Shown piece by piece: positions 1 to 64,000 of a DNA stretch of 64,000 nt. The DNA is taken from positions 62,001-126,000 of the forward strand of contig JAJEIE010000008.1 of the NCBI GenBank assembly GCA_022827625.1. The letters are read 5' to 3'. The first letter of the stretch is position 1, and each line of letters starts with the position of its first letter. Source of the stretch: Candidatus Poribacteria bacterium (GTDB lineage Bacteria > Poribacteria > WGA-4E > WGA-3G). Under the pieces are notes generated by a model, which was given only the letters and a program-made list of their open reading frames with translations, had not been told where the DNA came from and ran no database searches. The position numbers and the translations under genes are program-made.

Positions 1-1
1 G

Positions 2-1252
2 CAGCTTGTAGGACGGGTGATGCGGCAACCCCACGCACAACTTACCGGTAGAGAACTGCTGGATCAGTGTTACGTTTATTGTAATAATACCGATGTCGGC
101 ACCGTTGTCGCACAAGTTAAAAATGGCTTAGAATCGGAGGGATTGACGGGATTGGGTGATGAAGTAATGGGCGCAGCGGATGCACAACGGAGCGGCGAAG
201 TGGCAGATATCCAAACGCAGTCTGTACAACGTCGCGCGCAGTTTCAGAATCAACGTATCTATCTGCCGATGGTCCTCCATAAAGATGGTGAAAATTGGAT
301 AAGACTCAATTATCAGGCACACATCCTGCCACACGTAGACTGGTCGGCAATTGAGTCACCCGATCCGAGTGCTTCCGCACCCCAAAGCACCCAACGGCAA
401 TCTGCAACAATTGATATCGGTGAAACCTTACTCGTTTTCCATGCTGAACAAGAGCCGTTCATTGAGAAAAAGATTAGCATTTCCGATTTTGCACGCCGTC
501 TATCTGACATTATGCCCAATCTCTGGCAGGCAGCTCGAATTGCCGAGCAGATGCACGCATGTCTTAGAGCGGATGGTGAAACCGAAGCCGACATCTACGA
601 TAGGCGTTCTTATCTTGCGCATGTCCTACGGGAACATGTAAAAAGTGAAGTCGAAAAGCAATCTGAACAGGTCTTTCGGACAAAATTGAATAGTGGCGAA
701 ATTCGCTTTGACTTAGAAGCAGAGGAACCCAATTACCAGATGGTAGATAGTTATGAGATACAAGTCAACCCCAATAACGATAGACCACTACTCAGAAGAG
801 ATTGCCAGCCCGTGCAACTCACGCTATTTGAACCGCTATTTGAACATCAATTTGATAGCGACTTGGAAAAGCAGTTTGCCTATTATCTTGATGAGGAACT
901 TGCGTTACAATGGTGGCATCGGGTCGCTGCGCGTCAACGCGGGGCGTATTACGTACAGGGCTGGAAACGCGGACGCATCTATCCTGATTTCGTTGCGATG
1001 GCAAATGAAATTGGCGGCGTAACATACGTCATGATTTTTGATACAAAAGGGGAACACTTGGCAGGCAACCTTGACACCGAGTACAAGCGAAAAGTGTTGG
1101 AAACCCTTGAGGGAGCATTTAACACTACAGGTAGGATGGTGGTATCTGACGGACCGCGGCGACAAGGTATCTTTCAATTGGTATTCAGCGAGCAGCAGTT
1201 TCTGGAAATATCTGCCCGGCTGGATATTGAGACATATGCTACGAGAAGGTAG
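2..1252 (+). CDS. Type III restriction enzyme Res subunit, C-terminal part (5' end outside window)
   Basis: The reading frame is open to the window edge. Its first visible residues, QLVGRVMRQP, match superfamily 2 helicase motif VI, so the helicase core and the true start lie upstream. After about 250 further residues comes a PD-(D/E)xK-type nuclease signature: YPDF about 320 residues in, followed by FDTKG about 20 residues later, with an acidic residue (E284 counted from the GTG at 17) as a possible additional ligand. This order, helicase then C-terminal endonuclease, is that of the Res subunit of type III restriction-modification enzymes, which translocates on DNA with ATP and cleaves when it meets another complex. 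The Mod methyltransferase would be expected upstream and cannot be seen. A free-standing Res-like helicase-nuclease is the alternative. Confidence 0.75.
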   Translation, partial: QLVGRVMRQPHAQLTGRELLDQCYVYCNNTDVGTVVAQVKNGLESEGLTGLGDEVMGAADAQRSGEVADIQTQSVQRRAQFQNQRIYLPMVLHKDGENWIRLNYQAHILPHVDWSAIESPDPSASAPQSTQRQSATIDIGETLLVFHAEQEPFIEKKISISDFARRLSDIMPNLWQAARIAEQMHACLRADGETEADIYDRRSYLAHVLREHVKSEVEKQSEQVFRTKLNSGEIRFDLEAEEPNYQMVDSYEIQVNPNNDRPLLRRDCQPVQLTLFEPLFEHQFDSDLEKQFAYYLDEELALQWWHRVAARQRGAYYVQGWKRGRIYPDFVAMANEIGGVTYVMIFDTKGEHLAGNLDTEYKRKVLETLEGAFNTTGRMVVSDGPRRQGIFQLVFSEQQFLEISARLDIETYATRR

Positions 1253-1374
1253 CGACGGCGTTATATAAAAACACCTTTTTAGTTATTTTAAAAACTAACT
1301 TATAGTTAACAACTTTCCTCTTCAATAATGCCTACTGGATTAGAGTCTTAATCATCTGTTAAACAATCATACCC

Positions 1375-1520
1375 TACTCTGAAATTCGCATAGTTTTTCA
1401 GAGTAGCGTTTCGTTGAGAAACGTCCAAAACGCACGGTTCACCTGGTATCTCTCGTATTTTTCTCATACCCATTTTTCCTATTTTACTCTGAATACTCTG
1501 AAATTCGCGCAGTTTTTCAC
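1375..1520. repeat. Two-copy direct repeat in a 390-bp gene-free stretch
   Basis: The gap between the Res gene and the next CDS (1253-1642) has no convincing gene. It holds two near-identical 27-nt direct repeats at 1375-1401 and 1494-1520. Both begin TACTCTGAAATTCGC and differ at about two internal bases. The start-to-start distance is 119 bp and only two copies exist. The rest of the gap is AT-rich, with no clear promoter or terminator. Confidence 0.55.
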
Positions 1521-1642
1521 AGGTTTGCAAACCGCACCCGCGAATACATTTCATCTACCACTCCAAATCAGAGCAGCACGAAGTTTCTTGAAATTACATA
1601 GCAATAATGGTATACTGTCAGCAAGACAACCGGGGAAGAGAC

Positions 1643-2860
1643 ATGTATGACAGTTTAACCGAACTCATTGAAAAAATATCTCTGGGCGAAGACGCAACCA
1701 TAGAGTTCAAAAGAGAAATGCCGCGTAGAAGCAACCTTGCTGACGAGATCGCCGCTTTTGCAAATGCCAGGGGCGGTGTAATACTTATCGGCGTTGACGA
1801 CAATCGTGAAATCGTTGGTTTAAACCGGCAGGCATTGGATAGCGCGGAAAAAACAGTCGTTGAAATATGTCAGGACAGCATTGATCCGATCCTTCTCATT
1901 TTTACAGAAAAGCTACGGATTGACGATAAAAACCTGTTAAAAATAGAGGTGCCGAGAAGCCTATTTGTTCACAAAACATCTAACGGGTACTTCATTCGCC
2001 AAGGAAGTAGCAAAAGAGAGATGCCCACCGAGCAGTTAGCGCGGCTGTTTCAAGCGCGCTCGCAAGCACGCATTATCGCTTTTGATGAACAGTTCGTCCC
2101 GAATACAGATAAGGACACATTAAGTAAAGACCTTTATCAACGATTTATCACAGAAGGTGCCACAGAGGATGAAATAGAAGACCTGTTACTAAAAAGGCGG
2201 TTACTCGTCAAGGAAGATGGTCAGAACCGTGCCTCTGTAGCGGGTGTCCTGATGTGTCATGAGACACCCCATGAGTATCTCTATAATAGTTTCATTCAAG
2301 CCGTTTTTTATCTCAGTAAGGAAAAGGATGCAAACCACCAACTTGATGCGCAGGACTTTAAGGGACCGCTTGACCAACAGATTATAGACGCTGTGAGGTT
2401 TGTTAAAAGATATAACGCAATCGCAGCGCGGAAAGACATGGGCAGGATAGACTATCCAGAATACAGCATGCGCGCCGTATTTGAGGCGATAGTCAATGCC
2501 GTTGTGCATAGAGATTATTCAAGAACTGCCTCAAAAATACGGTTGTTTATGTTCGATGACCGGCTGGAAATTTATTCACCCGGAGCATTGGCAAATACAC
2601 TAACGGTAGAGAATCTACGCTACAGCCAAGCCACCCGAAATGAACTCCTTGCGCGATTACTTTCAGAGATTACGCTCGAAGATGATCTGGGAAGGCAAGT
2701 CGTCCGCCGACACTTTTTAGAACGCCGAGGGGAAGGGGTCGGTATCATTTTCAATGAGAGCGAAACACTCAGCGGGAAAACACCTGTGTATGAGGTATTT
2801 GACGAGGAATTACGTTTGACAATTTTTGCAGCAAAATCCCCACACGAAACGGACGGATAG
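1643..2860 (+). CDS. AlbA_2 / Schlafen-type putative ATP-binding protein (COG2865-like)
   Basis: The N-terminus carries the AlbA_2 (divergent AAA-4) signature: EFKREMPRRS followed by AFANARGGVILIGVDD. The C-terminal half has the RecG-C-like/HATPase_c_4 motif EAIVNAVVHRDYS and then DDRLEIYSPG. Family members are usually annotated as transcriptional regulators or ATP-binding proteins, and many sit in defence or accessory regions; the exact role is unknown. I chose ATG 1643 because GGGGAAGAG lies just upstream; an in-frame ATG at 1607 would add 12 residues without a better ribosome site. The location behind a restriction gene fits an accessory or defence neighbourhood, but that is inference. The next gene begins 9 bp after the stop, so the two may be cotranscribed. 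Confidence 0.75.
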   Translation: MYDSLTELIEKISLGEDATIEFKREMPRRSNLADEIAAFANARGGVILIGVDDNREIVGLNRQALDSAEKTVVEICQDSIDPILLIFTEKLRIDDKNLLKIEVPRSLFVHKTSNGYFIRQGSSKREMPTEQLARLFQARSQARIIAFDEQFVPNTDKDTLSKDLYQRFITEGATEDEIEDLLLKRRLLVKEDGQNRASVAGVLMCHETPHEYLYNSFIQAVFYLSKEKDANHQLDAQDFKGPLDQQIIDAVRFVKRYNAIAARKDMGRIDYPEYSMRAVFEAIVNAVVHRDYSRTASKIRLFMFDDRLEIYSPGALANTLTVENLRYSQATRNELLARLLSEITLEDDLGRQVVRRHFLERRGEGVGIIFNESETLSGKTPVYEVFDEELRLTIFAAKSPHETDG

Positions 2861-2869
2861 TAGAAAGCA

Positions 2870-4015
2870 ATGCCTACACCTACCTTCAAAATCACCGCCA
2901 TTGAAAGCCAACTTTACGAATGGGACAAACCGCCTATTTGGAACGGCATGCACGTCTACGATAAGGGCAGACTCCACCTCGTAAAAGTGACAGCCAAAAG
3001 CCGAACAGAAGAAGTAGTCGGATACGGCTTCAACGGAGGGACCGCCGCAACCCGTCCCCTCTCCATATTCCCAAAATTTGTAGACCTGTTCCGTCCTGCC
3101 TTAATAGGACACGGTGTAACAGATACCGCCTTCGTTTCACGGTTAGCCGAGAACTACAAAATCTACGGTCCCGGCGGCTATCACACACAGGTTATCGCAG
3201 CAATAAACCAAGCCTGTTGGGATATCCGCGGGAAGATTGAGGAAAAGTCCGTTCACGCCTTACTGGGTGGTACGCAGCAACGCATCCGCACCTACATCGC
3301 CGGTGGCTACTACGGTAGAGGGAAAGGGTTTGATGAACTTCGCGAAGAAATGATCCGAAACACAGACGAATTCAACACCACCGCCGTCAAGATGAAAATC
3401 GGCGACCCAGATGCCGGGCTTGAAACAGACGTCAAACGCATAGCGGCGGTTCGGGAAGCAGTCGGTGCTGATGTTACTGTGATGGTGGATGCCAATTGCG
3501 CCTTTTCGATTGAAGCGGCACAGGCAATCCTGCCCGCACTTCAGGCAAACGACATCTTCTGGTTTGAAGAACCGATTCATAGCCACGATTATAGAGGACA
3601 TAAAGTGCTGCGGGCAATCGCGCAGGATTACGGGGTCCGAATCGCCACAGGGGAAAACGGATACGGACTCCACTATTTCCAAACGCTTATCGACTATGAG
3701 GGTGCCGATGTCTTCAATCTGGATGTCGCCATCCTGCCTGGTTATGAGCCAGCGATGCAGGTCGTCGAAGAAGCCGCTGCAGCCGAAAAGTTAATAGCAC
3801 CGCACGGCGCACAAGAATTACAAATCCACGTTGCTGCGAGCCGAAACAACGGGCTGATGTTAGAGTATTACCCACCCGCTGTTGATCCGTTACGGGGTGA
3901 AATGTTTCTACCGGTGATGGTTTTGGAGGACGACGGGTATGTTACCGTTCCGTCTCGACCGGGCATCGGCTTTACCCCGAATTGGGAATTGCTAAAGCAC
4001 CATCGGTTAGCATAA
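2870..4015 (+). CDS. Mandelate racemase / muconate-lactonizing family enzyme (enolase superfamily)
   Basis: This 381-residue protein has the usual length and architecture of the family: an N-terminal capping domain and a (beta/alpha)7-beta barrel. Visible catalytic features are the KxK pair K174/K176, metal ligands D207 (VDAN), E233 (FEEP) and E262 (TGEN), and a D285/H312 pair in NLDV and APHG, which together resemble the mandelate racemase subgroup. Such enzymes abstract the alpha proton of a carboxylate and, in catabolic contexts, often act as sugar-acid dehydratases; the substrate cannot be read from the sequence. The gene lies 9 bp after the AlbA_2-type gene on the same strand. No sugar transporter or aldolase adjoins it, so the pathway is open. 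Confidence 0.85.
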   Translation: MPTPTFKITAIESQLYEWDKPPIWNGMHVYDKGRLHLVKVTAKSRTEEVVGYGFNGGTAATRPLSIFPKFVDLFRPALIGHGVTDTAFVSRLAENYKIYGPGGYHTQVIAAINQACWDIRGKIEEKSVHALLGGTQQRIRTYIAGGYYGRGKGFDELREEMIRNTDEFNTTAVKMKIGDPDAGLETDVKRIAAVREAVGADVTVMVDANCAFSIEAAQAILPALQANDIFWFEEPIHSHDYRGHKVLRAIAQDYGVRIATGENGYGLHYFQTLIDYEGADVFNLDVAILPGYEPAMQVVEEAAAAEKLIAPHGAQELQIHVAASRNNGLMLEYYPPAVDPLRGEMFLPVMVLEDDGYVTVPSRPGIGFTPNWELLKHHRLA

Positions 4016-4050
4016 AATATTAGCGAAAATAGTGCCGTCTATACCTCAGA

Positions 4051-4068
4051 TTGTAACTGAAGTTACAA
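4051..4068. repeat. 18-bp perfect palindrome between genes
   Basis: Arms TTGTAACT and AGTTACAA pair perfectly around a central GA. It lies 35 bp after the racemase-family stop and 140 bp before the next start. It could be an operator or the stem of a weak terminator, but there is no U-tract, so function is undetermined. Confidence 0.4.
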
Positions 4069-4210
4069 ACGCCATCCACGCCGAAAGAACTTGTTACTCA
4101 ATTTCAAATTCCTCCGTTAAAATTTAAATACACAGGTACCGGACCTAACATATAGTGTAAAGGAAAGCGCACGCCTTTCCGTCTGTTCCCGCGTGCAAGG
4201 AGCTCCTTAT

Positions 4211-4741
4211 ATGGATCGTAGTGTTGAAGAATATCAGAAAGACCTCTTATGGCAGACTGCCCTTGAAACCTTCTACCGTGTCGCTTATGCTGAAAGCCTC
4301 ATGAGCTCAGTCCTCCAGAAATGGAGACCGGTAGATGGGGCGATCAAAACTGTCATGACGATCGCTACCATCGCTTCAGTCATGGTAGGGTGGATGGCTT
4401 GGGGGGCACCAGCAGAAAAAACAATATGGTTGGCTATCGCAGGCGGTGCCGCATTATTAGCACTCCTGCATGTCATCCTTAAAATTTCAGACCGTATGGC
4501 GGATTTAAGCCACAACGCACAATACTTTAAAAGTTTGCGACTCAATTTGGAACGGTTCATCTATGAAATGGAAGTCAACCCAGACTTCCCACTGGAACCA
4601 TTTAAGGCTACGTTTGAGCAGTACCGTGAATGGTATTTGGTCGGTTCGCAAATGTTGAAGGACGATTTCCTTTTGACACGCCGACACCGCCAGAAAATTC
4701 AGAATCAGTTGAACCAGCAAATGGGAGATATGATTCTATGA
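4211..4741 (+). CDS. Small two-transmembrane protein, SLATT-like architecture
   Basis: A 176-residue protein starting at ATG 4211, preceded by AAGGAG at 4198-4203. It has an N-terminal helical region, two adjacent hydrophobic segments (around TVMTIATIASVMVGWMAWG and then AIAGGAALLALLHVIL), and a long charged C-terminal helix. This plan resembles the SLATT family of two-TM proteins proposed as pore-forming effectors in nucleotide-signalling defence systems, but I see no diagnostic motif and no SMODS or SLOG partner here, so the resemblance is architectural only. The next gene overlaps its stop in an ATGA junction, so the two products are probably made together. Function unknown. Confidence 0.6.
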   Translation: MDRSVEEYQKDLLWQTALETFYRVAYAESLMSSVLQKWRPVDGAIKTVMTIATIASVMVGWMAWGAPAEKTIWLAIAGGAALLALLHVILKISDRMADLSHNAQYFKSLRLNLERFIYEMEVNPDFPLEPFKATFEQYREWYLVGSQMLKDDFLLTRRHRQKIQNQLNQQMGDMIL

Positions 4742-4989
4742 AAGAACAACATGTTGAAGTCGGACGAAGTGCTGTCGATTATTCCGTCGGGCAACGGCCA
4801 ATACATGACACCTATGAACCGCCGAACCCGATCCCACAGTTCCGACAGCGTCCGAAATTACATCAGGCACAACCCCCGATCAAGAGACCCGCGTATTCAG
4901 TAATCACTAAAGGACTAACAAAAGAAGGTTCGCCGCAGGTGTCCACGAATACGGCTCCAAAGACGGCAGACGCAAAAAAAAGTAATTGA
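4738..4989 (+). CDS. Small proline-rich protein translationally coupled to the two-TM protein
   Basis: The ATG at 4738 overlaps the TGA of the preceding gene (ATGA), typical of translational coupling, and gives an 83-residue protein. It is hydrophilic, rich in Pro, Gln, Lys and Thr (for example YEPPNPIPQFRQRP), and has no hydrophobic segment, so it is probably a disordered cytoplasmic partner or regulator of the membrane protein. I recognise no family. A longer in-frame ORF from 4630 would overlap the upstream gene by more than 100 bp and is unlikely. Its stop codon overlaps the -35 element of the next gene's promoter. Confidence 0.6.
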   Translation: MKEQHVEVGRSAVDYSVGQRPIHDTYEPPNPIPQFRQRPKLHQAQPPIKRPAYSVITKGLTKEGSPQVSTNTAPKTADAKKSN

Positions 4990-5014
4990 CTTAATTTGTG
5001 AATTTTGCTACAAT
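4986..5014 (+). promoter_or_regulatory. Sigma70-type promoter for LamG protein A
   Basis: TTGACT (4986-4991), 17-nt spacer, TACAAT (5009-5014) preceded by TGC, an extended -10. Transcription would start near 5021, giving a leader of about 35 nt before GTG 5056. Confidence 0.75.
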
Positions 5015-5055
5015 CCTCTCATCAAAATTTTTAAACAATGGGAGGTTCAAAGACC

Positions 5056-5850
5056 GTGAGACACATTTATTTTGTCTTGCTTATAAGTATATTTGCCGTA
5101 GCGACTACCTTTGCAGGAATCCCTAACGATGCCGATCTGCTTTCATGGATTGGTGAGGGGAGTGGAAACAAAGCCGTTGATGGAACCGGAAACGGAAATG
5201 ACGGCACATTTCACGGTAACGCCAAGTGGGTGCCCGACGGTAAATTTGCCACTGGAATTTCTCTCAAAGGCGCGGAAACCTACATGGAAGTCCCCGATCA
5301 GATCGCTGAGGAAGGAAGCCTACTCTTCTGGTTCAAACCCGATTGGGATGGCTCCGATGGCGACGATTATCGGATTTTTGATGCCAGTTTCGGACCCATC
5401 TACTTTTTCGTTTCCAAGGGTGCTAACCACGCTGACATCAACCCCGAAGATTTCGGTTTCTATTTTGAAGCCGCTGACGATGCCGATTGGCAGGATGTTG
5501 AATTCGATCCAGCAGGGGTCATAAAGAAAGGCGAATGGCTTCATGTCGCAGCAACATGGGACTTTGGTGGCGGAAATCCCTTCCTCTATATTGACGGGGC
5601 GGAGGCAGCCACCAGTGGAAAGAAAATTACCGGCGGTTTCCCACAACTCCACGAGAAACCGAGATTCGGATGGGAAACGATTCCCTATATTCCCTTCCTG
5701 AACGGCGCAGAAGGGGTCATTGATGAAATCTCTTTCTGGCAACGTGCCCTTGATGAAGGTGAAGTTCAGGAGATGATGGATATCAGCTTGGATGTTGAAG
5801 CGGCGGGAAAATTGGCTGTTACGTGGGGCGATTTGAAGAAGACTCGCTAA
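5056..5850 (+). CDS. Secreted LamG/concanavalin-fold protein A
   Basis: One of four secreted LamG-type paralogues in the window. A hydrophobic signal peptide (FVLLISIFAVATTFAG) is followed by a LamG jelly-roll domain with typical strand motifs: AVDGTGNGNDGTFHG near the N-terminus, WLHVAATWDFGGG in the middle and IDEISFWQRALDEGE near the end. Such domains bind carbohydrate or other extracellular ligands. The protein ends with GKLAVTWGDLKKTR, a signature shared with the other three copies. I prefer GTG 5056 over ATG 5038, because GGGAGG (5040-5045) lies inside the longer ORF at ideal spacing for the GTG, and because the signal peptide then starts normally. It has its own promoter and terminator, so it is a monocistronic unit. 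Ligand unknown. Confidence 0.8.
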   Translation: MRHIYFVLLISIFAVATTFAGIPNDADLLSWIGEGSGNKAVDGTGNGNDGTFHGNAKWVPDGKFATGISLKGAETYMEVPDQIAEEGSLLFWFKPDWDGSDGDDYRIFDASFGPIYFFVSKGANHADINPEDFGFYFEAADDADWQDVEFDPAGVIKKGEWLHVAATWDFGGGNPFLYIDGAEAATSGKKITGGFPQLHEKPRFGWETIPYIPFLNGAEGVIDEISFWQRALDEGEVQEMMDISLDVEAAGKLAVTWGDLKKTR

Positions 5851-5893
5851 CAACGCAGTTGGACGCGCTGTATTTATAAAACCTTATTTTTTG

Positions 5894-5928
5894 AGTCTGG
5901 CGATGCATTTCGCCAGACTTTTTATTTT
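5894..5928 (+). terminator. Rho-independent terminator of LamG protein A
   Basis: A perfect 10-bp stem, AGTCTGGCGA (5894-5903) with TCGCCAGACT (5910-5919), a 6-nt loop, and a following T-rich tract. It begins 43 bp after the stop codon. Confidence 0.9.
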
Positions 5929-5961
5929 GATAACAAAACGTTTGCAACTGCTATACGCACT

Positions 5962-5980
5962 ACTGACTGCTAATTGCTGA
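5962..5980. repeat. Dispersed CTGACTGCTGA-type intergenic repeat, copy 1
   Basis: ACTGACTGCTAATTGCTGA matches the repeat at 19835-19864 and partial copies near 17738, 33311 and 36957. It lies between convergent genes. Confidence 0.45.
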
Positions 5981-5987
5981 AACCCAA

Positions 5988-7274
5988 TTAAAAAAGTGGT
6001 TCCGTTGTTCTCCCTAAGGCACGGGGTAGCCAAAGGCTCAAATCCGGAATATAGGTCACCAATACTAACGCTATCAGTAACAGGACAATAAACAAGAGAA
6101 CCGAACGGTAAAGCACAACAACTGACCGATCAAACTTCATGCTCGAGATAAAGAGATTCATCCCAACCGGCGGTGTCAAATAACCGATCTCAAGATTCGT
6201 CAAAACAATAATACCGAGATGTGCTTTGTCGATCCCGAACTCTTCGGCGATTGGCAGCAACAACGGCACAACGATAATGACCGCTGAAAAAATATCCATC
6301 AGACACCCTACGATGAGCAGAAAAATATTGAGTCCGATGAGCGTGACAACCTTGTTTTCAGTCGTCGCTTGGATCCAATCGAGGACAGTTGTCGGCACAT
6401 CAAGCGTGATGAGGTAGTTCGTTAAACCTAAAGCGATACCCAGAATGATGAGGATTGCCCCGACAAGCAGCGTACTCTCTTTGACAATACGCGGTAAGAC
6501 TTTCACTGAAATCGAGCGATGGATACCAAATTCTACGATACAGGCGTAGATAGCCGTCAGTGCGGCGGCTTCATCCAATGTAACGAACCCGGAGATGATA
6601 CCGCCTAACACTACAAATGGGAGCAGTAATTCCCATTTCACATCCCAGAGCCTTCGGATAAAAACGCGAATATCGAAGGGTGTTGTCTCAATCCGTTTGG
6701 TAAGACTCCATCCACAGCAATAGAGACTCAAAATACCAAGGATAAGCAGTCCCGGAATAATACCCGCAAAGAACATTCTTTCAATGGGGACCTGAGCGAT
6801 TATCGCGTAGAGAATCAGCGGAACACACGGCGGAAACAGAAGGCCGATACTCCCAGAAGCCGTCACCAAACCGAGCGAGAATCTGTCGCTATAAGTTTGG
6901 CGCAGGATTGGATATAGCAATCCACCGAGGGCGATAATCGTTACGCCAGACGCGCCTGTAAAAGTTGTGAAGAAGGCACAGGTGCCGAGGACAACCACCG
7001 CAATCCCACCCGGCAACCAACCAACACTGGCGCGCGCGAACGCTACCAACCGCTGCGGGGCATTTCCTTCAGCGATTACATATCCCGCAAAGGTGAAGAG
7101 CGGGATAATGAGGATCGTCGAATTTCTTGTGAGCCGGTTGAAATCGATTAAGATCGTTGAAATCGGTTCGCCTGCTGTGAGGTATCCGATAATCGAGGCA
7201 CCGCCTAATAGGACAAAGAGGGCACCACCGAAAAGCGCGAACCCTACTAATCCAATACCAATGATGAGTCCCAT
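5988..7274 (-). CDS. dctM: TRAP transporter large permease (DctM type)
   Basis: A 428-residue, very hydrophobic protein with about a dozen membrane segments and the typical DctM features: an N-terminal GGASIIGYL/DFNRLTRNS region, GASGVTIIALGGLLYPIL, and a C-terminal LTPPVGMNLFISS motif. DctM is the sodium-coupled channel subunit of tripartite ATP-independent periplasmic transporters, which import carboxylates, sugar acids and related anions with a periplasmic DctP binding protein. The small permease gene overlaps its start by one base, so the two are coupled. No DctP gene is nearby. Two LarA-like proteins in the same unit suggest that a 2-hydroxy acid is the substrate, which is inference. Confidence 0.93.
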   Translation of the reverse strand: MGLIIGIGLVGFALFGGALFVLLGGASIIGYLTAGEPISTILIDFNRLTRNSTILIIPLFTFAGYVIAEGNAPQRLVAFARASVGWLPGGIAVVVLGTCAFFTTFTGASGVTIIALGGLLYPILRQTYSDRFSLGLVTASGSIGLLFPPCVPLILYAIIAQVPIERMFFAGIIPGLLILGILSLYCCGWSLTKRIETTPFDIRVFIRRLWDVKWELLLPFVVLGGIISGFVTLDEAAALTAIYACIVEFGIHRSISVKVLPRIVKESTLLVGAILIILGIALGLTNYLITLDVPTTVLDWIQATTENKVVTLIGLNIFLLIVGCLMDIFSAVIIVVPLLLPIAEEFGIDKAHLGIIVLTNLEIGYLTPPVGMNLFISSMKFDRSVVVLYRSVLLFIVLLLIALVLVTYIPDLSLWLPRALGRTTEPLF

Positions 7275-7840
7275 TACACCGAGCCTCCTTTGCTAACCTC
7301 GGAAACCGCTCCCCTGTTTGCTAAACGGATGCCAATCTGAAGGATGAAGTGAAGTCCGATGAGGACAAATCCGACCGGAATAATGCTCTTTGCCCACCAC
7401 AGTGGGATGTTACCTATGAGCACAGCCTCGCTTGATTGTTCATCTATAACGAAATCAAAGCCGTAATATGCTAAGATGCCGACAACAATCAGCGCGAGGC
7501 AATCAACAGTCAGGTTACTCCAGTTTGTGATTTTTTCAGGAAGAATGCGGCTCAGCACATCAATGCTAATGTGTCGTCTCTCGCAGGTGGCAAGCGCAGC
7601 ACCGAGGAAACACAACCAGAGCGTCAAATGCTGGAGCATTGTATCGCTCCACGCCAAACTCATTTGAAACCCATAGCGCAAGACAATTTTCAGTACCGCA
7701 AGTCCCAACATCATTGTGATAATCAGACACAGCAAGCCGGTTTCAATCTTACCCAGACGGGCATTGATACGCTGTAGAACCGAAACTGTGTTGTGTGGGA
7801 CTTGCGGAGGCTTGGCACTTGCTTTAGAAAGATCGTTCAT
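7274..7840 (-). CDS. dctQ: TRAP transporter small permease (DctQ type)
   Basis: 188 residues with four predicted membrane helices and the DctQ pattern: SLAWSDTMLQHLTLWLCFLG, then ATCERRHISIDVLS, ending with helices around WWAKSIIPVGFVLIGLHFIL. DctQ forms a complex with DctM in the inner membrane and helps dock the binding protein. Its stop overlaps the DctM start and its ATG lies 3 bp after the upstream LarA-like stop, so the four genes 10379-5988 are most simply one operon transcribed right to left. The hydrophilic N-terminal 30 residues are cytosolic. Confidence 0.93.
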   Translation of the reverse strand: MNDLSKASAKPPQVPHNTVSVLQRINARLGKIETGLLCLIITMMLGLAVLKIVLRYGFQMSLAWSDTMLQHLTLWLCFLGAALATCERRHISIDVLSRILPEKITNWSNLTVDCLALIVVGILAYYGFDFVIDEQSSEAVLIGNIPLWWAKSIIPVGFVLIGLHFILQIGIRLANRGAVSEVSKGGSV

Positions 7841-7843
7841 TTG

Positions 7844-9103
7844 CTATTTCCCTTGTGCTAACACTTGGATCCCCGCCGATGGTAAAACAGCAACTTTAGC
7901 ATTTGATGGCAGCTTCTCGGCAAATAACGCAATGAGTTGTTCGAGGTCCCGGAAGAGGAGAGACCCCGGATGCTTCTTGTAAAAATCGTCGACTAAAAAG
8001 TGTTCTGACCAGACGTGCAATTGGTCTTGATTCCCAAGTTGGGGTGCCGGGAGTTCAGATGCTGTCCGCTCTGCTTTCTGTTGAAGGAAACGGGCATAAT
8101 CGATTTGATCGAACAGTCCGTGGTAGCAGATGCCGTCACTTGCTGGGTTCAATGCCATCTTATACGCCTTCTCGAAATGACGGGTTGCCCAGAGTGCTTT
8201 GCCCGTCTGGATCGGGTCACTGTCAAGCGGATAGCAGTTTAGCACAACCAGATCTGTCTCTTTTCGACTCGTTTCTGGTATCTCTGTACCGTAAGTCTCC
8301 AAAGCGAAGTGCGACCCTTGCCGATGTGCCTGTACAAAATCGCCTACGAACAGCCCACAGATTTCACGACGGCTGTTGAGCACAGTGTTGACGATCACAT
8401 CAAGACCCAAGACACCTGCCACGGCTTCGGAAAAATCACGGTGGTCGGGTTCGCTGCCTTTTCTTTCTATAACAGCGTGTCCACGACTCGGTGAGAAAGA
8501 ATGGAAATAGAACATCGTTGTGAAACCGGCAATCCCTGGGACGATCAATTTCGCACCACCACCGAAACCCACAGAACCGTGCGGATAGATACCCCCCAAA
8601 CAAATCTTGAAATCCGCATCTGCGACAACTCGGTTGAGATAGATCGGCATGCCGTTATCAAGACTGCCTAATGCGCGGAGATCGCCGCTCATAAAATCGT
8701 GACTGGTGGCTTCATGCGCAGCGGCAACGTCTGCCCCAATCTTTTTCGCAACCTCTTCATCAGTGAGGGAACGATGGGAACCGCCACCAACAACAAATCG
8801 GATCTCAGATTTCGGAACACCGGCTGACGCTAATTCGCGCAAGAGAAAAGGAATCACTGTCGCAGCAGGGGTCGGACGACTCAAATCGTCTACAATAATC
8901 GCAGCACTTTTCTTGCCTTTCGCGAGTTCTGAGATGCGGGATGTGCCGATTGGCGCAGCGAATGCTTGTTCAATTTGGGCATCTGAAAGCACAGGTGCAT
9001 CCTTGGGACCTAATGTTTCGACCTCCCAGCCCGAAGGGAAATTCAGCGTCAATTCTTCATCCCCGTACCATGCACGGGAGTGGACTGTAGCAGTGTTTTT
9101 CAT
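7844..9103 (-). CDS. LarA-like (DUF2088) nickel-pincer racemase family protein, copy 2
   Basis: 419 residues, the length of LarA. The residues known in Lactiplantibacillus LarA to bind the nickel-pincer nucleotide (H108, H174, K184, H200) have matching residues here at H110 (GGGSHR), H175 (YPHGS), K185 (GGAKLI) and H201 (YFHSF). VDDLSRPTP near residue 71 is the N-terminal family signature. LarA-type enzymes racemise or epimerise 2-hydroxy acids by hydride transfer through the cofactor. The neighbour upstream is a close paralogue, and DctQ/DctM follow, which supports uptake and racemisation of a hydroxy acid. No cofactor genes (larB, larC, larE) are in view, so they must be elsewhere if the enzyme is active. 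Substrate unknown. Confidence 0.88.
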   Translation of the reverse strand: MKNTATVHSRAWYGDEELTLNFPSGWEVETLGPKDAPVLSDAQIEQAFAAPIGTSRISELAKGKKSAAIIVDDLSRPTPAATVIPFLLRELASAGVPKSEIRFVVGGGSHRSLTDEEVAKKIGADVAAAHEATSHDFMSGDLRALGSLDNGMPIYLNRVVADADFKICLGGIYPHGSVGFGGGAKLIVPGIAGFTTMFYFHSFSPSRGHAVIERKGSEPDHRDFSEAVAGVLGLDVIVNTVLNSRREICGLFVGDFVQAHRQGSHFALETYGTEIPETSRKETDLVVLNCYPLDSDPIQTGKALWATRHFEKAYKMALNPASDGICYHGLFDQIDYARFLQQKAERTASELPAPQLGNQDQLHVWSEHFLVDDFYKKHPGSLLFRDLEQLIALFAEKLPSNAKVAVLPSAGIQVLAQGK

Positions 9104-9116
9104 ACGGTTCCTCCAT

Positions 9117-10379
9117 TTACGGATCGGTGTCCGGGACTAATACCTGAATTCCGGCTGCTGGCAAGACACCGACGCGTGCCTGTGCCGGAAGTTTCTCTGC
9201 GAAGAGCTGAATCGCTTGTTCAAGGTTGCGAAAAAGACGAGCAGCCGGGTATTCCTTGTAGAACTCATCTGTTTCAAAGTGCTCAGACCAGACGTGTAGT
9301 TGGTTGCGTCTGCCGATTTCCGGTGTTGGAGGTTCAGACGGAATCTGTTGCGCCCGCTGCTGGCGGTAGCGCGGATAATCCAGTCTATCGTACAATCCGT
9401 GGTAACAGCTCCCGTCACTTGCTGGGTACAGGGCTAATGTGTAGGCGTTCTCGAAATAACTAAAAGCCGCCAATGCCTTATCCAGTTGGATCGCATCAGA
9501 ATCAAGCGGATAGCAGTTGACGATAACCAAATCGGTCTCTCTTTCGTTAATTTCAGATATCGGTGTGCTATAAGTATCCAAGGCGAAACGCGCCCCTGCG
9601 CGATGTGCCTTCACAAAGTTGCCTACGAACACCCCAGAAATCTCACGATGACTATTCAGGGTAACGTTTGCGATAGCATCAAGCCCCAGAATTTGTGCTG
9701 CCCGCTCAGCACAGTCGCGTCGGTCAAGTTCTACCTCTCCCTCAATTATGGCGGGACCCCGGCTTGATGAGAAAGTGTGGAAATAGAATATTGTCGCAAA
9801 TCCTGCGACACCCGGTACAATCAACTTCGCACCTCCGGTAAAACCGACGGAACTGTGCGGATAGATACCTCCAACACAGATTTTGAAATCCGCATCTGCA
9901 ACGATACGATTAATATAGATAGGCATGCCATTATCAAGATTACCCAATGCCCGGAGATCACCCGCCAGGAAGTTATGGTTTGTTACCTCGTATGCCGCAG
10001 CCACATCTGCCCCAACCTTTATAGGGATCTCCGCATCGATCAGGGGACGATGGGAACCGGGTCCAACAACAAAACGGATTTCGGACTTTGGAACACCCGC
10101 TGCAGCTAACTCGCGCAAGAGAAAGGGGATAACTCTTGCCGCAGGTGTCGGGCGACTCAGATCATCCACAACAATCGCGGCACTTTTTTTGCCTTTCGCT
10201 AATTCCGAAATACGAGGTGTCCCGATCGGTTCAGCGAATGCGCGTTCGATTTGTGCGTCAGAGAGTGCAGGGGCATCCTTAGGTCCTAACATCTCTACTT
10301 CCCAATTGGTTGGAAAATTCAGTGCTAACGCATTGTCTCCATACCACGCACCGGAACGGACTGTAATAGTGTTATTCAT
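9117..10379 (-). CDS. LarA-like (DUF2088) nickel-pincer racemase family protein, copy 1
   Basis: A tandem paralogue of the gene downstream, 420 residues and clearly alignable end to end without large gaps. All four cofactor positions are kept at identical numbering: H110 (GPGSHR), H175 (YPHSS), K185 and H201 (YFHTF). Differences cluster in the C-terminal half, the region expected to shape the substrate pocket, so the copies may differ in specificity or form a heteromer. It is the first gene of the probable operon with the second LarA-like gene and the TRAP permeases. The start at 10379 follows GGAGAGCATTC upstream (reverse strand), an acceptable ribosome site. A cofactor-free ancestral role cannot be excluded. 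Confidence 0.87.
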   Translation of the reverse strand: MNNTITVRSGAWYGDNALALNFPTNWEVEMLGPKDAPALSDAQIERAFAEPIGTPRISELAKGKKSAAIVVDDLSRPTPAARVIPFLLRELAAAGVPKSEIRFVVGPGSHRPLIDAEIPIKVGADVAAAYEVTNHNFLAGDLRALGNLDNGMPIYINRIVADADFKICVGGIYPHSSVGFTGGAKLIVPGVAGFATIFYFHTFSSSRGPAIIEGEVELDRRDCAERAAQILGLDAIANVTLNSHREISGVFVGNFVKAHRAGARFALDTYSTPISEINERETDLVIVNCYPLDSDAIQLDKALAAFSYFENAYTLALYPASDGSCYHGLYDRLDYPRYRQQRAQQIPSEPPTPEIGRRNQLHVWSEHFETDEFYKEYPAARLFRNLEQAIQLFAEKLPAQARVGVLPAAGIQVLVPDTDP

Positions 10380-10450
10380 GAATGCTCTCCATTTAAAATA
10401 GAATAATTATAGGAGTATAATTCGTTGAGCTTTCTGAAAGTCTAATATAC

Positions 10451-10849
10451 TTACTGGTTATCGGTAATTTCGAGTTTGGGGTTTACATCCACATGCGGCT
10501 TAATAGGATGATCTTTGTCCTTGATTTCAAGTGCAGAACCCGCACCCTCCAAGGGTTCGATTGAAAGTCGACATCCAAGTGCAGTGAGAATAATTCTGAG
10601 CGTGTCTATCCGTAGTGCCTTTTCACTGGATAGTTTCTTCAATAACACTTGTGGTTTAATGTGAGTATTCTCGGCAAGTCTGGAGATTTCACCTTGTGCT
10701 TCAATAGCACTTTCGAGTGCCATCTGGACAGCAGCAATATTTCCGTGTGTTTGATACTCTTCCATAACCGCTTCAAGATAGCCAATGACATTTCCTCTTT
10801 CAACCAGTTGTTCAATGAGAACTTCGCGCCATTCTCGGTATTTTTTCAT
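10451..10849 (-). CDS. HigA-like antitoxin / XRE-type addiction-module antidote protein
   Basis: 132 residues. The central part (EISRLAENTHIKPQVLLKKL, then ALRIDTLRIILTALGCRL) is the helix-turn-helix region of the family annotated as probable addiction module antidote protein. The N-terminal segment YLEAVMEEYQTHGNIAAVQMAL also fits that family. The C-terminal 30 residues are charged and variable. Its ATG overlaps the TGA of the upstream toxin remnant in an ATGA junction, the usual toxin-first order of these HigBA-like modules. The antitoxin would bind the toxin and repress the operon. Because the toxin gene is 5'-truncated, the antitoxin may now be an orphan. Confidence 0.78.
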   Translation of the reverse strand: MKKYREWREVLIEQLVERGNVIGYLEAVMEEYQTHGNIAAVQMALESAIEAQGEISRLAENTHIKPQVLLKKLSSEKALRIDTLRIILTALGCRLSIEPLEGAGSALEIKDKDHPIKPHVDVNPKLEITDNQ

Positions 10850-11064
10850 TGGTGTGTCTCCTTATGTTGTCTCCAATAAGTTTTTGCGCGGGCAATATCC
10901 CGCCGCTGTGATGACTTATCACCGCCACAGAGTAGCAAAACGATCGTGTTGTCTATTTGTCCAAAATAGATACGGTAACCAGACCCAAAATGGAAGCGTA
11001 ATTCAAAAACACCATCACCCGCGACCACTATCGAAAATAGGCGCGCATATGGCGACAACACCAC
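10846..11064 (-). pseudogene. 5'-truncated RelE/ParE (HigB-like) toxin
   Basis: Residues ELRFHFGSGYRIYFGQ and LLLCGGDKSSQRRDIARAK are the C-terminal half of the addiction-module killer family, whose full proteins are about 100 residues. Here the match begins near VAGDGVFE, only about 15 residues from the possible GTG start at 11064. A TAG directly precedes that codon in frame, and pyrG ends 49 bp upstream, so roughly the first 45-50 residues of a normal toxin have no room. The 5' part was probably deleted. A short alternative toxin cannot be excluded, but the N-terminal helices typical of the fold are missing. Confidence 0.7.
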
Positions 11065-11112
11065 CTAAAAATAGGATAACTAGCACGATATCCATTTTCT
11101 ATATCTTTATCT

Positions 11113-12729
11113 CTAAGTTTTCTTGTCCTTCTCTTGGCAGCACAGCACCGCCGCGATAAATTCGCGGAAAAGCGGGTGCGGGGCAAGCGGTTTTGATTGA
11201 AATTCGGGGTGGAATTGTGAACCCACCATCCACGGATGGTCAACCACCTCAGCGATTTCGACGAGGCTCTCGTCCGGTGACAGACCACTAAAACAGAGCC
11301 CCGCTGCTTCTAATTCCGAGCGATACGCATTATTCAGTTCATAGCGATGTCGGTGGCGTTCTACGATGATAGGTTGCTGATAAGCGGCATAACTTTTGGT
11401 GTTTTCTTTTAGTCTACAAGGATAGATGCCAAGTCGCATTGTCGCCCCCATGTCAGCAATGGCGCGCTGCTCAAGCATCAAATCTATAACAGGATACGGT
11501 GTTTCTGAATCTACCTCTGTGCTGTTCGCGCCTTTTAGGTTAGCGGCGTGTCGGGCAAACTCAATCACGAGGCACTGCATACCGAGGCATAACCCGAAAT
11601 ATGGAATCCGATTTTCACGGGCGTATTGTGCTGCAACGAGCATCCCTTCGATGCCACGATAGCCGAATCCGCCCGGGACCAAAATCCCATCAACGTCCGC
11701 AAAAACGCTGTCGAGGTCCGGTTTTTCTGTGAGTTCTTCGGAATCCATCCATTCTATATCAACAGCGGTCTCGTTGGCAATCCCACCGTGCTTGAGGGCT
11801 TCTTGTACGCTGATATAAGCATCACTCCCAGTGGTATATTTTCCGACAACGGCGATGCGGGCGGCGTGTTTCGGGTTTTTCAGTTTTTCAACCATCGCAG
11901 CCCATTCAGCGTCCATCGGTGGACGTGTGTCGAGGCCAAGCCGCTTCAAAACGAGATGGCCCATCCCTTGCCGTTCAAAATTAAGTGGGATTTCATCAAC
12001 GCATTTCGTGTCGAGGCCTTCAAAAATATATTCTTCACTGAGCCCGCAGAGGAGCGCGATTTTCTGGCGAAACGCCTCCTCCAGCGGCTGGCTGGTCCGG
12101 CACAGCAACAGATCCGGTTGAACGCCCAATTCTTGGAGCTTGCGGATGCTATGTTGGGTCGGTTTGCTCTTGCTTTCGCCGTTAGGTAGCGTGTAAATGA
12201 GGGACACATGGAGGAACATCGTGTTCTGACGACCCACCTCGACTGCCATCTGCCGAATCGCTTCGACAAAAGGCGGCATCTCGAAGTCACCGATCGTTCC
12301 GCCTATCTCGGTAATCACAATCTCGGCTTCGTTGTCCTTACCAATCTGGTAGATACGGCGTTTGATTTCATCGGTAATGTGTGGAATCAGCTGCACCGTC
12401 TGACCGAGGTAATCCCCGCGACGTTCTTTCGCAATCACTTCACTATAGACGGATCCCGTAGTGAAGTTGGCGTATTGGTTGAGGTCAATACCGAGAAAGC
12501 GTTCATAGTTCCCGATGTCGAGATCGGTTTCCGCACCGTCATGCGTGACGAAAACCTCTCCGTGTTGAAATGGGTTCATCACACCCGCATCGACATTCAG
12601 ATACGGATCAATTTTGACGACAATCACCTTGAAACCGCGATTAATCAGCAGTCTGCCCAAAGATGCGGTCGTGATTCCCTTGCCGATACCTGAGATAACC
12701 CCGCCGGTCACAAAAATATATTTTGTCAT
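11113..12729 (-). CDS. pyrG: CTP synthase
   Basis: 538 residues, full length. The synthetase domain starts with the invariant YIFVTGGVISGIGKGI P-loop region and contains MNPFQHGEVFVTHDGAETD. The glutamine amidotransferase domain has GGFGYRG, the nucleophile motif FGLCLGMQ and the HPEFQSKP catalytic region. The enzyme makes CTP from UTP, ATP and glutamine in the cytosol. It lies 66 bp downstream of kdsB on the same strand, a common arrangement that fits the CTP need of CMP-Kdo synthesis. The C-terminus is normal, so the neighbouring truncated toxin has not damaged it. Confidence 0.98.
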   Translation of the reverse strand: MTKYIFVTGGVISGIGKGITTASLGRLLINRGFKVIVVKIDPYLNVDAGVMNPFQHGEVFVTHDGAETDLDIGNYERFLGIDLNQYANFTTGSVYSEVIAKERRGDYLGQTVQLIPHITDEIKRRIYQIGKDNEAEIVITEIGGTIGDFEMPPFVEAIRQMAVEVGRQNTMFLHVSLIYTLPNGESKSKPTQHSIRKLQELGVQPDLLLCRTSQPLEEAFRQKIALLCGLSEEYIFEGLDTKCVDEIPLNFERQGMGHLVLKRLGLDTRPPMDAEWAAMVEKLKNPKHAARIAVVGKYTTGSDAYISVQEALKHGGIANETAVDIEWMDSEELTEKPDLDSVFADVDGILVPGGFGYRGIEGMLVAAQYARENRIPYFGLCLGMQCLVIEFARHAANLKGANSTEVDSETPYPVIDLMLEQRAIADMGATMRLGIYPCRLKENTKSYAAYQQPIIVERHRHRYELNNAYRSELEAAGLCFSGLSPDESLVEIAEVVDHPWMVGSQFHPEFQSKPLAPHPLFREFIAAVLCCQEKDKKT

Positions 12730-12795
12730 TTTTACTTTATAATGCCCTCCTTGTGCTACAAGAAATCCTGTAGTTTCTGCATTTACGCTCTGGTG

Positions 12796-13578
12796 TTAAT
12801 GGGTTTCTAAAATTCGTTTTACCCGCTCTAAGTCAGCCGGAACATCAACCCCAATAAGGGGTGTGTCGGTTTCGACAACATGGATAGGGACACCGTGTTC
12901 CAAAAAACGGAGTTGTTCTAAACCTTCTGCGAGTTCATAAGGCGTGGACTTCCACTTTGTGAAAGCGAGGAGTTGTTCGCGACGGTAAGCGTACAAACCA
13001 ACGTGTCGATATACAAGAAATTTCTGAAGTTCATCCGTACCGATTCTGCCCGGTATAGACGCACGTGAGAAATATAAGGCATCCCCTTGAAGGTTCGTAA
13101 CGACTTTAACGACGTTAACGTCTCGGTAATCTGTAGCAGTCTTAACCCGCTGTTTCAACGTACAGACTTGCACCTCTGGTCTGTCAATGAAAGGTTGGAG
13201 CATCATGTCTATCTGCGCAGGTTCAAGCAGCGGCTCATCACCTTGAATGTTGGCGACAATATCACATTCTAATTCTTCTGCAATAACTGCGACTCGCTCA
13301 GTGCCAGTCGCGCACGGACCCGTCATTTGGACGTTTCCACCGAATTGGGCTACCGCATCGTAAATCCGCGGGTCGTCTGTGGCGACAATAACTTCGTTTA
13401 ACATTTTCGCGCGGCACGCGCTTTCGTAAACGTGTTGCACCATCGGCTTCCCAAGCAGATTTGCTAACGGCTTCCCCTCAAAACGGCTTGAGGCATAGCG
13501 AGCGGGGATGATTCCTACACTTTGCAACCTTATGCTTCCTTTTGACATCCGAGATTCGTTATGTTTTCTCTCTATCAC
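12796..13578 (-). CDS. kdsB: 3-deoxy-manno-octulosonate cytidylyltransferase
   Basis: The KdsB signatures are clear: GIIPARYASSRFEGKPLANL near the N-terminus, VIVATDDPRIYDAV, MTGPCATGTERV and NIQGDEPLL. The enzyme activates Kdo as CMP-Kdo for the inner core of lipopolysaccharide, which argues for an outer membrane. The first possible start is GTG 13578; ATG 13548 would give a length closer to the family, and neither has a strong ribosome site, so the start is uncertain by ten codons. pyrG follows, providing CTP. The 110 bp upstream separate it from a divergent LamG gene. Confidence 0.96.
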   Translation of the reverse strand: MIERKHNESRMSKGSIRLQSVGIIPARYASSRFEGKPLANLLGKPMVQHVYESACRAKMLNEVIVATDDPRIYDAVAQFGGNVQMTGPCATGTERVAVIAEELECDIVANIQGDEPLLEPAQIDMMLQPFIDRPEVQVCTLKQRVKTATDYRDVNVVKVVTNLQGDALYFSRASIPGRIGTDELQKFLVYRHVGLYAYRREQLLAFTKWKSTPYELAEGLEQLRFLEHGVPIHVVETDTPLIGVDVPADLERVKRILETH

Positions 13579-13726
13579 CTAAATCAGTTTAACGCAAAGC
13601 AGGGTTAAAAATCAAGATTTTTTTCGATTTCGGTTTGCAAATGCGATTGAGAAAGTGATAAACTTAACACAAACATCTCGTTCCTCTAAGAGATAAATGG
13701 ATAACCACTATAAAGGAGATTTTAAA

Positions 13727-14584
13727 ATGAAACAGGATTTAAGATTCCCAATATCAACTGCTAAGCTGCGCCTTCATCTGGCGTGCTTATTTTTAATATG
13801 TGCTTTCTCTCTACATATAGTAGGGTTCCTTGGGTTTGAAATTCAGAACGCATCTGCTCAGATCCTCGATCCGGATTTAGTCCTCTATTTTGATTATGAG
13901 GATTTTGATGGCGATACAGTCGTTGAAAAGTCCGGGCGTGGCTACGATGGGGCAATCCAAGGAAAGGTCACGCAGTCAAATGATGGGAAGTTTGGGAAAG
14001 CCGCCCACTTCGCAGCAGGGAGTTTTCTTGATCTTGATGGACCGAATATCAAGCCTGAAGATATCCCGACTGAGGGAATGAGCATTGTCGCATGGATTAA
14101 CGTTGAGGCGATCTCAGACATGGCGATTTTTAACGCCCGTGCTGCTGATAACACATGGCTCGTTCATCCAGAAGCACGCGGTGACGGAAACTATCGTTGG
14201 CTCAATCGGAGTGCTGGAGGCACGACGATCTTTGACATCCGCGCTGGCAAAAACAAAGCCAACGAATGGGTGCATTATGCGGGTACATTCAGTCGAGCAG
14301 AAGGGTTAGCTGTGCTTTACATTAACGGAAGTAATGTTGGGGAAGAGAAGGCTCGCGTCGGCACGCCAATTGCCCCGGATTGGGGGCAGGGCGCTCGCGT
14401 CGGTTTTAATATTGACGATGCCCGTCCGTTTAATGGACTCATGGATGACCTTAACATCTGGAAGCGCGGTCTGACCGAAGAAGAAGTCAATATTATCATG
14501 AACGATAGCGTTGACGCATTCCTCGCTGTTGAAGCGCACGGCAAATTGGCGATGACTTGGGGACGGCTTAAAGCCTCACAGTAA
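13727..14584 (+). CDS. Secreted LamG/concanavalin-fold protein B
   Basis: A long N-terminal signal peptide (LHLACLFLICAFSLHIVGFL, ending near NASAQ) is followed by a LamG domain: SGRGYDGAIQG, MSIVAWINVEA, WVHYAGTFSRAEG, and LMDDLNIWKRGLTEEE. The C-terminus HGKLAMTWGRLKASQ is the signature shared by the four LamG proteins here. ATG 13727 is chosen because AAGGAG (13711-13716) precedes it at proper spacing; the in-frame start at 13697 has no such site. The domain is more distant from copies C and D than those are from each other. The role is probably binding of extracellular carbohydrate or a surface partner; no catalytic residues are evident. A promoter upstream is weak (TTGCAA near 13635). 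Confidence 0.8.
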   Translation: MKQDLRFPISTAKLRLHLACLFLICAFSLHIVGFLGFEIQNASAQILDPDLVLYFDYEDFDGDTVVEKSGRGYDGAIQGKVTQSNDGKFGKAAHFAAGSFLDLDGPNIKPEDIPTEGMSIVAWINVEAISDMAIFNARAADNTWLVHPEARGDGNYRWLNRSAGGTTIFDIRAGKNKANEWVHYAGTFSRAEGLAVLYINGSNVGEEKARVGTPIAPDWGQGARVGFNIDDARPFNGLMDDLNIWKRGLTEEEVNIIMNDSVDAFLAVEAHGKLAMTWGRLKASQ

Positions 14585-14605
14585 CGCGAAACCCCAAACG
14601 CAGTA

Positions 14606-14627
14606 GGCACGGTTAGGAAACCGTGCC
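14606..14627. repeat. Palindromic repeat GGCACGGTT-AGGA-AACCGTGCC
   Basis: Perfect 9-bp arms around AGGA, between LamG B and a convergent HTH gene. The same family occurs in the opposite orientation at 27252-27273. No U-tract follows, but it may still terminate transcription from both sides. Confidence 0.6.
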
Positions 14628-14690
14628 GAACGCAGTGGATCAAAATCGCTATGAAACCGAGGTTTCCCACCTTTTAGGGTATGGGGACTA

Positions 14691-14921
14691 TCACGAGGCG
14701 GAATCCCTATTCAACATCTCGGCGAGGTAATCTTTCTGGGAGAGTAAGTCTTTGTTGACGCGAACGCTCGCTTCGTGGAAACGGTAATCATCTTGACCGC
14801 GTCGGTAGTAACACTGCAAGTGTCCTGCTTCAACTGCTTTTTTGAGGGCTGCCGGTGAGATGTCGAGCATGGCTGCCGTTTCTTCCAGATTATACTCGAC
14901 TACAGTATGGCGTATTTGCAT
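14691..14921 (-). CDS. Small MerR/excisionase-like helix-turn-helix protein
   Basis: 76 residues with an HTH_17-type pattern: YNLEETAAMLDISPAALKKA followed by a short wing (EAGHLQCYYRRGQDDYRF). Such proteins bind DNA as small regulators or excisionases. It is read divergently from the PAP2 gene, with their 5' ends close together, so it might regulate that gene. There is no integrase or recombinase nearby to support an excisionase role. The ribosome site upstream of ATG 14921 (GGAGATAAGA on the reverse strand) is good. Confidence 0.7.
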   Translation of the reverse strand: MQIRHTVVEYNLEETAAMLDISPAALKKAVEAGHLQCYYRRGQDDYRFHEASVRVNKDLLSQKDYLAEMLNRDSAS

Positions 14922-14960
14922 CTTCTTATCTCCCGTTTTACTATTTTAAAGCGAGGTGCC

Positions 14961-15596
14961 GTGTTTTTGAAGTTAGGCATTTTAATTACACCACAAAGGT
15001 TGACAACTGTCAAATGTTTTAAAGCGTTTGTTATATGTCTGTCGGTTTTTTGCTTCTTTGCAACAGGATTAGAAGGAAACGCCGAGAGCCGCTTATCGCG
15101 TTGGGATCAAACCCTCTTTGACCGTATGTATGATGCACCACCACACCAAGAGCCGATGTGGACGATCATGGGAGGGATCTCGGATCTTGGAGATTATCGG
15201 GGTGTGATGGGTGCCTCAATTCTCCTTATGGCGTACGGAAATCAATCGCATCGAGAAACCGGAAAGTTGTTGGCTTCAGCGTATATGGGGGCCGCGGGCA
15301 TAACGTATGGCATGAAAAGGCTAATAGGCAGAAAACGTCCGCTTGATGAAACTTTAGGGAATCCGGCGATGCCATCAGGACACGCCTCTATCATATTTAG
15401 TGTCGCAACCATTTTGGGGTATCAGTATCCGAAGTGGCGAATTCCGATCTATCTCGGGGCAGGACTCGTTGGTTTTTCGCGCGTCTATTTGGGACGGCAT
15501 TATACATCAGATGTCGTCGCTGGCGCAGCGATTGGCACTGCGATGGGTATGCTTGTATGGCATAAACGCGTCACGCTGCTGAAATGGGAGTTTTAG
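14961..15596 (+). CDS. PAP2-family membrane-associated phosphatase
   Basis: The three PAP2 motifs are intact: KRLIGRKRP (KX6RP), PSGH, and SRVYLGRHYTSD (SRX5HX3D). This acid-phosphatase fold dephosphorylates lipid phosphates such as phosphatidic acid or undecaprenyl pyrophosphate. A signal/anchor segment (FKAFVICLSVFCFFATGLEG) precedes a region with three or four hydrophobic helices, so the active site faces the periplasm. I favour GTG 14961 with GCGAGG upstream; the longer ORF from 14907 would overlap the divergent HTH gene. It is about 210 residues, short for the family but complete in motifs. A role in recycling undecaprenyl pyrophosphate is possible. Confidence 0.88.
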   Translation: MFLKLGILITPQRLTTVKCFKAFVICLSVFCFFATGLEGNAESRLSRWDQTLFDRMYDAPPHQEPMWTIMGGISDLGDYRGVMGASILLMAYGNQSHRETGKLLASAYMGAAGITYGMKRLIGRKRPLDETLGNPAMPSGHASIIFSVATILGYQYPKWRIPIYLGAGLVGFSRVYLGRHYTSDVVAGAAIGTAMGMLVWHKRVTLLKWEF

Positions 15597-15648
15597 TCTC
15601 CAAAAACTTGTTGATTAGCACCATTAAATAATTTTGACACTAAAGCAC

Positions 15649-15677
15649 TTGACAAGAAAATTCACGATGTGTAAAAT
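15649..15677 (+). promoter_or_regulatory. Sigma70-type promoter for the 15705 lipoprotein gene
   Basis: TTGACA (15649-15654), 17-nt spacer, TAAAAT (15672-15677). The predicted start near 15684 gives a short leader of about 20 nt carrying an AGAGGGGGG ribosome site before ATG 15705. Confidence 0.8.
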
Positions 15678-15704
15678 ATAGCTAGCAAGAGGGGGGTGGG
15701 ACGT

Positions 15705-16466
15705 ATGACTGCTAAGAGAGATCGCATCTATTTCCAATATCAGATTATAAGCGGCATCGGTTTGCTGCTGCTAACAGGTGTGTTTTTGGCTGGGTGTGCT
15801 GCGACGCCATACCCTTCGGTTGAAGTCTACATGGAACCCGTTGAGGGACGTTTTAACGCCCAAATTGATCCAGAAACGGCGGCGGCGACCGTCGAAAAGA
15901 AAGGCGTTGCGGTTACAATTGAACCCCTTGATGAGGTTGAACTGTTCGCACTCACCGAAGATCCGAAATTAAACCCTTATCTTATCGTCGGGAGGAATGG
16001 TGCTGTTGAACCTATCTACACGGTGTTTGGCATTACAGTCCATAATCGCGACCACCGTCGTGTCCTTGTTGATGACATAGCCGTTCTAATTGATGGAAAG
16101 GATACGCAATATGCCAATCTCTCCAGCGATTACTTCGATTCACTTTACGACGATGTGGATCTATCGCACCAGAATCCTTATGTGCCCCTGACTTATCCCT
16201 CCTATTACGGGTATCACCAGTCCTATGTAGATACCGAGGCATTAGAATGGGGACGCATTGTGATAGAGGATAGCATCTTTGAAAGTGGTAAATTGTTCTC
16301 CGGTGCGAGACGAAGCGGGCTTTTAGTTTTTGATCGACTTCCGAGTGACACGACAGACGTTAGGATTGTTGTCCCTGAAGTTCGGATAATTCATTCAGAC
16401 GGTAAAGCAGATAGATTGCAATTTAAATTTGATTTTAAGCAGGTCTTGCAACAAAATAGCGAATGA
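15705..16466 (+). CDS. Predicted outer-envelope lipoprotein of unknown function
   Basis: About 253 residues. The N-terminus has a hydrophobic segment ending in the lipobox VFLAGC, so the mature protein should be lipidated at that Cys. The body contains alternating beta-like segments (VEPIYTVFGITVHNRDHR, then RSGLLVFDRLP), as in proteins with an immunoglobulin-like fold, and a Tyr-rich stretch (YPSYYGYHQSYVD). No catalytic motif or known domain is recognised. It has a consensus promoter of its own, and the ABC binding-protein gene starts 67 bp later on the same strand, so cotranscription is possible. The start at ATG 15705 fits the ribosome site better than GTG 15696. Confidence 0.75.
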   Translation: MTAKRDRIYFQYQIISGIGLLLLTGVFLAGCAATPYPSVEVYMEPVEGRFNAQIDPETAAATVEKKGVAVTIEPLDEVELFALTEDPKLNPYLIVGRNGAVEPIYTVFGITVHNRDHRRVLVDDIAVLIDGKDTQYANLSSDYFDSLYDDVDLSHQNPYVPLTYPSYYGYHQSYVDTEALEWGRIVIEDSIFESGKLFSGARRSGLLVFDRLPSDTTDVRIVVPEVRIIHSDGKADRLQFKFDFKQVLQQNSE

Positions 16467-16533
16467 CCACAACGGCTTAATTCGTACTAATATAACACGC
16501 AGGATTGCTAAACAACGAAGGGAGTAACCTAAA

Positions 16534-17730
16534 ATGCGAAATTGGCTTGTCGGATTGCTGATAGTAGGACTCGTGTCGTTTTTGGGGTGTCAAGCCCAAG
16601 ACAGGAGCACGGGCCAAACACAGAGAGCACCGAGGGAATTAAAAGTCGCCGTTGCTGCGCCATTTACGGGCAATGCTGCTGCTTTTGGAGAGATGATCCG
16701 CCGCGGTGCTGAACTCCGAGCAAAAGAGATTAACGATGCCGGTGGAATCAATGGGATGAAGTTTACACTGGTTTTTGAAGATGATGCTGGCAAAGATGCA
16801 GAAGCCAGCCTGGTGGCAGAACGCATCGCCAATAATCTACAGATCCTTGCAGTCGTTGGGCATTTCAACAGTTCTTGCTCGTTGGCTGGAAAACCGATTT
16901 ACCAACGCGCCGGTATTGTTGAACTATCACCCGGTTCTACAAATGTGACGGTTTGTGAGGGAAGCGACTGGACATTCCGTAACTTATATCGCGATGATTT
17001 CCAAGGGAAATTTATCGCACAATATATTGACAAGATCTTAACAGATCTTCAATCTGTCGCTGTTTTTTTTGATAATGACGATTACGGACGTGGTTTAAGA
17101 AACGCCTTCGTTGAAGAAGCCGAAAAGATTGGTCTGGACCTCGTCGCGTCTGAAGCCTATGATCGGGATAATACCGATTTTAAGGCACAACTCACCAGTA
17201 TTAAAGCCAAAAACCCAGACGCTGTCTTCATCTCAGGGCTCTATACTGAAGCGGGTTTGATTGCCAAACAGGCGCGTGAGGCTGGCATCACATCACAATT
17301 TTTCGGAGCGGATGGCGTGGATTCCCCAGACTTCCTCACAATCGCCGGAGAGGCCGCCGAGGGCACTTATCTAACAACGCCTTTTACCTTTGGCGCAGCT
17401 GGCGAAGATGCCCTACAGATGGCAGCTAATTTTGAGAACCTTCACGGCGTCGCACCCGACACATGGGCTGCGTTGACCTACGATGCCGTTGGAATGATCG
17501 CGGACGCCCTTGAAAAAACCTATAACTCAGAGGCAGCCGTCGCTGATAACCGAAAGGCGATCCGAGACCATTTGGCATCTTTGGATACACCTGAAGAAGG
17601 CTACAAAGGTGTTACGGGTTTAACCTATTTTGATATAAATGGGGATACGGTGAATAAACCGGCTTACGTGAAAATTGTGAAGGCTGGGCAATTTGTTGCC
17701 GCTGATCAGCAACTACTTGAATTAAATTGA
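16534..17730 (+). CDS. livK: Branched-chain amino acid-type ABC transporter substrate-binding lipoprotein
   Basis: 398 residues of the periplasmic-binding-protein type I (Peripla_BP_6) family. A lipobox (LVSFLGCQ) anchors it, followed by LKVAVAAPFTGNAAAFGEMI, INDAGGINGMKF, VVGHFNSSCS and the second-lobe elements IKAKNPDAVFISGLY and YDAVGMIADAL. Such proteins deliver branched-chain amino acids, or related amides and urea, to LivHM permeases. LivH and LivM follow on the same strand, but no LivG/LivF ATPases do. Ligand specificity cannot be read. The upstream GGGAGT site is well placed for ATG 16534. Confidence 0.93.
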   Translation: MRNWLVGLLIVGLVSFLGCQAQDRSTGQTQRAPRELKVAVAAPFTGNAAAFGEMIRRGAELRAKEINDAGGINGMKFTLVFEDDAGKDAEASLVAERIANNLQILAVVGHFNSSCSLAGKPIYQRAGIVELSPGSTNVTVCEGSDWTFRNLYRDDFQGKFIAQYIDKILTDLQSVAVFFDNDDYGRGLRNAFVEEAEKIGLDLVASEAYDRDNTDFKAQLTSIKAKNPDAVFISGLYTEAGLIAKQAREAGITSQFFGADGVDSPDFLTIAGEAAEGTYLTTPFTFGAAGEDALQMAANFENLHGVAPDTWAALTYDAVGMIADALEKTYNSEAAVADNRKAIRDHLASLDTPEEGYKGVTGLTYFDINGDTVNKPAYVKIVKAGQFVAADQQLLELN

Positions 17731-17737
17731 TTTAAAG

Positions 17738-17761
17738 GGCTGTCAGCAATCGGCGGTCGGC
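17738..17761. repeat. Dispersed intergenic repeat, copy 2 (opposite orientation)
   Basis: GGCTGTCAGCAATCGGCGGT resembles the reverse complement of the CTGACTGCTGA repeat near 19835. It lies directly after the binding-protein stop and separates that gene from livH. Confidence 0.4.
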
Positions 17762-17850
17762 TGCCAAGCGATTGCTTGTGAAGCACGAAACGCCTGCAAC
17801 TGCCACGACGCGCTCTGATGTCCGAAAGAGCACCAAAAAAGAAGAGGATT

Positions 17851-18747
17851 ATGGCGCAATTTTTAGAGCAAATTATTAACGGATTGGTACTCGGCGGTAT
17901 CTACGCACTCATCGCGGTCGGTTATACCATGGTTTACGGTATTATCCAACTGATTAACTTCGCACATGGCGAAATTTTTATGTTTGGCGCGTATATCGCA
18001 CTCATGCTCGTAACGGTTTTCGGTATACCGTTTTGGGTAGCGTTGCCGCTGAGTATGGTCTTGTGTGGCATGTTAGGAATGCTGATGGACCTGGTAGCAT
18101 ACCGACCCCTTCGGAATGCACCCCGTTTATCGGCGTTGATTACAGCAATAGGTATGTCGTTGGCGCTCCAGAACCTTGCCCGAATGATTTGGTCCGCCCG
18201 GCCCCGTCAATTTCCCGCTGAAGTGCTCCCTACTATTTTTCTGAGTCAGAATGCAATTTCACTGCCCGGTGGAGCGTCTTTGCCCTACAGGGATGTGTTC
18301 ATCATCCTATTGGCGCTCATTTTAATGGTAGCCCTAAACAGGTTGATTTACCTGACCAAAATAGGAAAAGCCATGCGGGCTTGTGCCCAAAATCCGGTTG
18401 CCGCAAATCTGATGGGAATCAAAACAAATCGAGTCATTGCGATAACGTTTATTATCGGTTCTGCCTTAGGAGCGGTTGCGGGGGTGATGGTGGGGTTGCG
18501 AGAAGTGGTTACGCCGACAATGGGGTACTATAAAGGGGTAGCAGCTTTTGCCGCTGCCGTTCTCGGCGGTATCGGCAACATTACAGGCGCAATGCTCGGT
18601 GGTATCATCATCGGATTGGCAGAGGTTTTTGGAGCGGGGTATATCTCCTCAGGATACCGTTTGGCAATTGCCTATATTATTATGATCGCTGTCATTGTTA
18701 TTCGTCCATCCGGACTCTTTGGCAGATCAACAGGACACCGTGCTTGA
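17851..18747 (+). CDS. livH: ABC transporter permease LivH
   Basis: A hydrophobic permease of about 298 residues with the LivH signature near its start (NGLVLGGIYALIAVGYTMVY, then LINFAHGEIFMFGAY), a central RACAQNPVAANLMGI loop that contacts the ATPase, and FAAAVLGGIGNITGAMLGG. It forms half of the membrane channel for the preceding binding protein. ATG 17851 is preferred: GAAGAGG lies upstream and it matches the family start, while ATG 17818 would add a charged 11-residue extension. livM begins 1 bp after its stop. Confidence 0.93.
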   Translation: MAQFLEQIINGLVLGGIYALIAVGYTMVYGIIQLINFAHGEIFMFGAYIALMLVTVFGIPFWVALPLSMVLCGMLGMLMDLVAYRPLRNAPRLSALITAIGMSLALQNLARMIWSARPRQFPAEVLPTIFLSQNAISLPGGASLPYRDVFIILLALILMVALNRLIYLTKIGKAMRACAQNPVAANLMGIKTNRVIAITFIIGSALGAVAGVMVGLREVVTPTMGYYKGVAAFAAAVLGGIGNITGAMLGGIIIGLAEVFGAGYISSGYRLAIAYIIMIAVIVIRPSGLFGRSTGHRA

Positions 18748-18748
18748 C

Positions 18749-19747
18749 ATGAAAGATCGATTGACACCCAAAAACATCATTTTTGCTTTGTTTGTCTGTT
18801 TTTTGCCGTTATTGATGTATGGCATTGATGCAATAGCACTATTCCTGTCCCATCAGGATATTTATCTCGGGCTTCCGAGTGGAGATTACATGCTTCGGAT
18901 TATTGTCCGAGCGTATCTCTATATGCTCCTCGCTATCGGACTCAATATTGTCTGCGGGTTTACTGGACTCCTTGATCTCGGCTATGTCGGTTTTTACCTG
19001 ATTGGGGGCTACACGGCAGGTTTATTGATGGCGCGCCTCGGCGTGAGTTACTGGATTGCATTGCCCCTCGCTGTACTCAATGGCGCGTTGTGGGGATTGT
19101 TGCGGGGGGCACCGACTTTGCGACTCACAGGTGATTATTTCGCAATTGTCACCTTTGGGTTTGCTGAGTTGCTCTTCCGTATCGTAAAAAACGAACAGTG
19201 GTTAATTGGCGGTCCAAATGGGTTGGTTCGCGACATTCCACCGCCTGCTATTTTCGGAATGGTCTTCAATCAGAATTGGCATAATTACTACCATATTCTT
19301 ATTTTGCTAACCTTGGTGGTCTTTATCGCCTATCGACTCCAACATTCTCGTGTGGGGAGAGCATGGGTTGCAATTCGCGAAGATGAACAGGCAGCGGAAA
19401 GTATGGGGATTGATGTCAGTCGCTATAAGGCACTGGCTTTTGCAGTAAGTGCAGCCATCGGCGGATTGGGAGGCGGCTTCGTGGCACAGTTCCAAGTTAA
19501 CATTAGTGCCCCTTTCTTTGAATTCTGGGAATCTATTCTCATCCTCTGTATGGTCGTCCTTGGCGGTATGGGGAGTATAAGGGGCGCTATGATAGGCGCA
19601 GCGATTCTCGGATCGTTAGGAGAAGTGCTGAGACCCGGTTTCATTATCCCTTACCAATTTGGCGGCTCACGCTACCTTATTTTTGGGATTATCCTCATCC
19701 TCCTAATGCGTTTCCGTCCAGGTGGATTAACGCTCAAAAAAGCTTAA
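18749..19747 (+). CDS. livM: ABC transporter permease LivM
   Basis: 332 residues with the LivM pattern: NIVCGFTGLLDLGYVGFYLI, LRLTGDYFAIVTFGFAELL, VAIREDEQAAESMGIDVSRY (the coupling loop) and VVLGGMGSIRGAMIGA. It pairs with LivH. The ATG at 18749 follows the LivH stop after one base, which fits coupled translation. The cluster ends here: the next gene is convergent and overlaps the last four bases, so LivG and LivF, the ATPases, must come from another locus. Confidence 0.93.
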   Translation: MKDRLTPKNIIFALFVCFLPLLMYGIDAIALFLSHQDIYLGLPSGDYMLRIIVRAYLYMLLAIGLNIVCGFTGLLDLGYVGFYLIGGYTAGLLMARLGVSYWIALPLAVLNGALWGLLRGAPTLRLTGDYFAIVTFGFAELLFRIVKNEQWLIGGPNGLVRDIPPPAIFGMVFNQNWHNYYHILILLTLVVFIAYRLQHSRVGRAWVAIREDEQAAESMGIDVSRYKALAFAVSAAIGGLGGGFVAQFQVNISAPFFEFWESILILCMVVLGGMGSIRGAMIGAAILGSLGEVLRPGFIIPYQFGGSRYLIFGIILILLMRFRPGGLTLKKA

Positions 19748-20868
19748 TGGTTGTCAGTTGTCGGATCGCTCCGCTTTCGGTTATCGGTCAGAGAACGTTG
19801 TGGAAAGGAAAACGTTCGCAACCACCACAATAATCTACTGACTGCTGACCGCTGATTGCTGATCCCTGACAGCCATCTTTCGCAGATAAGCAGAACTAAC
19901 GCACCGACTACAAACCATTGAAACCGTTCTCGGTATTTGCCCTCTCCGTGGATTCTGAATTGCTGCCTTTCAAGTCGCGCTAAATCTGTCCCTAACTCGG
20001 TAATTCCAGCGGGTGCATGATAGTAACTGCCACGCCCTGCCTTGGCGATTTCTTGCAGATGCGTTTCGTCTAATGCCGTTAGCACCAGTTGTCCGTTGAC
20101 ATCACGCTTGTACGGCGTAGTCTCTGTACCAGACCCTTGTGGAAGTGGAATCGGGACAGATTGGACAGGATTACCCACACCGACGCAATAGACATATACA
20201 CCTACCTGACTCGCCTCTTTCGCTGCTGAGAGTGCGGCTTCTCCGTGATCCTCCCCGTCTGTGAACAGGATCAGCACCTTCTGCCCTCTGTCATCCGGGT
20301 TTATTGCTGTCGGACTGTCCTGATCCGAAGTGAGTCGTTCGGTTGCTATTTCTATGGCGTTGCCGATGCGAGTCCCGCTATGGATCAGTGTGTCGGCGGT
20401 TATTGCTGTCAAAAATTCCCTGAGCGTGTCGGTATCGTTCGTCAATGGACATACCATGAAACTCGCTTCAGCGAAGTAAAGCAAACCGAATCGATCACCC
20501 TCAAATTCCTCCAAGAGTGAGAAGATAGCCGCTTTCGCCTGCGTTAGGCGTTGAACAGATGTGTCATCTTCTGCCAGCATACTCGTTGAAATATCCAGTC
20601 CAAGCATAACGTCCAACCTTTCCGCAACCCGTTCAGGTGCCGCGCCCCATTGTGGACGCGCCATCGCCAGCGTCAAAAAGAGATAGCTCAGCAACAGCAA
20701 CCCCGCTTGAATTTTGTGTCGTCGTAGATGCACGGGATCTACAGCACTGTAGAATCGCAGGAGTGCCCTCCGTTTCTGTCGTAATCCAAAAAGCAGCAAC
20801 AGAATTAGCGGTGGAACTGCCCATAGAAAGTGGAGAAATTCTGGATGACCGAAACGGAGCCAGTTCAT
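19744..20868 (-). CDS. BatA-like von Willebrand factor A membrane protein with repeat-derived C-terminal tail
   Basis: An N-terminal BatA-type membrane region (PEFLHFLWAVPPLILLLLFG; LLSYLFLTLAMARPQW) is followed by a VWA domain with the MIDAS motif DISTS and the further DGEDHGE site, then a C-terminal transmembrane helix (WFVVGALVLLICERWLSG). BatA proteins are cell-envelope VWA proteins linked to MoxR chaperones and stress tolerance. After ERWLSG the frame continues for about 38 residues through two copies of an intergenic repeat (19748-19864), ending with SDPTTDNH, so this tail is probably acquired by read-in and not functional. The start codon overlaps the stop of the upstream nuclease gene. 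Confidence 0.85.
   Translation of the reverse strand: MNWLRFGHPEFLHFLWAVPPLILLLLFGLRQKRRALLRFYSAVDPVHLRRHKIQAGLLLLSYLFLTLAMARPQWGAAPERVAERLDVMLGLDISTSMLAEDDTSVQRLTQAKAAIFSLLEEFEGDRFGLLYFAEASFMVCPLTNDTDTLREFLTAITADTLIHSGTRIGNAIEIATERLTSDQDSPTAINPDDRGQKVLILFTDGEDHGEAALSAAKEASQVGVYVYCVGVGNPVQSVPIPLPQGSGTETTPYKRDVNGQLVLTALDETHLQEIAKAGRGSYYHAPAGITELGTDLARLERQQFRIHGEGKYRERFQWFVVGALVLLICERWLSGISNQRSAVSRLLWWLRTFSFPQRSLTDNRKRSDPTTDNH
19748..19864. repeat. Pair of dispersed intergenic repeats, partly translated as the tail of the VWA protein
   Basis: One copy covers 19748-19793 (TGGTTGTCAGTTGTCGG, then TCGGTTATCGGTCAGAG) and another, in opposite orientation, 19835-19864 (CTACTGACTGCTGACCGCTG, then ATTGCTGATC). 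They resemble sequences at 5962, 17738, 33311 and 36957. Confidence 0.55.
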
Positions 20869-21860
20869 GAGGAAGATAGGATAGAGTTCCGAGCGCGTTC
20901 AAAAATCTCGATAGCATACTCGAGTTCGGATTTAGACGCGATGTTAAATGAGATGCCAAAATTCTTGACTGTCACGTTAGGCAAGTTCGCTCTGCACTCG
21001 ACAATGTGGAGCGGTGTGAAATCACCATGGACATCAATACGGAAATGCGTTGCTCGTTTTGATGGGTAAGTATCAAGCCACCAGTGTCCACCAATCGTCA
21101 TTCGGAGCTTGGCGATACGCGGTCGAAGTGTCGCGCCGCATGTATCAACATACCCTAAGAATTCATGGACAATTTGTAGGAGTGCCTCGTTTGCCTGTAG
21201 CGTCTCAACGAACGATGTGAGGGTCATGAACTGTTCCGCAGTCGTGCGATAGGTCCGTTCCTCTTCCTTGACGAGTTTCCCACCTAAAACGGTTTCGGTA
21301 GCGACTAAAATTTCGTCCGGGGCATGGTAGGAGAAATAAGAGATATAAGTGAGATCCAACCCCAGGGTGCGCAAGTATTCCGCGACTTCCAAAACGCGTG
21401 TATCGACCCCTTCCGAAACAAGAACTAATCGCTGTCGTTGATTGAACGCCGAGGGTCGAATATCGCCCGGTTCGTATTCAAAGAATTCACTGTGAAGTGC
21501 CGTAAGGGACGAGAACTCTTTTCCCTGTTGTTGGCACCATCGGTAAGCGAGCTGCTCTAATTCTATGTAAGCGAGTTGGGAGACCCCAGCGGCGTATTCG
21601 AGAATCTGGGTGATTGCTGTTCGAGAGGGTTTCCCGCGTTTGAGTTCAATAATTACGCAATTGCCCTGTCGATCCAGTGCCAGCAAGTCAATTTTCTGTT
21701 TTGATGTACTCAGTGGGGGTTGTCTGCTGATAACGCAGAGCGGTTCACCAAGGACCAGCGTTGCGTCTTTTTCGAGTAGGTCCTCGAAGTCACGTTCTGC
21801 GCCAAAACGTAAAGGTTCCAGCTTTCCAAATTTCCGATCTTCCCAACGATAAACTTCCAT
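20865..21860 (-). CDS. NucS/DUF91-like nuclease-fold protein
   Basis: 331 residues. The N-terminal domain resembles the C-terminal nuclease of NucS/DUF91: LLEKDATLV, then QKIDLLALDRQGNCVIIELK, where an Asp and the E-x-K pair form a PD-(D/E)xK active site, followed by SRTAITQILEYAAGV. The remaining 200 residues carry no recognised domain. NucS-type enzymes cleave branched or mismatched DNA, but many bacterial DUF91 proteins of this length are uncharacterised, and its role here is open. Its last codons overlap the start of the VWA gene (ATGA), so the pair is translationally coupled. Confidence 0.75.
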   Translation of the reverse strand: MEVYRWEDRKFGKLEPLRFGAERDFEDLLEKDATLVLGEPLCVISRQPPLSTSKQKIDLLALDRQGNCVIIELKRGKPSRTAITQILEYAAGVSQLAYIELEQLAYRWCQQQGKEFSSLTALHSEFFEYEPGDIRPSAFNQRQRLVLVSEGVDTRVLEVAEYLRTLGLDLTYISYFSYHAPDEILVATETVLGGKLVKEEERTYRTTAEQFMTLTSFVETLQANEALLQIVHEFLGYVDTCGATLRPRIAKLRMTIGGHWWLDTYPSKRATHFRIDVHGDFTPLHIVECRANLPNVTVKNFGISFNIASKSELEYAIEIFERARNSILSSS

Positions 21861-21930
21861 GGTTTTTTATTTTTCTGTAGAGTCTAACTTATGTGAATAC
21901 CTATCCCTTAACAAACACCCGTTTGTAGTA

Positions 21931-21946
21931 GTGCGATTCATCGCAC
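21931..21946. repeat. GTAGTA-GTGCGAT hairpin repeat, copy 1
   Basis: GTGCGAT and ATCGCAC form 7-bp arms around TC, preceded by TTGTAGTA. A longer relative lies at 63907-63993. The 145-bp gap between the nuclease start and the glpD stop otherwise holds nothing clear. Confidence 0.5.
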
Positions 21947-22006
21947 GTCGTACCGAGAAGCGTCTACTTATTTTAGACTTCACCATAAGTTCCCTAACCT
22001 TGCCAA

Positions 22007-23698
22007 TTATAGATGAGCATTTAACCAGCGAATACGCTCCCGATATGCCTTGACTTCAGCTGCAATTCTGGTATCACTCCAGTTGTTTTTCTCACCTAAA
22101 AATTGTCCGATTTGGGGTACAATGTCAATGCCTTGCCCCGGTGTCCAACCGATTCGAGTGCGTCGCCAGAGAAGATCCTCCAATGTTATCGCCATCTCAC
22201 CCCAACAGGCGTAAAGGAGTTCTGCCTTTATGAACGGCAGAGACGATGTAATCGGTTCGGCAAGCGTGGCATCCTCGCTTATAAAGTTTTGAATAGCGCG
22301 ATACCCTTCCCCATATCGTTTAATAAGCCGCGCCGTATCAAGACTCCCGTGTAACTCGTGATTCTGATCTATATCTGATGCCTCACCGACCGCATTGGGC
22401 AGTGGAGAAGTGTCTGTTTTACAGTGACGAGGAGTGTCCAAAGCGGGAGCAAGGAGGTCTACTGTTTCTTCCGCCATTTGTCGATGAGTCGTGAGTTTCC
22501 CACCGTACAGGTACATCACCCCGCTCGGACTCTCTGTGATTAAGTGATCTCTCGAAACAAAATCGTCCGCTTCAAATCCGCGTTGCTGCTTATTCTCGGC
22601 GATCAGGGGTCGCGTCCCCGCGTAAGTAGCAATAATAGCATCCTTGTTAAGCGTTTGTTCTGGAAAAATTCGCTGCGTTTCTGAGAGTAGATACCCCACT
22701 TCGTCAGTTGATGGACGCACCGACGATAAATCTTCCGCTGGGGTTGTTTCAGTAGTGCCGACGATAGAGGTATTGTAAGGACCGGGGAGAATGAAAATAC
22801 CGCGGGATTTGCCACCTTCTCGCATTTCTGAGTGTGTGGAGATTACTAAACCATACATTCCCGATGCGTCTTCTTTTCCACACCTTGGTAAAACGATATG
22901 AGTGCCTTGCGCATTTTTCGTTATCAGACGCGGTCTCCCGTCGTAACTTGGGTCTTTACGCCATATATGATCGCTCCAAGGACCTGTTGCTGATACAATT
23001 TTTCGCGCGGAGATTTTGAAACGTTCGCCGGAGATAACATCTTTAGCGGTTATTTTATATCTCCGATTTCCGCTACCTGTCGTATCCGGTTGATTAACGA
23101 AATCGAGAAACCGGACATAGTTAGTGATAGCGGCTCCATGTCGATGCGCATCTTTGAGCGTTGCGAGGGTTAATCTCGCGTCGTCAGTCGTACTGTCCCA
23201 TATGATAACACAACCTTTTAGGGTATTCGTGGCAACGGGACCCAGTAAGTGTTGAATCTTTTGAGGATTACGAATCGTTCTCGATTTCTCTGCCTTGTCT
23301 GTTTTAGAGAGGTAATTGTAGTAGTGCGCAGCGACTTGTATGCCCAATAATGGGTACGGGTCGCCTTTGTAGAAGAGAATCGCTAAAGGGAGCGGTTTGA
23401 CAAGATTCGGTGCAATGCGCTGGAGGATGTCGCGTTCTTTACGCGACATCCTAACGAGTTCTCTATCATGTTTAAGGTAACGAAACCCACCGTGGATAAG
23501 CTGCGAGGTGGCACTACTCGTTCCGCTTGCAAAATCCCCTTGTTCAATTAAACCTGCTTTGATGCCACCGTTGAGAGCAAGATCGCGAATGACACCCGCG
23601 CCAACGATACCACCACCAATAACCAAAACATCCAACGGTTCGGTCTTCAGCGTTTGAATATTCTTAGATCGGGTACGGGCTGAAAATTCTATGGGCAT
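22007..23698 (-). CDS. glpD: FAD-dependent glycerol-3-phosphate dehydrogenase
   Basis: 563 residues, full family length. The FAD-binding motif DVLVIGGGIVGAGVIRDLAL is near residue 23, followed by GDFASGTSSATSQLIHGGFR, and the DAO domain extends to the C-terminal alpha-helical domain around YACWGEMAITLEDLLWRRTR. The enzyme oxidises glycerol 3-phosphate to dihydroxyacetone phosphate at the membrane and passes electrons to quinone. The next gene upstream, on the same strand, ends 9 bp before it, so they may be cotranscribed, though their functions are not obviously linked. No glycerol kinase or facilitator is near. Confidence 0.94.
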   Translation of the reverse strand: MPIEFSARTRSKNIQTLKTEPLDVLVIGGGIVGAGVIRDLALNGGIKAGLIEQGDFASGTSSATSQLIHGGFRYLKHDRELVRMSRKERDILQRIAPNLVKPLPLAILFYKGDPYPLLGIQVAAHYYNYLSKTDKAEKSRTIRNPQKIQHLLGPVATNTLKGCVIIWDSTTDDARLTLATLKDAHRHGAAITNYVRFLDFVNQPDTTGSGNRRYKITAKDVISGERFKISARKIVSATGPWSDHIWRKDPSYDGRPRLITKNAQGTHIVLPRCGKEDASGMYGLVISTHSEMREGGKSRGIFILPGPYNTSIVGTTETTPAEDLSSVRPSTDEVGYLLSETQRIFPEQTLNKDAIIATYAGTRPLIAENKQQRGFEADDFVSRDHLITESPSGVMYLYGGKLTTHRQMAEETVDLLAPALDTPRHCKTDTSPLPNAVGEASDIDQNHELHGSLDTARLIKRYGEGYRAIQNFISEDATLAEPITSSLPFIKAELLYACWGEMAITLEDLLWRRTRIGWTPGQGIDIVPQIGQFLGEKNNWSDTRIAAEVKAYRERIRWLNAHL

Positions 23699-23707
23699 TT
23701 TTTACCC

Positions 23708-25123
23708 TTAACTTCCGGCACTTATCAAGTGACTGTGTAAAGAGACCTTGCGGATCGCATGCAGAATTCCCGATACAGCACCCGCCACGGGTTTCGTCAA
23801 CAACGGCAAAAATATCAGTTGAGAACACGCTTTTTCGGTGACAGGCAGATCCCCGGCTGCATAAGTTTCAAACACGCCACCCGTATCGACCGGACAGAGA
23901 GGACCCCGGTTGTTCTGGTAGATGTCGAGTCCGTGTGTGAAGAGCGGCAAGGTGTGGAGAAGCGGGTATGGATTGCTGTTTGTTGGCAGACTGCCTGAAA
24001 ACAGCGGGACACCATCACCAACAAGGAGCGGGTAAGGATTATTATTTGCCAAGACCCCCTCTTTTCGGAGCGCATCGGCGAAGGCTGGGGCTGAGAGTCC
24101 CCGCATTTCCGCTTTGTGGTATCGAATCGGGAAGCCATAGAATCCTGCTGATTCGCTGCCTTCACAAGTTTCAACAGCCGAGACCCCTGGAATCTCCTGT
24201 AGTCCGTCTGAGATTTCTTGAATATAGGCGCGGCGATTCGTGTTGAGTTCGTCAAGTTTTTTCAATTGCACAGAAGCGATGCCGATCGCCAGTGGATGTG
24301 CACGAAATTTAACGCCGAGTCCCATCGGTGGTAGGTACGGGTAACGCAATTCATCTGGTGCCGCGTCGCTTATGGCGTCAACCGGACGATTGACCTGACC
24401 GAGTAGACACACCCGTTCAAAGATCGCGATGTCGTGGGTCGCAAGCATTCCGCCTTCACCGCCGCTGACGGGTTTGTTCCCCTGTAGACTCCATGCCCCT
24501 ACCTGACCAATGCTTCCACACGGCACGCCTTTGTAAGAGGCACCGTGCGCGTGGGAGCAGTCTTCGATAACGGCTACCCCTGTCTCCGCGCTGAGTGCCA
24601 TCAGCGCATCCATGTCGCACACATTGCCCCATAGGTGGACTGCCACGATTGCTTTTGTGCGTGGCGTAATCCGTTTCCGAACATCTGCCACATCAATAAG
24701 CAGTGTTTTCGGATCCACTTCACAGAAAACCGGGGTCGCCATCAATGCCAACGCCGGTGTAATTGAACCCATCCATGTATACGTTGGACAGATAACTTCA
24801 TCTCCGGGTCCAACACCGACCCCAAACATTGCGCTCTGTAGTGCCGCTGTGCCGTTCGTGAGGCTCAAGGCGAACCGAATTTGATGACGGTCGCGCCAGA
24901 TTTTTTCAAATTCCTGAACAGTTGGAGACGCACCGGAGAGTTCGTTCCGTAAGGTCATTTCATAAACGATCTGTGCTTCTTCTTCTGTGATTTGCTTCCA
25001 TGCGTCTAATTTCGGATACGGCGCGTCAGGAGATGTCTCAAAGACCGGTGTGCCACCTAAAACGGCGGGAAGTTCCTTTGGGTTCGTCTTAAGATGCGGC
25101 GGTTTCGCGCTGTTCATCTCCAT
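23708..25123 (-). CDS. DegT/DnrJ/EryC1/StrS-family PLP aminotransferase
   Basis: About 471 residues. The fold-type I aminotransferase motifs are present: SLTNGTAALQSAMFGVGVGP, VICPTYTW, AVHLWGN, VIEDCSHAHGASY, and the PLP lysine in WSLQGNKPVSGGEGG. Family members aminate keto-sugars for nucleotide-sugar or antibiotic biosynthesis, but some act on other substrates. The lysine is intact, so catalysis is likely. ATG 25123 has GAGGAAAC at ideal distance; the ORF from 25150 adds nine residues with a poorer site. The protein is longer than typical sugar aminotransferases (about 370-400), with the extra length in the C-terminal half. The substrate is unknown. Confidence 0.88.
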   Translation of the reverse strand: MEMNSAKPPHLKTNPKELPAVLGGTPVFETSPDAPYPKLDAWKQITEEEAQIVYEMTLRNELSGASPTVQEFEKIWRDRHQIRFALSLTNGTAALQSAMFGVGVGPGDEVICPTYTWMGSITPALALMATPVFCEVDPKTLLIDVADVRKRITPRTKAIVAVHLWGNVCDMDALMALSAETGVAVIEDCSHAHGASYKGVPCGSIGQVGAWSLQGNKPVSGGEGGMLATHDIAIFERVCLLGQVNRPVDAISDAAPDELRYPYLPPMGLGVKFRAHPLAIGIASVQLKKLDELNTNRRAYIQEISDGLQEIPGVSAVETCEGSESAGFYGFPIRYHKAEMRGLSAPAFADALRKEGVLANNNPYPLLVGDGVPLFSGSLPTNSNPYPLLHTLPLFTHGLDIYQNNRGPLCPVDTGGVFETYAAGDLPVTEKACSQLIFLPLLTKPVAGAVSGILHAIRKVSLHSHLISAGS

Positions 25124-25153
25124 AAAGTTTCCTCGGTGTTTCTTTCTCAAATT

Positions 25154-25183
25154 GTTTTTAATCTGGCACCCGTGCTATACTAA
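25154..25183 (+). promoter_or_regulatory. Probable promoter for the ABC permease pair
   Basis: TTGTTT (25154-25159), 18-nt spacer, TATACT (25178-25183) preceded by TGC. Transcription would start near 25190, 80 bp before the first permease start. Confidence 0.5.
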
Positions 25184-25269
25184 GAGTTGTGTTGTAGATA
25201 GTTCCAATATTAGGCATAATAACATGTTTAATCGCTTTTGTCAAATTTTAGCAGAGAGATTGAAAAATC

Positions 25270-26358
25270 TTGAACATCCAAAAAGCACTCGCTTCCCTGT
25301 TACGGGATAGAACACCTCAAATCAAAAATCTGTTTGTTAATTACTGCTTACCGCCCCTCCTTGCCCTCTCTGGGTTTTTTCTCTTGTGTGGCATTGTACT
25401 CCAGATACGCCGGCAGAGTCCCCTTGAGTTCTACAGCATTATCTTTGTTAGTGCATTTTCGAGTCTTGACGATTTCGGTTATGTACTCTTTAACGCGACA
25501 CCGCTGATTTTTACAGGGCTTGCTGTGGCGATTGCCTATAAAAGTGGCCTGTTTAATATCGGTTGCGAAGGGCAACTCTACGTTGGAGCATTCGCCGCTG
25601 CATGGATAGGTATCCACCTAAACCTCCCCGGCTTTTTGTTAATTCCGCTGTGTATAGGCAGTGCTGTGATTGCTGGTGCTGCATGGGGCGCAATCCCCGG
25701 TTTCTTGAAAGCGAGATACGGGGCACATGAAGTCATCAACACAATCATGATGAACTTCGTCGCGTTTGCACTCATGAATTACCTCGTTACGTCTGTATAT
25801 CAAGAACCGGGACAGATGATACCTCAGACCCCTCAAATTTATGAAGCAGCGCAACTCCCACGCTTGGCATCTCTATTCCCAATTCTGCCGCCGAGCAATC
25901 CGTTGAATTTGAGCTTCTTGTTTGCCTGTGGATGTGCGATTTGCTGCTATATCTTCTTAACATATACCCGTTGGGGATACGAACTTCGGTTGTTAGGAAA
26001 TGCACCAGATGTTGCCGCTTATGGCGGGATTAACCCGCAGACTGTGACGATCTGGGTAATGGCACTCAGTGGAGCAGTCGCAGGGTTAGCCGGAGTTGCT
26101 GAGGTATTAGGATACCGGTATCGGTTTTTGGATAATTTCTCGTCGGGTTGGGGTTTTACTGGTATTGCCGTCGCCCTCTTGGGTAGAAATAACCCTTTTG
26201 GTATTTTGGTGGCTGCTGTCTTGTTTGGTCTGTTGAATAAAGTCGCTTTAGATATTGAGATTTTGTTGGAGATCCGGCGAGGTCTGTTCCTTGCCGGACA
26301 AGGTGTACTGATTATCTGGTTAGTTTGCATGGAAGGTGTTTCACGGAGAAAGAATTGA
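25270..26358 (+). CDS. BPD_transp_2-type ABC permease (nucleoside/simple-sugar, YufP-like)
   Basis: 362 residues with eight or more helices. FNATPLIFTGLAVAIAYKSG, LFNIGCEGQLYVGAFAAAW and the later YGGINPQTVTIWVMALSG are typical of the permease family that works with BmpA-type lipoproteins in nucleoside uptake. The start is TTG 25270, because no earlier ATG/GTG in frame gives a better site; it is the least certain boundary. A second permease follows immediately and the two would form the heterodimeric channel. The ATPase and the BmpA-type binding protein are not nearby. Confidence 0.85.
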   Translation: MNIQKALASLLRDRTPQIKNLFVNYCLPPLLALSGFFLLCGIVLQIRRQSPLEFYSIIFVSAFSSLDDFGYVLFNATPLIFTGLAVAIAYKSGLFNIGCEGQLYVGAFAAAWIGIHLNLPGFLLIPLCIGSAVIAGAAWGAIPGFLKARYGAHEVINTIMMNFVAFALMNYLVTSVYQEPGQMIPQTPQIYEAAQLPRLASLFPILPPSNPLNLSFLFACGCAICCYIFLTYTRWGYELRLLGNAPDVAAYGGINPQTVTIWVMALSGAVAGLAGVAEVLGYRYRFLDNFSSGWGFTGIAVALLGRNNPFGILVAAVLFGLLNKVALDIEILLEIRRGLFLAGQGVLIIWLVCMEGVSRRKN

Positions 26359-27197
26359 TTTTTGAATTAATCCCTACCACTTTGCGAATGGCAACACCGT
26401 TAGGGTTTGCTGCCCTCGGCGGAATTTACTCCGAACGCGCCGGGGTGATTAACCTCGCGCTTGAAGGGATGATGCTCATCGGAGCCTTTGGCTACGTTGT
26501 CGGAACGCAGGTTTCTGGTTCAACATGGATCGGGCTGCTTGTCGGGATGAGTTTCGGATTCTTGTGTGCCTTGTTACATGCTGTTGCGACTATTACTTTT
26601 CGGGCAGAACAAATCGTCACTGGGATCGCAATTAACATCTTGGCGTTGGGGATTACAGAGTTCCTGGTCCCTACACCTGAACAGGTTGGCGGCCTTCCAC
26701 AGTGGAAGTTCCCATTTATCGGTGCCTATAGTTTTCTTGTCTATCTATTACCCATATTAGTGATAGTGAGTCATATCCTCTTGTTTAAAACACCGTGGGG
26801 TTTACGGTTGTGTGCCGCCGGTGAATCCGTCGAAGCACTCGCAACAATGAGTCTGAGCCGTACGAAATGGCAATACTTGGGCGTTCTGTTAAGCGGAGTC
26901 CTCGCTGCTGTTGGTGGGTGTTTTTTGGCATCTGAGGTCCACTATTTTACAAAAGGGATGACGGCAGGGCGTGGGTATCTCGCACTCGCAGCAGTCATCT
27001 TCGGGAATTGGCGACCTTTGAGCGGTATCTCAGCGTGCTGCCTCTTTGGGTTCGCAACGGCTTTGGAACTCGCAAACCGATGGGAGGTGCCAGTGCAGCT
27101 GCTAAATAGTTTGCCCTATATTTTAACAATGGTTGTCCTTGCCGGGTTTGTCGGGAGATCGCGACCTCCTGCCAGTTTGGGAAAAATTGATGGGTAG
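26355..27197 (+). CDS. BPD_transp_2-type ABC permease (nucleoside/simple-sugar, YufQ-like)
   Basis: About 280 residues. The core motif TPLGFAALGGIYSERAGVIN, followed by LALEGMMLIGAFGYVVG, is the signature of the second permease of BmpA-type systems, with FRAEQIVTGIAINILALGI in the middle. I place the start at TTG 26355, whose last bases overlap the TGA of the preceding gene, with GGAG a few bases upstream; the alternative TTG 26325 lies 30 bases inside the upstream gene. Coupling with its partner is therefore expected. It ends before an intergenic region of nested palindromes. Confidence 0.85.
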   Translation: MIFELIPTTLRMATPLGFAALGGIYSERAGVINLALEGMMLIGAFGYVVGTQVSGSTWIGLLVGMSFGFLCALLHAVATITFRAEQIVTGIAINILALGITEFLVPTPEQVGGLPQWKFPFIGAYSFLVYLLPILVIVSHILLFKTPWGLRLCAAGESVEALATMSLSRTKWQYLGVLLSGVLAAVGGCFLASEVHYFTKGMTAGRGYLALAAVIFGNWRPLSGISACCLFGFATALELANRWEVPVQLLNSLPYILTMVVLAGFVGRSRPPASLGKIDG

Positions 27198-27205
27198 AAA
27201 ACATT

Positions 27206-27310
27206 TATGGTAAACCAGACAAATAAACAGACATTTTACCCCAACCCGGTAGGTGCGGTTTCCTAACCGCACCGGTGCTGAGTGTCTAATTAATTCTAAG
27301 GTTTACCATA
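27206..27310. repeat. MITE-like element with 11-bp terminal inverted repeats and a nested hairpin
   Basis: TATGGTAAACC (27206-27216) and GGTTTACCATA (27300-27310) are perfect inverted ends. Inside, GGTGCGGTT-TCCT-AACCGCACC (27252-27273) belongs to the same hairpin family as 14606-14627. There is no coding potential. It lies between convergent genes. Confidence 0.55.
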
Positions 27311-27354
27311 GTCCGCGTCTGGATGCCGTGCTGTTTGTTTATCTTCTTGTAGGA

Positions 27355-27369
27355 GCGAGCTGTGCTCGC
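27355..27369. repeat. Small hairpin GCGAGC-TGT-GCTCGC
   Basis: A 6-bp perfect stem with a 3-nt loop, 37 bp beyond the 3' end of the autokinase gene on its strand. It may help termination for the minus-strand operon, but no U-tract is evident. Confidence 0.4.
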
Positions 27370-27405
27370 GACTGCTATACCCTTCAATTTGGATGCGGCA
27401 AAGAG

Positions 27406-29760
27406 TTAGGTTTCGTTCTCTTCATCACCGAGCTCATAGTAACTGGAATGACGACTGTAGTAGCCGTAGGACTTCGCCTGTTTCGGATCAATCATATTGC
27501 AAAGGACACCAATCCCTTTCGTTGGAAAGGCTTCTGTCAAATCCCGTATACCCATGAGTATATCAGCCCGTCGGGTTTTCGTGATGTCAAAGACATAGAC
27601 AATAACATCAACGATGTTTGCCAGAATCATCGGATCCGCCACAGCGCGGATTGGCGGTGAGTCGATGACGATCACGTCATATTCCGATTTTGCAAGTTCC
27701 AGCCAGTGAGTCATCATTGCTGAGTTGAGAAGTTCAATCGGGTTGGGTGGGACAGTGCCGCTCGGGACTAAGTGCAAATTGGGAATACCTGTCTGCTTGA
27801 CTGTTGTGCGCAATATATCTTCGGCATTTTCGGCATTTAGGTGGATGAGTGCCTCGCTCAATCCCGGCTTACGAATATCAACGCTCAGTGCGGTGGATTC
27901 AGAATGGGAGGTATTTCCGGGGTCCTCAGATTGAGGCGGTTCATCTGTTGGAAAGATATTGTGCTGCGAGGGTCTCCGCATATCCGCATCTATGAGTAGA
28001 ACCCTATTTCCTCTTTGTGCCAGCGCAACCGCAAGGTTAGAGGAAGTCGTACTTTTGCCTTCTCCACGCCTCGCACTCGTAACAAGGACGGTTTGCACGG
28101 GTGCACCCGGGTTCAGAAACGGCAATTTCGCTTGTAGGACGCGAAACGCCTCTGCTGACCTTGATTGCGGTGCATCGTGAACAATAAGTGGCAGTCGATA
28201 GGCGCGGCGTTTTTTTATTGACGGGAGAATACCCAGAAAACTCGGCGATTCAGGCATCGCATCCAGTTGCCGCACTGCCTCCTCTAATCGCAGGTATGTA
28301 TCTTTGAAGTAATTTTTCGCGACAGCAAATGTCACGCCGAGCAGCATGCCAACGAAAGCACCTAAAGCGAGGTTAAGTTTTAGCCGTGGTTTCAACGGTT
28401 CTTCGGGTGCCCGCGCTTCGTCCAATACCTTAATGCTCTCTGTCCGCGCTTCGGATAAAATCTCGGACTCCCGCATTCTCGCTTCTAAAGCCACCACTTG
28501 CGCGTTATAAATTTCAATATCGCGCTTGAGGCGGTAGAACTTCAATTGATCCGGCGACCATTCTTGGAGCTCAGTGAGGTGTGCTGCAATTTGGGCAGTG
28601 ACTTCCACTTTTTGTTCCTTGAGACTGATAAAAGCCGCTTGTGCCTCATTTACCTTCTCCGAGAGTACTTGGTAAAGCGGGTTGTAAGTAGATGTTGTGC
28701 TCGTAATCTGTTTTTCCTCTGCAGCAAGCCGTACCTCTGTCTCCCTAATTTGCTCATCTATAGAGGTGACTTCCGGATGCGTCTCATCATATTTACCGAG
28801 AAGCGCAGCACGGTCAATTTCATACTGGTGCAAGCTATCTCGTAATTTTGCGTGGGAAGGATTTTGAGCGACTGTCTCTGAAATGAGGTCCTCTGATAAT
28901 TCCGCCAACTCCTCCTGATAAGTGGCGAGTTTCAATTCCGCACCTGCTAAGAGATTTATCAATTCATGTTCTCTCACTTGGAGTGCCAGTATGATCTGTG
29001 CTTGTGTGCCGCCTTCGGCGTTTAAAGTAATCTCTGGATGTTCTTTCTGAAAGGCAAACAGTTCCTCTACTGCTTTTGTCAGGTTCTCTTTCGTCTCACT
29101 TAACAGTGTTTGTGGGAACGGTTTTTGCCACCAGTCCATCTGTTCCGCAGTTTCCGCTTCGACGACCTTCTGAAATACCGCTGCAATCCTATTAACTAAG
29201 TTTTGCGCCCGTTCCGGTGTCGGCTGTTTCACAGTAACCGTAATTGTGTTTCTGTCGAGGACTTCTTCGATCTTTAACTGTTCATCAATAAGGGTCTTGA
29301 TGAAAAAGTCTTCCCATTCAGTAATCGTAAGTTCGCCTTGTTCCGTAGCATTTGGATCGAGTTCAATATTGAGCAAGTCGGCAAACCACACCAGAGCGCT
29401 CGCACGATGGACGGGTAGGGGTTCAAGTAACCCTTCCGCTCTCAGCTGCCGCACTGCCGGAGCAACCACGAGATCCCGCGACTGTAATTGGGCGGTGTGA
29501 GCACCTAACGAGGTACCCTTCAATAGCCCGGATAGTGGTAACTGTGAGAGTAGGGTCGAGGCGGGTTGGCTGTCTATCATACGAATCACCGTTTCGGATT
29601 GATAAACGGGTGCCGTGAAATCGGTTACGAGGAACGCGCCAAAAACAGAAAGCACGAAGATAAGAAGCACACTCCACTTATTCCTAAAGAGGATCCAAAA
29701 GTAATCTGATAATCGGATTTCTCTAATTTCTTCAAGGTGTCTATCAGTTGTCTCTCGCAT
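27406..29760 (-). CDS. Wzz/BY-kinase: polysaccharide co-polymerase and tyrosine autokinase
   Basis: 784 residues. An N-terminal Wzz domain with TM1 (KWSVLLIFVLSVFGAFLV), a long periplasmic coiled coil, and TM2 (LKLNLALGAFVGMLLGVTFA) are followed by a cytosolic BY-kinase: Walker A in SARRGEGKSTTSSN, Walker A' LLIDADMRRP and Walker B VIVIDSPP. The C-terminus has a tyrosine cluster (SYGYYSRHSSYYELG), the autophosphorylation tail. Such proteins control chain length and export of capsular or exopolysaccharide with a Wza-type channel. The Wza-like gene is directly upstream with a 20-bp gap, so the two form an operon. Confidence 0.95.
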   Translation of the reverse strand: MRETTDRHLEEIREIRLSDYFWILFRNKWSVLLIFVLSVFGAFLVTDFTAPVYQSETVIRMIDSQPASTLLSQLPLSGLLKGTSLGAHTAQLQSRDLVVAPAVRQLRAEGLLEPLPVHRASALVWFADLLNIELDPNATEQGELTITEWEDFFIKTLIDEQLKIEEVLDRNTITVTVKQPTPERAQNLVNRIAAVFQKVVEAETAEQMDWWQKPFPQTLLSETKENLTKAVEELFAFQKEHPEITLNAEGGTQAQIILALQVREHELINLLAGAELKLATYQEELAELSEDLISETVAQNPSHAKLRDSLHQYEIDRAALLGKYDETHPEVTSIDEQIRETEVRLAAEEKQITSTTSTYNPLYQVLSEKVNEAQAAFISLKEQKVEVTAQIAAHLTELQEWSPDQLKFYRLKRDIEIYNAQVVALEARMRESEILSEARTESIKVLDEARAPEEPLKPRLKLNLALGAFVGMLLGVTFAVAKNYFKDTYLRLEEAVRQLDAMPESPSFLGILPSIKKRRAYRLPLIVHDAPQSRSAEAFRVLQAKLPFLNPGAPVQTVLVTSARRGEGKSTTSSNLAVALAQRGNRVLLIDADMRRPSQHNIFPTDEPPQSEDPGNTSHSESTALSVDIRKPGLSEALIHLNAENAEDILRTTVKQTGIPNLHLVPSGTVPPNPIELLNSAMMTHWLELAKSEYDVIVIDSPPIRAVADPMILANIVDVIVYVFDITKTRRADILMGIRDLTEAFPTKGIGVLCNMIDPKQAKSYGYYSRHSSYYELGDEENET

Positions 29761-29780
29761 CTCTAACCTTAACCTCTAAT

Positions 29781-31019
29781 TTATCTTGCAAAAATGTTGA
29801 AAAGTAGATTCACAAATGATAAGGACGCTGAAATTATCCGCCAATCTATGCGTATCCGTTCACGAACTCGGATCTGATCTTTCGGATGTAGGTAAATCTC
29901 CGACTGTACCAGATCGAAGTTTATCTCTTCTTCTGTCCCGTCTGCCCGCGTTAAGAGGCATTTTTTCGGATTCGCTCTATCCTCATCAAACCCACCTGCC
30001 ATGACAATCGCCTCTCTTAAAGGCACAGGTTCAGTGATTACGTATTGCCCGGGTTTCTCCACGGCACCTGTAACGCTTATTTTCGCATCAGCGAGCGGGA
30101 TGTACAACGTATCACCCGGTGCCAGCATGGCATCGGCATTTTCTGTGGACAGGTCGGCTAAAATGCGTTCCGTACTGGTGATAATTTCTGCATTGCGTAG
30201 GTCCGCAAAATCCGATCTCGATCCACCAGCAAGCTTCAGCACCTGAGTCGCTGGTGCTTTCGGGACTGTTATACGATAGACCCCTGGGGAGGCTACGGCA
30301 CCTATGACACGCACCGATCGCTGTTGATAGATGGAAGGAACGAAGATAGTATCGTGGTCTTCCAAAGGAACATCGGGACCGCCATCGTCAATCAGTTGGA
30401 CGTAATCAACCTTTTTGTGAAGTTTCCCACCACGCCAGATATAAATGTTCCTGAGATCAGCGGTTTCGTAGATGATGTCTGCCGATGCTAAGGCTTGGAG
30501 CAGATAAACCTGTCCGACTTCAAAGACGTGCAGGTTTCCGCGGCCTCGCGGCGTAACCGCACCGAAAACGAGAATCGTACGCTTCGGCTGCATCAGGGTC
30601 ACGAACACGCGCGCCGTCGGAAGTTGTTTTGAAAAAGCCGCCTGCATCTGTGCTTGAAGTTCGGAAACCGTGAGACCCGTCGCCTTAATGAGTCCAATAA
30701 GCGGGTAGGAAACATAACCATCTTGTTGAATTGGCACCGGAATTCTGTCTTTACTATATTCCGGGTATCCATCGACGGTAACGACGAAACTATCCCCGAT
30801 CTGCAATCTATATGTGGACAATTGTTCTGAAGGATTTTGATCTGTTCGGGGCGTTGCTGTATTGACAGTAGAATTTTCGGTAGGAGAATCTTCCGCAAAA
30901 AGCGACACAGAAAAACCGATTTGTATAATTAGTAGAAACAGAACGAAATGGCGAATAGTCCCTTTTAGAGGCCTACGCATGTCACTCAAAGTATAGCGGC
31001 GTAAAGGAAGGATATTCAT
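29781..31019 (-). CDS. Wza-like polysaccharide export protein with SLBB domains
   Basis: 412 residues. After an N-terminal hydrophobic signal (HFVLFLLIIQIGFSVSLFA), a Poly_export domain (YRLQIGDSFVVTVDGYPEYS) and two SLBB regions (VRVIGAVASPGVYRITVPKA and SVTGAVEKPGQYVITEPVPL) are seen. It is the periplasmic/outer-membrane channel partner of the BY-kinase. A C-terminal helix (IDWRIISASLSFVNLLFNIF) fits the outer-membrane helix of Wza-type proteins. No lipobox cysteine is evident, unlike E. coli Wza. With its neighbour it forms the export arm of the polysaccharide locus. Confidence 0.92.
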   Translation of the reverse strand: MNILPLRRYTLSDMRRPLKGTIRHFVLFLLIIQIGFSVSLFAEDSPTENSTVNTATPRTDQNPSEQLSTYRLQIGDSFVVTVDGYPEYSKDRIPVPIQQDGYVSYPLIGLIKATGLTVSELQAQMQAAFSKQLPTARVFVTLMQPKRTILVFGAVTPRGRGNLHVFEVGQVYLLQALASADIIYETADLRNIYIWRGGKLHKKVDYVQLIDDGGPDVPLEDHDTIFVPSIYQQRSVRVIGAVASPGVYRITVPKAPATQVLKLAGGSRSDFADLRNAEIITSTERILADLSTENADAMLAPGDTLYIPLADAKISVTGAVEKPGQYVITEPVPLREAIVMAGGFDEDRANPKKCLLTRADGTEEEINFDLVQSEIYLHPKDQIRVRERIRIDWRIISASLSFVNLLFNIFAR

Positions 31020-31361
31020 AAAAAATTACTGTTGACCTTTTCCAAAAAATTTCGTTTTTTCGTTGCTTTTTAGACCTACGCCTTTTGTTAATTCCTTGCA
31101 CTCAAGGCACGGTCTACAAGCATACATTCTATATTTTAGCACCTATATCGCGGAAATGCAAAGGAAAATCACGCGTGCCATTTGTGAGCTAACTCTCGTT
31201 TTTAGTTACAAGCCACCTCACTTTTCTTCAAAAAATGTGTGATTAATTGAGGGAGTTCGTAGATTAGGTGTGACTATTGAGAATTCAAGGGTATCTGGTA
31301 AGGTGTGATGTCTTGATACATTCGCTATTCGCTGTGGGGATCCCCGTTTGAATCAGGATTT
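31020..31361. other. 342-bp gap without a recognised gene
   Basis: The gap lies upstream of the Wza-like start and downstream of the MNT-HEPN stop, both on the minus strand. I see a weak hairpin (CCTTG-CACT-CAAGG, 31094-31107) and AT-rich sequence probably containing the promoter of the export operon, but no clean -35/-10 pair. Confidence 0.5.
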
Positions 31362-32150
31362 TCAGGATTCTGATGTTCTTTGTCCATGAAAACCGTGTTG
31401 TGCAAGTTCAGTAGATGCAGCAGCCCAGACAGCGCGCGCTTGTTCAACAGCCACGGACGCATCTGCTTCGGTGGCTTCTTGTGGATCATCTGGATAGCGG
31501 GCTGCAATCGCCCATCTGTTTAGGCCTTCCAAGTTTGGCATCGCGGTTTTGAGGTGCCAACTCTCAGGCAACAGATCCTGTAAGACCTCCAAGTCATGCG
31601 TTCTCCGAAAATCGATCTGCAAGAAGATTAATACCGCCTTTAGAGCCTTTTCAGCGGCTTGTTGCGCGTTCCAACAGGATTGGCGAGGTGGAACGCGCGG
31701 ATCCTTTAAATAGGTTTCAGCGGTTATCAAGTCCTCTTCCGCATAGCGGAGCCAGCGGGCGGTATCTGCAAGGCGATCTGTCGTTTGCATAGCGGATTTT
31801 ATTTCCTTATTAAGTGTACTGTAGTGTGCAGCTGCGTTCCAGCGCTTCCAAATGACTTTACCTTCTTGTTGGGCATACCGCAGCACGGAGCCAATCCGGG
31901 TGCGGCCGCGTTCTAATTCTTCCGGTGTGGATACAATGATGTCCTTTGCCACAGGTAAATCAGCCAGGGCGCGATCAATATCAATAGCGGTTTTCCGTTT
32001 ATCCATGAGCTCCGAAAAAACCACTAGCAAATCTATGTCGCTATCCCGATCTGCGTCCCCTCGTGCCTGTGAACCGAAAAGGATAATCTGTAGCGGATCA
32101 AAACCTTGCACGATGCGCTCTGTCATAATTGAGATGAATTTGTTATCCAT
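31362..32150 (-). CDS. Fused MNT nucleotidyltransferase - HEPN domain protein
   Basis: 262 residues. The first domain is a minimal nucleotidyltransferase: LFGSQARGDADRDSDIDLLV shows the GSX10DXD active site. The second half is a HEPN domain (WLRYAEEDLITAETYL, AAEKALKAVLIFLQIDFRRT, HDLEVLQDLLP, RYPDDPQEA). MNT and HEPN are normally two adjacent genes making a toxin-antitoxin pair in which MNT modifies and silences the HEPN RNase. Here both are in one chain, joined by about 35 residues. The canonical HEPN Rx4-6H is not clearly visible, so RNase activity is uncertain. An extended -10 (TGCTATAAT, 32206-32211 on the minus strand) lies upstream. Confidence 0.82.
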   Translation of the reverse strand: MDNKFISIMTERIVQGFDPLQIILFGSQARGDADRDSDIDLLVVFSELMDKRKTAIDIDRALADLPVAKDIIVSTPEELERGRTRIGSVLRYAQQEGKVIWKRWNAAAHYSTLNKEIKSAMQTTDRLADTARWLRYAEEDLITAETYLKDPRVPPRQSCWNAQQAAEKALKAVLIFLQIDFRRTHDLEVLQDLLPESWHLKTAMPNLEGLNRWAIAARYPDDPQEATEADASVAVEQARAVWAAASTELAQHGFHGQRTSES

Positions 32151-32245
32151 TGCCTTCGCCTTTTATCAGCCTCTTTTGGAGAACTCAAAAACAGATTCCC
32201 TTATTATTATAGCATAATTCATAAGGAAAAAGAAAAAAATGTTTG

Positions 32246-32275
32246 TTGATTTAACCTACGGACTTATGCTAATAT
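32246..32275 (+). promoter_or_regulatory. Promoter for the heptose kinase gene, implying a leaderless start
   Basis: TTGATT (32246-32251), 18-nt spacer, TAATAT (32270-32275) with TGC before it. The first GTG of the CDS is only 6 bp after the -10, so the transcript would begin at or beside the start codon. Confidence 0.6.
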
Positions 32276-32281
32276 ACTCTC

Positions 32282-33310
32282 GTGAATTTAAAAACTATTT
32301 TTACACAACTTCAAGACAAACGGGTGATGATTATCGGCGATATCATCGTGGATGAGTATATCTGGGGCGATGTGAGTCGGATTTCGCCCGAAGCCCCTGT
32401 CCCTGTGTTTGAAACGTCCACTGAGACAATCGGTTGCGGGGGCGCTGCGAATGTCGCTCAGAATGTCGCAAGCCTTGGTGGAAACGTAGCACTTGTGGGG
32501 GTCATTGGGGCGGACAGAACCGGTGAAAAATTAATCCAGATGGCTACCGAGATGAATCTCGGGATTACCGGAGTCTGTATTGATTCCGAACGACCGACAA
32601 GCACGAAAACCCGTGTCATTGCCCATGCCGCTGCTTCAACTTTCGCTGAGGGGACGCGGGAGCCCGGGCAGCATCTGCTTCGCATTGATAAGGAGTCTAA
32701 ACAAAAAATCCCTGACCGATTGTCAGAGCACCTGTTAGCTGAAGTGGTTTCTCAATTGCCAGCAAGTGATGCAGTTGTTTTTGCTGACTACGATAAGGGG
32801 GTTGTGAATGCGCAACTTATCAAGGAAGTGGTAAAACAGGCGCAGTTTTACGATGTTCCAGTCGTCGTTGATCCGAAGCGCGATAATTTCTGGTATTATG
32901 AGGGTGTCACCGCGCTGACACCGAATCATAAAGAAGCCAGTGCCGCTGTTCATGAAGAAATTACCGAGACGGCAAACCTTATTACTGTCGGAGAGAAAAT
33001 TTTGGATCGGTTATCCCTTGAGGCGTTGTTAATTACACGTGATGCCGATGGAATGTCTCTGTTTCAGCGAGGAACCGACGGGAACCTGCAAGTGAAGCAT
33101 CTACCCCCTTATTCCAGCGTTGTAACGGATGTGACGGGCGCGGGGGACACTGTTGTTGCAGTTTTCACACTTGCCCTTGCCGCAGGTGCCGAATTTCAGA
33201 GTGCGGCAGTATTGTCCAGTCTCGCGGGTGGGATTGTTGTCGGAAAAATGGGATGTGCAACTGTCACACCGAAGGAGCTGCTCCGCGCGATTGAGACAGC
33301 ACAAACCTAA
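32282..33310 (+). CDS. D-glycero-beta-D-manno-heptose-7-phosphate kinase (HldE kinase domain only)
   Basis: 342 residues of the PfkB/ribokinase type. MIIGDIIVDEYIWGDVSRIS and the nearby PEAPVPVFETSTETIGCGGA are diagnostic of the RfaE/HldE kinase domain, and VTDVTGAGDTVVAVF is the catalytic GAGD motif. The enzyme makes heptose 1,7-bisphosphate for LPS inner-core heptose. It lacks the C-terminal cytidylyltransferase domain of bifunctional HldE, so that activity must be a separate protein. The phosphatase gene gmhB follows after 50 bp. There is no ribosome site before GTG 32282, and the -10 element lies just upstream, consistent with a leaderless mRNA. Confidence 0.9.
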   Translation: MNLKTIFTQLQDKRVMIIGDIIVDEYIWGDVSRISPEAPVPVFETSTETIGCGGAANVAQNVASLGGNVALVGVIGADRTGEKLIQMATEMNLGITGVCIDSERPTSTKTRVIAHAAASTFAEGTREPGQHLLRIDKESKQKIPDRLSEHLLAEVVSQLPASDAVVFADYDKGVVNAQLIKEVVKQAQFYDVPVVVDPKRDNFWYYEGVTALTPNHKEASAAVHEEITETANLITVGEKILDRLSLEALLITRDADGMSLFQRGTDGNLQVKHLPPYSSVVTDVTGAGDTVVAVFTLALAAGAEFQSAAVLSSLAGGIVVGKMGCATVTPKELLRAIETAQT

Positions 33311-33327
33311 TGGCTATCAGCAGTCGG
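33311..33327. repeat. Dispersed intergenic repeat, short copy
   Basis: TGGCTATCAGCAGTCGG follows the kinase stop at once and resembles copies at 17738 and 19748. Confidence 0.35.
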
Positions 33328-33360
33328 TAGGCAGCGGATTGAAAGCCGAGAACGAATAAA

Positions 33361-33936
33361 ATGAAAACCGTTTTTCTTGATCGAGATGGTGTTATCAATC
33401 GGAACCCTCCAAATATGGGGTACGTCCGGAACTGGACAGACTTCTCCTTTGTTCCAAGTTCCCGTAACGCAATTCAACAACTGACGCAAAGCGGGTATCG
33501 TATCTTTGTGATAACCAATCAATCCGGAGTTGGAAGGGGGCTTTATTCGGAAGAGGACGTAAGGGATATACATTCTCGAATGACTGCCCAAATTGCAGAA
33601 GCGGGTGGAAGAATCGACGCTGTTTATTACTGTCCGCACCGTCCTGACGCCGGGTGTGAGTGCCGAAAACCGAAACCCGGCATGCTAAAGCGTGCCGCAC
33701 AAGAACATAATATCGACCTCTCAAGCGCGTATTTCATTGGTGATGTACTTACAGATATTCAGGCGGGTAAGCGTGCTGGAACCACAAGATTCCTCGTCTT
33801 AACCGGACTTGGAGAGGAGAGTTACCACGACTACATTAATGCCAAGTATGGTCAGTATGGGAATAAAGAGGAGTGTTGCCCAGACAAGATATTCACAAAC
33901 CTTTACGCAGCGACACGCTGGCTACTTTCGGCGTAG
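33361..33936 (+). CDS. gmhB: D-glycero-beta-D-manno-heptose 1,7-bisphosphate phosphatase
   Basis: 191 residues of the HAD histidinol-phosphatase-like family. DRDGVIN supplies the nucleophile D7 and acid D9, ITNQSGVGRG is motif II, and FIGDVLTDIQAG motif IV. The GmhB zinc site is visible as C91, H93, C99 and C101. The enzyme removes the 7-phosphate after the preceding kinase acts, so the two genes form consecutive steps of ADP-heptose synthesis. The spacing (50 bp before, 35 bp to the next start) suggests one operon with the sugar dehydrogenase. Confidence 0.95.
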   Translation: MKTVFLDRDGVINRNPPNMGYVRNWTDFSFVPSSRNAIQQLTQSGYRIFVITNQSGVGRGLYSEEDVRDIHSRMTAQIAEAGGRIDAVYYCPHRPDAGCECRKPKPGMLKRAAQEHNIDLSSAYFIGDVLTDIQAGKRAGTTRFLVLTGLGEESYHDYINAKYGQYGNKEECCPDKIFTNLYAATRWLLSA

Positions 33937-33971
33937 CTTGCAGGTTTCCGAAATTTGCTATCAAAAAGAAA

Positions 33972-35297
33972 ATGATCCTTAAAAAAATAGAGAACCGGAG
34001 TGCTCACGCTGGGGTTATCGGGCTTGGTTATGTCGGATTGCCGCTTATGGTTGCCATCGCGAGTGCCGGGTTCCGAGTTACAGGTATTGATATTTGTCCA
34101 CACAAAATAGCACAACTAAAACGGGGCATATCTCATGTGCCGGATGTCACCAATGCTGTGCTCGGACCGCTTATTGCCTCTGGACAGATACAAGTCACGA
34201 CAGACTACGCCGTGCTCCATGAGTTGGATACCGTCAACATCTGTGTGCCAACGCCTTTGCGTGAGAACCGAACGCCTGATATGCAGTTCATCACCGCCGC
34301 AGTCGAGCAGGTCGCACACCACCTGCATACTGAGCAGCTGATTGTCCTTGAAAGCACTACCTACCCCGGGGCAACCCAAGAAATTGTCCTACCACTCCTC
34401 AAAGCCCATTTCAGAAGAACCGAAGGTGCCCGTCCCGCACAAGTCGGACGCGATTTTTATCTCGCTTTTTCACCCGAACGCATTGAACCCGGAAATAGCA
34501 CCTACTTTGTGACAAATACACCCAAAATTATTGGTGGTGTTACCCCGCAATGCACCCATGTTGCCAAAACATTTTACGAGCAATTTATCAATAAGACCCA
34601 TACCGTTTCTTCACCCCGCACGGCTGAGATGGTCAAGTTACTGGAAAACACGTTCAGAAGCGTCAATATCGGGCTTATCAATGAAATTGCCCTTATCTGT
34701 GACCGAATGGATTTGGATGTTTGGGAGGTTATTGATGCCGCTGCGACAAAACCTTTCGGCTTCATGCCATTCTATCCAGGGCCCGGACTCGGTGGTCACT
34801 GCATCCCGATTGATCCGCATTATCTCTCTTGGAAGGCGCGGATGTATGAATACCACGCACGGTTTATTGAGCTTGCCAGTGAAATTAACAACGAAATGCC
34901 CAAATATGTAGTGGATAAGATCGTTCACGCCTTAGATCTTCAACGCAAATCCGTTGAGGGGACGCAATTATTAATCCTCGGTGTCGCCTATAAAAAGGAT
35001 GTCGGCGACATTCGCGAATCGCCAGCACTTGAGGTAATTCGTTTAATTCTTGACAAAAAAGCAAAATTTCTGTATCATGACCCGTACGTAGAGACCTTGT
35101 CTCTTGATAAACAGAAAACCTATCGTTCAGAACCGTTGACACCCGCTTTGGTCCAGAATGCCGATTGTGTTGTCATTCTGACGGATCATAGTGCCATAAA
35201 TTATCAGTGGCTTGTCGAACACGCCCAATTAGTCGTTGACACGCGCAACGCTACACACACTGTACAACACGGACGAGAAAAAATTGTCAGAATTTAA
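33972..35297 (+). CDS. UDP-N-acetyl-hexosamine 6-dehydrogenase (WbpA/WecC family)
   Basis: About 441 residues. The NAD-binding motif GVIGLGYVGLPLMVAIA is near the N-terminus, LAFSPERIEPGN and the catalytic cysteine in GPGLGGHCIPIDPHY are central, and LGVAYKKDVGDIRESPAL marks the UDP-binding domain. These enzymes oxidise UDP-GlcNAc or UDP-ManNAc to the uronic acid for capsule or O-antigen. ATG 33972 is preferred over 33873, since the latter would run 60 bp inside gmhB; the N-terminal NAD motif then begins at a normal position. It sits with heptose and export genes in the envelope locus. Confidence 0.94.
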   Translation: MILKKIENRSAHAGVIGLGYVGLPLMVAIASAGFRVTGIDICPHKIAQLKRGISHVPDVTNAVLGPLIASGQIQVTTDYAVLHELDTVNICVPTPLRENRTPDMQFITAAVEQVAHHLHTEQLIVLESTTYPGATQEIVLPLLKAHFRRTEGARPAQVGRDFYLAFSPERIEPGNSTYFVTNTPKIIGGVTPQCTHVAKTFYEQFINKTHTVSSPRTAEMVKLLENTFRSVNIGLINEIALICDRMDLDVWEVIDAAATKPFGFMPFYPGPGLGGHCIPIDPHYLSWKARMYEYHARFIELASEINNEMPKYVVDKIVHALDLQRKSVEGTQLLILGVAYKKDVGDIRESPALEVIRLILDKKAKFLYHDPYVETLSLDKQKTYRSEPLTPALVQNADCVVILTDHSAINYQWLVEHAQLVVDTRNATHTVQHGREKIVRI

Positions 35298-35327
35298 TTT
35301 GCTACACCCTTTGGAGCCCAAGTACCT

Positions 35328-36953
35328 ATGCCAAACTCAGACCTAAAATTGAAAATACGGCGAGATCAACTCACGTGGTTCCTTGATCTACTCTTAGATG
35401 AAAGAGAGGTTTTCCAATTAAGTGCTTCTGCCAGTATTGTGCCGGATTTTGACCGGTTATATGCATTGTCTAAGCGGGAGTTATTGGCAAGTCTAACGGA
35501 TGCGTTTTTGGGCGTAACTGGCGACCCCAAGATTGCTATTGAAAGTGATGGGGCATACCCACCAAAATCTCTTGGAAGAAATAGTGGGGCTTCAGTCGAA
35601 GAACTCGCAAGCCAGTTCTTTACCGAAAAAGCACAAGAAGCGATCTCCCGAGTCGGTTACATGGAAGTCTCCGAAATCGAAACCTTTTTTAAAACATCTG
35701 AGGTGCTCATTGAAGCCGGTGATTTTGCCGAGATCGTCTGGGCACTCTTAACGGATAAACGTCGAGAAGTTGTTGAACACGGCTATAAACTGCTTAACAG
35801 AACTTATGAATCATTAGAAGAACCACACGTAAACGGACAGGAAACCCTACCAAACACAGAACAGTTAAAAGAAATTCAACCACACGCTGTCCACGATTCA
35901 GAAGAGATCCGGCAACGATCGGATACTCCCGTTCCCGAAATTGCGCAGCTTGAACAACAATTGGCAAATTCCAAAGCGAATTATACCTCGCTTGAGCAGA
36001 GCCATAACCGGCTTAATCAACAGCGCACTTTTTTATTAGAAGAGAACAAGGGATTGAAAAGCGAGGCAGATGCATATCACGAAAACAACAAGCGTTTGGA
36101 AACACTTGAAGCGGAAAATCGCATGCTCCGTGAGCAAATCGCGCAGTATGTTGAAGAAACATCGGAACTTCAACAATTCGCTGAAGAGCGAGAACTCCTC
36201 ATCGTTGAAAAGGACCAATTAACGGAAAAACTCAAAGAATATGAGCAAGTTAAGGCAGTGAAAGAGACTTTTACTACCGACCTCAAATTGGTTGAGGAGG
36301 CGATCTACAAAGAGCATCAAGGGCTTGAAGATTTTCAAAGAAGTTTGGACAACCATTTTGATACTTTGGAGAGCTGCCATCAAGCGGCGCGAGGCGCACT
36401 GAACCAAATTCGTCAAACTCTCGCTTATTTGGATTCACAGGAAGTTAACAAGAGTCAAAGACCTTACGGTATGACCTCGGAACAGCCACGCGTCGGTGTT
36501 TTCGTTGATGTACAGAATATGTTTTATGCCGCTAAGGACCGGTTCGGGCGCAGAGTTGATTATATCAAACTCCTTGACCTGATCGTTGGACCCCGATACC
36601 TCATGGTCGCCTACGCTTATGTCGTTCAGATACCCGAAATCAATCAATCCAGTTTTCTTTCTCTCCTTGAACACAACGGATATACGATTAAGAGCAAAGA
36701 TCTACGCTTACGTGGGGACGGCTCGGCAAAAGGCGATTGGGATGTCGGGATTGCTGTAGATGTCGTCTCAATGCTCGGATCATTGGATGTCGTTATCTTA
36801 GCGAGCGGCGACGGCGACTTTTGTCCACTCGCTGAACTCATCAAACAACAAGATAAGCGGGTAGAAGTTGTCGCTTTTGAACACAATACCTCCATGGACC
36901 TACAACAGATCGCAGACCAATTCTTTCCAATCGGGGATGAATTGTTGATCTGA
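35328..36953 (+). CDS. Coiled-coil protein with C-terminal NYN (LabA/DUF88-like) nuclease domain
   Basis: 541 residues. The N-terminal 170 residues have no recognised domain. A long charged coiled coil (rich in LEQ/EEN heptads, roughly residues 205-340) follows. The C-terminal NYN domain has the acidic active site of PIN-like RNases: GVFVDVQN, KGDWDVGIAVD and LASGDGDFCPL. NYN proteins are often RNases or RNA-processing factors. The coiled coil suggests oligomer formation or tethering. It begins 31 bp after the sugar dehydrogenase with GGAG upstream, so it could be the last gene of that operon, but there is no obvious functional tie. Confidence 0.85.
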   Translation: MPNSDLKLKIRRDQLTWFLDLLLDEREVFQLSASASIVPDFDRLYALSKRELLASLTDAFLGVTGDPKIAIESDGAYPPKSLGRNSGASVEELASQFFTEKAQEAISRVGYMEVSEIETFFKTSEVLIEAGDFAEIVWALLTDKRREVVEHGYKLLNRTYESLEEPHVNGQETLPNTEQLKEIQPHAVHDSEEIRQRSDTPVPEIAQLEQQLANSKANYTSLEQSHNRLNQQRTFLLEENKGLKSEADAYHENNKRLETLEAENRMLREQIAQYVEETSELQQFAEERELLIVEKDQLTEKLKEYEQVKAVKETFTTDLKLVEEAIYKEHQGLEDFQRSLDNHFDTLESCHQAARGALNQIRQTLAYLDSQEVNKSQRPYGMTSEQPRVGVFVDVQNMFYAAKDRFGRRVDYIKLLDLIVGPRYLMVAYAYVVQIPEINQSSFLSLLEHNGYTIKSKDLRLRGDGSAKGDWDVGIAVDVVSMLGSLDVVILASGDGDFCPLAELIKQQDKRVEVVAFEHNTSMDLQQIADQFFPIGDELLI

Positions 36954-36992
36954 GATAGTTGTTAGTCGTCAACAGTCCGTTAAGAGCCGTTC

Positions 36993-37040
36993 GTAACAAT
37001 TGACCCAACTTGGAACGTTCCAAGCCAGAGGAATTGTTAC
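36993..37040. repeat. 48-bp symmetric nested palindrome
   Basis: Outer arms GTAACAATT/AATTGTTAC and the inner 16-bp palindrome CTTGGAACGTTCCAAG share exactly the same centre. Degenerate CTGAC-type repeats flank it on both sides (36957-36990, 37061-37085). It may be a mobile palindromic element or a regulatory hairpin. Confidence 0.55.
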
Positions 37041-37095
37041 AGAGCCTCTCTTTTATTGAAAACTAACAACCGATGACCGATAACCCTCTAACAAA

Positions 37096-38586
37096 ATGCA
37101 TTACCTTCTTCGTTCTCTCTGTAAGGCTACTAACACGCCTTCAAACTGCAGTTCTTTTTTACGACTTCAAATGTGTCTCGCTCTCGCTATCCTCTTTGTG
37201 TTTATGCGAATAGGTGTAGCGAGCGCAGAGTGGACAACTTCCCCAACACAAAACCTACCGTTATGCACAGCGCAAAACGAACAACATTTCCCTGTCCTTG
37301 TTGCCGATGGAAAAGATGGGGCAATTGTGGCGTGGAGCGATGCGCGTAACGCGAATCGTGATATTTACGCCCAGCGCGTCAGTGCGACAGGCGACGTGCT
37401 CTGGAAACCCGATGGTATCCCGATCTGTGAGCTACCTTCATCGCAGAGTTGGCCACTGATCGTCGGCGATACACAGGGTGGTGCTATTCTCGTTTGGGGG
37501 GATACGCGACACGGAAATCAAGACAGTTACGCACAGCGCATTGATGCCGACGGCAATAAACGCTGGGGTGCTGAAGGGGTCCCTGTCTGTACACATCCAA
37601 CGTTACAAGATGATGTTAACGCTGTCGCTGATGGAAAAGGGGGGGTAATCGTCGTATGGGAAGATTGGCGGAACGAGAATCAAGATATTTATGCCCAGAG
37701 AATTGACAGCACCGGAAAACCGCTATGGGAGACAAATGGCGTTCCAGTCTATAGGGGCGAAGGGGATCAATACGATCCGGTTCTCATCGCCGATGGGGAG
37801 GGTGGGGCTATCTTCGCATGGTGGGATATTAGCACCCCAGATTGGAACATCTTCGCACAGCGACTCTCAGCAGACGGAACGCCGTTGTGGAATGCTGGCA
37901 CTGATACCGAAATTGCGCCTGTCCCTGTCTGTGTCGCAGTAGGAAACCAAGGCGCGCCTGTTGCTGCCGATGATGGAAATGGCGGGGTCTTCTTCGTTTG
38001 GTCGGATTACCGCAATGACCCGCAATTCTATACCAGAGCCCAGTTATACGCACAACACATGACGGCAGAAGGAGAGGCGTTGTGGGAGAAAGACGGGATT
38101 CCTGTCTGTGAATTGCAGGTCAATCAGCAACAACCGCATTGCATCTCTGATGGCACTGGAGGTTTCATCGTCGCTTGGTGGGATGAACGGAATATTTTCG
38201 CTGATCTCTACGCACAACGTATTGACGCAAACGGTAAGGCACTCTGGGGAGGTGAGGATGTTGACTTACAAAACGGCATCCCTATATGCACTGAGGCAGG
38301 TGTCCAGCGGCTCCCGCAGCTTGTGTCTATTGGCAAGGCAGGCGTTATCGTCTATTGGCTTGACTATCGGGAGGACTTCGGGGATTCAACCGAGGATGCG
38401 ATTTATGCCCAACGGCTTGATGCTGACGGCAATCCACTTTGGGAAATTGACGGCATTCCTGTCTGCAGTGCCCCGAAAGAGCAAATTAGTCCCCAAGCCG
38501 TATCTACAGGTCTTGACGCAGCAATTATCGTCTGGAGCGATGCGCGCGGTGCGGATTATGACATCTACATCCAGCGTATTCCATAG
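37096..38586 (+). CDS. Secreted tandem-repeat (predicted beta-propeller) protein
   Basis: 496 residues with an N-terminal signal segment (MCLALAILFVFMRIGVASA). The rest is about seven and a half repeats of 50-60 residues with the pattern V.W.D.R...DIYAQR.d..G..LW...GIPVC, ending with DYDIYIQRIP. The partial final unit could close the ring with the first, as propellers do. The repeated Cys near each unit end (IPIC, VPVC, IPVC) is conserved in most units. The function is unknown; it may bind polymer or mediate surface contacts. It has no clear local promoter, and the palindrome at 36993 lies upstream. Confidence 0.8.
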   Translation: MHYLLRSLCKATNTPSNCSSFLRLQMCLALAILFVFMRIGVASAEWTTSPTQNLPLCTAQNEQHFPVLVADGKDGAIVAWSDARNANRDIYAQRVSATGDVLWKPDGIPICELPSSQSWPLIVGDTQGGAILVWGDTRHGNQDSYAQRIDADGNKRWGAEGVPVCTHPTLQDDVNAVADGKGGVIVVWEDWRNENQDIYAQRIDSTGKPLWETNGVPVYRGEGDQYDPVLIADGEGGAIFAWWDISTPDWNIFAQRLSADGTPLWNAGTDTEIAPVPVCVAVGNQGAPVAADDGNGGVFFVWSDYRNDPQFYTRAQLYAQHMTAEGEALWEKDGIPVCELQVNQQQPHCISDGTGGFIVAWWDERNIFADLYAQRIDANGKALWGGEDVDLQNGIPICTEAGVQRLPQLVSIGKAGVIVYWLDYREDFGDSTEDAIYAQRLDADGNPLWEIDGIPVCSAPKEQISPQAVSTGLDAAIIVWSDARGADYDIYIQRIP

Positions 38587-38623
38587 TAGACAAGGTCATT
38601 TAGTTTTCCAATAATTTGGGTCC

Positions 38624-38678
38624 GGAAGCCCGAATTTATTCGGGACAGCGCGCTTTTCCCGAACAAGTTCGGGCTTCC
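38624..38678. repeat. Inverted repeat, GGAAGCCCGAA / TTCGGGCTTCC
   Basis: Perfect 11-bp outer arms (38624-38634, 38668-38678) with an inner pair TTCGGGA/TCCCGAA (38639-38645, 38657-38663). It lies 38 bp after the propeller-like gene and could terminate its transcript, but no U-tract follows directly. Confidence 0.55.
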
Positions 38679-38750
38679 AGAGACAGAAATCCTTTACATA
38701 AGTAAACTTATCTCTTAAAACTAAATAGCCCTGCATAGTAGAGAGTAAAT

Positions 38751-38779
38751 TTGACTCTTTAGCCTCTCTATGTTATAAT
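38751..38779 (+). promoter_or_regulatory. Sigma70-type promoter for the tail-anchored coiled-coil gene
   Basis: TTGACT (38751-38756), 17-nt spacer, TATAAT (38774-38779) preceded by TGT. The following AAAGGAGG is a strong ribosome site for ATG 38804. Confidence 0.85.
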
Positions 38780-38803
38780 GGAACAATAAAGGAGGACGAA
38801 AGC

Positions 38804-39148
38804 ATGTCAGACCAAGATTTCAGAGAACGAATAGTGAGTGCCATTGAAGATCTCAAGCGCACAACCGAACGAATAGAAAACAGAATGGAACGGATGGACG
38901 AAGAGTTCAACCGAACGGTAGAACGGATGGACCACAGAATACAACGAATGGACGAAAGAATAGATGGCAGGCTAACATCTGTGGAAAAAGATGTAACTAA
39001 TCTTCACGGTGACGTTAGATGGATTCGGGGGAAACTTGAAGGAAGGCAGGAAGCGACATCAAACAAAAACGTAAAGACTGCGATATGGATAGCATTGGGA
39101 TCGGCATTGGCAGCCATTGTATCGCTGATTAAATCATTTTGGGCCTAA
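38804..39148 (+). CDS. Small coiled-coil protein with C-terminal membrane anchor
   Basis: 114 residues. The N-terminal 75 residues are a highly charged heptad repeat (RIENRMERMDEEF, RMDHRIQRMDERID), and the C-terminal 20 residues are hydrophobic (AIWIALGSALAAIVSLIKSF), a tail anchor or signal-less inner-membrane helix. This plan resembles XhlA/DUF1640-like small coiled-coil membrane proteins, but no specific family is certain. A near-consensus promoter and strong ribosome site suggest high expression. The phosphodiesterase gene starts 14 bp after its stop, so they share an mRNA. Function unknown. Confidence 0.7.
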   Translation: MSDQDFRERIVSAIEDLKRTTERIENRMERMDEEFNRTVERMDHRIQRMDERIDGRLTSVEKDVTNLHGDVRWIRGKLEGRQEATSNKNVKTAIWIALGSALAAIVSLIKSFWA

Positions 39149-39161
39149 GAGGAGAGAAAAT

Positions 39162-41120
39162 ATGACAAAACGCACACAACGTGCCCCCGCAAAACGGGCA
39201 ATTATCGTCGGGATGGACGGGGCAAGCATGGAACTGGTTAAAAATATGATTGACTGGGGGCATACCCCGAATATGGCGAGGCTCCTCCAGAACGGGGTCT
39301 ACCGACCGATGCTCGGTGTATTTCCGACCTTGACACCCCCTGGCTGGACTGCGCTCTCTACGGGCTCGTGGCCCGGCACACATCGGGTGATGGACTTTAA
39401 TATTCGCGCCTTGGGCGAACAGCTTGATAAAACGACATGGGGCATTAACACCGGCTTGTGCCAATCCGAATATCTATGGAACCTTGTAGAACGCGCAGGC
39501 GGGAAACCGATTTTGGTGAAATGGGAGATGTCTTGGCCCCCCACTGTGAAAACTGGGATTCAGGTTGAGGGAACCGGACCCGGCGTCTCAAATCATCATC
39601 AGATTGCGGGGTATCATCTCTTTGTCGCAGGAAAATGGGCACCCCGTCCTATCGGTGGACAGCGCGACCCAGAAACGCTCGACCCAAGCGCATTACAAAA
39701 GGTGCGGCACGTTGATCCTGTGACCATTGCGCCTATTGACGATACGGATTGGGATGCCTTGCCAGATTCTACAAAGCCGGTGCAAGCCGTAGAACTCACT
39801 ATCCAACCTCTGGCGCGTGGCAGAGAAGATGTGATGCCTTCAGTCCATTCCCAAGGTGATGCCTCTGATGAAGCGCGGGTCCCAAAAAGGTTCTATGGTT
39901 TAATTTACGCCTCTCAAGAGAGCGGCTACGACCGAGTCCGGATTTGCAAGAGTCGCTCTGGAGACGATTCCGTTGCAGATCTCGGCGTCGGTGAATGGAG
40001 TGAATGGTGGTTGGATGCCTTTGAGATTGATGGTAAAGATGTAGAAGGTTACGTGCGAATGAAGCTTGTTACCCTCACTGCTACTGCCGATGCTTTTGAA
40101 CTTTTTGTGCCACAGATTTGGCCCCGAACAGGCTACACGGTCCCAGAAACCGTCGCCACTACGATTGACACAGAAATCGGCTCATTCCTTCAAAACCCTG
40201 CACGCGATGCACTCGGACAGATGGACGATGATACCTATTTTGAGGTGTTAGACTACCACCATCAACGTCTCGCCGATGTCGCAACGCATCTCGCAAAAAA
40301 CAACGATTGGGATGTCCTCATGGTGGAGAGCCATGCGCCCGATTACGCCAGCCATTTCTTCCTCAGCCAAGCGGATGAAATTAGCGGTGCTGCACCGGAG
40401 ACAATTCACCGGTGTCGTGAGGGGTTGCGACGTACGTATGCGTCTGTGGATCAGATGATCGGGCGGGTCGTAGAATGTGCTGATGACGATACGGTCGTCC
40501 TAATCTGTGCTGATCACGGAGGGACTCCAAATCAATTCCGTGCCGTGGATATCGAAAAAGTCCTTGAAGAGACTGGGTTTATCGTTAAGGATGCCAACGG
40601 TGCAATCGACTGGACAAAAACACGGGCAGTCAACGTCGGTTTGGTGCATATCTTTATTAACTTAGCCGGACGTGAACCCGATGGGATCGTTGCGCCTGAG
40701 GACTATGAAGCGACACAACGAGAGATTATCGCTGCACTGCATACTTATAAAGACGCAGAAACCGGACGCCATCCGTTTACATTAGCCGTCACCCACGCAG
40801 ATGCTGAGATGTTCAACCTGCATGGCGACTTAGTAGGCGATGTTGTTTACGCGCTCCGACCTGAATTCGATGGCGCACACGGTAAGCAGCTCCCGTCTGT
40901 AAGTTTCGGAATTGGTGGACAGCACTCTACTTTTATTTTATCGGGGGTAGGTGTCCGGCAAGGAATCGCTTTACAAAGGCAGGTTCGCGTTGTGGATGTC
41001 GCGCCGACGCTCTGCTATCTATTAGGGCTTCCAATGCCTGAGAAAGTAGAAGGCGGGGTCGTTTATGAGGCGTTAGAGGATCCGGATTGGCATTTGACCC
41101 AACTCGCGGCTTTAGAGTAA
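39162..41120 (+). CDS. Alkaline-phosphatase superfamily phosphodiesterase / nucleotide pyrophosphatase-like protein
   Basis: 652 residues. The metal-binding and nucleophile motifs are visible: VGMDGAS (first Asp), FPTLTPPGWTAL (nucleophile Thr), SHAPDYASHFF (Asp and His ligands), CADHGG, and GGQHS (last His). The fold is that of type I phosphodiesterases that cleave nucleotide sugars, cyclic nucleotides or phospholipid heads. The insertion of about 300 residues between the first and second motif blocks makes the protein larger than typical members. There is no signal peptide, so it is probably cytosolic. Substrate unknown. Confidence 0.88.
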   Translation: MTKRTQRAPAKRAIIVGMDGASMELVKNMIDWGHTPNMARLLQNGVYRPMLGVFPTLTPPGWTALSTGSWPGTHRVMDFNIRALGEQLDKTTWGINTGLCQSEYLWNLVERAGGKPILVKWEMSWPPTVKTGIQVEGTGPGVSNHHQIAGYHLFVAGKWAPRPIGGQRDPETLDPSALQKVRHVDPVTIAPIDDTDWDALPDSTKPVQAVELTIQPLARGREDVMPSVHSQGDASDEARVPKRFYGLIYASQESGYDRVRICKSRSGDDSVADLGVGEWSEWWLDAFEIDGKDVEGYVRMKLVTLTATADAFELFVPQIWPRTGYTVPETVATTIDTEIGSFLQNPARDALGQMDDDTYFEVLDYHHQRLADVATHLAKNNDWDVLMVESHAPDYASHFFLSQADEISGAAPETIHRCREGLRRTYASVDQMIGRVVECADDDTVVLICADHGGTPNQFRAVDIEKVLEETGFIVKDANGAIDWTKTRAVNVGLVHIFINLAGREPDGIVAPEDYEATQREIIAALHTYKDAETGRHPFTLAVTHADAEMFNLHGDLVGDVVYALRPEFDGAHGKQLPSVSFGIGGQHSTFILSGVGVRQGIALQRQVRVVDVAPTLCYLLGLPMPEKVEGGVVYEALEDPDWHLTQLAALE

Positions 41121-41138
41121 GCACAGGCGGCGCGCCTT

Positions 41139-43079
41139 CTATAGGGGCACACCGATATTACATACCTCGCGCAATTCCTCTAAAGTATATGTGTTAATAA
41201 CCTCGGCTTTCGTCAGCCACCCGCGACGCGCAACGTTCAGTCCGAATCTACGACGCGGCAGTTGTCCAATGCTGTGGGCATCCGTGTTTACTGCTAATAA
41301 CACACCCGTGTTTTTCGTCATCCTTACAAATTGAGAGTCCAAGTCTAATCGACTCAGAGATGCGTTAATTTCCAATACCGTGTTGTTTTCTGCCGCGGCT
41401 GCGATGACCTCTTCAATGTTCAGCGCATACATAGGTCTATATCCGAGCATTCTACCCGTCGGATGACCGATGATGTGAACAAACGGATTCTCAATTGCAC
41501 GAATAATGCGCCTGGTCATCTCCGCTTCGGTCAGCGTAAAGAGGCTATGAACACTTGCGACAACAACATCGAGTTGGGCTAAGACCTCATCAGGAAAATC
41601 CAAAGTACCACGTTGTCGGATATCTACCTCAGAGCCAGTAAGAATTGTGATACCCTCGGTTTTGGCATCTAATTCACGAACTTGTGCCACCTGTGCGAGA
41701 AGTCGCTTCTGATTTAACCCGTTCGCGATCTTAGACGAGAGAGAGTGATCTGTGATAGCGAAGTATTCCAAACCTTCCGCCTTCGCCGCTGCTACCATCT
41801 CCTCAAGCGTATGTCGTCCATCACTCCAGTCGGTGTGTGCGTGCAAGTCACCCCGTAAATCCGTGAATTCGACCAGATTCGGCAAGGCATTATCTTTCGC
41901 TGCTACAACTGATGTTTCGTCTTGGCGAAGTTCTGGCGGGATATAGGGTATACCGAATCTGTTGTAGATCTCTGTTTCCGTTAGGTTACGCGTCGCGTTG
42001 AAGTCAGTTTCTGAGCCTGACGGTTTTGCCTGAGTAAGTGCCGTAAGGTGTTCATCTGTCGCTGTTGTTAAAAACAGAGTTGATTCGTAGGTAGCGGCAC
42101 TGCATAAATAGATTGACACTGGAAACTCTTGATCAATACAGAATTGGATAGCAGGCAGGGGATCACGTCCATCGCCAGTCAATGCGTCTTGGCTTTTTTC
42201 GATGAGAGCCATCGTGTCTGCATCATATACGTACTGAATTTGTTGAGTTCCACCAAAGTCCGTTTTGAAAACTATTGACGCATCTTGGTTTTCTGGTGTT
42301 TCTGACGAACTCGTTGTCAGGTGCGCTGGTCCAAATTGCGTTTGTGAGAACACTTCAAGGAGCGATTGTAGTGAAGACGTAGGCATCCCATTTTCAAACT
42401 GAAATACGCCCGCATCTTCGCATTCAACGATGAGTTCTATGCTTTGACACACTTCTTCATGCCTACGTAAATCGCCTGTAAATTCGGGTTCCCGTGTTAT
42501 CCATCCTTCCCTTACAAATTGGGCTAAACTCTCAGTAATCTGCTGAACGATAGGTAAAACGCTCCAGAGCGGACGCTGTTTTTTCTGTTCTATGTAAAAC
42601 GCCAAACTCTCGGTTATCGTTCGGAGTGTTTTGCGTCCGAACCCTTTTATACCGCCAAGCTCTCCGCTCTCCAACAATTCCTGAAAGTCCTCAAGATTCC
42701 TGACCCCAAATTCATGGTAGAGTCTACTGGCTGTTTTGATACCGATGCCTCGGAGTTTCAGCGTTTCAAGAATACCAGTCCCCATTTTTCCTGCCAGATC
42801 GTCATAAAATTTGCACCGCCCGGTTTCGAGGATTTCAACCGTTTTATCCTGAATCGCTTTCCCGATACCAGGTGTCGCGCGGAGTTGTTCTAATGCTTTT
42901 GGGTCGTATTTGGGTGTATCTGGTTGGGTGGAATCAGAGGCGAGTTCGCGCGGAAAATCCTCAATTACATCGGCTGCCCGGTCGTAAATACGTGCGCGAA
43001 AGGCATCATCACCGCGAATTTGCAACAGAGACCCGATCGCTCTGAATACATCACTAATGTCACGATTGGTCATTTTCAT
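41139..43079 (-). CDS. polX: PolX-type protein: degenerate polymerase domain plus intact PHP phosphoesterase
   Basis: 646 residues. Helix-hairpin-helix elements (TPGIGKAI, RGIGIKTASRL, IKGFGRKTL) mark the N-terminal 8-kDa domain. In active PolX the palm has a GS...GDxDxL motif and a third Asp. Here the aligned region is TGDLRRHEEVCQSIELI (201-217), and the third position lies in FPVSIYLC, so all three catalytic Asp appear lost. The C-terminal PHP domain keeps its metal ligands: H413 and H415 (DLHAHTDWSDG), H445 (TDHS), GSEVDI, ASVHS, IGHPTG and NTDAHS. It probably acts as a 3'-5' nuclease or phosphoesterase but not as a polymerase. Confidence 0.85.
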   Translation of the reverse strand: MKMTNRDISDVFRAIGSLLQIRGDDAFRARIYDRAADVIEDFPRELASDSTQPDTPKYDPKALEQLRATPGIGKAIQDKTVEILETGRCKFYDDLAGKMGTGILETLKLRGIGIKTASRLYHEFGVRNLEDFQELLESGELGGIKGFGRKTLRTITESLAFYIEQKKQRPLWSVLPIVQQITESLAQFVREGWITREPEFTGDLRRHEEVCQSIELIVECEDAGVFQFENGMPTSSLQSLLEVFSQTQFGPAHLTTSSSETPENQDASIVFKTDFGGTQQIQYVYDADTMALIEKSQDALTGDGRDPLPAIQFCIDQEFPVSIYLCSAATYESTLFLTTATDEHLTALTQAKPSGSETDFNATRNLTETEIYNRFGIPYIPPELRQDETSVVAAKDNALPNLVEFTDLRGDLHAHTDWSDGRHTLEEMVAAAKAEGLEYFAITDHSLSSKIANGLNQKRLLAQVAQVRELDAKTEGITILTGSEVDIRQRGTLDFPDEVLAQLDVVVASVHSLFTLTEAEMTRRIIRAIENPFVHIIGHPTGRMLGYRPMYALNIEEVIAAAAENNTVLEINASLSRLDLDSQFVRMTKNTGVLLAVNTDAHSIGQLPRRRFGLNVARRGWLTKAEVINTYTLEELREVCNIGVPL

Positions 43080-43244
43080 GGTCTCCGATTATAAGATTTT
43101 AGGTAGGTAGACACCGTTTTTTATCAAAGGGGATTTATTTTCCGTAGAGGATGTGTAGCGTGAACTTTCAGTTTGTGCACCCAAAGGCACAATCTAACAA
43201 ATCAACGGTATAAAGTCCGTATGCGACAAAAATGGCAACTTAGA

Positions 43245-44102
43245 TTAGGCATATTTCCAGTGCGTAATTAAACCCGTAAAGGACCCGACGAGCATGCTGC
43301 CCAGAACGACCGAGATGAGTTGGTAGATAGCGAGAAAATCGATGACCCCTAATTCGGATCTGAATATATAAAACATTCCATAGAAGCAGCCGAGTCCACA
43401 CACCGCGCCGAATCCGCCAAGGAAAATTCCGTGACAGACAAAGGGGGCGAGGAGATAGCGTCGAGGCATACCGAGTAACTTCATGAGCGTAATCTCTTCA
43501 GCACGGACAGCCGCTGTTTTGTTTAAAAGAGAACCGATAATGAACCAGACAACGACAACTGACACGCCAATACCAATCAAAACTGTTCGCTCTGAACTCC
43601 GCAACCGATCATTTAACTGTCCCTGTCCTGTTAAAGTTACATCTTCGATTTCATTGTATCCTTTCATCTCTAAGGCGATCTGCTCTAATACGCGGCGTGT
43701 TATCAATTCTTCGTCTACATAGATGTTCAGGGACGCAGGAAATGGGTTTACGCCTTTTGTCTCCGCGAACGCCTCCCTAATCAAAATTCCCAAATCTCGA
43801 AACTCAGTTTCACCACGCGCAAGGTTTTCTGCCTTTGAGGTGTAATTCGCAGCGAGGATGTGTCCGCTTTTCTCTATTTGGCTTAGCAGCGTGCGTCCTT
43901 CTGACTCGTCTACGCTGTCTTTTAGGAAGGCTACAAGCGTTGGGGAGTGGTCTTTAAATTCAGAACTTTTTGATATAGACGAGTGGTTTAGCAGTAGAAC
44001 GGCAAGCAAGGTTACAACAAACGCAATACCAACGATACTCATCAGATTTGAGCTACCCGCACGAGAGATATGGGATATGGCATTTTGAAAGCGGTAACGC
44101 AT
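43245..44102 (-). CDS. ftsX: FtsX-like cell-division ABC permease
   Basis: 285 residues. One N-terminal TM helix (SIVGIAFVVTLLAVLLLNH) is followed by an extracytoplasmic domain of about 130 residues and three C-terminal helices, with EITLMKLLGMPRRYL preceding the third, the FtsX/FtsX-like permease signature. With FtsE it activates septal peptidoglycan hydrolases. The FtsE gene lies 76 bp upstream on the same strand. The large extracytoplasmic loop is the usual hydrolase-activator contact. Its partner is unusual (see FtsE). Confidence 0.9.
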   Translation of the reverse strand: MRYRFQNAISHISRAGSSNLMSIVGIAFVVTLLAVLLLNHSSISKSSEFKDHSPTLVAFLKDSVDESEGRTLLSQIEKSGHILAANYTSKAENLARGETEFRDLGILIREAFAETKGVNPFPASLNIYVDEELITRRVLEQIALEMKGYNEIEDVTLTGQGQLNDRLRSSERTVLIGIGVSVVVVWFIIGSLLNKTAAVRAEEITLMKLLGMPRRYLLAPFVCHGIFLGGFGAVCGLGCFYGMFYIFRSELGVIDFLAIYQLISVVLGSMLVGSFTGLITHWKYA

Positions 44103-44178
44103 GTGTTTTAAAGTCTTTCTCTGTTAACCAAAATGAAAAAAAACAGCGAGAGGCATAGAAGCATCGCTTGACTACATT

Positions 44179-44850
44179 TCAGATGGACGCTGACGACGGG
44201 TCCCAATGGATCGCGCCGTCTCGCAGTTCAATAATCCGTTTATTACATTTCTCGGCGAGTTTCCGGTCAGCTGTAGCAATAAAGACAGTCATACCTTGGA
44301 AGTTAAGCGCATCAAGGAGTGCCATGACTTCAAGCGAGAGGCGTAGATCTAAGCCTTCTGTCGGGGCATCTGCAATCAGTAATAGCGGTTTATTGATAAT
44401 GGCTCGCGCAAGAGCGAGTTTACGCCGTTCGTTATTAGATATTTCTGCTGGACGCGCATTTTGATGATGGCTCAGCCCCATTTGATGGAGAATTTCATTC
44501 ACATTATCTTTGAGCAACCGAGGGGCCGTACCCGCCAATTTCTGTGGAAGTGCCAAATTTTCCTTTACTGTTTTGTCCCCTAACAGCTTGAAGTCTTGAA
44601 AAACAATGCCTATTTTCTGTCGAAAATAGGGAAGATTTACCTGATTCAGTTCAGCAAGTTGTTGTCCAACGACATTCAGTTCACCCCCTACAGGGGCTAA
44701 GTCCCCATATAAGAGTCGTAGGAGGGTCGTCTTTCCCGAACCGCTCGGACCGACAAGAAAAGCAAACTCGCCGCGCTCAACGCGAAAACTCACTTTCTCA
44801 AGCACGCTAAGTTCATCGTAACTGAAACTGACTTGGTGGACCTGTATCAT
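44179..44850 (-). CDS. ftsE: FtsE-like ABC ATPase with degenerate catalytic residues
   Basis: About 223 residues; I prefer ATG 44850, though an in-frame TTG at 44868 abuts the topA stop. Walker A is intact (GPSGSGKTT, 40-48 counting from the TTG), and the Q-loop is present (FQD, Q91). Diagnostic sites are altered: the signature LSGGQ/E is ISNNE (143-147), the catalytic Glu after Walker B Asp167 is Ala168 (IADAPTEGLD), and the H-loop His of ATHD is Ala200 (IATADR). ATP binding is plausible but hydrolysis by the usual mechanism is not. Context (FtsX 76 bp downstream) supports the FtsE assignment. It may act as an ATP-dependent structural switch. Confidence 0.88.
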   Translation of the reverse strand: MIQVHQVSFSYDELSVLEKVSFRVERGEFAFLVGPSGSGKTTLLRLLYGDLAPVGGELNVVGQQLAELNQVNLPYFRQKIGIVFQDFKLLGDKTVKENLALPQKLAGTAPRLLKDNVNEILHQMGLSHHQNARPAEISNNERRKLALARAIINKPLLLIADAPTEGLDLRLSLEVMALLDALNFQGMTVFIATADRKLAEKCNKRIIELRDGAIHWDPSSASI

Positions 44851-44868
44851 TTTAATGGTAGTTGACAA

Positions 44869-47145
44869 CTATTTTGTATATTTACACGAAGGGCAAGTAG
44901 TGAAGGTTGTCACAGTTTCACTACCTCGCGCTTTTTTCGTCTTCTCAACCAAGAACGGAGCGTTACATTCCGGACACGGTTCCGGAAGCGGTTTATCCCA
45001 CGTTGAAAATTCACATTTCGGATAGTTACTGCACCCGTAAAAGACTTTTCCACGGCGGCTGCGACGTTCGCCAAGGTAACCGTCGCAATCGGCTTCTGGA
45101 CAATCAATACCGATTGGGATCGGTTTGGCATTCTTGCACTTCGGATATCCGCTGCACGACAAAAATTTGCCACCGGCGCGACTCGTCCTGATAACCATCG
45201 GCTTGCCACACTTGTCACATTCGGTATCGGTCAGTTCAGGTTCTGGAGGCGGCGTATCGTCTGCATTTAACGGTTTGATCGTCTTACACTCTGGGTAGTT
45301 CGCGCATCCGAGAAACCGTCCATACCTACCCCATTTGACAATCATGTTACTTCCACACTTATCGCATTTTTCTTCAGACTCCTCTTCCATCGCCTTTCGC
45401 GCTTCATACATCTTATCAGGTGCTTCTTGCAAAGCCGTTTGAAAGGATGGATAGAATTCGCCTAAAGTTTGGGACCACTTGACTTTACCCTCGGCAATGG
45501 TATCAAGTTGCACCTCCATCTCCGCTGTGAATTTAACGTCAATGATGTTCTCAAAACCTTTAATAAGCAGCGTGTTGACAAGCCTGCCAACATCTGTAGG
45601 TACGAGCTGCCTGCGTTCTCTGGTCACGTAACCCCGATCCTGAATTGTTGACAAAATAGATGCATAGGTACTGGGGCGTCCAATTCCTTTTGCCTCTAAT
45701 ATCTTGACGAGTGTTGCCTCGTTATAACGCGGTGGCGGCTGTGTAAAGTGTTGCTTCGGTTCTAATTTACGTAGATCCAGTGCGTCCCCAACTTTGATTG
45801 TCGGTAAGTTGACGTTCTCTTCACTGGCTTCGTTTTCGTTGGCACTGCTGTCATCTTTACCTTCCATATAGATACGTCTGAATCCGTTAAACTTGATAAC
45901 CGAACCCGTTGCCCGGAAGAGGTAAGTCCCTGCTTTAATATCAATCGTTGTTGCATCCAAAATAGCAGGTTTCATCTGACTCGCTATAAATCGTTTCCAA
46001 ATCAGGTCGTAAAGACGATACTGTTCGGTGTTCAAGTAGGATTTTAGTTCTTCTGGCGCTCGCAAAGGGACGGTGGGTCGGATAGCCTCGTGTGCGTCTT
46101 GTGCGCCTTTTTTACTCTGATAATTAACAGCACGAGCAGGTAGATACGCTGCGCTGTATGTATTTTTAATGTAGGTTCGCGCTGCTTGAACCGCCTCTTG
46201 AGCGACACGCGTCGAGTCCGTACGCATGTAAGTGATAAGTCCAACCGAGCCTTCGCTTCCGATTTCTAATCCTTCGTAGAGCTGTTGGGCAATGAACATC
46301 GTCTTTTTCGCAGCAAACCGGAGTTTTCGAGACGCTTCTTGTTGTAAAGTGCTCGTTATAAACGGCGGAACCGGACGCTGTTTACGTTCCCGTTTTTCGA
46401 CCCTCTCGACGACATAGTGCTTTGTTTTCGCATCCGCAGCGAGTTCTTTCGCCCGTTCTTCATCTATGCGAAATCCGTAGTTATTAATCTCACCTTTTTT
46501 CTTACCAATCTTATGTAATTTGGCTGGAAAAAGGTGTTCAACGTCAACCGGCGTGAGGATTGCCGTGAGGGTCCAGTATTCTTCAGGCTCAAACTTCTCA
46601 ATCTCTTCTTCACGCTCACAGATAAGTCGGACCGCAACGGATTGGACCCTGCCAGCACTGAGACCCGGTTTTACACTCCGCCATAAGATCGGACTAATCT
46701 GGTAGCCGACGAGCCGGTCAAGGACGCGTCGTGCCTGTTGGGCATCAACGAGCGACATATCAATCTCGCCAGGGTTTTCAATCGCATTTAAAATTGCACT
46801 TTTCGTGATTTCGTTGTAGATTATCCGGTAAATGGGTTTTTTGGTTTTCTTCAGTTCTTCGGCGAGATGCCAACAAATAGCCTCGCCTTCGCGGTCGGGA
46901 TCTGCAGCCAGATAGATGTTCTCCACCTTACGTGCTTCGCTTTGGAGCGATTTCACAACCTTCCCCTTCCCACGAATCAGAACATATTTCGGTCTGAAGG
47001 CGTTTTCAATATCGACACCGAGTTCTTTCGTCGGTAGATCACGAATATGTCCAACGGAGGATTCGACGATATAATCCCTACCTAAGATCTTTTTGATGGT
47101 TCTTGCTTTCGCTGGTGATTCAACAACAACGAGTGACTTTGACAT
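44869..47145 (-). CDS. topA: DNA topoisomerase I with four C-terminal zinc-ribbon units
   Basis: 758 residues. The TOPRIM domain starts at SLVVVESPAKARTIKKILG, with AADPDREGEAICWHLAEEL giving the metal-binding acidic residues. The nucleophile Tyr is in GLITYMRTDSTRV. The C-terminus has four cysteine modules: CDKCGSNMIVKWGRYGRFLG, CDKCGKPMVIRTS, CPEADCDGYLGE, and CPECNAPFLVEK followed by CPSCKYTK. The enzyme relaxes negative supercoils. It is complete and normal in length. The accD gene precedes it on the same strand, with a 279-bp gap (47146-47424) in which I see nothing coding. Confidence 0.97.
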   Translation of the reverse strand: MSKSLVVVESPAKARTIKKILGRDYIVESSVGHIRDLPTKELGVDIENAFRPKYVLIRGKGKVVKSLQSEARKVENIYLAADPDREGEAICWHLAEELKKTKKPIYRIIYNEITKSAILNAIENPGEIDMSLVDAQQARRVLDRLVGYQISPILWRSVKPGLSAGRVQSVAVRLICEREEEIEKFEPEEYWTLTAILTPVDVEHLFPAKLHKIGKKKGEINNYGFRIDEERAKELAADAKTKHYVVERVEKRERKQRPVPPFITSTLQQEASRKLRFAAKKTMFIAQQLYEGLEIGSEGSVGLITYMRTDSTRVAQEAVQAARTYIKNTYSAAYLPARAVNYQSKKGAQDAHEAIRPTVPLRAPEELKSYLNTEQYRLYDLIWKRFIASQMKPAILDATTIDIKAGTYLFRATGSVIKFNGFRRIYMEGKDDSSANENEASEENVNLPTIKVGDALDLRKLEPKQHFTQPPPRYNEATLVKILEAKGIGRPSTYASILSTIQDRGYVTRERRQLVPTDVGRLVNTLLIKGFENIIDVKFTAEMEVQLDTIAEGKVKWSQTLGEFYPSFQTALQEAPDKMYEARKAMEEESEEKCDKCGSNMIVKWGRYGRFLGCANYPECKTIKPLNADDTPPPEPELTDTECDKCGKPMVIRTSRAGGKFLSCSGYPKCKNAKPIPIGIDCPEADCDGYLGERRSRRGKVFYGCSNYPKCEFSTWDKPLPEPCPECNAPFLVEKTKKARGSETVTTFTTCPSCKYTK

Positions 47146-47424
47146 GCCTTGTTCCTATTCTCTTTTATTGCCGATGGTGGATGTCCTGATTTAGTGGACA
47201 TCTACTTTCGGTTCGGTCTTCTGTGTTGGGATAAAAAATATAAGGCGTCCTGTACTGGTACTGATACTTTTAACGACACGCTATCATTTTATAAACATAC
47301 ACTTTTATTAACGGATAGCATTGATAATAGTTTCATATCCTGTTATGAGCCTGCATGTATTATGTGAGTATCGGACGTGGATTTTGTTTTCCGATATAAA
47401 GAAGAGGGACGATAGTTTCGCGCA

Positions 47425-48198
47425 TTAGGACACAAAAGTGATCAGATCAATAAGCGTCTGACGCATATCTGCACGGTGAACAATGGTGTCAACGAATCCA
47501 TGTTCGAGTAACGATTCCGCTTTCTGGAAGTTTTCCGGGAGTTCTTCGCGAAGACTCGCAACGGCTAACGGGCCCGCAAATCCTACGCGAGCCCCCGGTT
47601 CGGCGATAATCACGTCGCCGAGCGAGGTATAACTCGCCGTAGCACCCCCAAAAGTCGGATCGGTGACAATAGAGATATAAAAAACTCCCGATTTAGCATA
47701 TTCAACGCAGGCAGCGGCAGTTTTTGCCATCTGCATCAAAGCGAGTGTGCCTTCCTGCATACGCATGCCACCACTCACGGAAACGATCACTAACGGCAGC
47801 TGTCCTTCAAGGGCGCGTTCGATGCATCGCGTAACTTTTTCGCCAATCACCGAACCGCAGGTGCCACCTATAAAACCCACATCGCCGATCGCGATAGCCG
47901 TCGAATGGCCCCCAATTTTCGCTATGCCAGAAAGCATCTCCGATCTGAGTCCTGTTTTCGCGACATCTCTTTCCAGTTTTTGCGGGTATTCCGGGAATTC
48001 TAACGAGTCAATAGAATAGAGATTCGCATCGTATTCCTCAAAACTACCTGCGTCTACGATGAGGTCGAGTCGTTCGTACGCACTCATATAATGGTGATAG
48101 TCGCAGTGTGGGCAGACCTTAAAGCTTTTAACGAATGTATCTACCGCAATCTGTGTATCGCAATTTCTACATGAAATTGTTGCTGAAGTTTCTGGCAT
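47425..48198 (-). CDS. accD: Acetyl-CoA carboxylase carboxyltransferase subunit beta
   Basis: 257 residues. The N-terminal zinc ribbon is complete (CRNCDTQIAVDTFVKSFKVC, then PHC), and the crotonase-like core shows GDVGFIGGTCGSVIGEKVTR, VSVSGGMRMQEGTLALMQMA, IVTDPTFGGATASY and GPLAVASLREELPENFQ. The subunit transfers CO2 from biotin to acetyl-CoA with AccA. It is 20-30 residues shorter than typical AccD, lacking the extension before the zinc ribbon. No accA is in view. The gene is monocistronic or followed by topA. Confidence 0.95.
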   Translation of the reverse strand: MPETSATISCRNCDTQIAVDTFVKSFKVCPHCDYHHYMSAYERLDLIVDAGSFEEYDANLYSIDSLEFPEYPQKLERDVAKTGLRSEMLSGIAKIGGHSTAIAIGDVGFIGGTCGSVIGEKVTRCIERALEGQLPLVIVSVSGGMRMQEGTLALMQMAKTAAACVEYAKSGVFYISIVTDPTFGGATASYTSLGDVIIAEPGARVGFAGPLAVASLREELPENFQKAESLLEHGFVDTIVHRADMRQTLIDLITFVS

Positions 48199-48244
48199 TT
48201 TTTTATTGACAACGCGCCCTCAGAAAGCGCACTTCGTGAAAATA

Positions 48245-48298
48245 GGCGAGGTTAGAGATGCACATCGCATTTAAGCGTGTACACTGCAAAACCTCGCC
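48245..48298. repeat. Inverted repeat GGCGAGGTT / AACCTCGCC, copy 1
   Basis: Perfect 9-bp arms, 36 nt apart, after the LamG C stop. The same arms recur at 55225-55266. Possibly a terminator shared by the LamG C transcript. Confidence 0.5.
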
Positions 48299-48341
48299 AT
48301 CAAAACAAATTATCTCACAAATTTCGGTTTAAAGCCCACCT

Positions 48342-49118
48342 TCAACGACTTTCTTTCAGGTAACCCCAGGTTATCGAAAGTTTCCCAGCTGCCTCAACAG
48401 CGAGAGCATCCTCACCTTGCTCCATAAAAGTGTTGATTTCATCTTCACTCAAGGCACGATTCCAAAGACGAACTTCGTCAATAATACCGGCGAAGACATA
48501 GTTAAGACGTTCACAGTCCTGGCCAATCCGCCATGGATCATCGTTGGCATTGAGTTTCCCCGGAACGTCGCCTTCAACTTCTTCTTTGCCATCGATGTAG
48601 ATTTTGCCTGTTTTGGTGTCGTTGGTGAAGGCAACATGGATAAATTTCTCGGTGTCAGGTAGACCTGTTGAAATGTCAGCGCGGCCGCCTTCTGTTTCAA
48701 AGCGGAGTTTAAAGGTACCACCTTCACTAAATAGCCCGTATTGGACCCTGCCACCGCAACCACCGTGGACGGATTTGCCAACGATTTGGCGCGTGCCGTT
48801 CCAGTGTTCTGCGTTAACCCACGCCATAAACGTCATTTCGTCTACGTTGAGTTTGGGAGTGCTTTCAACGGTTACAAAAACGTCGCTACCTTCACCGCCA
48901 AATTCCAATGCCTTTCCGAATTTTCCGTCAACCCATTCGGGATTATCAATTACACCGTCATGATCGTTGCCGCTAAGGTCTTCAGCTTTGTCCCCATTTC
49001 CCTCATCATAAGGGTGATATAGCACCAAACCGTCCAAAAATTCTTCTGGACCGATGGACATAGCGAAGGGAGTCGTTACGAGAAGTAGCGCAATGGATAA
49101 ACAAATAGCCAATTTCAT
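48342..49118 (-). CDS. Secreted LamG/concanavalin-fold protein C
   Basis: 258 residues. A signal peptide (AICLSIALLLVTTPFAM) is followed by a LamG domain nearly identical in plan to copy D: LYHPYDEGNGDKAEDLSGND, FMAWVNAEHWNGTRQIVGKS, YGLFSEGGTFKLRFE, and IDEVRLWNRALSEDE. The end GKLSITWGYLKESR is the shared C-terminal signature. C and D flank the AAA ATPase gene on the same strand, so they probably arose by recent duplication. The gene has an extended -10 promoter (49154-49183) of its own and AGGGGGAA before ATG 49118. The ligand is unknown. Confidence 0.85.
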   Translation of the reverse strand: MKLAICLSIALLLVTTPFAMSIGPEEFLDGLVLYHPYDEGNGDKAEDLSGNDHDGVIDNPEWVDGKFGKALEFGGEGSDVFVTVESTPKLNVDEMTFMAWVNAEHWNGTRQIVGKSVHGGCGGRVQYGLFSEGGTFKLRFETEGGRADISTGLPDTEKFIHVAFTNDTKTGKIYIDGKEEVEGDVPGKLNANDDPWRIGQDCERLNYVFAGIIDEVRLWNRALSEDEINTFMEQGEDALAVEAAGKLSITWGYLKESR

Positions 49119-49153
49119 TCTTAGAGTTCCCCCTTATTAGGTAAAGATAAAGT

Positions 49154-49183
49154 ATTATAGCAAACGTCAAAAATACCTGTCAA
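49154..49183 (-). promoter_or_regulatory. Promoter of LamG protein C
   Basis: On the minus strand TTGACA (49183-49178), 18-nt spacer, TATAAT (49159-49154) preceded by TGC. Confidence 0.8.
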
Positions 49184-49215
49184 GGGAAAATAGCGTGTGT
49201 TTAGGGCTCTATACA

Positions 49216-51030
49216 TCAGACGTTCAGACCCAACTGATCGCTCAGTTCCATCAAATGTCTATTAATTCCTGTTTTATCAATCCGATTGCCGTCCACAAAT
49301 TCTTGGTAAGCAGGCAGTAAGGCTTCAGGAATCATCCTACGGGAATTCGCTTCTCGCAATGCCAATAATCCCATGAACAGCTGCATCTCTGGTGAATATG
49401 CCGGTATGAAATCTTCTAACGCTTGGCGGAGATCTGCTTCTATTAGGTGTTCACGTTGCTGATGTTTCGCGATGTTATTGGCACGTTGGACAATCAAAAA
49501 GAGATCTCGCCACGTCAACCCATCTGTATCTGAACCGCCGACAAGTGCACGGAAATTAATTCCGTCTTCGGTTTGGCCTTGGCAAAATAGCCTTAAAATT
49601 TCTATTCTGCCTTCAGCGATGGGGGGTAGCATGACGAATTTAGTATCAAAAATGCCGTACTGACGAAATATCTGCGGCATCAGATCCGGACGGTGCGATG
49701 CACCCACCCATATCACCCTACCGTGCAATGAGGTGTCACTAATAGCGTTCACAAGGCTTTGGGGAACCGGTTGCCGTTCCTCTGGATGCATACTGGTATG
49801 CGGCGGTACCTGCTCAATTTCGTCAATGAAGACAACAACAGGTGAAATGCCGCGAATGAAGCTGAGAGCAGCGTTCAAGTTTCGCTCGTAGGAGTTCCCA
49901 TTTTCGTTGATGTTGATTGTCACTTCGCCGACTTGACTGGCGTAGCGGAGTTGGATAAACGTCATGTTCGCTTCGCCAGCGAGCAATTGCGCTGCGTAAA
50001 TCTTGCTGGTTCCCGGTGGACCGAGGAAAAGGACACCTCGCGGCACGCGCCGAAGGTCCTGGTTTTTCATACCCTCTGCAATATCTCGGATTGTCCACAT
50101 CACATACCAGCCATCCGCAGAAGGATTTCTCTGGGCATCTCCAAGTTCGAGTATCCCGTGACTGAAAGTTCTGATACTCTCACGCTGGTATCTCACAAGT
50201 GGTTCGCCAACGGCTTTCTGTTGTGTGGATTCTGCCTGTCGGATAACATCGTGAACGCCGAAGAGATTGAGACCTATCGTTTCGTGTGCCAAGACCTCTC
50301 GATCACGATCATCGCCGAGCGTTTTACGCATTTGTGATGCATCATCTGAAATTGCATGCAGATGGTCAATAAAGTGCCGCCGTTGCGCATAATCTGGGAA
50401 TGGAATTTCTATGACTGGAATCTCTGGGTTGACGGTGAGACTCGGATGGACATCAAATGTGTTTTGGGTCAGGAGCAGAATAATGTGTCTACGTCTTCGA
50501 ATCTCTAAGTCAGAAGCCCAATTTTGAATTCGACTGAAAAAACGCTGCAAATCATAATGGCCACCACTGCTCAAGGACGGGTCGTTTGGCACCAGATGTT
50601 CCAGAGAATTGATAACCAACCCAACTTTCGCTCTGCCCTGTTGTAAGAGGTTGTTCAGCTGCCGTTGTAAGTCCTCTGACGGCTCAGGATCAACGTTTAT
50701 AAATGGGTCTTCATGAAGTTTGTCGATTGCCAAATTAGCGTTGATTCTCGGACGTTCGGTCTCTGGGTCTTCTTCTTGCGATGCGGGAATCAGTTTTAGC
50801 ATCTTCTGCATATTGCGCCGCCGCCCGATATTCGGCCAAATAATGCCTTGTGATGTATTATAGCCGACAACAAGGTCGCAGCCTAATACATTGAGCTGCT
50901 CCATGAGGTAGTCGAAGGCAGGCAAGTAGCCATAAACATCGTCGTACAAGAGGTCCTGGACATTAAAATGGAGCAGAAATTCGTGTGCAGAACCCGCGTT
51001 GTGATGTCTTTGTATCTGTTCCCAAAACAT
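49216..51030 (-). CDS. Atypical AAA+ family ATPase
   Basis: 604 residues. The C-terminal AAA module has a modified Walker A, LGPPGTSKIYA (337-344), in which the usual GK[ST] becomes SKI, an intact Walker B (VVVFIDEIEQ, D403/E404), a sensor-1 region ASHRPD (family: ATNRPD), and IFRQYGIFDTKF where canonical Arg fingers of the RFD type are absent. The N-terminal 280 residues contain a second, more degenerate AAA-like fold (VGLVINSLEHLVPND). Such ATPases remodel proteins; this one may bind nucleotide without normal hydrolysis. It lies between two LamG genes, all on the minus strand. Identity and partner are unknown. Confidence 0.75.
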   Translation of the reverse strand: MFWEQIQRHHNAGSAHEFLLHFNVQDLLYDDVYGYLPAFDYLMEQLNVLGCDLVVGYNTSQGIIWPNIGRRRNMQKMLKLIPASQEEDPETERPRINANLAIDKLHEDPFINVDPEPSEDLQRQLNNLLQQGRAKVGLVINSLEHLVPNDPSLSSGGHYDLQRFFSRIQNWASDLEIRRRRHIILLLTQNTFDVHPSLTVNPEIPVIEIPFPDYAQRRHFIDHLHAISDDASQMRKTLGDDRDREVLAHETIGLNLFGVHDVIRQAESTQQKAVGEPLVRYQRESIRTFSHGILELGDAQRNPSADGWYVMWTIRDIAEGMKNQDLRRVPRGVLFLGPPGTSKIYAAQLLAGEANMTFIQLRYASQVGEVTININENGNSYERNLNAALSFIRGISPVVVFIDEIEQVPPHTSMHPEERQPVPQSLVNAISDTSLHGRVIWVGASHRPDLMPQIFRQYGIFDTKFVMLPPIAEGRIEILRLFCQGQTEDGINFRALVGGSDTDGLTWRDLFLIVQRANNIAKHQQREHLIEADLRQALEDFIPAYSPEMQLFMGLLALREANSRRMIPEALLPAYQEFVDGNRIDKTGINRHLMELSDQLGLNV

Positions 51031-51094
51031 GCCGTTCTCCGATATGAGATGTCAATTTTTCTGATAGATATGGAACGGGCGAGGGGCAGAGAAG

Positions 51095-51119
51095 AGAGGC
51101 GCGCTTGGCGCGCACCTCT
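51095..51119. terminator. Hairpin just past the LamG D stop, likely terminator
   Basis: AGAGG-CGCGC and GCGCG-CCTCT pair around TTG with a two-base bulge. It lies 7 bp past the stop at 51126. No U-tract follows on the minus strand, so it may be a stabilising or weak terminator element. Confidence 0.45.
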
Positions 51120-51125
51120 ATTGTT

Positions 51126-51914
51126 TTAACGACTGATTTTGATGTCGCCCCAAGTCGTGGTTAATTTCGCCAGCGGATCGACAGGTGTCGGACCGCTTTG
51201 GGCACTACCGATTTCGTCGGCGCTCAAAGCGCGGTTCCAGAGAAGCACTTCGTCTATCAATCCCGCGAAGACATAGTTAAGACGTTCACAATCCTGTCCG
51301 ATGCGCCACGGATCGTCGTTGGCATTCAACGCACCCGGCACGTCGCCATCGGCAACGGCTTCGGCATTAATATAAATCGTTGCGGTTTCACCGTCGTTGG
51401 TAAAGGCGACGTTAACCCATTCCCCTGTCGCGGGGAGATCGGTTGTGATGTCGGCTCTGCCACCATCGGTCTCAAAACGGAGTTTGAAAACGCCGCCTTC
51501 GCTGAACAAACCGTATTGTGTTCGACCCGCACAACCACCATGGACGGATTTACCAACAATCTGACGTGTGCCATCCCAATGATCGGCATTAATCCATGCC
51601 ATGAACGAACATTCATTCACGTTCAACACATCTGTGCTTTCGACGGTAACGTAAGCATCGCTGCCTTCACCACCAAAGCGAAGGGCACCACCGAATTTTC
51701 CAGAATCCCAATCCGGATTGGAAATCTCACCATCGTGACCGTTCCCACTTGAATCCGCAGCGGTTGTACCTTGCCCCTCATCGTACGCATGATGGAGGAT
51801 AAGTCCGTCTGTCAGATTCGCGGAGACGGGCAGCGCGAATAGCATAGAGACTGCTATGAAAAGACACATGGTCCCGTTAAGGGAGAACTTGCCAGTCGAT
51901 ATTGTATTTTTCAT
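51126..51914 (-). CDS. Secreted LamG/concanavalin-fold protein D
   Basis: 262 residues. A signal peptide (MCLFIAVSMLFALPVSA) precedes a LamG domain closely similar to copy C (ILHHAYDEGQGTTAADSSGN; FMAWINADHWDGTRQIVGKS; YGLFSEGGVFKLRFE; DEVLLWNRALSADE). The end, PLAKLTTTWGDIKISR, keeps the shared terminal motif after a linker (SGPTPVDP) that differs from the other copies. AAGGAG precedes ATG 51914, and a TTGACA/TATACT promoter lies upstream. Copies C and D are probably duplicates. Confidence 0.85.
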   Translation of the reverse strand: MKNTISTGKFSLNGTMCLFIAVSMLFALPVSANLTDGLILHHAYDEGQGTTAADSSGNGHDGEISNPDWDSGKFGGALRFGGEGSDAYVTVESTDVLNVNECSFMAWINADHWDGTRQIVGKSVHGGCAGRTQYGLFSEGGVFKLRFETDGGRADITTDLPATGEWVNVAFTNDGETATIYINAEAVADGDVPGALNANDDPWRIGQDCERLNYVFAGLIDEVLLWNRALSADEIGSAQSGPTPVDPLAKLTTTWGDIKISR

Positions 51915-51944
51915 GTTTCTAACTCCTTAAAAAGGTTTGAAAAT

Positions 51945-51974
51945 AGTATAACAAGTTTTTAATCACACTGTCAA
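51945..51974 (-). promoter_or_regulatory. Promoter of LamG protein D
   Basis: On the minus strand TTGACA (51974-51969), 18-nt spacer, TATACT (51950-51945) preceded by TGT. Same architecture as the LamG C promoter. Confidence 0.8.
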
Positions 51975-52037
51975 AGAAAAAACACTTCCAATAAAACGTC
52001 CCAAAGCCGTTTTGAGATTCAGAGGAAAACTTGACAC

Positions 52038-52088
52038 GCCGAAAACTCGGATTTTCGGCTTGACGGTTGAACGAGATTCTGCTAATAT
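52038..52088 (+). promoter_or_regulatory. Promoter with an adjoining 8-bp-arm palindrome, upstream of the MATE gene
   Basis: TTGACG (52060-52065), 17-nt spacer, TAATAT (52083-52088) preceded by TGC. Immediately before the -35, GCCGAAAA (52038-52045) pairs with TTTTCGGC (52052-52059), a possible operator for regulated export. The leader to ATG 52200 is about 105 nt. Confidence 0.6.
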
Positions 52089-52199
52089 GGACGTGACTTG
52101 TACAGAATCCATAGGTCTGATACCAGAACGTTCTTATGAAATATCGCATGCCGGTGGAACAACTAAGCAGTTCTAAGTAGGAACCAAAATATAAAAAAT

Positions 52200-53576
52200 A
52201 TGAGAAAAGCACGGGGCGATTTGACCCGTGGAAGTATTTTTAGACACCTTCTACGGCTCTCTGTACCGATAATATTCAGCTACATTCTCCAAGATGCCTT
52301 CAACATCGTTGATATGATTTTCGTTGGAAGATTGGGTCCGGGTGCAATCGCTGCTGTGGGAGTCAGTGGAAATTTACTCCGATTGATTGGTGTTTTCTCG
52401 CTCGGTGTCTCAACGGGTGCTGGGATTATGGTCGCGCAGTATCTCGGTGCTCGTAACCTCGAAAAAGCCGAGCACATCGCAATGCAAGCGATCTTCCTGG
52501 CTGTTTTTTTCTCTATCGGTGTCACCCTTGTTGGTTATCCGCTCGCCGAGACCGGTTTACGTGCCGTCCGCATGGGTGATCCAGAGGTACTACGTCTCGG
52601 GACAACTTATATGCACATCACGCTCTTCGGTATCAGCACAATGTTTGTGTCGATGGCTCTCGGTTCTATTTTCCGTGCCGGTGGTGATTCCTTTACACCG
52701 ATGATTGTGCTGGTCTTCTCAACACTGATTAACATTGTGTTAGATCCGTTGTTGATTTTCGGCTTATGGGGATTCCCGAAGTTGGGGGTAGCCGGTTCAG
52801 CGTATGCAACGCTTATCGGACGTGGCGCAGGGGTGTTCGTGCTACTTTATCTCTGCTGGACAAACCGCGCCCCGGTGTCGCTGCGACGAGTGCAATACCG
52901 AGTAGACCTGACGGAGATGATTGACATTTTACGGCTCGGTGTTTATAGTTCCCTGCAAGGCTTCTGGCGGCATTTATCGAGGCTCGGCTTTATCTGGGTA
53001 ATTGGACCCTATGGTAAAAACATCATCGCCGCATATACAATTTGCATGCGACTTCGGATTCTGGTCATGAATCCCGGTTTCGGTATCGCAAACTCAGTCT
53101 CGCCATTGGTTGGACAGAATTTGGGCGCGAATCAGATGGAACGCGCCGAAAAGTCTACAAAGATTGCGAACCTTTTAGGCACTGCGCTCATGGCAGTCAT
53201 CGGGGCAGTTTTCCTCGTTTTCCCGCAGACTTTCATTCGGATTTTTACACCCGACACGACTGTTGTCGAAATCGGAGCTGTTTATTTGCAGTTTCTGTCC
53301 CCAACGTTTGGATTTATTGCTTTTTCGCTTATTTTAGGCAGAGCACTCAACGGTGCCGGGGATACACTCTCTCCGATGATAATTACACTCGCTTCGCAGG
53401 TAGGGGTCGGTTTAGGACTCGTAATTCTGCTGTCGCATTTCATTGGACTCAACGGCGTTTGGTTGGGGATTGCCCTCTCAAATGTCGTTCAAGGTCTCGT
53501 GATGTGGCTTTGGTATCGGACCGGAAGGTGGAAAACAATAAAACTTGTTAATAGACAAGTGCCGAAAGAGGCGTAG
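52200..53576 (+). CDS. MATE-family efflux transporter
   Basis: 458 residues with 12 predicted helices. The MatE halves begin with RLSVPIIFSYILQDAFNIVD, then MIFVGRLGPGAIAAVGVSGN, and repeat in the second half around ISIVLGRALNG-like segments (FSLILGRALNGAGDTLSPMI). The MATE proteins expel drugs or metabolites by sodium or proton exchange. There is no Shine-Dalgarno before ATG 52200, but the N-terminus fits the family. An adjoining palindrome and promoter may allow regulation. The rhodanese gene starts 53 bp after the stop on the same strand, so the two could be cotranscribed. Confidence 0.93.
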   Translation: MRKARGDLTRGSIFRHLLRLSVPIIFSYILQDAFNIVDMIFVGRLGPGAIAAVGVSGNLLRLIGVFSLGVSTGAGIMVAQYLGARNLEKAEHIAMQAIFLAVFFSIGVTLVGYPLAETGLRAVRMGDPEVLRLGTTYMHITLFGISTMFVSMALGSIFRAGGDSFTPMIVLVFSTLINIVLDPLLIFGLWGFPKLGVAGSAYATLIGRGAGVFVLLYLCWTNRAPVSLRRVQYRVDLTEMIDILRLGVYSSLQGFWRHLSRLGFIWVIGPYGKNIIAAYTICMRLRILVMNPGFGIANSVSPLVGQNLGANQMERAEKSTKIANLLGTALMAVIGAVFLVFPQTFIRIFTPDTTVVEIGAVYLQFLSPTFGFIAFSLILGRALNGAGDTLSPMIITLASQVGVGLGLVILLSHFIGLNGVWLGIALSNVVQGLVMWLWYRTGRWKTIKLVNRQVPKEA

Positions 53577-53629
53577 GGAAACCGACACACGCCGACGGCG
53601 TTAAAAATAACTTTAATAAGGAGTTGTCA

Positions 53630-54466
53630 ATGGATGATTACAAAGGCTATGTAAATCCACAATTAGTTATCTCTGCTGAGGAATTGAAAGGCTCCCTTGA
53701 CGATGAAACCTACTGCATCGTCGATACACGACCGACTTATGAATATATGCGTGGGCATATTCCCGGCGCGCTGCATTTAGATCTGTTCGGTTTGAGCCTT
53801 ATTGATACCAGCAAAGAGACGTTTGATACCTTTATGTGGATGATAGCATATCTGTTTCAACAACGCGGACTTGATCCCGGTAAACCGATTGTCTGGTATG
53901 AGGACATCTCTGGAACGCGCGCCTCTCGCGGGTTTTGGTTTTGTGAGTATTTAGGACACCCTGAAACCCGTTTGTTGGATGGCGGTTTCAAGGCATGGCT
54001 CGCAGCCGATGGACCTGTGAGTACAACAGGTGTTGAACCCCCAGAAGTGCCACCCTTTCCGATAAATGCTCAACACGATATACACATGGATGCCGATGTG
54101 ATCCGTGTGCTGCTCAGTCGGGACGACTTTATCCGTTTGGATACTCGAACGGATGATGAGCACTACGGTAGGGTTGCCCGGGCGGAACGCCCAGGTGCGA
54201 TTCCCGGCTCTATTCACATTGAATGGCTCGATAATCTGGATGAAGCGGGAGCTTTTAAGTCTGCCGATGAACTCCGACAGATGTATGAGGCGGTCGGGAT
54301 TACACCCGATAAACAGGTCATGTGCTACTGACAGGGCGGATACCGCTCTTCCCAAGCCTATTTGGCGTTGCGGCTTTTAGGATACCCGAAAGTCAGTAAC
54401 TACATAGGCTCATGGAAAGAGTGGGGTGACCGGCTGGATTTGCCGGTCGAAATTCCAGAGGCTTAA
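53630..54466 (+). CDS. Probable selenocysteine-containing thiosulfate/3-mercaptopyruvate sulfurtransferase (rhodanese), UGA at 54329-54331
   Basis: A two-domain rhodanese interrupted by TGA at codon 234. The N-terminal domain ([27 protein letters not shown]) has Asp instead of Cys in its loop ([11 protein letters not shown]), as is usual for the non-catalytic half. The C-terminal domain ([20 protein letters not shown]) reads DKQVMCY-UGA-QGGYRSS, aligning UGA with the catalytic Cys of VxYCQxGxRS. The frame continues [18 protein letters not shown] to TAA 54464-54466, only 3 bp before the convergent hydrolase stop. ATG 53630 has AAGGAG upstream. Read-through as Sec gives 278 residues, a normal length. 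The alternative is a nonsense mutation at that codon. Confidence 0.8.
54332..54376 (+). promoter_or_regulatory. Candidate bacterial SECIS region after the UGA
   Basis: Hand folding offers two hairpins: CCGC (54343-54346) with GCGG (54370-54373), plus an inner AAGCC/GGC-UU stem; or AAGCC (54354-54358) with GGCTT (54372-54376) and a 13-nt loop starting 28 nt after the UGA. Distance fits a bacterial SECIS, but the loop does not begin with a G-containing pair, so the element is uncertain. Confidence 0.3.
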
Positions 54467-54469
54467 AAC

Positions 54470-55207
54470 TTACGGTGTATGGAACTTCCTTATGACTTTA
54501 CTGATTTCATTCGGGCATTCGTGTGGCAAGTAATGTCCAGTATTGGGAATCCATATCCATTGGGTGTTCGGATTGGGCGGAATGCGGAGCTGCTGTGCAG
54601 TCGTATCATTCCGTCCAATGCTCCCAAAGACTTCATAGATAGGAATCCGTGCCTGCTTAAGGTAGGCATAGCCGTCGAATTCTTTTACCGATTCCCAGAA
54701 GTTGTCCCAGACTTCAGACTTAAAACGGCTTCGCGTCTCTTCAGACTTTTGCTGAATGTGCGCAATCTCGGTTTCTTGCAATGAACCGTAAAAGCGTCCA
54801 GCGTCGAAAGCACTCCCCGCGGAGGCGAGGCTCGTCCACCCTTCCAATAAAACAAGCCCAACAACAGACGATGAATGTTGCGCAGCTTCCATTGCGACCA
54901 TTCCACCGAGACTGTGCCCAACAATTACCAATTCTTGAAGACACAAATAGTCTATAAGATATAAAACATCCTCAGCAAGACCGGCTAACGTAAAGGACTG
55001 CGTAGGCACAGTACTTTGTCCATGCCCACGAAAATCAAGAGCTATGCAACGCGAATTCCGAGGCACTCCTTCAATCACCCGGACCCAATCTGATGAATCG
55101 CACCCAGTGCCGTGTAGAAAGAGAAACGGCTGACCTGCATCGTCTGAATCAGTGTAGGACATCTTTCCCCAATGCATGGGGAGTACTGCCATAGTATATT
55201 GTCCCAT
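54470..55207 (-). CDS. Alpha/beta-hydrolase fold protein
   Basis: 245 residues. FLHGTGCDSSDWVRVIEGVP supplies the oxyanion-hole region, VGHSLGGM the nucleophile elbow Ser, and TGHYLPHE the catalytic His; LDFRGHGQS and an acid near EVFGSIGRND complete the fold. These hydrolases cleave esters, amides or C-C bonds; the substrate is unknown. It is the downstream neighbour of the amidohydrolase on the minus strand, separated by 62 bp containing an inverted repeat. Its stop lies only 3 bp from the end of the extended rhodanese frame, a tight convergent pair. Confidence 0.88.
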   Translation of the reverse strand: MGQYTMAVLPMHWGKMSYTDSDDAGQPFLFLHGTGCDSSDWVRVIEGVPRNSRCIALDFRGHGQSTVPTQSFTLAGLAEDVLYLIDYLCLQELVIVGHSLGGMVAMEAAQHSSSVVGLVLLEGWTSLASAGSAFDAGRFYGSLQETEIAHIQQKSEETRSRFKSEVWDNFWESVKEFDGYAYLKQARIPIYEVFGSIGRNDTTAQQLRIPPNPNTQWIWIPNTGHYLPHECPNEISKVIRKFHTP

Positions 55208-55224
55208 TTCAATCCATCGCCGCT

Positions 55225-55266
55225 GGCGAGGTGTTTTTGCTGGGGTGTTTCCCTCCTAACCTCGCC
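55225..55266. repeat. Inverted repeat GGCGAGGT / AACCTCGCC, copy 2
   Basis: Same arms as at 48245-48298, here 25 nt apart, between the amidohydrolase and the hydrolase genes. The inner sequences of the two copies are not related. Confidence 0.5.
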
Positions 55267-55269
55267 AAT

Positions 55270-56112
55270 TTACGCTAAACTCCAAATCTCCGCCGCTGTG
55301 CCACCAAGAATTCGATCCTTATCATCCGCTGTCAAAAACGGTAGCCTTTCTCGGATGAGGCGAAGTTCCTGCTCTAAAGACGGCCAGTTGTGTTTTTGTC
55401 TATGGTGTCCCGGGTAGCCTGTCCCCCATACCGTCCGTGATGCACCGAAAGCCGAAAGCAATTTTTCGATGAAAGGCTGGACATCTGTATAAGGAAAGTC
55501 TTGATGAGAGCGTCCAGCGACATCCGATAATTTAAAATAGACATTATCGTATCGGGCGAGATCCACAATCGGCTGGAAAGCAGCTGCTTCGGCATCCACC
55601 TGTGGGTATCCCATGTGATCAAGGATGAGCGTGAGATGCGGGTACGCTTCCGCGATAACCCCAACCTGATCAGCGAACTCGGCGCGTAGGTGGAATTGGA
55701 TAATTGCGTCTAAGGCAGCGATCTCTTCCCACATCGGTCTGTTCTGTTCCGTTAGCAATATCTTTTCATCAGGATAGTACATCGGATGGAAACGGAAACC
55801 CTCCAACCCCCGTTCTTTTATCCAATACCGGACCTGGTCCGCATTTTTGGGATCTTGTGGGTCGATTAAGCCGTGTCCGATGAATCGATTTGGAAACCGC
55901 GCCACAGAGTCAGCGATATATCCGTTATCCCAGGTAGACCAACTCGTCTGGACCAACACCGTCCAATCTACGCTGTGTGCGTCCATTTCTGCCAAAAGTT
56001 CATCGGCAGTCCCGGGTTCGTCTGGATACGAGTTCCACGTCGGAGCCGTGGGACCGACAGGATATTTCGGTGGATCGATTTCCCAAACATGAACATGTGT
56101 ATCTACAATCAT
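55270..56112 (-). CDS. Metal-dependent amidohydrolase (TIM-barrel, amidohydrolase 2 family)
   Basis: About 280 residues. The N-terminal metal motif VDTHVHVW is typical, with further conserved elements GHGLIDPQDP, FRFHPMYYP, LILDHMGYP and WGTGYPGH near the end. These enzymes hydrolyse or decarboxylate aromatic and lactone substrates. ATG 56112 with GAGGAG upstream is preferred over the 56133 TTG, which lies upstream of that site. The gene follows moeA by 22 bp on the same strand, so an operon moeA-amidohydrolase-hydrolase is likely. Substrate unknown. Confidence 0.9.
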   Translation of the reverse strand: MIVDTHVHVWEIDPPKYPVGPTAPTWNSYPDEPGTADELLAEMDAHSVDWTVLVQTSWSTWDNGYIADSVARFPNRFIGHGLIDPQDPKNADQVRYWIKERGLEGFRFHPMYYPDEKILLTEQNRPMWEEIAALDAIIQFHLRAEFADQVGVIAEAYPHLTLILDHMGYPQVDAEAAAFQPIVDLARYDNVYFKLSDVAGRSHQDFPYTDVQPFIEKLLSAFGASRTVWGTGYPGHHRQKHNWPSLEQELRLIRERLPFLTADDKDRILGGTAAEIWSLA

Positions 56113-56134
56113 GGGAAGCTCCTCAATACTCAAT

Positions 56135-57337
56135 TTAGAACAGAAACTGTGCGTCTACTGTTTCCCCAGCATCTAACGTTACCCCGGCTGGAATCGTAAT
56201 CAAACCGTTTGCCAAGACGAGTGAATGCAAGATACCTGACCCTTGGGGTCCCGTTGTTTCGGCGGTGTATTGTCCATCGGATGCTTTGAGGATCGCTCGC
56301 ATGTAGTTAACGCGTCCATCTCTGTTGGTGATACTCTCTGAGAGAACCGCTTTGAAGGTCGGACGGAGTAGGGCTCTATGGCCCGCCATTTTCAAAAGCG
56401 CGGGACGCACAAAGAGCTCAAACACGACGAGCGAAGAGACTGGATTGCCGGGCAATCCGAAAATCGGTTTCCCATCTGCGATGCCGTAAGCCTGCGGTTT
56501 TCCGGGTTTCATAGCGACGCGCCAGAAGTTAATCTTACCCAGTTTCTCCAAAACGTTTTTCACAATGTCGTGCTCCCCTACCGAAACGCCACCACTTGTG
56601 ATGAGCGCGTCCGCTTCTGAAAGCGCGACGCGAAAAATTCGCTCCGTTTCTGCCGCGTCATCGCGGGCGATCCCCATATCAATAGGAATCCCACCGGCTT
56701 CTTCAACCTGCGCATAGAGACCGTAACGGTTGCTGTCCCGAATTTTTCCCGGTTCAAGCGATGCACCGAGTGGCGTGAGCTCATCGCCTGTGGAGACAAT
56801 CGCAACAGTAGGTTTCCGATGTACCAAAACCTCGGCGCAATTGAGAGAAGCGAGCATTGAGACCTCCGGCGGACGCAGGTGTTTCCCTTTTCCCATCACC
56901 ACGGCACCTACCTTGACGCTTTCACCTGTGAAACGGACGTTTTCATATTTCTTAACGCCTTCAAAGATTTTGAGTTCACTATTTTCTTCTCGGGTTACCT
57001 CCTGCATGACGACCGCATCGGCACCCGCAGGCATCATAGCACCCGTCATGATACGCGCTGCTTCTCCTTCCCGAACCTGATTTGTAGGCGCATACCCCGC
57101 AGCGATAGTTTCTACAACTGAGAGAGCAGCCGGGTTTTCTTGGGAAGCATTTTGGACATCCGCTGCACGCACCGCATATCCATCCATCGCCGAATTATCA
57201 AAAGGCGGAATGTTTTCTGCAGCACTTAGTTCTTCTGCCAGAACATAATCCGCACACTCCAAAATGCCTCGCCTTTCTGACGGCAAAACCGGAATCGTAT
57301 TTAGCATCTGTTGACGGGCGGCTTCAACACTGAGCAT
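56135..57337 (-). CDS. moeA: Molybdopterin molybdenumtransferase
   Basis: 400 residues. Motifs of MoeA are present: PPFDNSAMDGYAVRA, RIMTGAMMPAGADAVVMQEV, VAIVSTGDELTPLG, DALITSGGVSVGEHDIV and FGLPGNPVSSLVVFELFV. The enzyme inserts molybdate into adenylylated molybdopterin to form the molybdenum cofactor. ATG 57337 is preceded by AAGGAG; the ORF from 57370 adds eleven residues without a better site. No other moa/mog genes are near. This implies molybdoenzymes in the organism. Confidence 0.95.
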   Translation of the reverse strand: MLSVEAARQQMLNTIPVLPSERRGILECADYVLAEELSAAENIPPFDNSAMDGYAVRAADVQNASQENPAALSVVETIAAGYAPTNQVREGEAARIMTGAMMPAGADAVVMQEVTREENSELKIFEGVKKYENVRFTGESVKVGAVVMGKGKHLRPPEVSMLASLNCAEVLVHRKPTVAIVSTGDELTPLGASLEPGKIRDSNRYGLYAQVEEAGGIPIDMGIARDDAAETERIFRVALSEADALITSGGVSVGEHDIVKNVLEKLGKINFWRVAMKPGKPQAYGIADGKPIFGLPGNPVSSLVVFELFVRPALLKMAGHRALLRPTFKAVLSESITNRDGRVNYMRAILKASDGQYTAETTGPQGSGILHSLVLANGLITIPAGVTLDAGETVDAQFLF

Positions 57338-57421
57338 ATATTTTTTCTCCTTCGCATAATCTTTTCCCAATATGATAAAGCATCATGCCGATAAGTGCAA
57401 GCCTATCTTTTCAAGCTTCGT

Positions 57422-57450
57422 TTGACATTGACGTAATCCTATGATATAAT
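57422..57450 (+). promoter_or_regulatory. Consensus sigma70 promoter of the metal-uptake cluster
   Basis: TTGACA (57422-57427), 17-nt spacer, TATAAT (57445-57450), preceded by TGA: perfect matches in both hexamers and ideal spacing. The AT-rich sequence around the -10 (GATATAATATTC) is partly palindromic, which might serve a metal repressor such as Zur or Fur, but the match is weak. Confidence 0.9.
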
Positions 57451-57502
57451 ATTCCACAAATCAATTGGCGATCATTTTTTCTAACGGTACAGGTTTCGGT
57501 TT

Positions 57503-57844
57503 ATGAAAAACGGTAATGCATTCCGCAAAATGCTAACATCAGAGCATAACTTGAAAACCTACATCGCAATAGGCTTATGTTGCTATCTCGCGATGCTGAG
57601 TCTTATTGCTCTGACACACGAGCATACCGCACATACACATTCTGAAGAGAACTGTACAGCCTGTTTCTATAACAGTCAGCATGTCGGCGTTGAAATTACA
57701 ACCTTTGCACTCATTTTCCCATCTCTTTTCGATGCTACGTTCTCATTTTATGAGTCCGTTTTTCTCCCCTTAGAGCTCCCAACAAACACGCGAAGTCGTG
57801 CCCCACCTGTATTCTTCAATGAACTCTCAATTGCTATCGGTTAG
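57503..57844 (+). CDS. Small His/Cys-rich membrane protein, probable metal-associated
   Basis: 113 residues. A single hydrophobic segment (AIGLCCYLAMLSLIALTHEH) is followed by a metal-ligand cluster HEHTAHTHSEENCTACFYNS, with two cysteines in CxxC spacing and several His. The rest has a second hydrophobic stretch. Small proteins of this plan (DUF2946-like) often precede metal transport genes. The protein probably lies in the inner membrane with the cluster outside. It is the first gene after the perfect promoter at 57422. Role inferred from composition and neighbours; no enzyme motif. Confidence 0.65.
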   Translation: MKNGNAFRKMLTSEHNLKTYIAIGLCCYLAMLSLIALTHEHTAHTHSEENCTACFYNSQHVGVEITTFALIFPSLFDATFSFYESVFLPLELPTNTRSRAPPVFFNELSIAIG

Positions 57845-58042
57845 AAGCGAAATTTATTAAAATTTACGCAATACTGCCAGTGTGTAGGTTAGGTTCAGTG
57901 TTGTGAAGCTAACGCACACCGAAAGAGTTTCTTGTTTACTGTGTGAGTTCTGTGTATCTATAATATCCAAGTTACTTGCTGCTATTTTTATATAGTGAGG
58001 CGGGCAGGTTGTAACTGCCTTCTGAAAAAAATGGAGAATACA

Positions 58043-58663
58043 ATGTTTATATCCTGTTATAGGAGCGACTTTTCTGTCGTTATTTCTCGGTTCTTATTAC
58101 TGGCTTTCGTCGCGGTCCTCCCCTTTATTGGGGGTTGTGGCGAAGATGATAACCCTATTGTTGATGAAGATGATCACGAAGAAGAAGAAATGCTCCACGC
58201 TGATGCAGACGGTTTTGTCTTAGAAGTTAACGAAACCGAAGTCTATCGTCAGTTCCAAGGCACCGAGACCGGGGAGCTTACCCTCGGAGTCGGCGAAGAA
58301 ATTGAGGTCCATGTTGCCTTTCTTGACGCGAGTGGTGCGGAAGTCCATATCGGTGAAGAGGAAGGCGAAGACGAACATGAACATGACGAAGAGGAGACCT
58401 TCGCCTTGGGCTTGACGGGGTATGATCCCGCTATTATTGACATCCATCTGTCTGAAGGCGAAGACGGACATGCCGAAGAAGAACATGAAGGTGAAGAACA
58501 CGAGGATGAAGAACATGAAGGCGAAGAACACGGTGAAGAAGGGTTTGCACATTTTGAAGTCGTTGGACTGAAAGCAGGCACAACCCAAATCACACTCCAG
58601 CTTCTTCACGGTGATCATCCTGACTTCACGGCAGCACTCCCAATACCTGTGACCGTTCAATGA
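58043..58663 (+). CDS. Acidic, His-rich lipoprotein, probable periplasmic metal buffer
   Basis: About 206 residues. Signal peptide with lipobox (LPFIGGCGED), then a low-complexity acidic region, an Ig-like part (LEVNETEVYRQF; GEEIEVHVAF), a second His/Glu-rich tract (EEHEGEEHEDEEHEGEEHG), and a C-terminal beta segment (FEVVGLKAGTTQITLQL). Repeated EEH/EDEEH units are typical of zinc or copper binding. ATG 58043 is preceded by GGAG at 7 bases; the start at 57995 would add a cysteine-rich segment without a ribosome site. The TonB receptor gene starts 10 bp after its stop, so the two are linked. Confidence 0.75.
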   Translation: MFISCYRSDFSVVISRFLLLAFVAVLPFIGGCGEDDNPIVDEDDHEEEEMLHADADGFVLEVNETEVYRQFQGTETGELTLGVGEEIEVHVAFLDASGAEVHIGEEEGEDEHEHDEEETFALGLTGYDPAIIDIHLSEGEDGHAEEEHEGEEHEDEEHEGEEHGEEGFAHFEVVGLKAGTTQITLQLLHGDHPDFTAALPIPVTVQ

Positions 58664-58673
58664 GGAGCAAACC

Positions 58674-60935
58674 ATGTTAGGCACTTGTGCCTATCTGCAC
58701 ACATCTTCTCTGGTAGGTGCGCTTTTTAAGCGTACCTGCCTATTTGTATTGGTTTCCGCGATAGTCTGTTTCTGCTGCTATCTCAGGAATGCCCAAAGTG
58801 CTGAGGCAACGCTGTCTCTGAACGGGGAGGTTGTCGAAACGCAGAGCCGTGCCGGACTTGCTGGGGTTACCGTTCGTATTATCGGGCTTGAGAAGCGCGT
58901 ACAGACCGACGCAAACGGGCAGTTTAAGTTTGACGGCGTACCGGCAGGACAGCAGACGCTTCAGTTCATGAAAGTCGGCTATCGGCAGTTTGAACAGACG
59001 ATTGATGTCAATGCATCTACGCCTTATCTTCAGATTGCTTTGGAGGCACTGCCGTTTCAACTCGAAACAATTAGAGTGTACGGTGCAAACCGTGATCTTT
59101 CACAGTTTGAGGAGACAACCGATTTAGCACTCAGTGAGGCTGAACTCCAAAGACGGGTCGGCATGACCTTGGCAAACGCACTGGCAAATGAGACAGGTGT
59201 TTCGCAAAGGACAATGGGACGAGCGGTCGCACGTCCTGTCATTCGCGGACTCGGTGGAGACAGACTCCTCATCCTTGAAAACGGTGAACGCACAGGTGAT
59301 AAATCCGCTTCCAGTGCTGACCACGCGGTGTCGATTGACCCAACGACCGCAGAGGGGATCGAAGTCACACGCGGTCCGGCATCACTCATCTACGGATCAA
59401 GCACGTTGGGGGGTGTGATTAACGTCAAAAGCAATAACATCCCTCAGGTTTTGCCAAAACGCGTTAACATGCATCTAAAGTTCCAAAGTGAGTCCGTGAA
59501 CTCAGGGCTGACAGGGACAACGGGCTTAACCCTCCCACTGGGTGATTTTGCTGGGAATCTGGAGTGGAATCGTCGTCTCGCCTCTGATATACAAACGCCA
59601 GTAGGTATACTCGAAAACACTGCCCTTTCAAACGTTAATTTTTCAGGGGGTACTTCGCTGATTAAGCCGTGGGGCTTCATCGGTGCCTCCGGAAGCAGCT
59701 ACCGTTCGGATTACGGTATCCCGGGTTCCCCAGAGGGTCATCTCAGCGGCGTTAACATTGCTCTGAACAAACAGCGTTATGAAGGGCAGATGGAGTATCG
59801 CTTCAATAGAGCAATGCTTAAAAAGGTAAAACTCCAGACCGCCTACACCCGTTATCAGCATCAAGAGTTGGAATCAAACGGAGCACTGGGGGTGGAATTC
59901 GGGTTGCTAACCTACAACTTCTCAGCGATGGCTCACGTCTTGGGCAGTGCTATCGCTGGCGTATCCGGTGAATACCGTGACCATGCAACAGGCGGATTTT
60001 ACTGGACACCTCACACCCGTGAGTTCGCTGCCGCAGGGTTTTATTTTAACCAACATAACTTCGACAAACTCACTTTACAAGCGGCTATCCGTTACGACAT
60101 TAGGCGTTCAGAACCTTTTAGACCCGGTACGGTTATCCGCGCTGGAACCGTTCAACGCCGCGACTTTAACGGCTTGTCAGCCGCTACGGCTGCAATTTAC
60201 CGCTGGACAGATAAGTTGAATATCGGAACTTCCTTGATGAAGACATTCCGCCCACCCGGTATCGAAGAACTTTTTAGCGATGGACCGCACTTAGCTGTCT
60301 ATTCCTATGAGATAGGGAGTGCCGAGTTGGAACCTGAGATCGGCTATGGTGCTGAGTTTTTTGTCAGATACGCAACGGATAGGTTCAGGCTAAATCTGAT
60401 CCTGTTTCGAAATCGTATATACAACTACCTCATTCCGACGAACACGGGTCTAAAGGAGTGGGGTAGCGGGGCAGCAGGTTGGTTGTGGATTTACCAATAC
60501 ATGGGGCATCATGTTCTGATGAACGGAATTGAGATCCAGGTGGGTGGTGAGGTGCTGCCCCAAGTCCGCCTCGACTTCGATATGAGCGGTGTCCGTGGGA
60601 GGCTTGAACCCACCAGACGACCCTTGGAACGTATGCCGCCCCTCAACGGCAAACTTGTTCTCAGTTACACACCGTCCCCTTTTCACTTCCACGTGACATC
60701 CCGTTTTTCAGGCCGCCAAACCCGACTCGGCGAATTTGAGGAACCGACGGATGGGTATCTCGTCTATGATGTCGGTGGCTATCTCAATTTTTCGTGGTGG
60801 CAGCTTGAGAACATGCTGGTGTTCGAGCTTGAGAACCTTCTCAATACAGAATATCGCGAACATTTGTCTCGTATCAAATCGGTGATGCCAGAACCCGGGC
60901 GGAATGTGAAATTTCTGTACAAACTTAATTTTTAG
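58674..60935 (+). CDS. TonB-dependent outer-membrane receptor, probably for a metal ion
   Basis: 753 residues. After the signal region, a carboxypeptidase-regulatory-like beta domain (GVTVRIIGLEKRVQTDANGQ; GYRQFEQTIDV) precedes the plug (VIRGLGGDRLLILENGERTG; TRGPASLIYGSSTLGGVINV) and a 22-strand barrel ending in LVFELENLLNTEYREHLSR and a C-terminal NVKFLYKLNF aromatic end. Such receptors pull ligands across the outer membrane with TonB-ExbBD. The plan resembles ZnuD-like zinc receptors, and the neighbouring His/Glu-rich proteins support a metal, most likely zinc, but the ligand is not proven. GAGGAG lies before ATG 58674. Confidence 0.88.
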   Translation: MLGTCAYLHTSSLVGALFKRTCLFVLVSAIVCFCCYLRNAQSAEATLSLNGEVVETQSRAGLAGVTVRIIGLEKRVQTDANGQFKFDGVPAGQQTLQFMKVGYRQFEQTIDVNASTPYLQIALEALPFQLETIRVYGANRDLSQFEETTDLALSEAELQRRVGMTLANALANETGVSQRTMGRAVARPVIRGLGGDRLLILENGERTGDKSASSADHAVSIDPTTAEGIEVTRGPASLIYGSSTLGGVINVKSNNIPQVLPKRVNMHLKFQSESVNSGLTGTTGLTLPLGDFAGNLEWNRRLASDIQTPVGILENTALSNVNFSGGTSLIKPWGFIGASGSSYRSDYGIPGSPEGHLSGVNIALNKQRYEGQMEYRFNRAMLKKVKLQTAYTRYQHQELESNGALGVEFGLLTYNFSAMAHVLGSAIAGVSGEYRDHATGGFYWTPHTREFAAAGFYFNQHNFDKLTLQAAIRYDIRRSEPFRPGTVIRAGTVQRRDFNGLSAATAAIYRWTDKLNIGTSLMKTFRPPGIEELFSDGPHLAVYSYEIGSAELEPEIGYGAEFFVRYATDRFRLNLILFRNRIYNYLIPTNTGLKEWGSGAAGWLWIYQYMGHHVLMNGIEIQVGGEVLPQVRLDFDMSGVRGRLEPTRRPLERMPPLNGKLVLSYTPSPFHFHVTSRFSGRQTRLGEFEEPTDGYLVYDVGGYLNFSWWQLENMLVFELENLLNTEYREHLSRIKSVMPEPGRNVKFLYKLNF

Positions 60936-60940
60936 TTCAA

Positions 60941-63838
60941 TTAAAAACTGGCTTTCAACCCTTCCGCTTCAAGCGAGATATGGAACAACCCATCGTGGTC
61001 GGTAGCAATGTAAAGCGTGTTGTTACTGACAACCAGAGAATTGACTTTACCCGGAACGCTCGGCGAGATCTGTTTCCACTTCCCACGAGCATCTAAACGA
61101 TAAAGACCCGCATCACCAGCACCATAAACCGTCATGTTATCTCCAACAAGCCTGTCTATGACAGGACACCCTCCCATTCCATCGGTCAGCACCGACCAGT
61201 GTTCTCCAGTCTGTGATACCAGAACCCCGGTGTCCGTTGCGACGTAAACCGTTGAACCTACAAAGCCTATCTCATTGAAACGTGCAAAGTGAAGAGGAAG
61301 GTTGGAGGTAACATCTTTCCAACTGTTGCCAGCATCAAGTGATTGAAACAGTTTGCCATCTCGCTTACCGACGTAGACTGTTTCGCCTGAAACCGCTAAC
61401 TTGAAACCCGTATCGAGTTCGCCACTACGAGGTTCACCGGTATCTATTAAACCGGTGTCTGTCCATTCTGAATCGCCAGGTCGCCATCTGAAAAGTCTCC
61501 GCTCGTATTCCACATAGAGGGTGTGTCCAGTAACTGCTAACCCACCGGTGACGGTGCGTATTTCAAAAACCTGCGTCGATGCTGACAAGTCGTCGCTTGT
61601 TTTGATGTTATTATGTGAATGATCCGCTATGTTCTCTTCGATTCTTGCTGGCATCTCAGTAAGTGAGGATTCTCGTTTGAAAGCGGGTGCTTCGTGAACG
61701 GGAACAAACACGTCGTCATCTGTGGATAAATAGAAAACCCGTAGGTGTGGGTCGTTTTTTCCCGGTAGGATTCCGTAGAGAACCCCGTTATCAACTGCTA
61801 ATTGTGAAGCGAGATAAGCATTAATAAGAGAAAATTCTTTCAGTGTGCGATCGCTCTCATCAATCCGAAGGGTTTCCCACGTCTCACCGCCATTCGTTGA
61901 TTGAACGAGATCCCTGCCAGTATAAGCGTAAAGTCTATTGTTGATTGCGACCAGATCTTGTATTGTCGTTCCGGTTATCCCCTTCATAAATGGATGCCAC
62001 GATCTACCGCGGTCGGTTGAGCGATGAATGCCCCAGGGACCGGCTCTGTAAAAAGTATCTTTGTCCGCCTTTACAACCCCCAGTGGGAAGAACATTTCAT
62101 TGGTGTTCGTTAGAAGTACCATACCAAATGCTGCATTCATAAAGGGGGATTCGTTTTCATCTGTTATCTCAGTCCATGACACTCCCAAGTCAGTCGAATG
62201 TAAAATTCTGCTCGAATTTGTATCGTCAAGGATTGTCACATTATACGCTTCGTTTTGCTGCGACTCGATCGGATCCCATGGGAAGTGATTAGAACCTATT
62301 TCAATGTAAAGGTTATTTTCAAATCTTGTCACGGCGTAGACAGCACCTGACAGACCCACATGCAATTGTTGCCAAACGTCTGAATTAAGGCGATGGAGCC
62401 CCCTGTCTGTGCCAACGAACACCGTATCTCCGACCGCAGCCATTGCATAAACATTCTTGTTTACTAACCCATTCTGTAGATGATGCCATCCTGCACCAGC
62501 ATCTGTAGATCGGAAAACGCCTTTGTTTTGTAGCGTGAGATACATTACAGGACGTGCGTGTAAACTATGCTGCTTCGGCGCATCCATGACAACGAGTCCA
62601 GTCGGATGTCCTTTTGGACGGGAACAAAGGGCATGCCACGTCTCACCCTTATCGATGGAAGTGAATATCTTATCCATTGAAACAATATAAAGCGTGTCGG
62701 CGTATTCTGCCATCGGCATTCGCAACCCTCCGATGGGTATATTCGTGTTGATGCGTGTCCATGTGGTTGCGTCTGCCGTGAATCTATGGATACCTGTTGG
62801 TGCAGCAGCGTAAAGGGTCCTCTCGGATGTAACAAAGATATCATGTACAATACCGCCGTCGGGCCCATTTGTCGGTGTCCACGGTGAATCAGAGAGTTTT
62901 GTAGAATCCGCCTGAGTATTAGATGTTAAAGTTGTCTCAGTCGTTGATAGACCGGTACCGCTGCTGTGTGTGGCGTTATTCGCTTGTCCTGCTTGATTCC
63001 GCACCGCTGGTTTTGAATCTATATCAAGCACGATAAAGGCATCAATGATTTCAATCGTGGGTTCGGATACCGCCTCAAAACTATACGGTTTTTGAAAACG
63101 GCGGATGTATTGATTGCTTGCACCTAACAGCAACAGCACTAAAAGGGTAGCCGCGCCAAAAGCCGCCCATGGGAGCAACGGCTTGCCAGTCGGAGTCGGA
63201 GACGGTTCCAGGTCAGCCACTTGTCGCATGATGCGCTCTATGAGGTGCGTCGGTAATTGGACCTTACCAAGCACCTCTTTGATGAGAAGTTCTTCTTCTC
63301 CTTGCAAACGCTTTCGTGCCCGATGGAGCCGACTGTGAATCGTCTTTACCGAGACCCCTACGAATTTACTGATTTCCTTTGCTGGCATCTCTCCGAGATA
63401 GTAGAGCGTCATGACCGTCCGTTCACTCTCTGGCAGTTTTGCGAGAAGTTTTTGGACAATTTCATAACGATGTTCAGTCGCCTCTGTTTCGCGATACGCC
63501 GATATAGAATGACCATAAGTTAGCGTGTCTATTTCTTTCACAGACATCTGCTCCAACGACAGCATCGCAGGTTTCTGTTTTCGCATCCAATTCAGGCAAA
63601 GTCGATTGGCGATGACGTAGAGCCACCCCGCAAACTGATTAGGATTCTTAAGCGTTGAGAGTTTTTCGTATGCTCGGAGGAATGTGTCTTGTGTAATCTC
63701 CTCAGCGTGGTGGAAATCGCCGATCTTCCGCCACGCCAACGCGTGAATGCCCTTTTGGTACTTTTGGATTAAAGTGCTAAATGCCAATTCGTCGCCTGAC
63801 AGGGTACTGCGAATCAGTTGTGCATCGTCTTTTGCCAT
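60941..63838 (-). CDS. Membrane-anchored ECF sigma factor fused to an extracytoplasmic BNR-type beta-propeller
   Basis: 965 residues in one frame. Residues 10-90 are sigma region 2 (FSTLIQKYQKGIHALAWRKI; EITQDTFLRAYEKL), 125-175 sigma region 4 (LLAKLPESERTVMTLYYLGE; VSVKTIHSRLHRARKRL). A transmembrane helix follows at about 221-243 (LLPWAAFGAATLLVLLLLGA). The remaining 720 residues contain at least six BNR/Asp-box motifs (SIDKGETW, STDAGAGW, STDLGVSW, STDRGRSW, STNGGETW, SLDAGNSW), characteristic of sialidase/Ycf48-like propellers. So the sigma domain is tethered and may be released or regulated by an external ligand. The upstream has a TTGACA-N18-TTAACT, weak at the -10. The gene faces the TonB receptor with 5 bp between stops. 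Confidence 0.9.
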   Translation of the reverse strand: MAKDDAQLIRSTLSGDELAFSTLIQKYQKGIHALAWRKIGDFHHAEEITQDTFLRAYEKLSTLKNPNQFAGWLYVIANRLCLNWMRKQKPAMLSLEQMSVKEIDTLTYGHSISAYRETEATEHRYEIVQKLLAKLPESERTVMTLYYLGEMPAKEISKFVGVSVKTIHSRLHRARKRLQGEEELLIKEVLGKVQLPTHLIERIMRQVADLEPSPTPTGKPLLPWAAFGAATLLVLLLLGASNQYIRRFQKPYSFEAVSEPTIEIIDAFIVLDIDSKPAVRNQAGQANNATHSSGTGLSTTETTLTSNTQADSTKLSDSPWTPTNGPDGGIVHDIFVTSERTLYAAAPTGIHRFTADATTWTRINTNIPIGGLRMPMAEYADTLYIVSMDKIFTSIDKGETWHALCSRPKGHPTGLVVMDAPKQHSLHARPVMYLTLQNKGVFRSTDAGAGWHHLQNGLVNKNVYAMAAVGDTVFVGTDRGLHRLNSDVWQQLHVGLSGAVYAVTRFENNLYIEIGSNHFPWDPIESQQNEAYNVTILDDTNSSRILHSTDLGVSWTEITDENESPFMNAAFGMVLLTNTNEMFFPLGVVKADKDTFYRAGPWGIHRSTDRGRSWHPFMKGITGTTIQDLVAINNRLYAYTGRDLVQSTNGGETWETLRIDESDRTLKEFSLINAYLASQLAVDNGVLYGILPGKNDPHLRVFYLSTDDDVFVPVHEAPAFKRESSLTEMPARIEENIADHSHNNIKTSDDLSASTQVFEIRTVTGGLAVTGHTLYVEYERRLFRWRPGDSEWTDTGLIDTGEPRSGELDTGFKLAVSGETVYVGKRDGKLFQSLDAGNSWKDVTSNLPLHFARFNEIGFVGSTVYVATDTGVLVSQTGEHWSVLTDGMGGCPVIDRLVGDNMTVYGAGDAGLYRLDARGKWKQISPSVPGKVNSLVVSNNTLYIATDHDGLFHISLEAEGLKASF

Positions 63839-63906
63839 CGCGGTTCTCCATAGTTAATGAATAGGTTTAGTAGTCTGTCAACATTGAAATGAAAGGTAAC
63901 CCCTGC

Positions 63907-63993
63907 TTGTAGTAGTGCGATTTTGCGGCGTACTCGCTCAAATGCGACGTGCATTATCGCACGTCAAGAACGGGCAATGAATTGCCCTACTAC
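63907..63993. repeat. Composite hairpin repeat, GTAGTAG ... CTACTAC
   Basis: Outer arms GTAGTAG (63909-63915) and CTACTAC (63987-63993) enclose smaller inverted pairs, including GGGCAAT/ATTGCCC (63972-63987) and TGCGA/CGCA segments. It resembles the hairpin at 21931. No gene is seen from 63839 to the window end. Confidence 0.5.
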
Positions 63994-64000
63994 GAACAAT

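Follow-up and report, generated by a model that had tools for sequence, protein, structure and literature searches.

A rhodanese of Candidatus Poribacteria with UGA at its catalytic codon and a candidate long-range SECIS

A rhodanese gene of Candidatus Poribacteria carries UGA at the codon of its catalytic Cys, and the decoding of this UGA with selenocysteine (Sec) is very well supported. The coding sequence that follows contains an RNA structure, composed of a long-range helix (helix A) and a hairpin (hairpin B), which is specific to the Sec forms of the gene. We consider it probable that the gene encodes a Sec sulfurtransferase whose UGA decoding is directed by this structure, acting as a long-range SECIS. 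The gene lies in a window of 64,000 nucleotides, the whole stretch of DNA analysed, taken from the genome of a sponge-associated bacterium (5.0 Mb, 41 contigs). Its features are collected in Table 1.

Table 1. Features of the rhodanese gene and of its RNA element (window positions; nt, element numbering in which the UGA is nt 1-3)
Feature	Position	Strand	Evidence
Sec-containing two-domain rhodanese, 278 aa, U234	53630..54466	+	two PF00581 matches; alignment to solved rhodaneses over the full length
Sec-UGA at the catalytic Cys position (nt 1-3)	54329..54331	+	TGA in 66/66 Sec-type relatives, TGC/TGT in 3 basal homologues
Helix A, 5′ strand, nt 15-22, CCGYUCUU	54343..54350	+	100% paired in the 66 sequences; C-G/U-A covariation at pair 18:93
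Helix A, 3′ strand, nt 89-96, AAGARUGG	54417..54424	+	100% paired over 66 sequences
Helix C, 5′ strand, nt 39-43, within the arm that helix A closes	54367..54371	+	93.9% paired, 66 sequences
Helix C, 3′ strand, nt 68-72	54396..54400	+	93.9% paired, as for the 5′ strand
Hairpin B, nt 100-120, GAYCGGC-UGGAUYU-GCCGRUY	54428..54448	+	99.6% paired; 102:118 covaries C-G/U-A; codons near-fixed; degraded in Cys forms

The gene, its catalytic codon and its history

The rhodanese ORF begins at ATG 53630, with an AAGGAG ribosome-binding site just 5′ of it. As the earlier note had claimed, the same frame resumes after TGA 54329-54331 and completes a two-domain sulfurtransferase: 44 sense codons lead to TAA 54464-54466, which is 3 bp from a convergent ORF ending at 54470, and these coordinates were confirmed. 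Translation through the TGA yields a complete two-domain rhodanese, with the second PF00581 match spanning the TGA. The same note had placed the TGA at the catalytic Cys, and it does align with that residue in the full-length alignment to solved rhodaneses. Judging from sequence, the protein would share with A. vinelandii RhdA (1e0c, E=1.4e-39) and T. thermophilus 1uar (E=1.5e-37) the same two-domain fold, with the catalytic residue in the same loop. These two proteins have Cys, in a CQTHHR loop, whereas the Poribacteria protein has Sec, in a UQGGYR loop. By homology, the gene product would be a thiosulfate/mercaptopyruvate-type sulfurtransferase using Sec as its nucleophile.

All GTDB genomes in which a close homologue was found belong to Candidatus Poribacteria. 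In a survey of 98 genomes, every full-length close homologue of families f1, f2 and f4 had exactly one TGA and zero other stops, and the f3 homologues had no in-frame TGA. The set read at the DNA level consisted of 66 distinct full-length Sec-type homologues, one further homologue truncated at a contig end, and 3 Cys forms. The 66 come from three families of the order, and each has TGA at the catalytic codon and no other internal stop, a regularity that chance would not produce. At the same codon the three basal homologues (L070, L113 and L114, all from f3) have TGC in two cases and TGT in one. The nearest outgroups carry the motif CYCQxGxRS. In a tree built without L167, whose translation was empty, the Sec clade is nested within Cys forms (UFBoot 95), which indicates that Cys was replaced by Sec once in this sample. 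Two of the three f3 genomes (G059 and G062) have a detectable tRNA-Sec, and all three have a TGA-type selD; the Cys form is therefore not explained by a loss of Sec decoding.

Most members have a Cys two residues before Sec (C-Y-U); it is not essential, because a few members have Ser instead. The codons flanking the UGA (54326-54328 and 54332-54334), both outside helices A and B, are almost fixed: TAC precedes it in 51 of 51 sequences (background 44%), and CAG follows it in 65 of 66 (background 38%). They are perhaps part of the decoding context. A coarse scan of the window for other TGA read-through genes gave no credible one.

Several neighbouring features were recorded in the window. A MATE-family transporter (52200-53576) lies directly upstream of the rhodanese, and a MATE-type transporter is immediately upstream in every f1 locus of the GTDB scan with enough flanking sequence; transporter and rhodanese possibly form one operon. 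Two similar LamG-like secreted proteins (48342-49118 and 51126-51914) flank an AAA-type ATPase gene (49216-51030), which looks like a tandem duplication around that gene. Downstream, a small His/Glu-rich protein and, immediately after it, a TonB-dependent receptor (57995-60935) are suggestive of metal uptake.

A conserved RNA structure 3′ of the UGA

Around the UGA, synonymous diversity reaches its lowest level in the gene (relative value of 0.27-0.35, versus a mean of 0.71). It is low over codons 235-248 (p=5e-5) and dips a second time at codons 260-278. Both dips are accounted for by helix A, of 8 bp, and hairpin B, a 7-bp stem with the 7-nt loop UGGAUYU located 3 nt past the closing pair of A. 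The earlier note had proposed 54326-54380 as the SECIS interval; this was too short, as the conserved structure extends to 54448.

An unbiased scan of nt -30 to +123 for conserved helices ranked A and B first, and they were the only long helices with compensatory changes. Both are present in the RNAfold structure of the window's own sequence (z=-4.1, 0 of 200 shuffles being as stable). Sliding the partners by 1-3 nt reduced pairing to 29-54% over the 66 sequences. Under a synonymous-column null, where codon columns are swapped within the alignment and relatedness is kept, a helix of at least 7 bp was obtained in 0 of 300 cases.

Cells changed on both sides numbered 25, versus 6.0 in shuffles. 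In helix A, pair 18:93 occurs as C-G in 49 sequences, as U-A in 13 and as U-G in 4. The tree has four G-to-A changes at nt 93, each of them in a background of U18, which occupies 31.5% of the tree length (p about 0.01). In hairpin B, pair 102:118 switches from C-G to U-A. Double changes affect four pairs, two of which are in the less well kept helix C. As conservation of the protein keeps most pairs from varying, few pairs carry this covariation. At positions constrained by pairing or by the loop, codon choice is extreme: S240 is TCT in 66 of 66 sequences (background 24%), R268 is CGG in 65 of 66 (16%), L269 is CTG in 66 of 66 (17%), and P272 is CCG in 66 of 66 (35%).

The minimum free energy of nt 4-123 was also compared with that of synonymous recodings. 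Among the 22 Sec forms tested, 20 had z values of -1.8 to -5. The other two, L127 and L059, were near zero, and each has one mismatch in hairpin B. The 3 Cys forms gave -0.25 to +1.1, and have mismatches in both A and B as well as a different loop. Only one evolutionary switch separates Cys from Sec forms, so the loss of structure in the Cys forms counts as one event.

An Rfam search with the element gave no match. A covariance-model search of the genome detected no second copy: it returned the gene itself and its antisense strand, plus a weak match (E=0.06) in a Cys paralogue of the rhodanese (contig C30, 33% identity). Loose matches to the hairpin B pattern occur at scattered sites in the genome. 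Hairpin B was also considered as a transcription terminator, and rejected: it has no U-run behind it, and it persists where the downstream gene does not.

How the UGA may be decoded

The earlier note had proposed a check for selA, selB, selC and selD. Family searches of the genome found all four: a tRNA-Sec with a UCA anticodon adjoins selB, selA is present, and selD (L028, G000:C40:54720-55643) itself has an in-frame TGA at the usual N-terminal position (KCAGUASKL). This TGA-type selD has an ordinary local SECIS, GCUC-CGGGN-GAGC, about 16 nt from the UGA, as is the case in most Poribacteria searched.

According to a recent catalogue (PMC13188914), 16-37 nt separate the UGA from the apical loop in a bacterial SECIS, and the consensus has a loop of 3-9 nt, a stem of 4-16 bp and a G in the first two loop positions. 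Hairpin B follows this rule for its stem, loop size and G. It departs from the rule for distance: in sequence, 103 nt separate its loop from the UGA, and about 22 nt only when counted across helix A. For the E. coli SECIS, the upper stem is described as beginning 11 nt after the UGA, at nt 15 (PMC8659212). The Poribacteria structure shares with the fdhF-type element of E. coli its start at nt 15 and a short hairpin with a G loop, but here the hairpin is far from the UGA and is reached via a covarying long-range helix.

From these features we infer SelB binding by hairpin B, distance setting by helix A and selenium chemistry at the active site, as follows. The cell would read the UGA as Sec with its own SelB and Sec-tRNA. 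The arm that helix A closes would start 11 nt after the UGA and loop out the next 66 nt. Hairpin B would be the SelB-binding SECIS hairpin, displaced by about 80 nt; as it stands 3 nt past the closing pair of A, its loop would come to about 22 nt from the UGA by the shortest path. In the C-terminal rhodanese domain, selenium would then occupy the catalytic position, and the transferred sulfur would be carried as Se-S, not as Cys-S-S. The selD SECIS of these genomes is of the ordinary kind, so this SelB would also need to recognise local elements.

The main competitor, which we regard as unlikely, is a selenoprotein with a local SECIS, at nt 5-21 or elsewhere in the first 45 nt; helix A and hairpin B would then have another role, for example in ribosome pausing, protein folding or mRNA stability. 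Local elements are standard for bacteria, the selD of these genomes has one, and RNAalifold predicts a local 7-bp hairpin in the rhodanese gene (nt 5-11/15-21, 97.8% paired). However, this hairpin shows no compensatory change, and its nt 9 varies freely opposite G17, which is fixed; nt 9 changed 11 times on the tree and is unpaired in 9 sequences. The loop, 8 nt from the UGA, does not follow the G rule, and the 3′ strand is better explained by helix A. The hairpin was rejected as the SECIS for its lack of covariation. Hairpins with a loop 14-37 nt after the UGA were enumerated as well, and none was conserved with a G loop. The local hairpin and helix A share nt 15-21; speculatively, a ribosome reaching the UGA would melt the local hairpin and free its 3′ strand for pairing in helix A.

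Reading of the UGA as an ordinary amino acid, such as Trp or Cys, without selenium appears very improbable. A UGA followed by C, as found here, is a leaky stop context. Against such readthrough, all non-TGA homologues near the clade have Cys at this position, the genome has a dedicated tRNA-Sec(UCA) along with selA, selB and a TGA-type selD, and 6 of 52 of these genes end normally at TGA.

Still less credible, and in practice refuted by the comparison of homologues, is a decaying pseudogene, or a true stop with a shortened protein, for which only the stop codon interrupting the frame speaks. A single TGA is kept in 66 orthologues over saturated synonymous divergence, and the shortened protein would be without the catalytic residue. 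Beyond the UGA, dN/dS is about 0.02-0.07, and dS is about half of the upstream dS, the pattern expected of code overlapped by an RNA element. The weakest explanation, which is refuted, is a sequencing or assembly error reading TGC or TGT as TGA: the window does come from a metagenome-assembled genome, but the TGA is found in dozens of independent assemblies, including several single-contig chromosomes. The earlier note had called the gene a probable selenoprotein with a maintained coding region and no second lesion beyond the UGA, and had named as refuting a lack of Sec machinery, further lesions in relatives or a misread base; every one of these tests came out in favour of the selenoprotein, and no second lesion was seen in relatives either.

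Relation to known selenoproteins and SECIS elements

Rhodanese selenoproteins of the COG2897/SseA type have been predicted before, in the Sargasso Sea in 2005, with a SECIS shown (PMC1088965), and in GOS in 2008 (PMC2398784). A 2022 catalogue lists a COG2897-type Sec-rhodanese, MQG53192.1 (PMC9312934), and a 2026 catalogue a 'form 4' Sec-rhodanese with the motif UxxG, MCY3690685.1 (PMC13188914). By description, SseA-type Sec-rhodaneses have two domains, with Sec in the C-terminal one and a UxxG motif, and the Poribacteria protein matches them (UQGG). The lineage of Poribacteria is not named in the available portions of these reports. As the class is already catalogued, the protein represents a new lineage, not a new kind; the earlier note had placed the novelty in lineage and pairing. 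We take MCY3690685.1 to be possibly from a sponge MAG.

Two other families, the rhodanese-related (seleno)protein NF041203 (CxU type) and TsoB (NF045694), have a rhodanese domain with Sec, as here; most Poribacteria members likewise have a Cys two residues ahead of Sec (CYU). The Poribacteria rhodanese scores far under their cut-offs, at 34.3 of 115 bits and 23.3 of 805 bits, respectively. Enrichment of SelA and SelB in sponge symbionts was noted in 2017 (PMC5649159). Our literature search, which had most subscription papers outside its scope, returned no paper with both 'selenoprotein' and 'Poribacteria', and no description of a long-range bacterial SECIS.

The new part is the RNA layout of the recoding signal. 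On balance, we lean towards a distinct class of bacterial SECIS, having the SelB hairpin about 100 nt 3′ of the UGA and a covarying helix that restores the distance, which would have arisen with the Cys-to-Sec change in Poribacteria. A subset of selenoprotein genes fails the SECIS model, and distinct classes are suspected, no structure being given in the available text (PMC13188914, PMC12013277). For such a class the Poribacteria element is a concrete candidate, backed by covariation. SECIS finders for bacteria expect the hairpin at 16-37 nt past the UGA, and a long-range class could explain some missed selenoproteins. The element offers testable rules, namely that helix A sets the distance and that hairpin B binds SelB, and the basal Poribacteria homologues L070, L113 and L114 are natural controls for the Cys-to-Sec switch. 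With these Cys relatives at hand, it shows how a recoding signal is built inside a coding sequence when Cys gives way to Sec.
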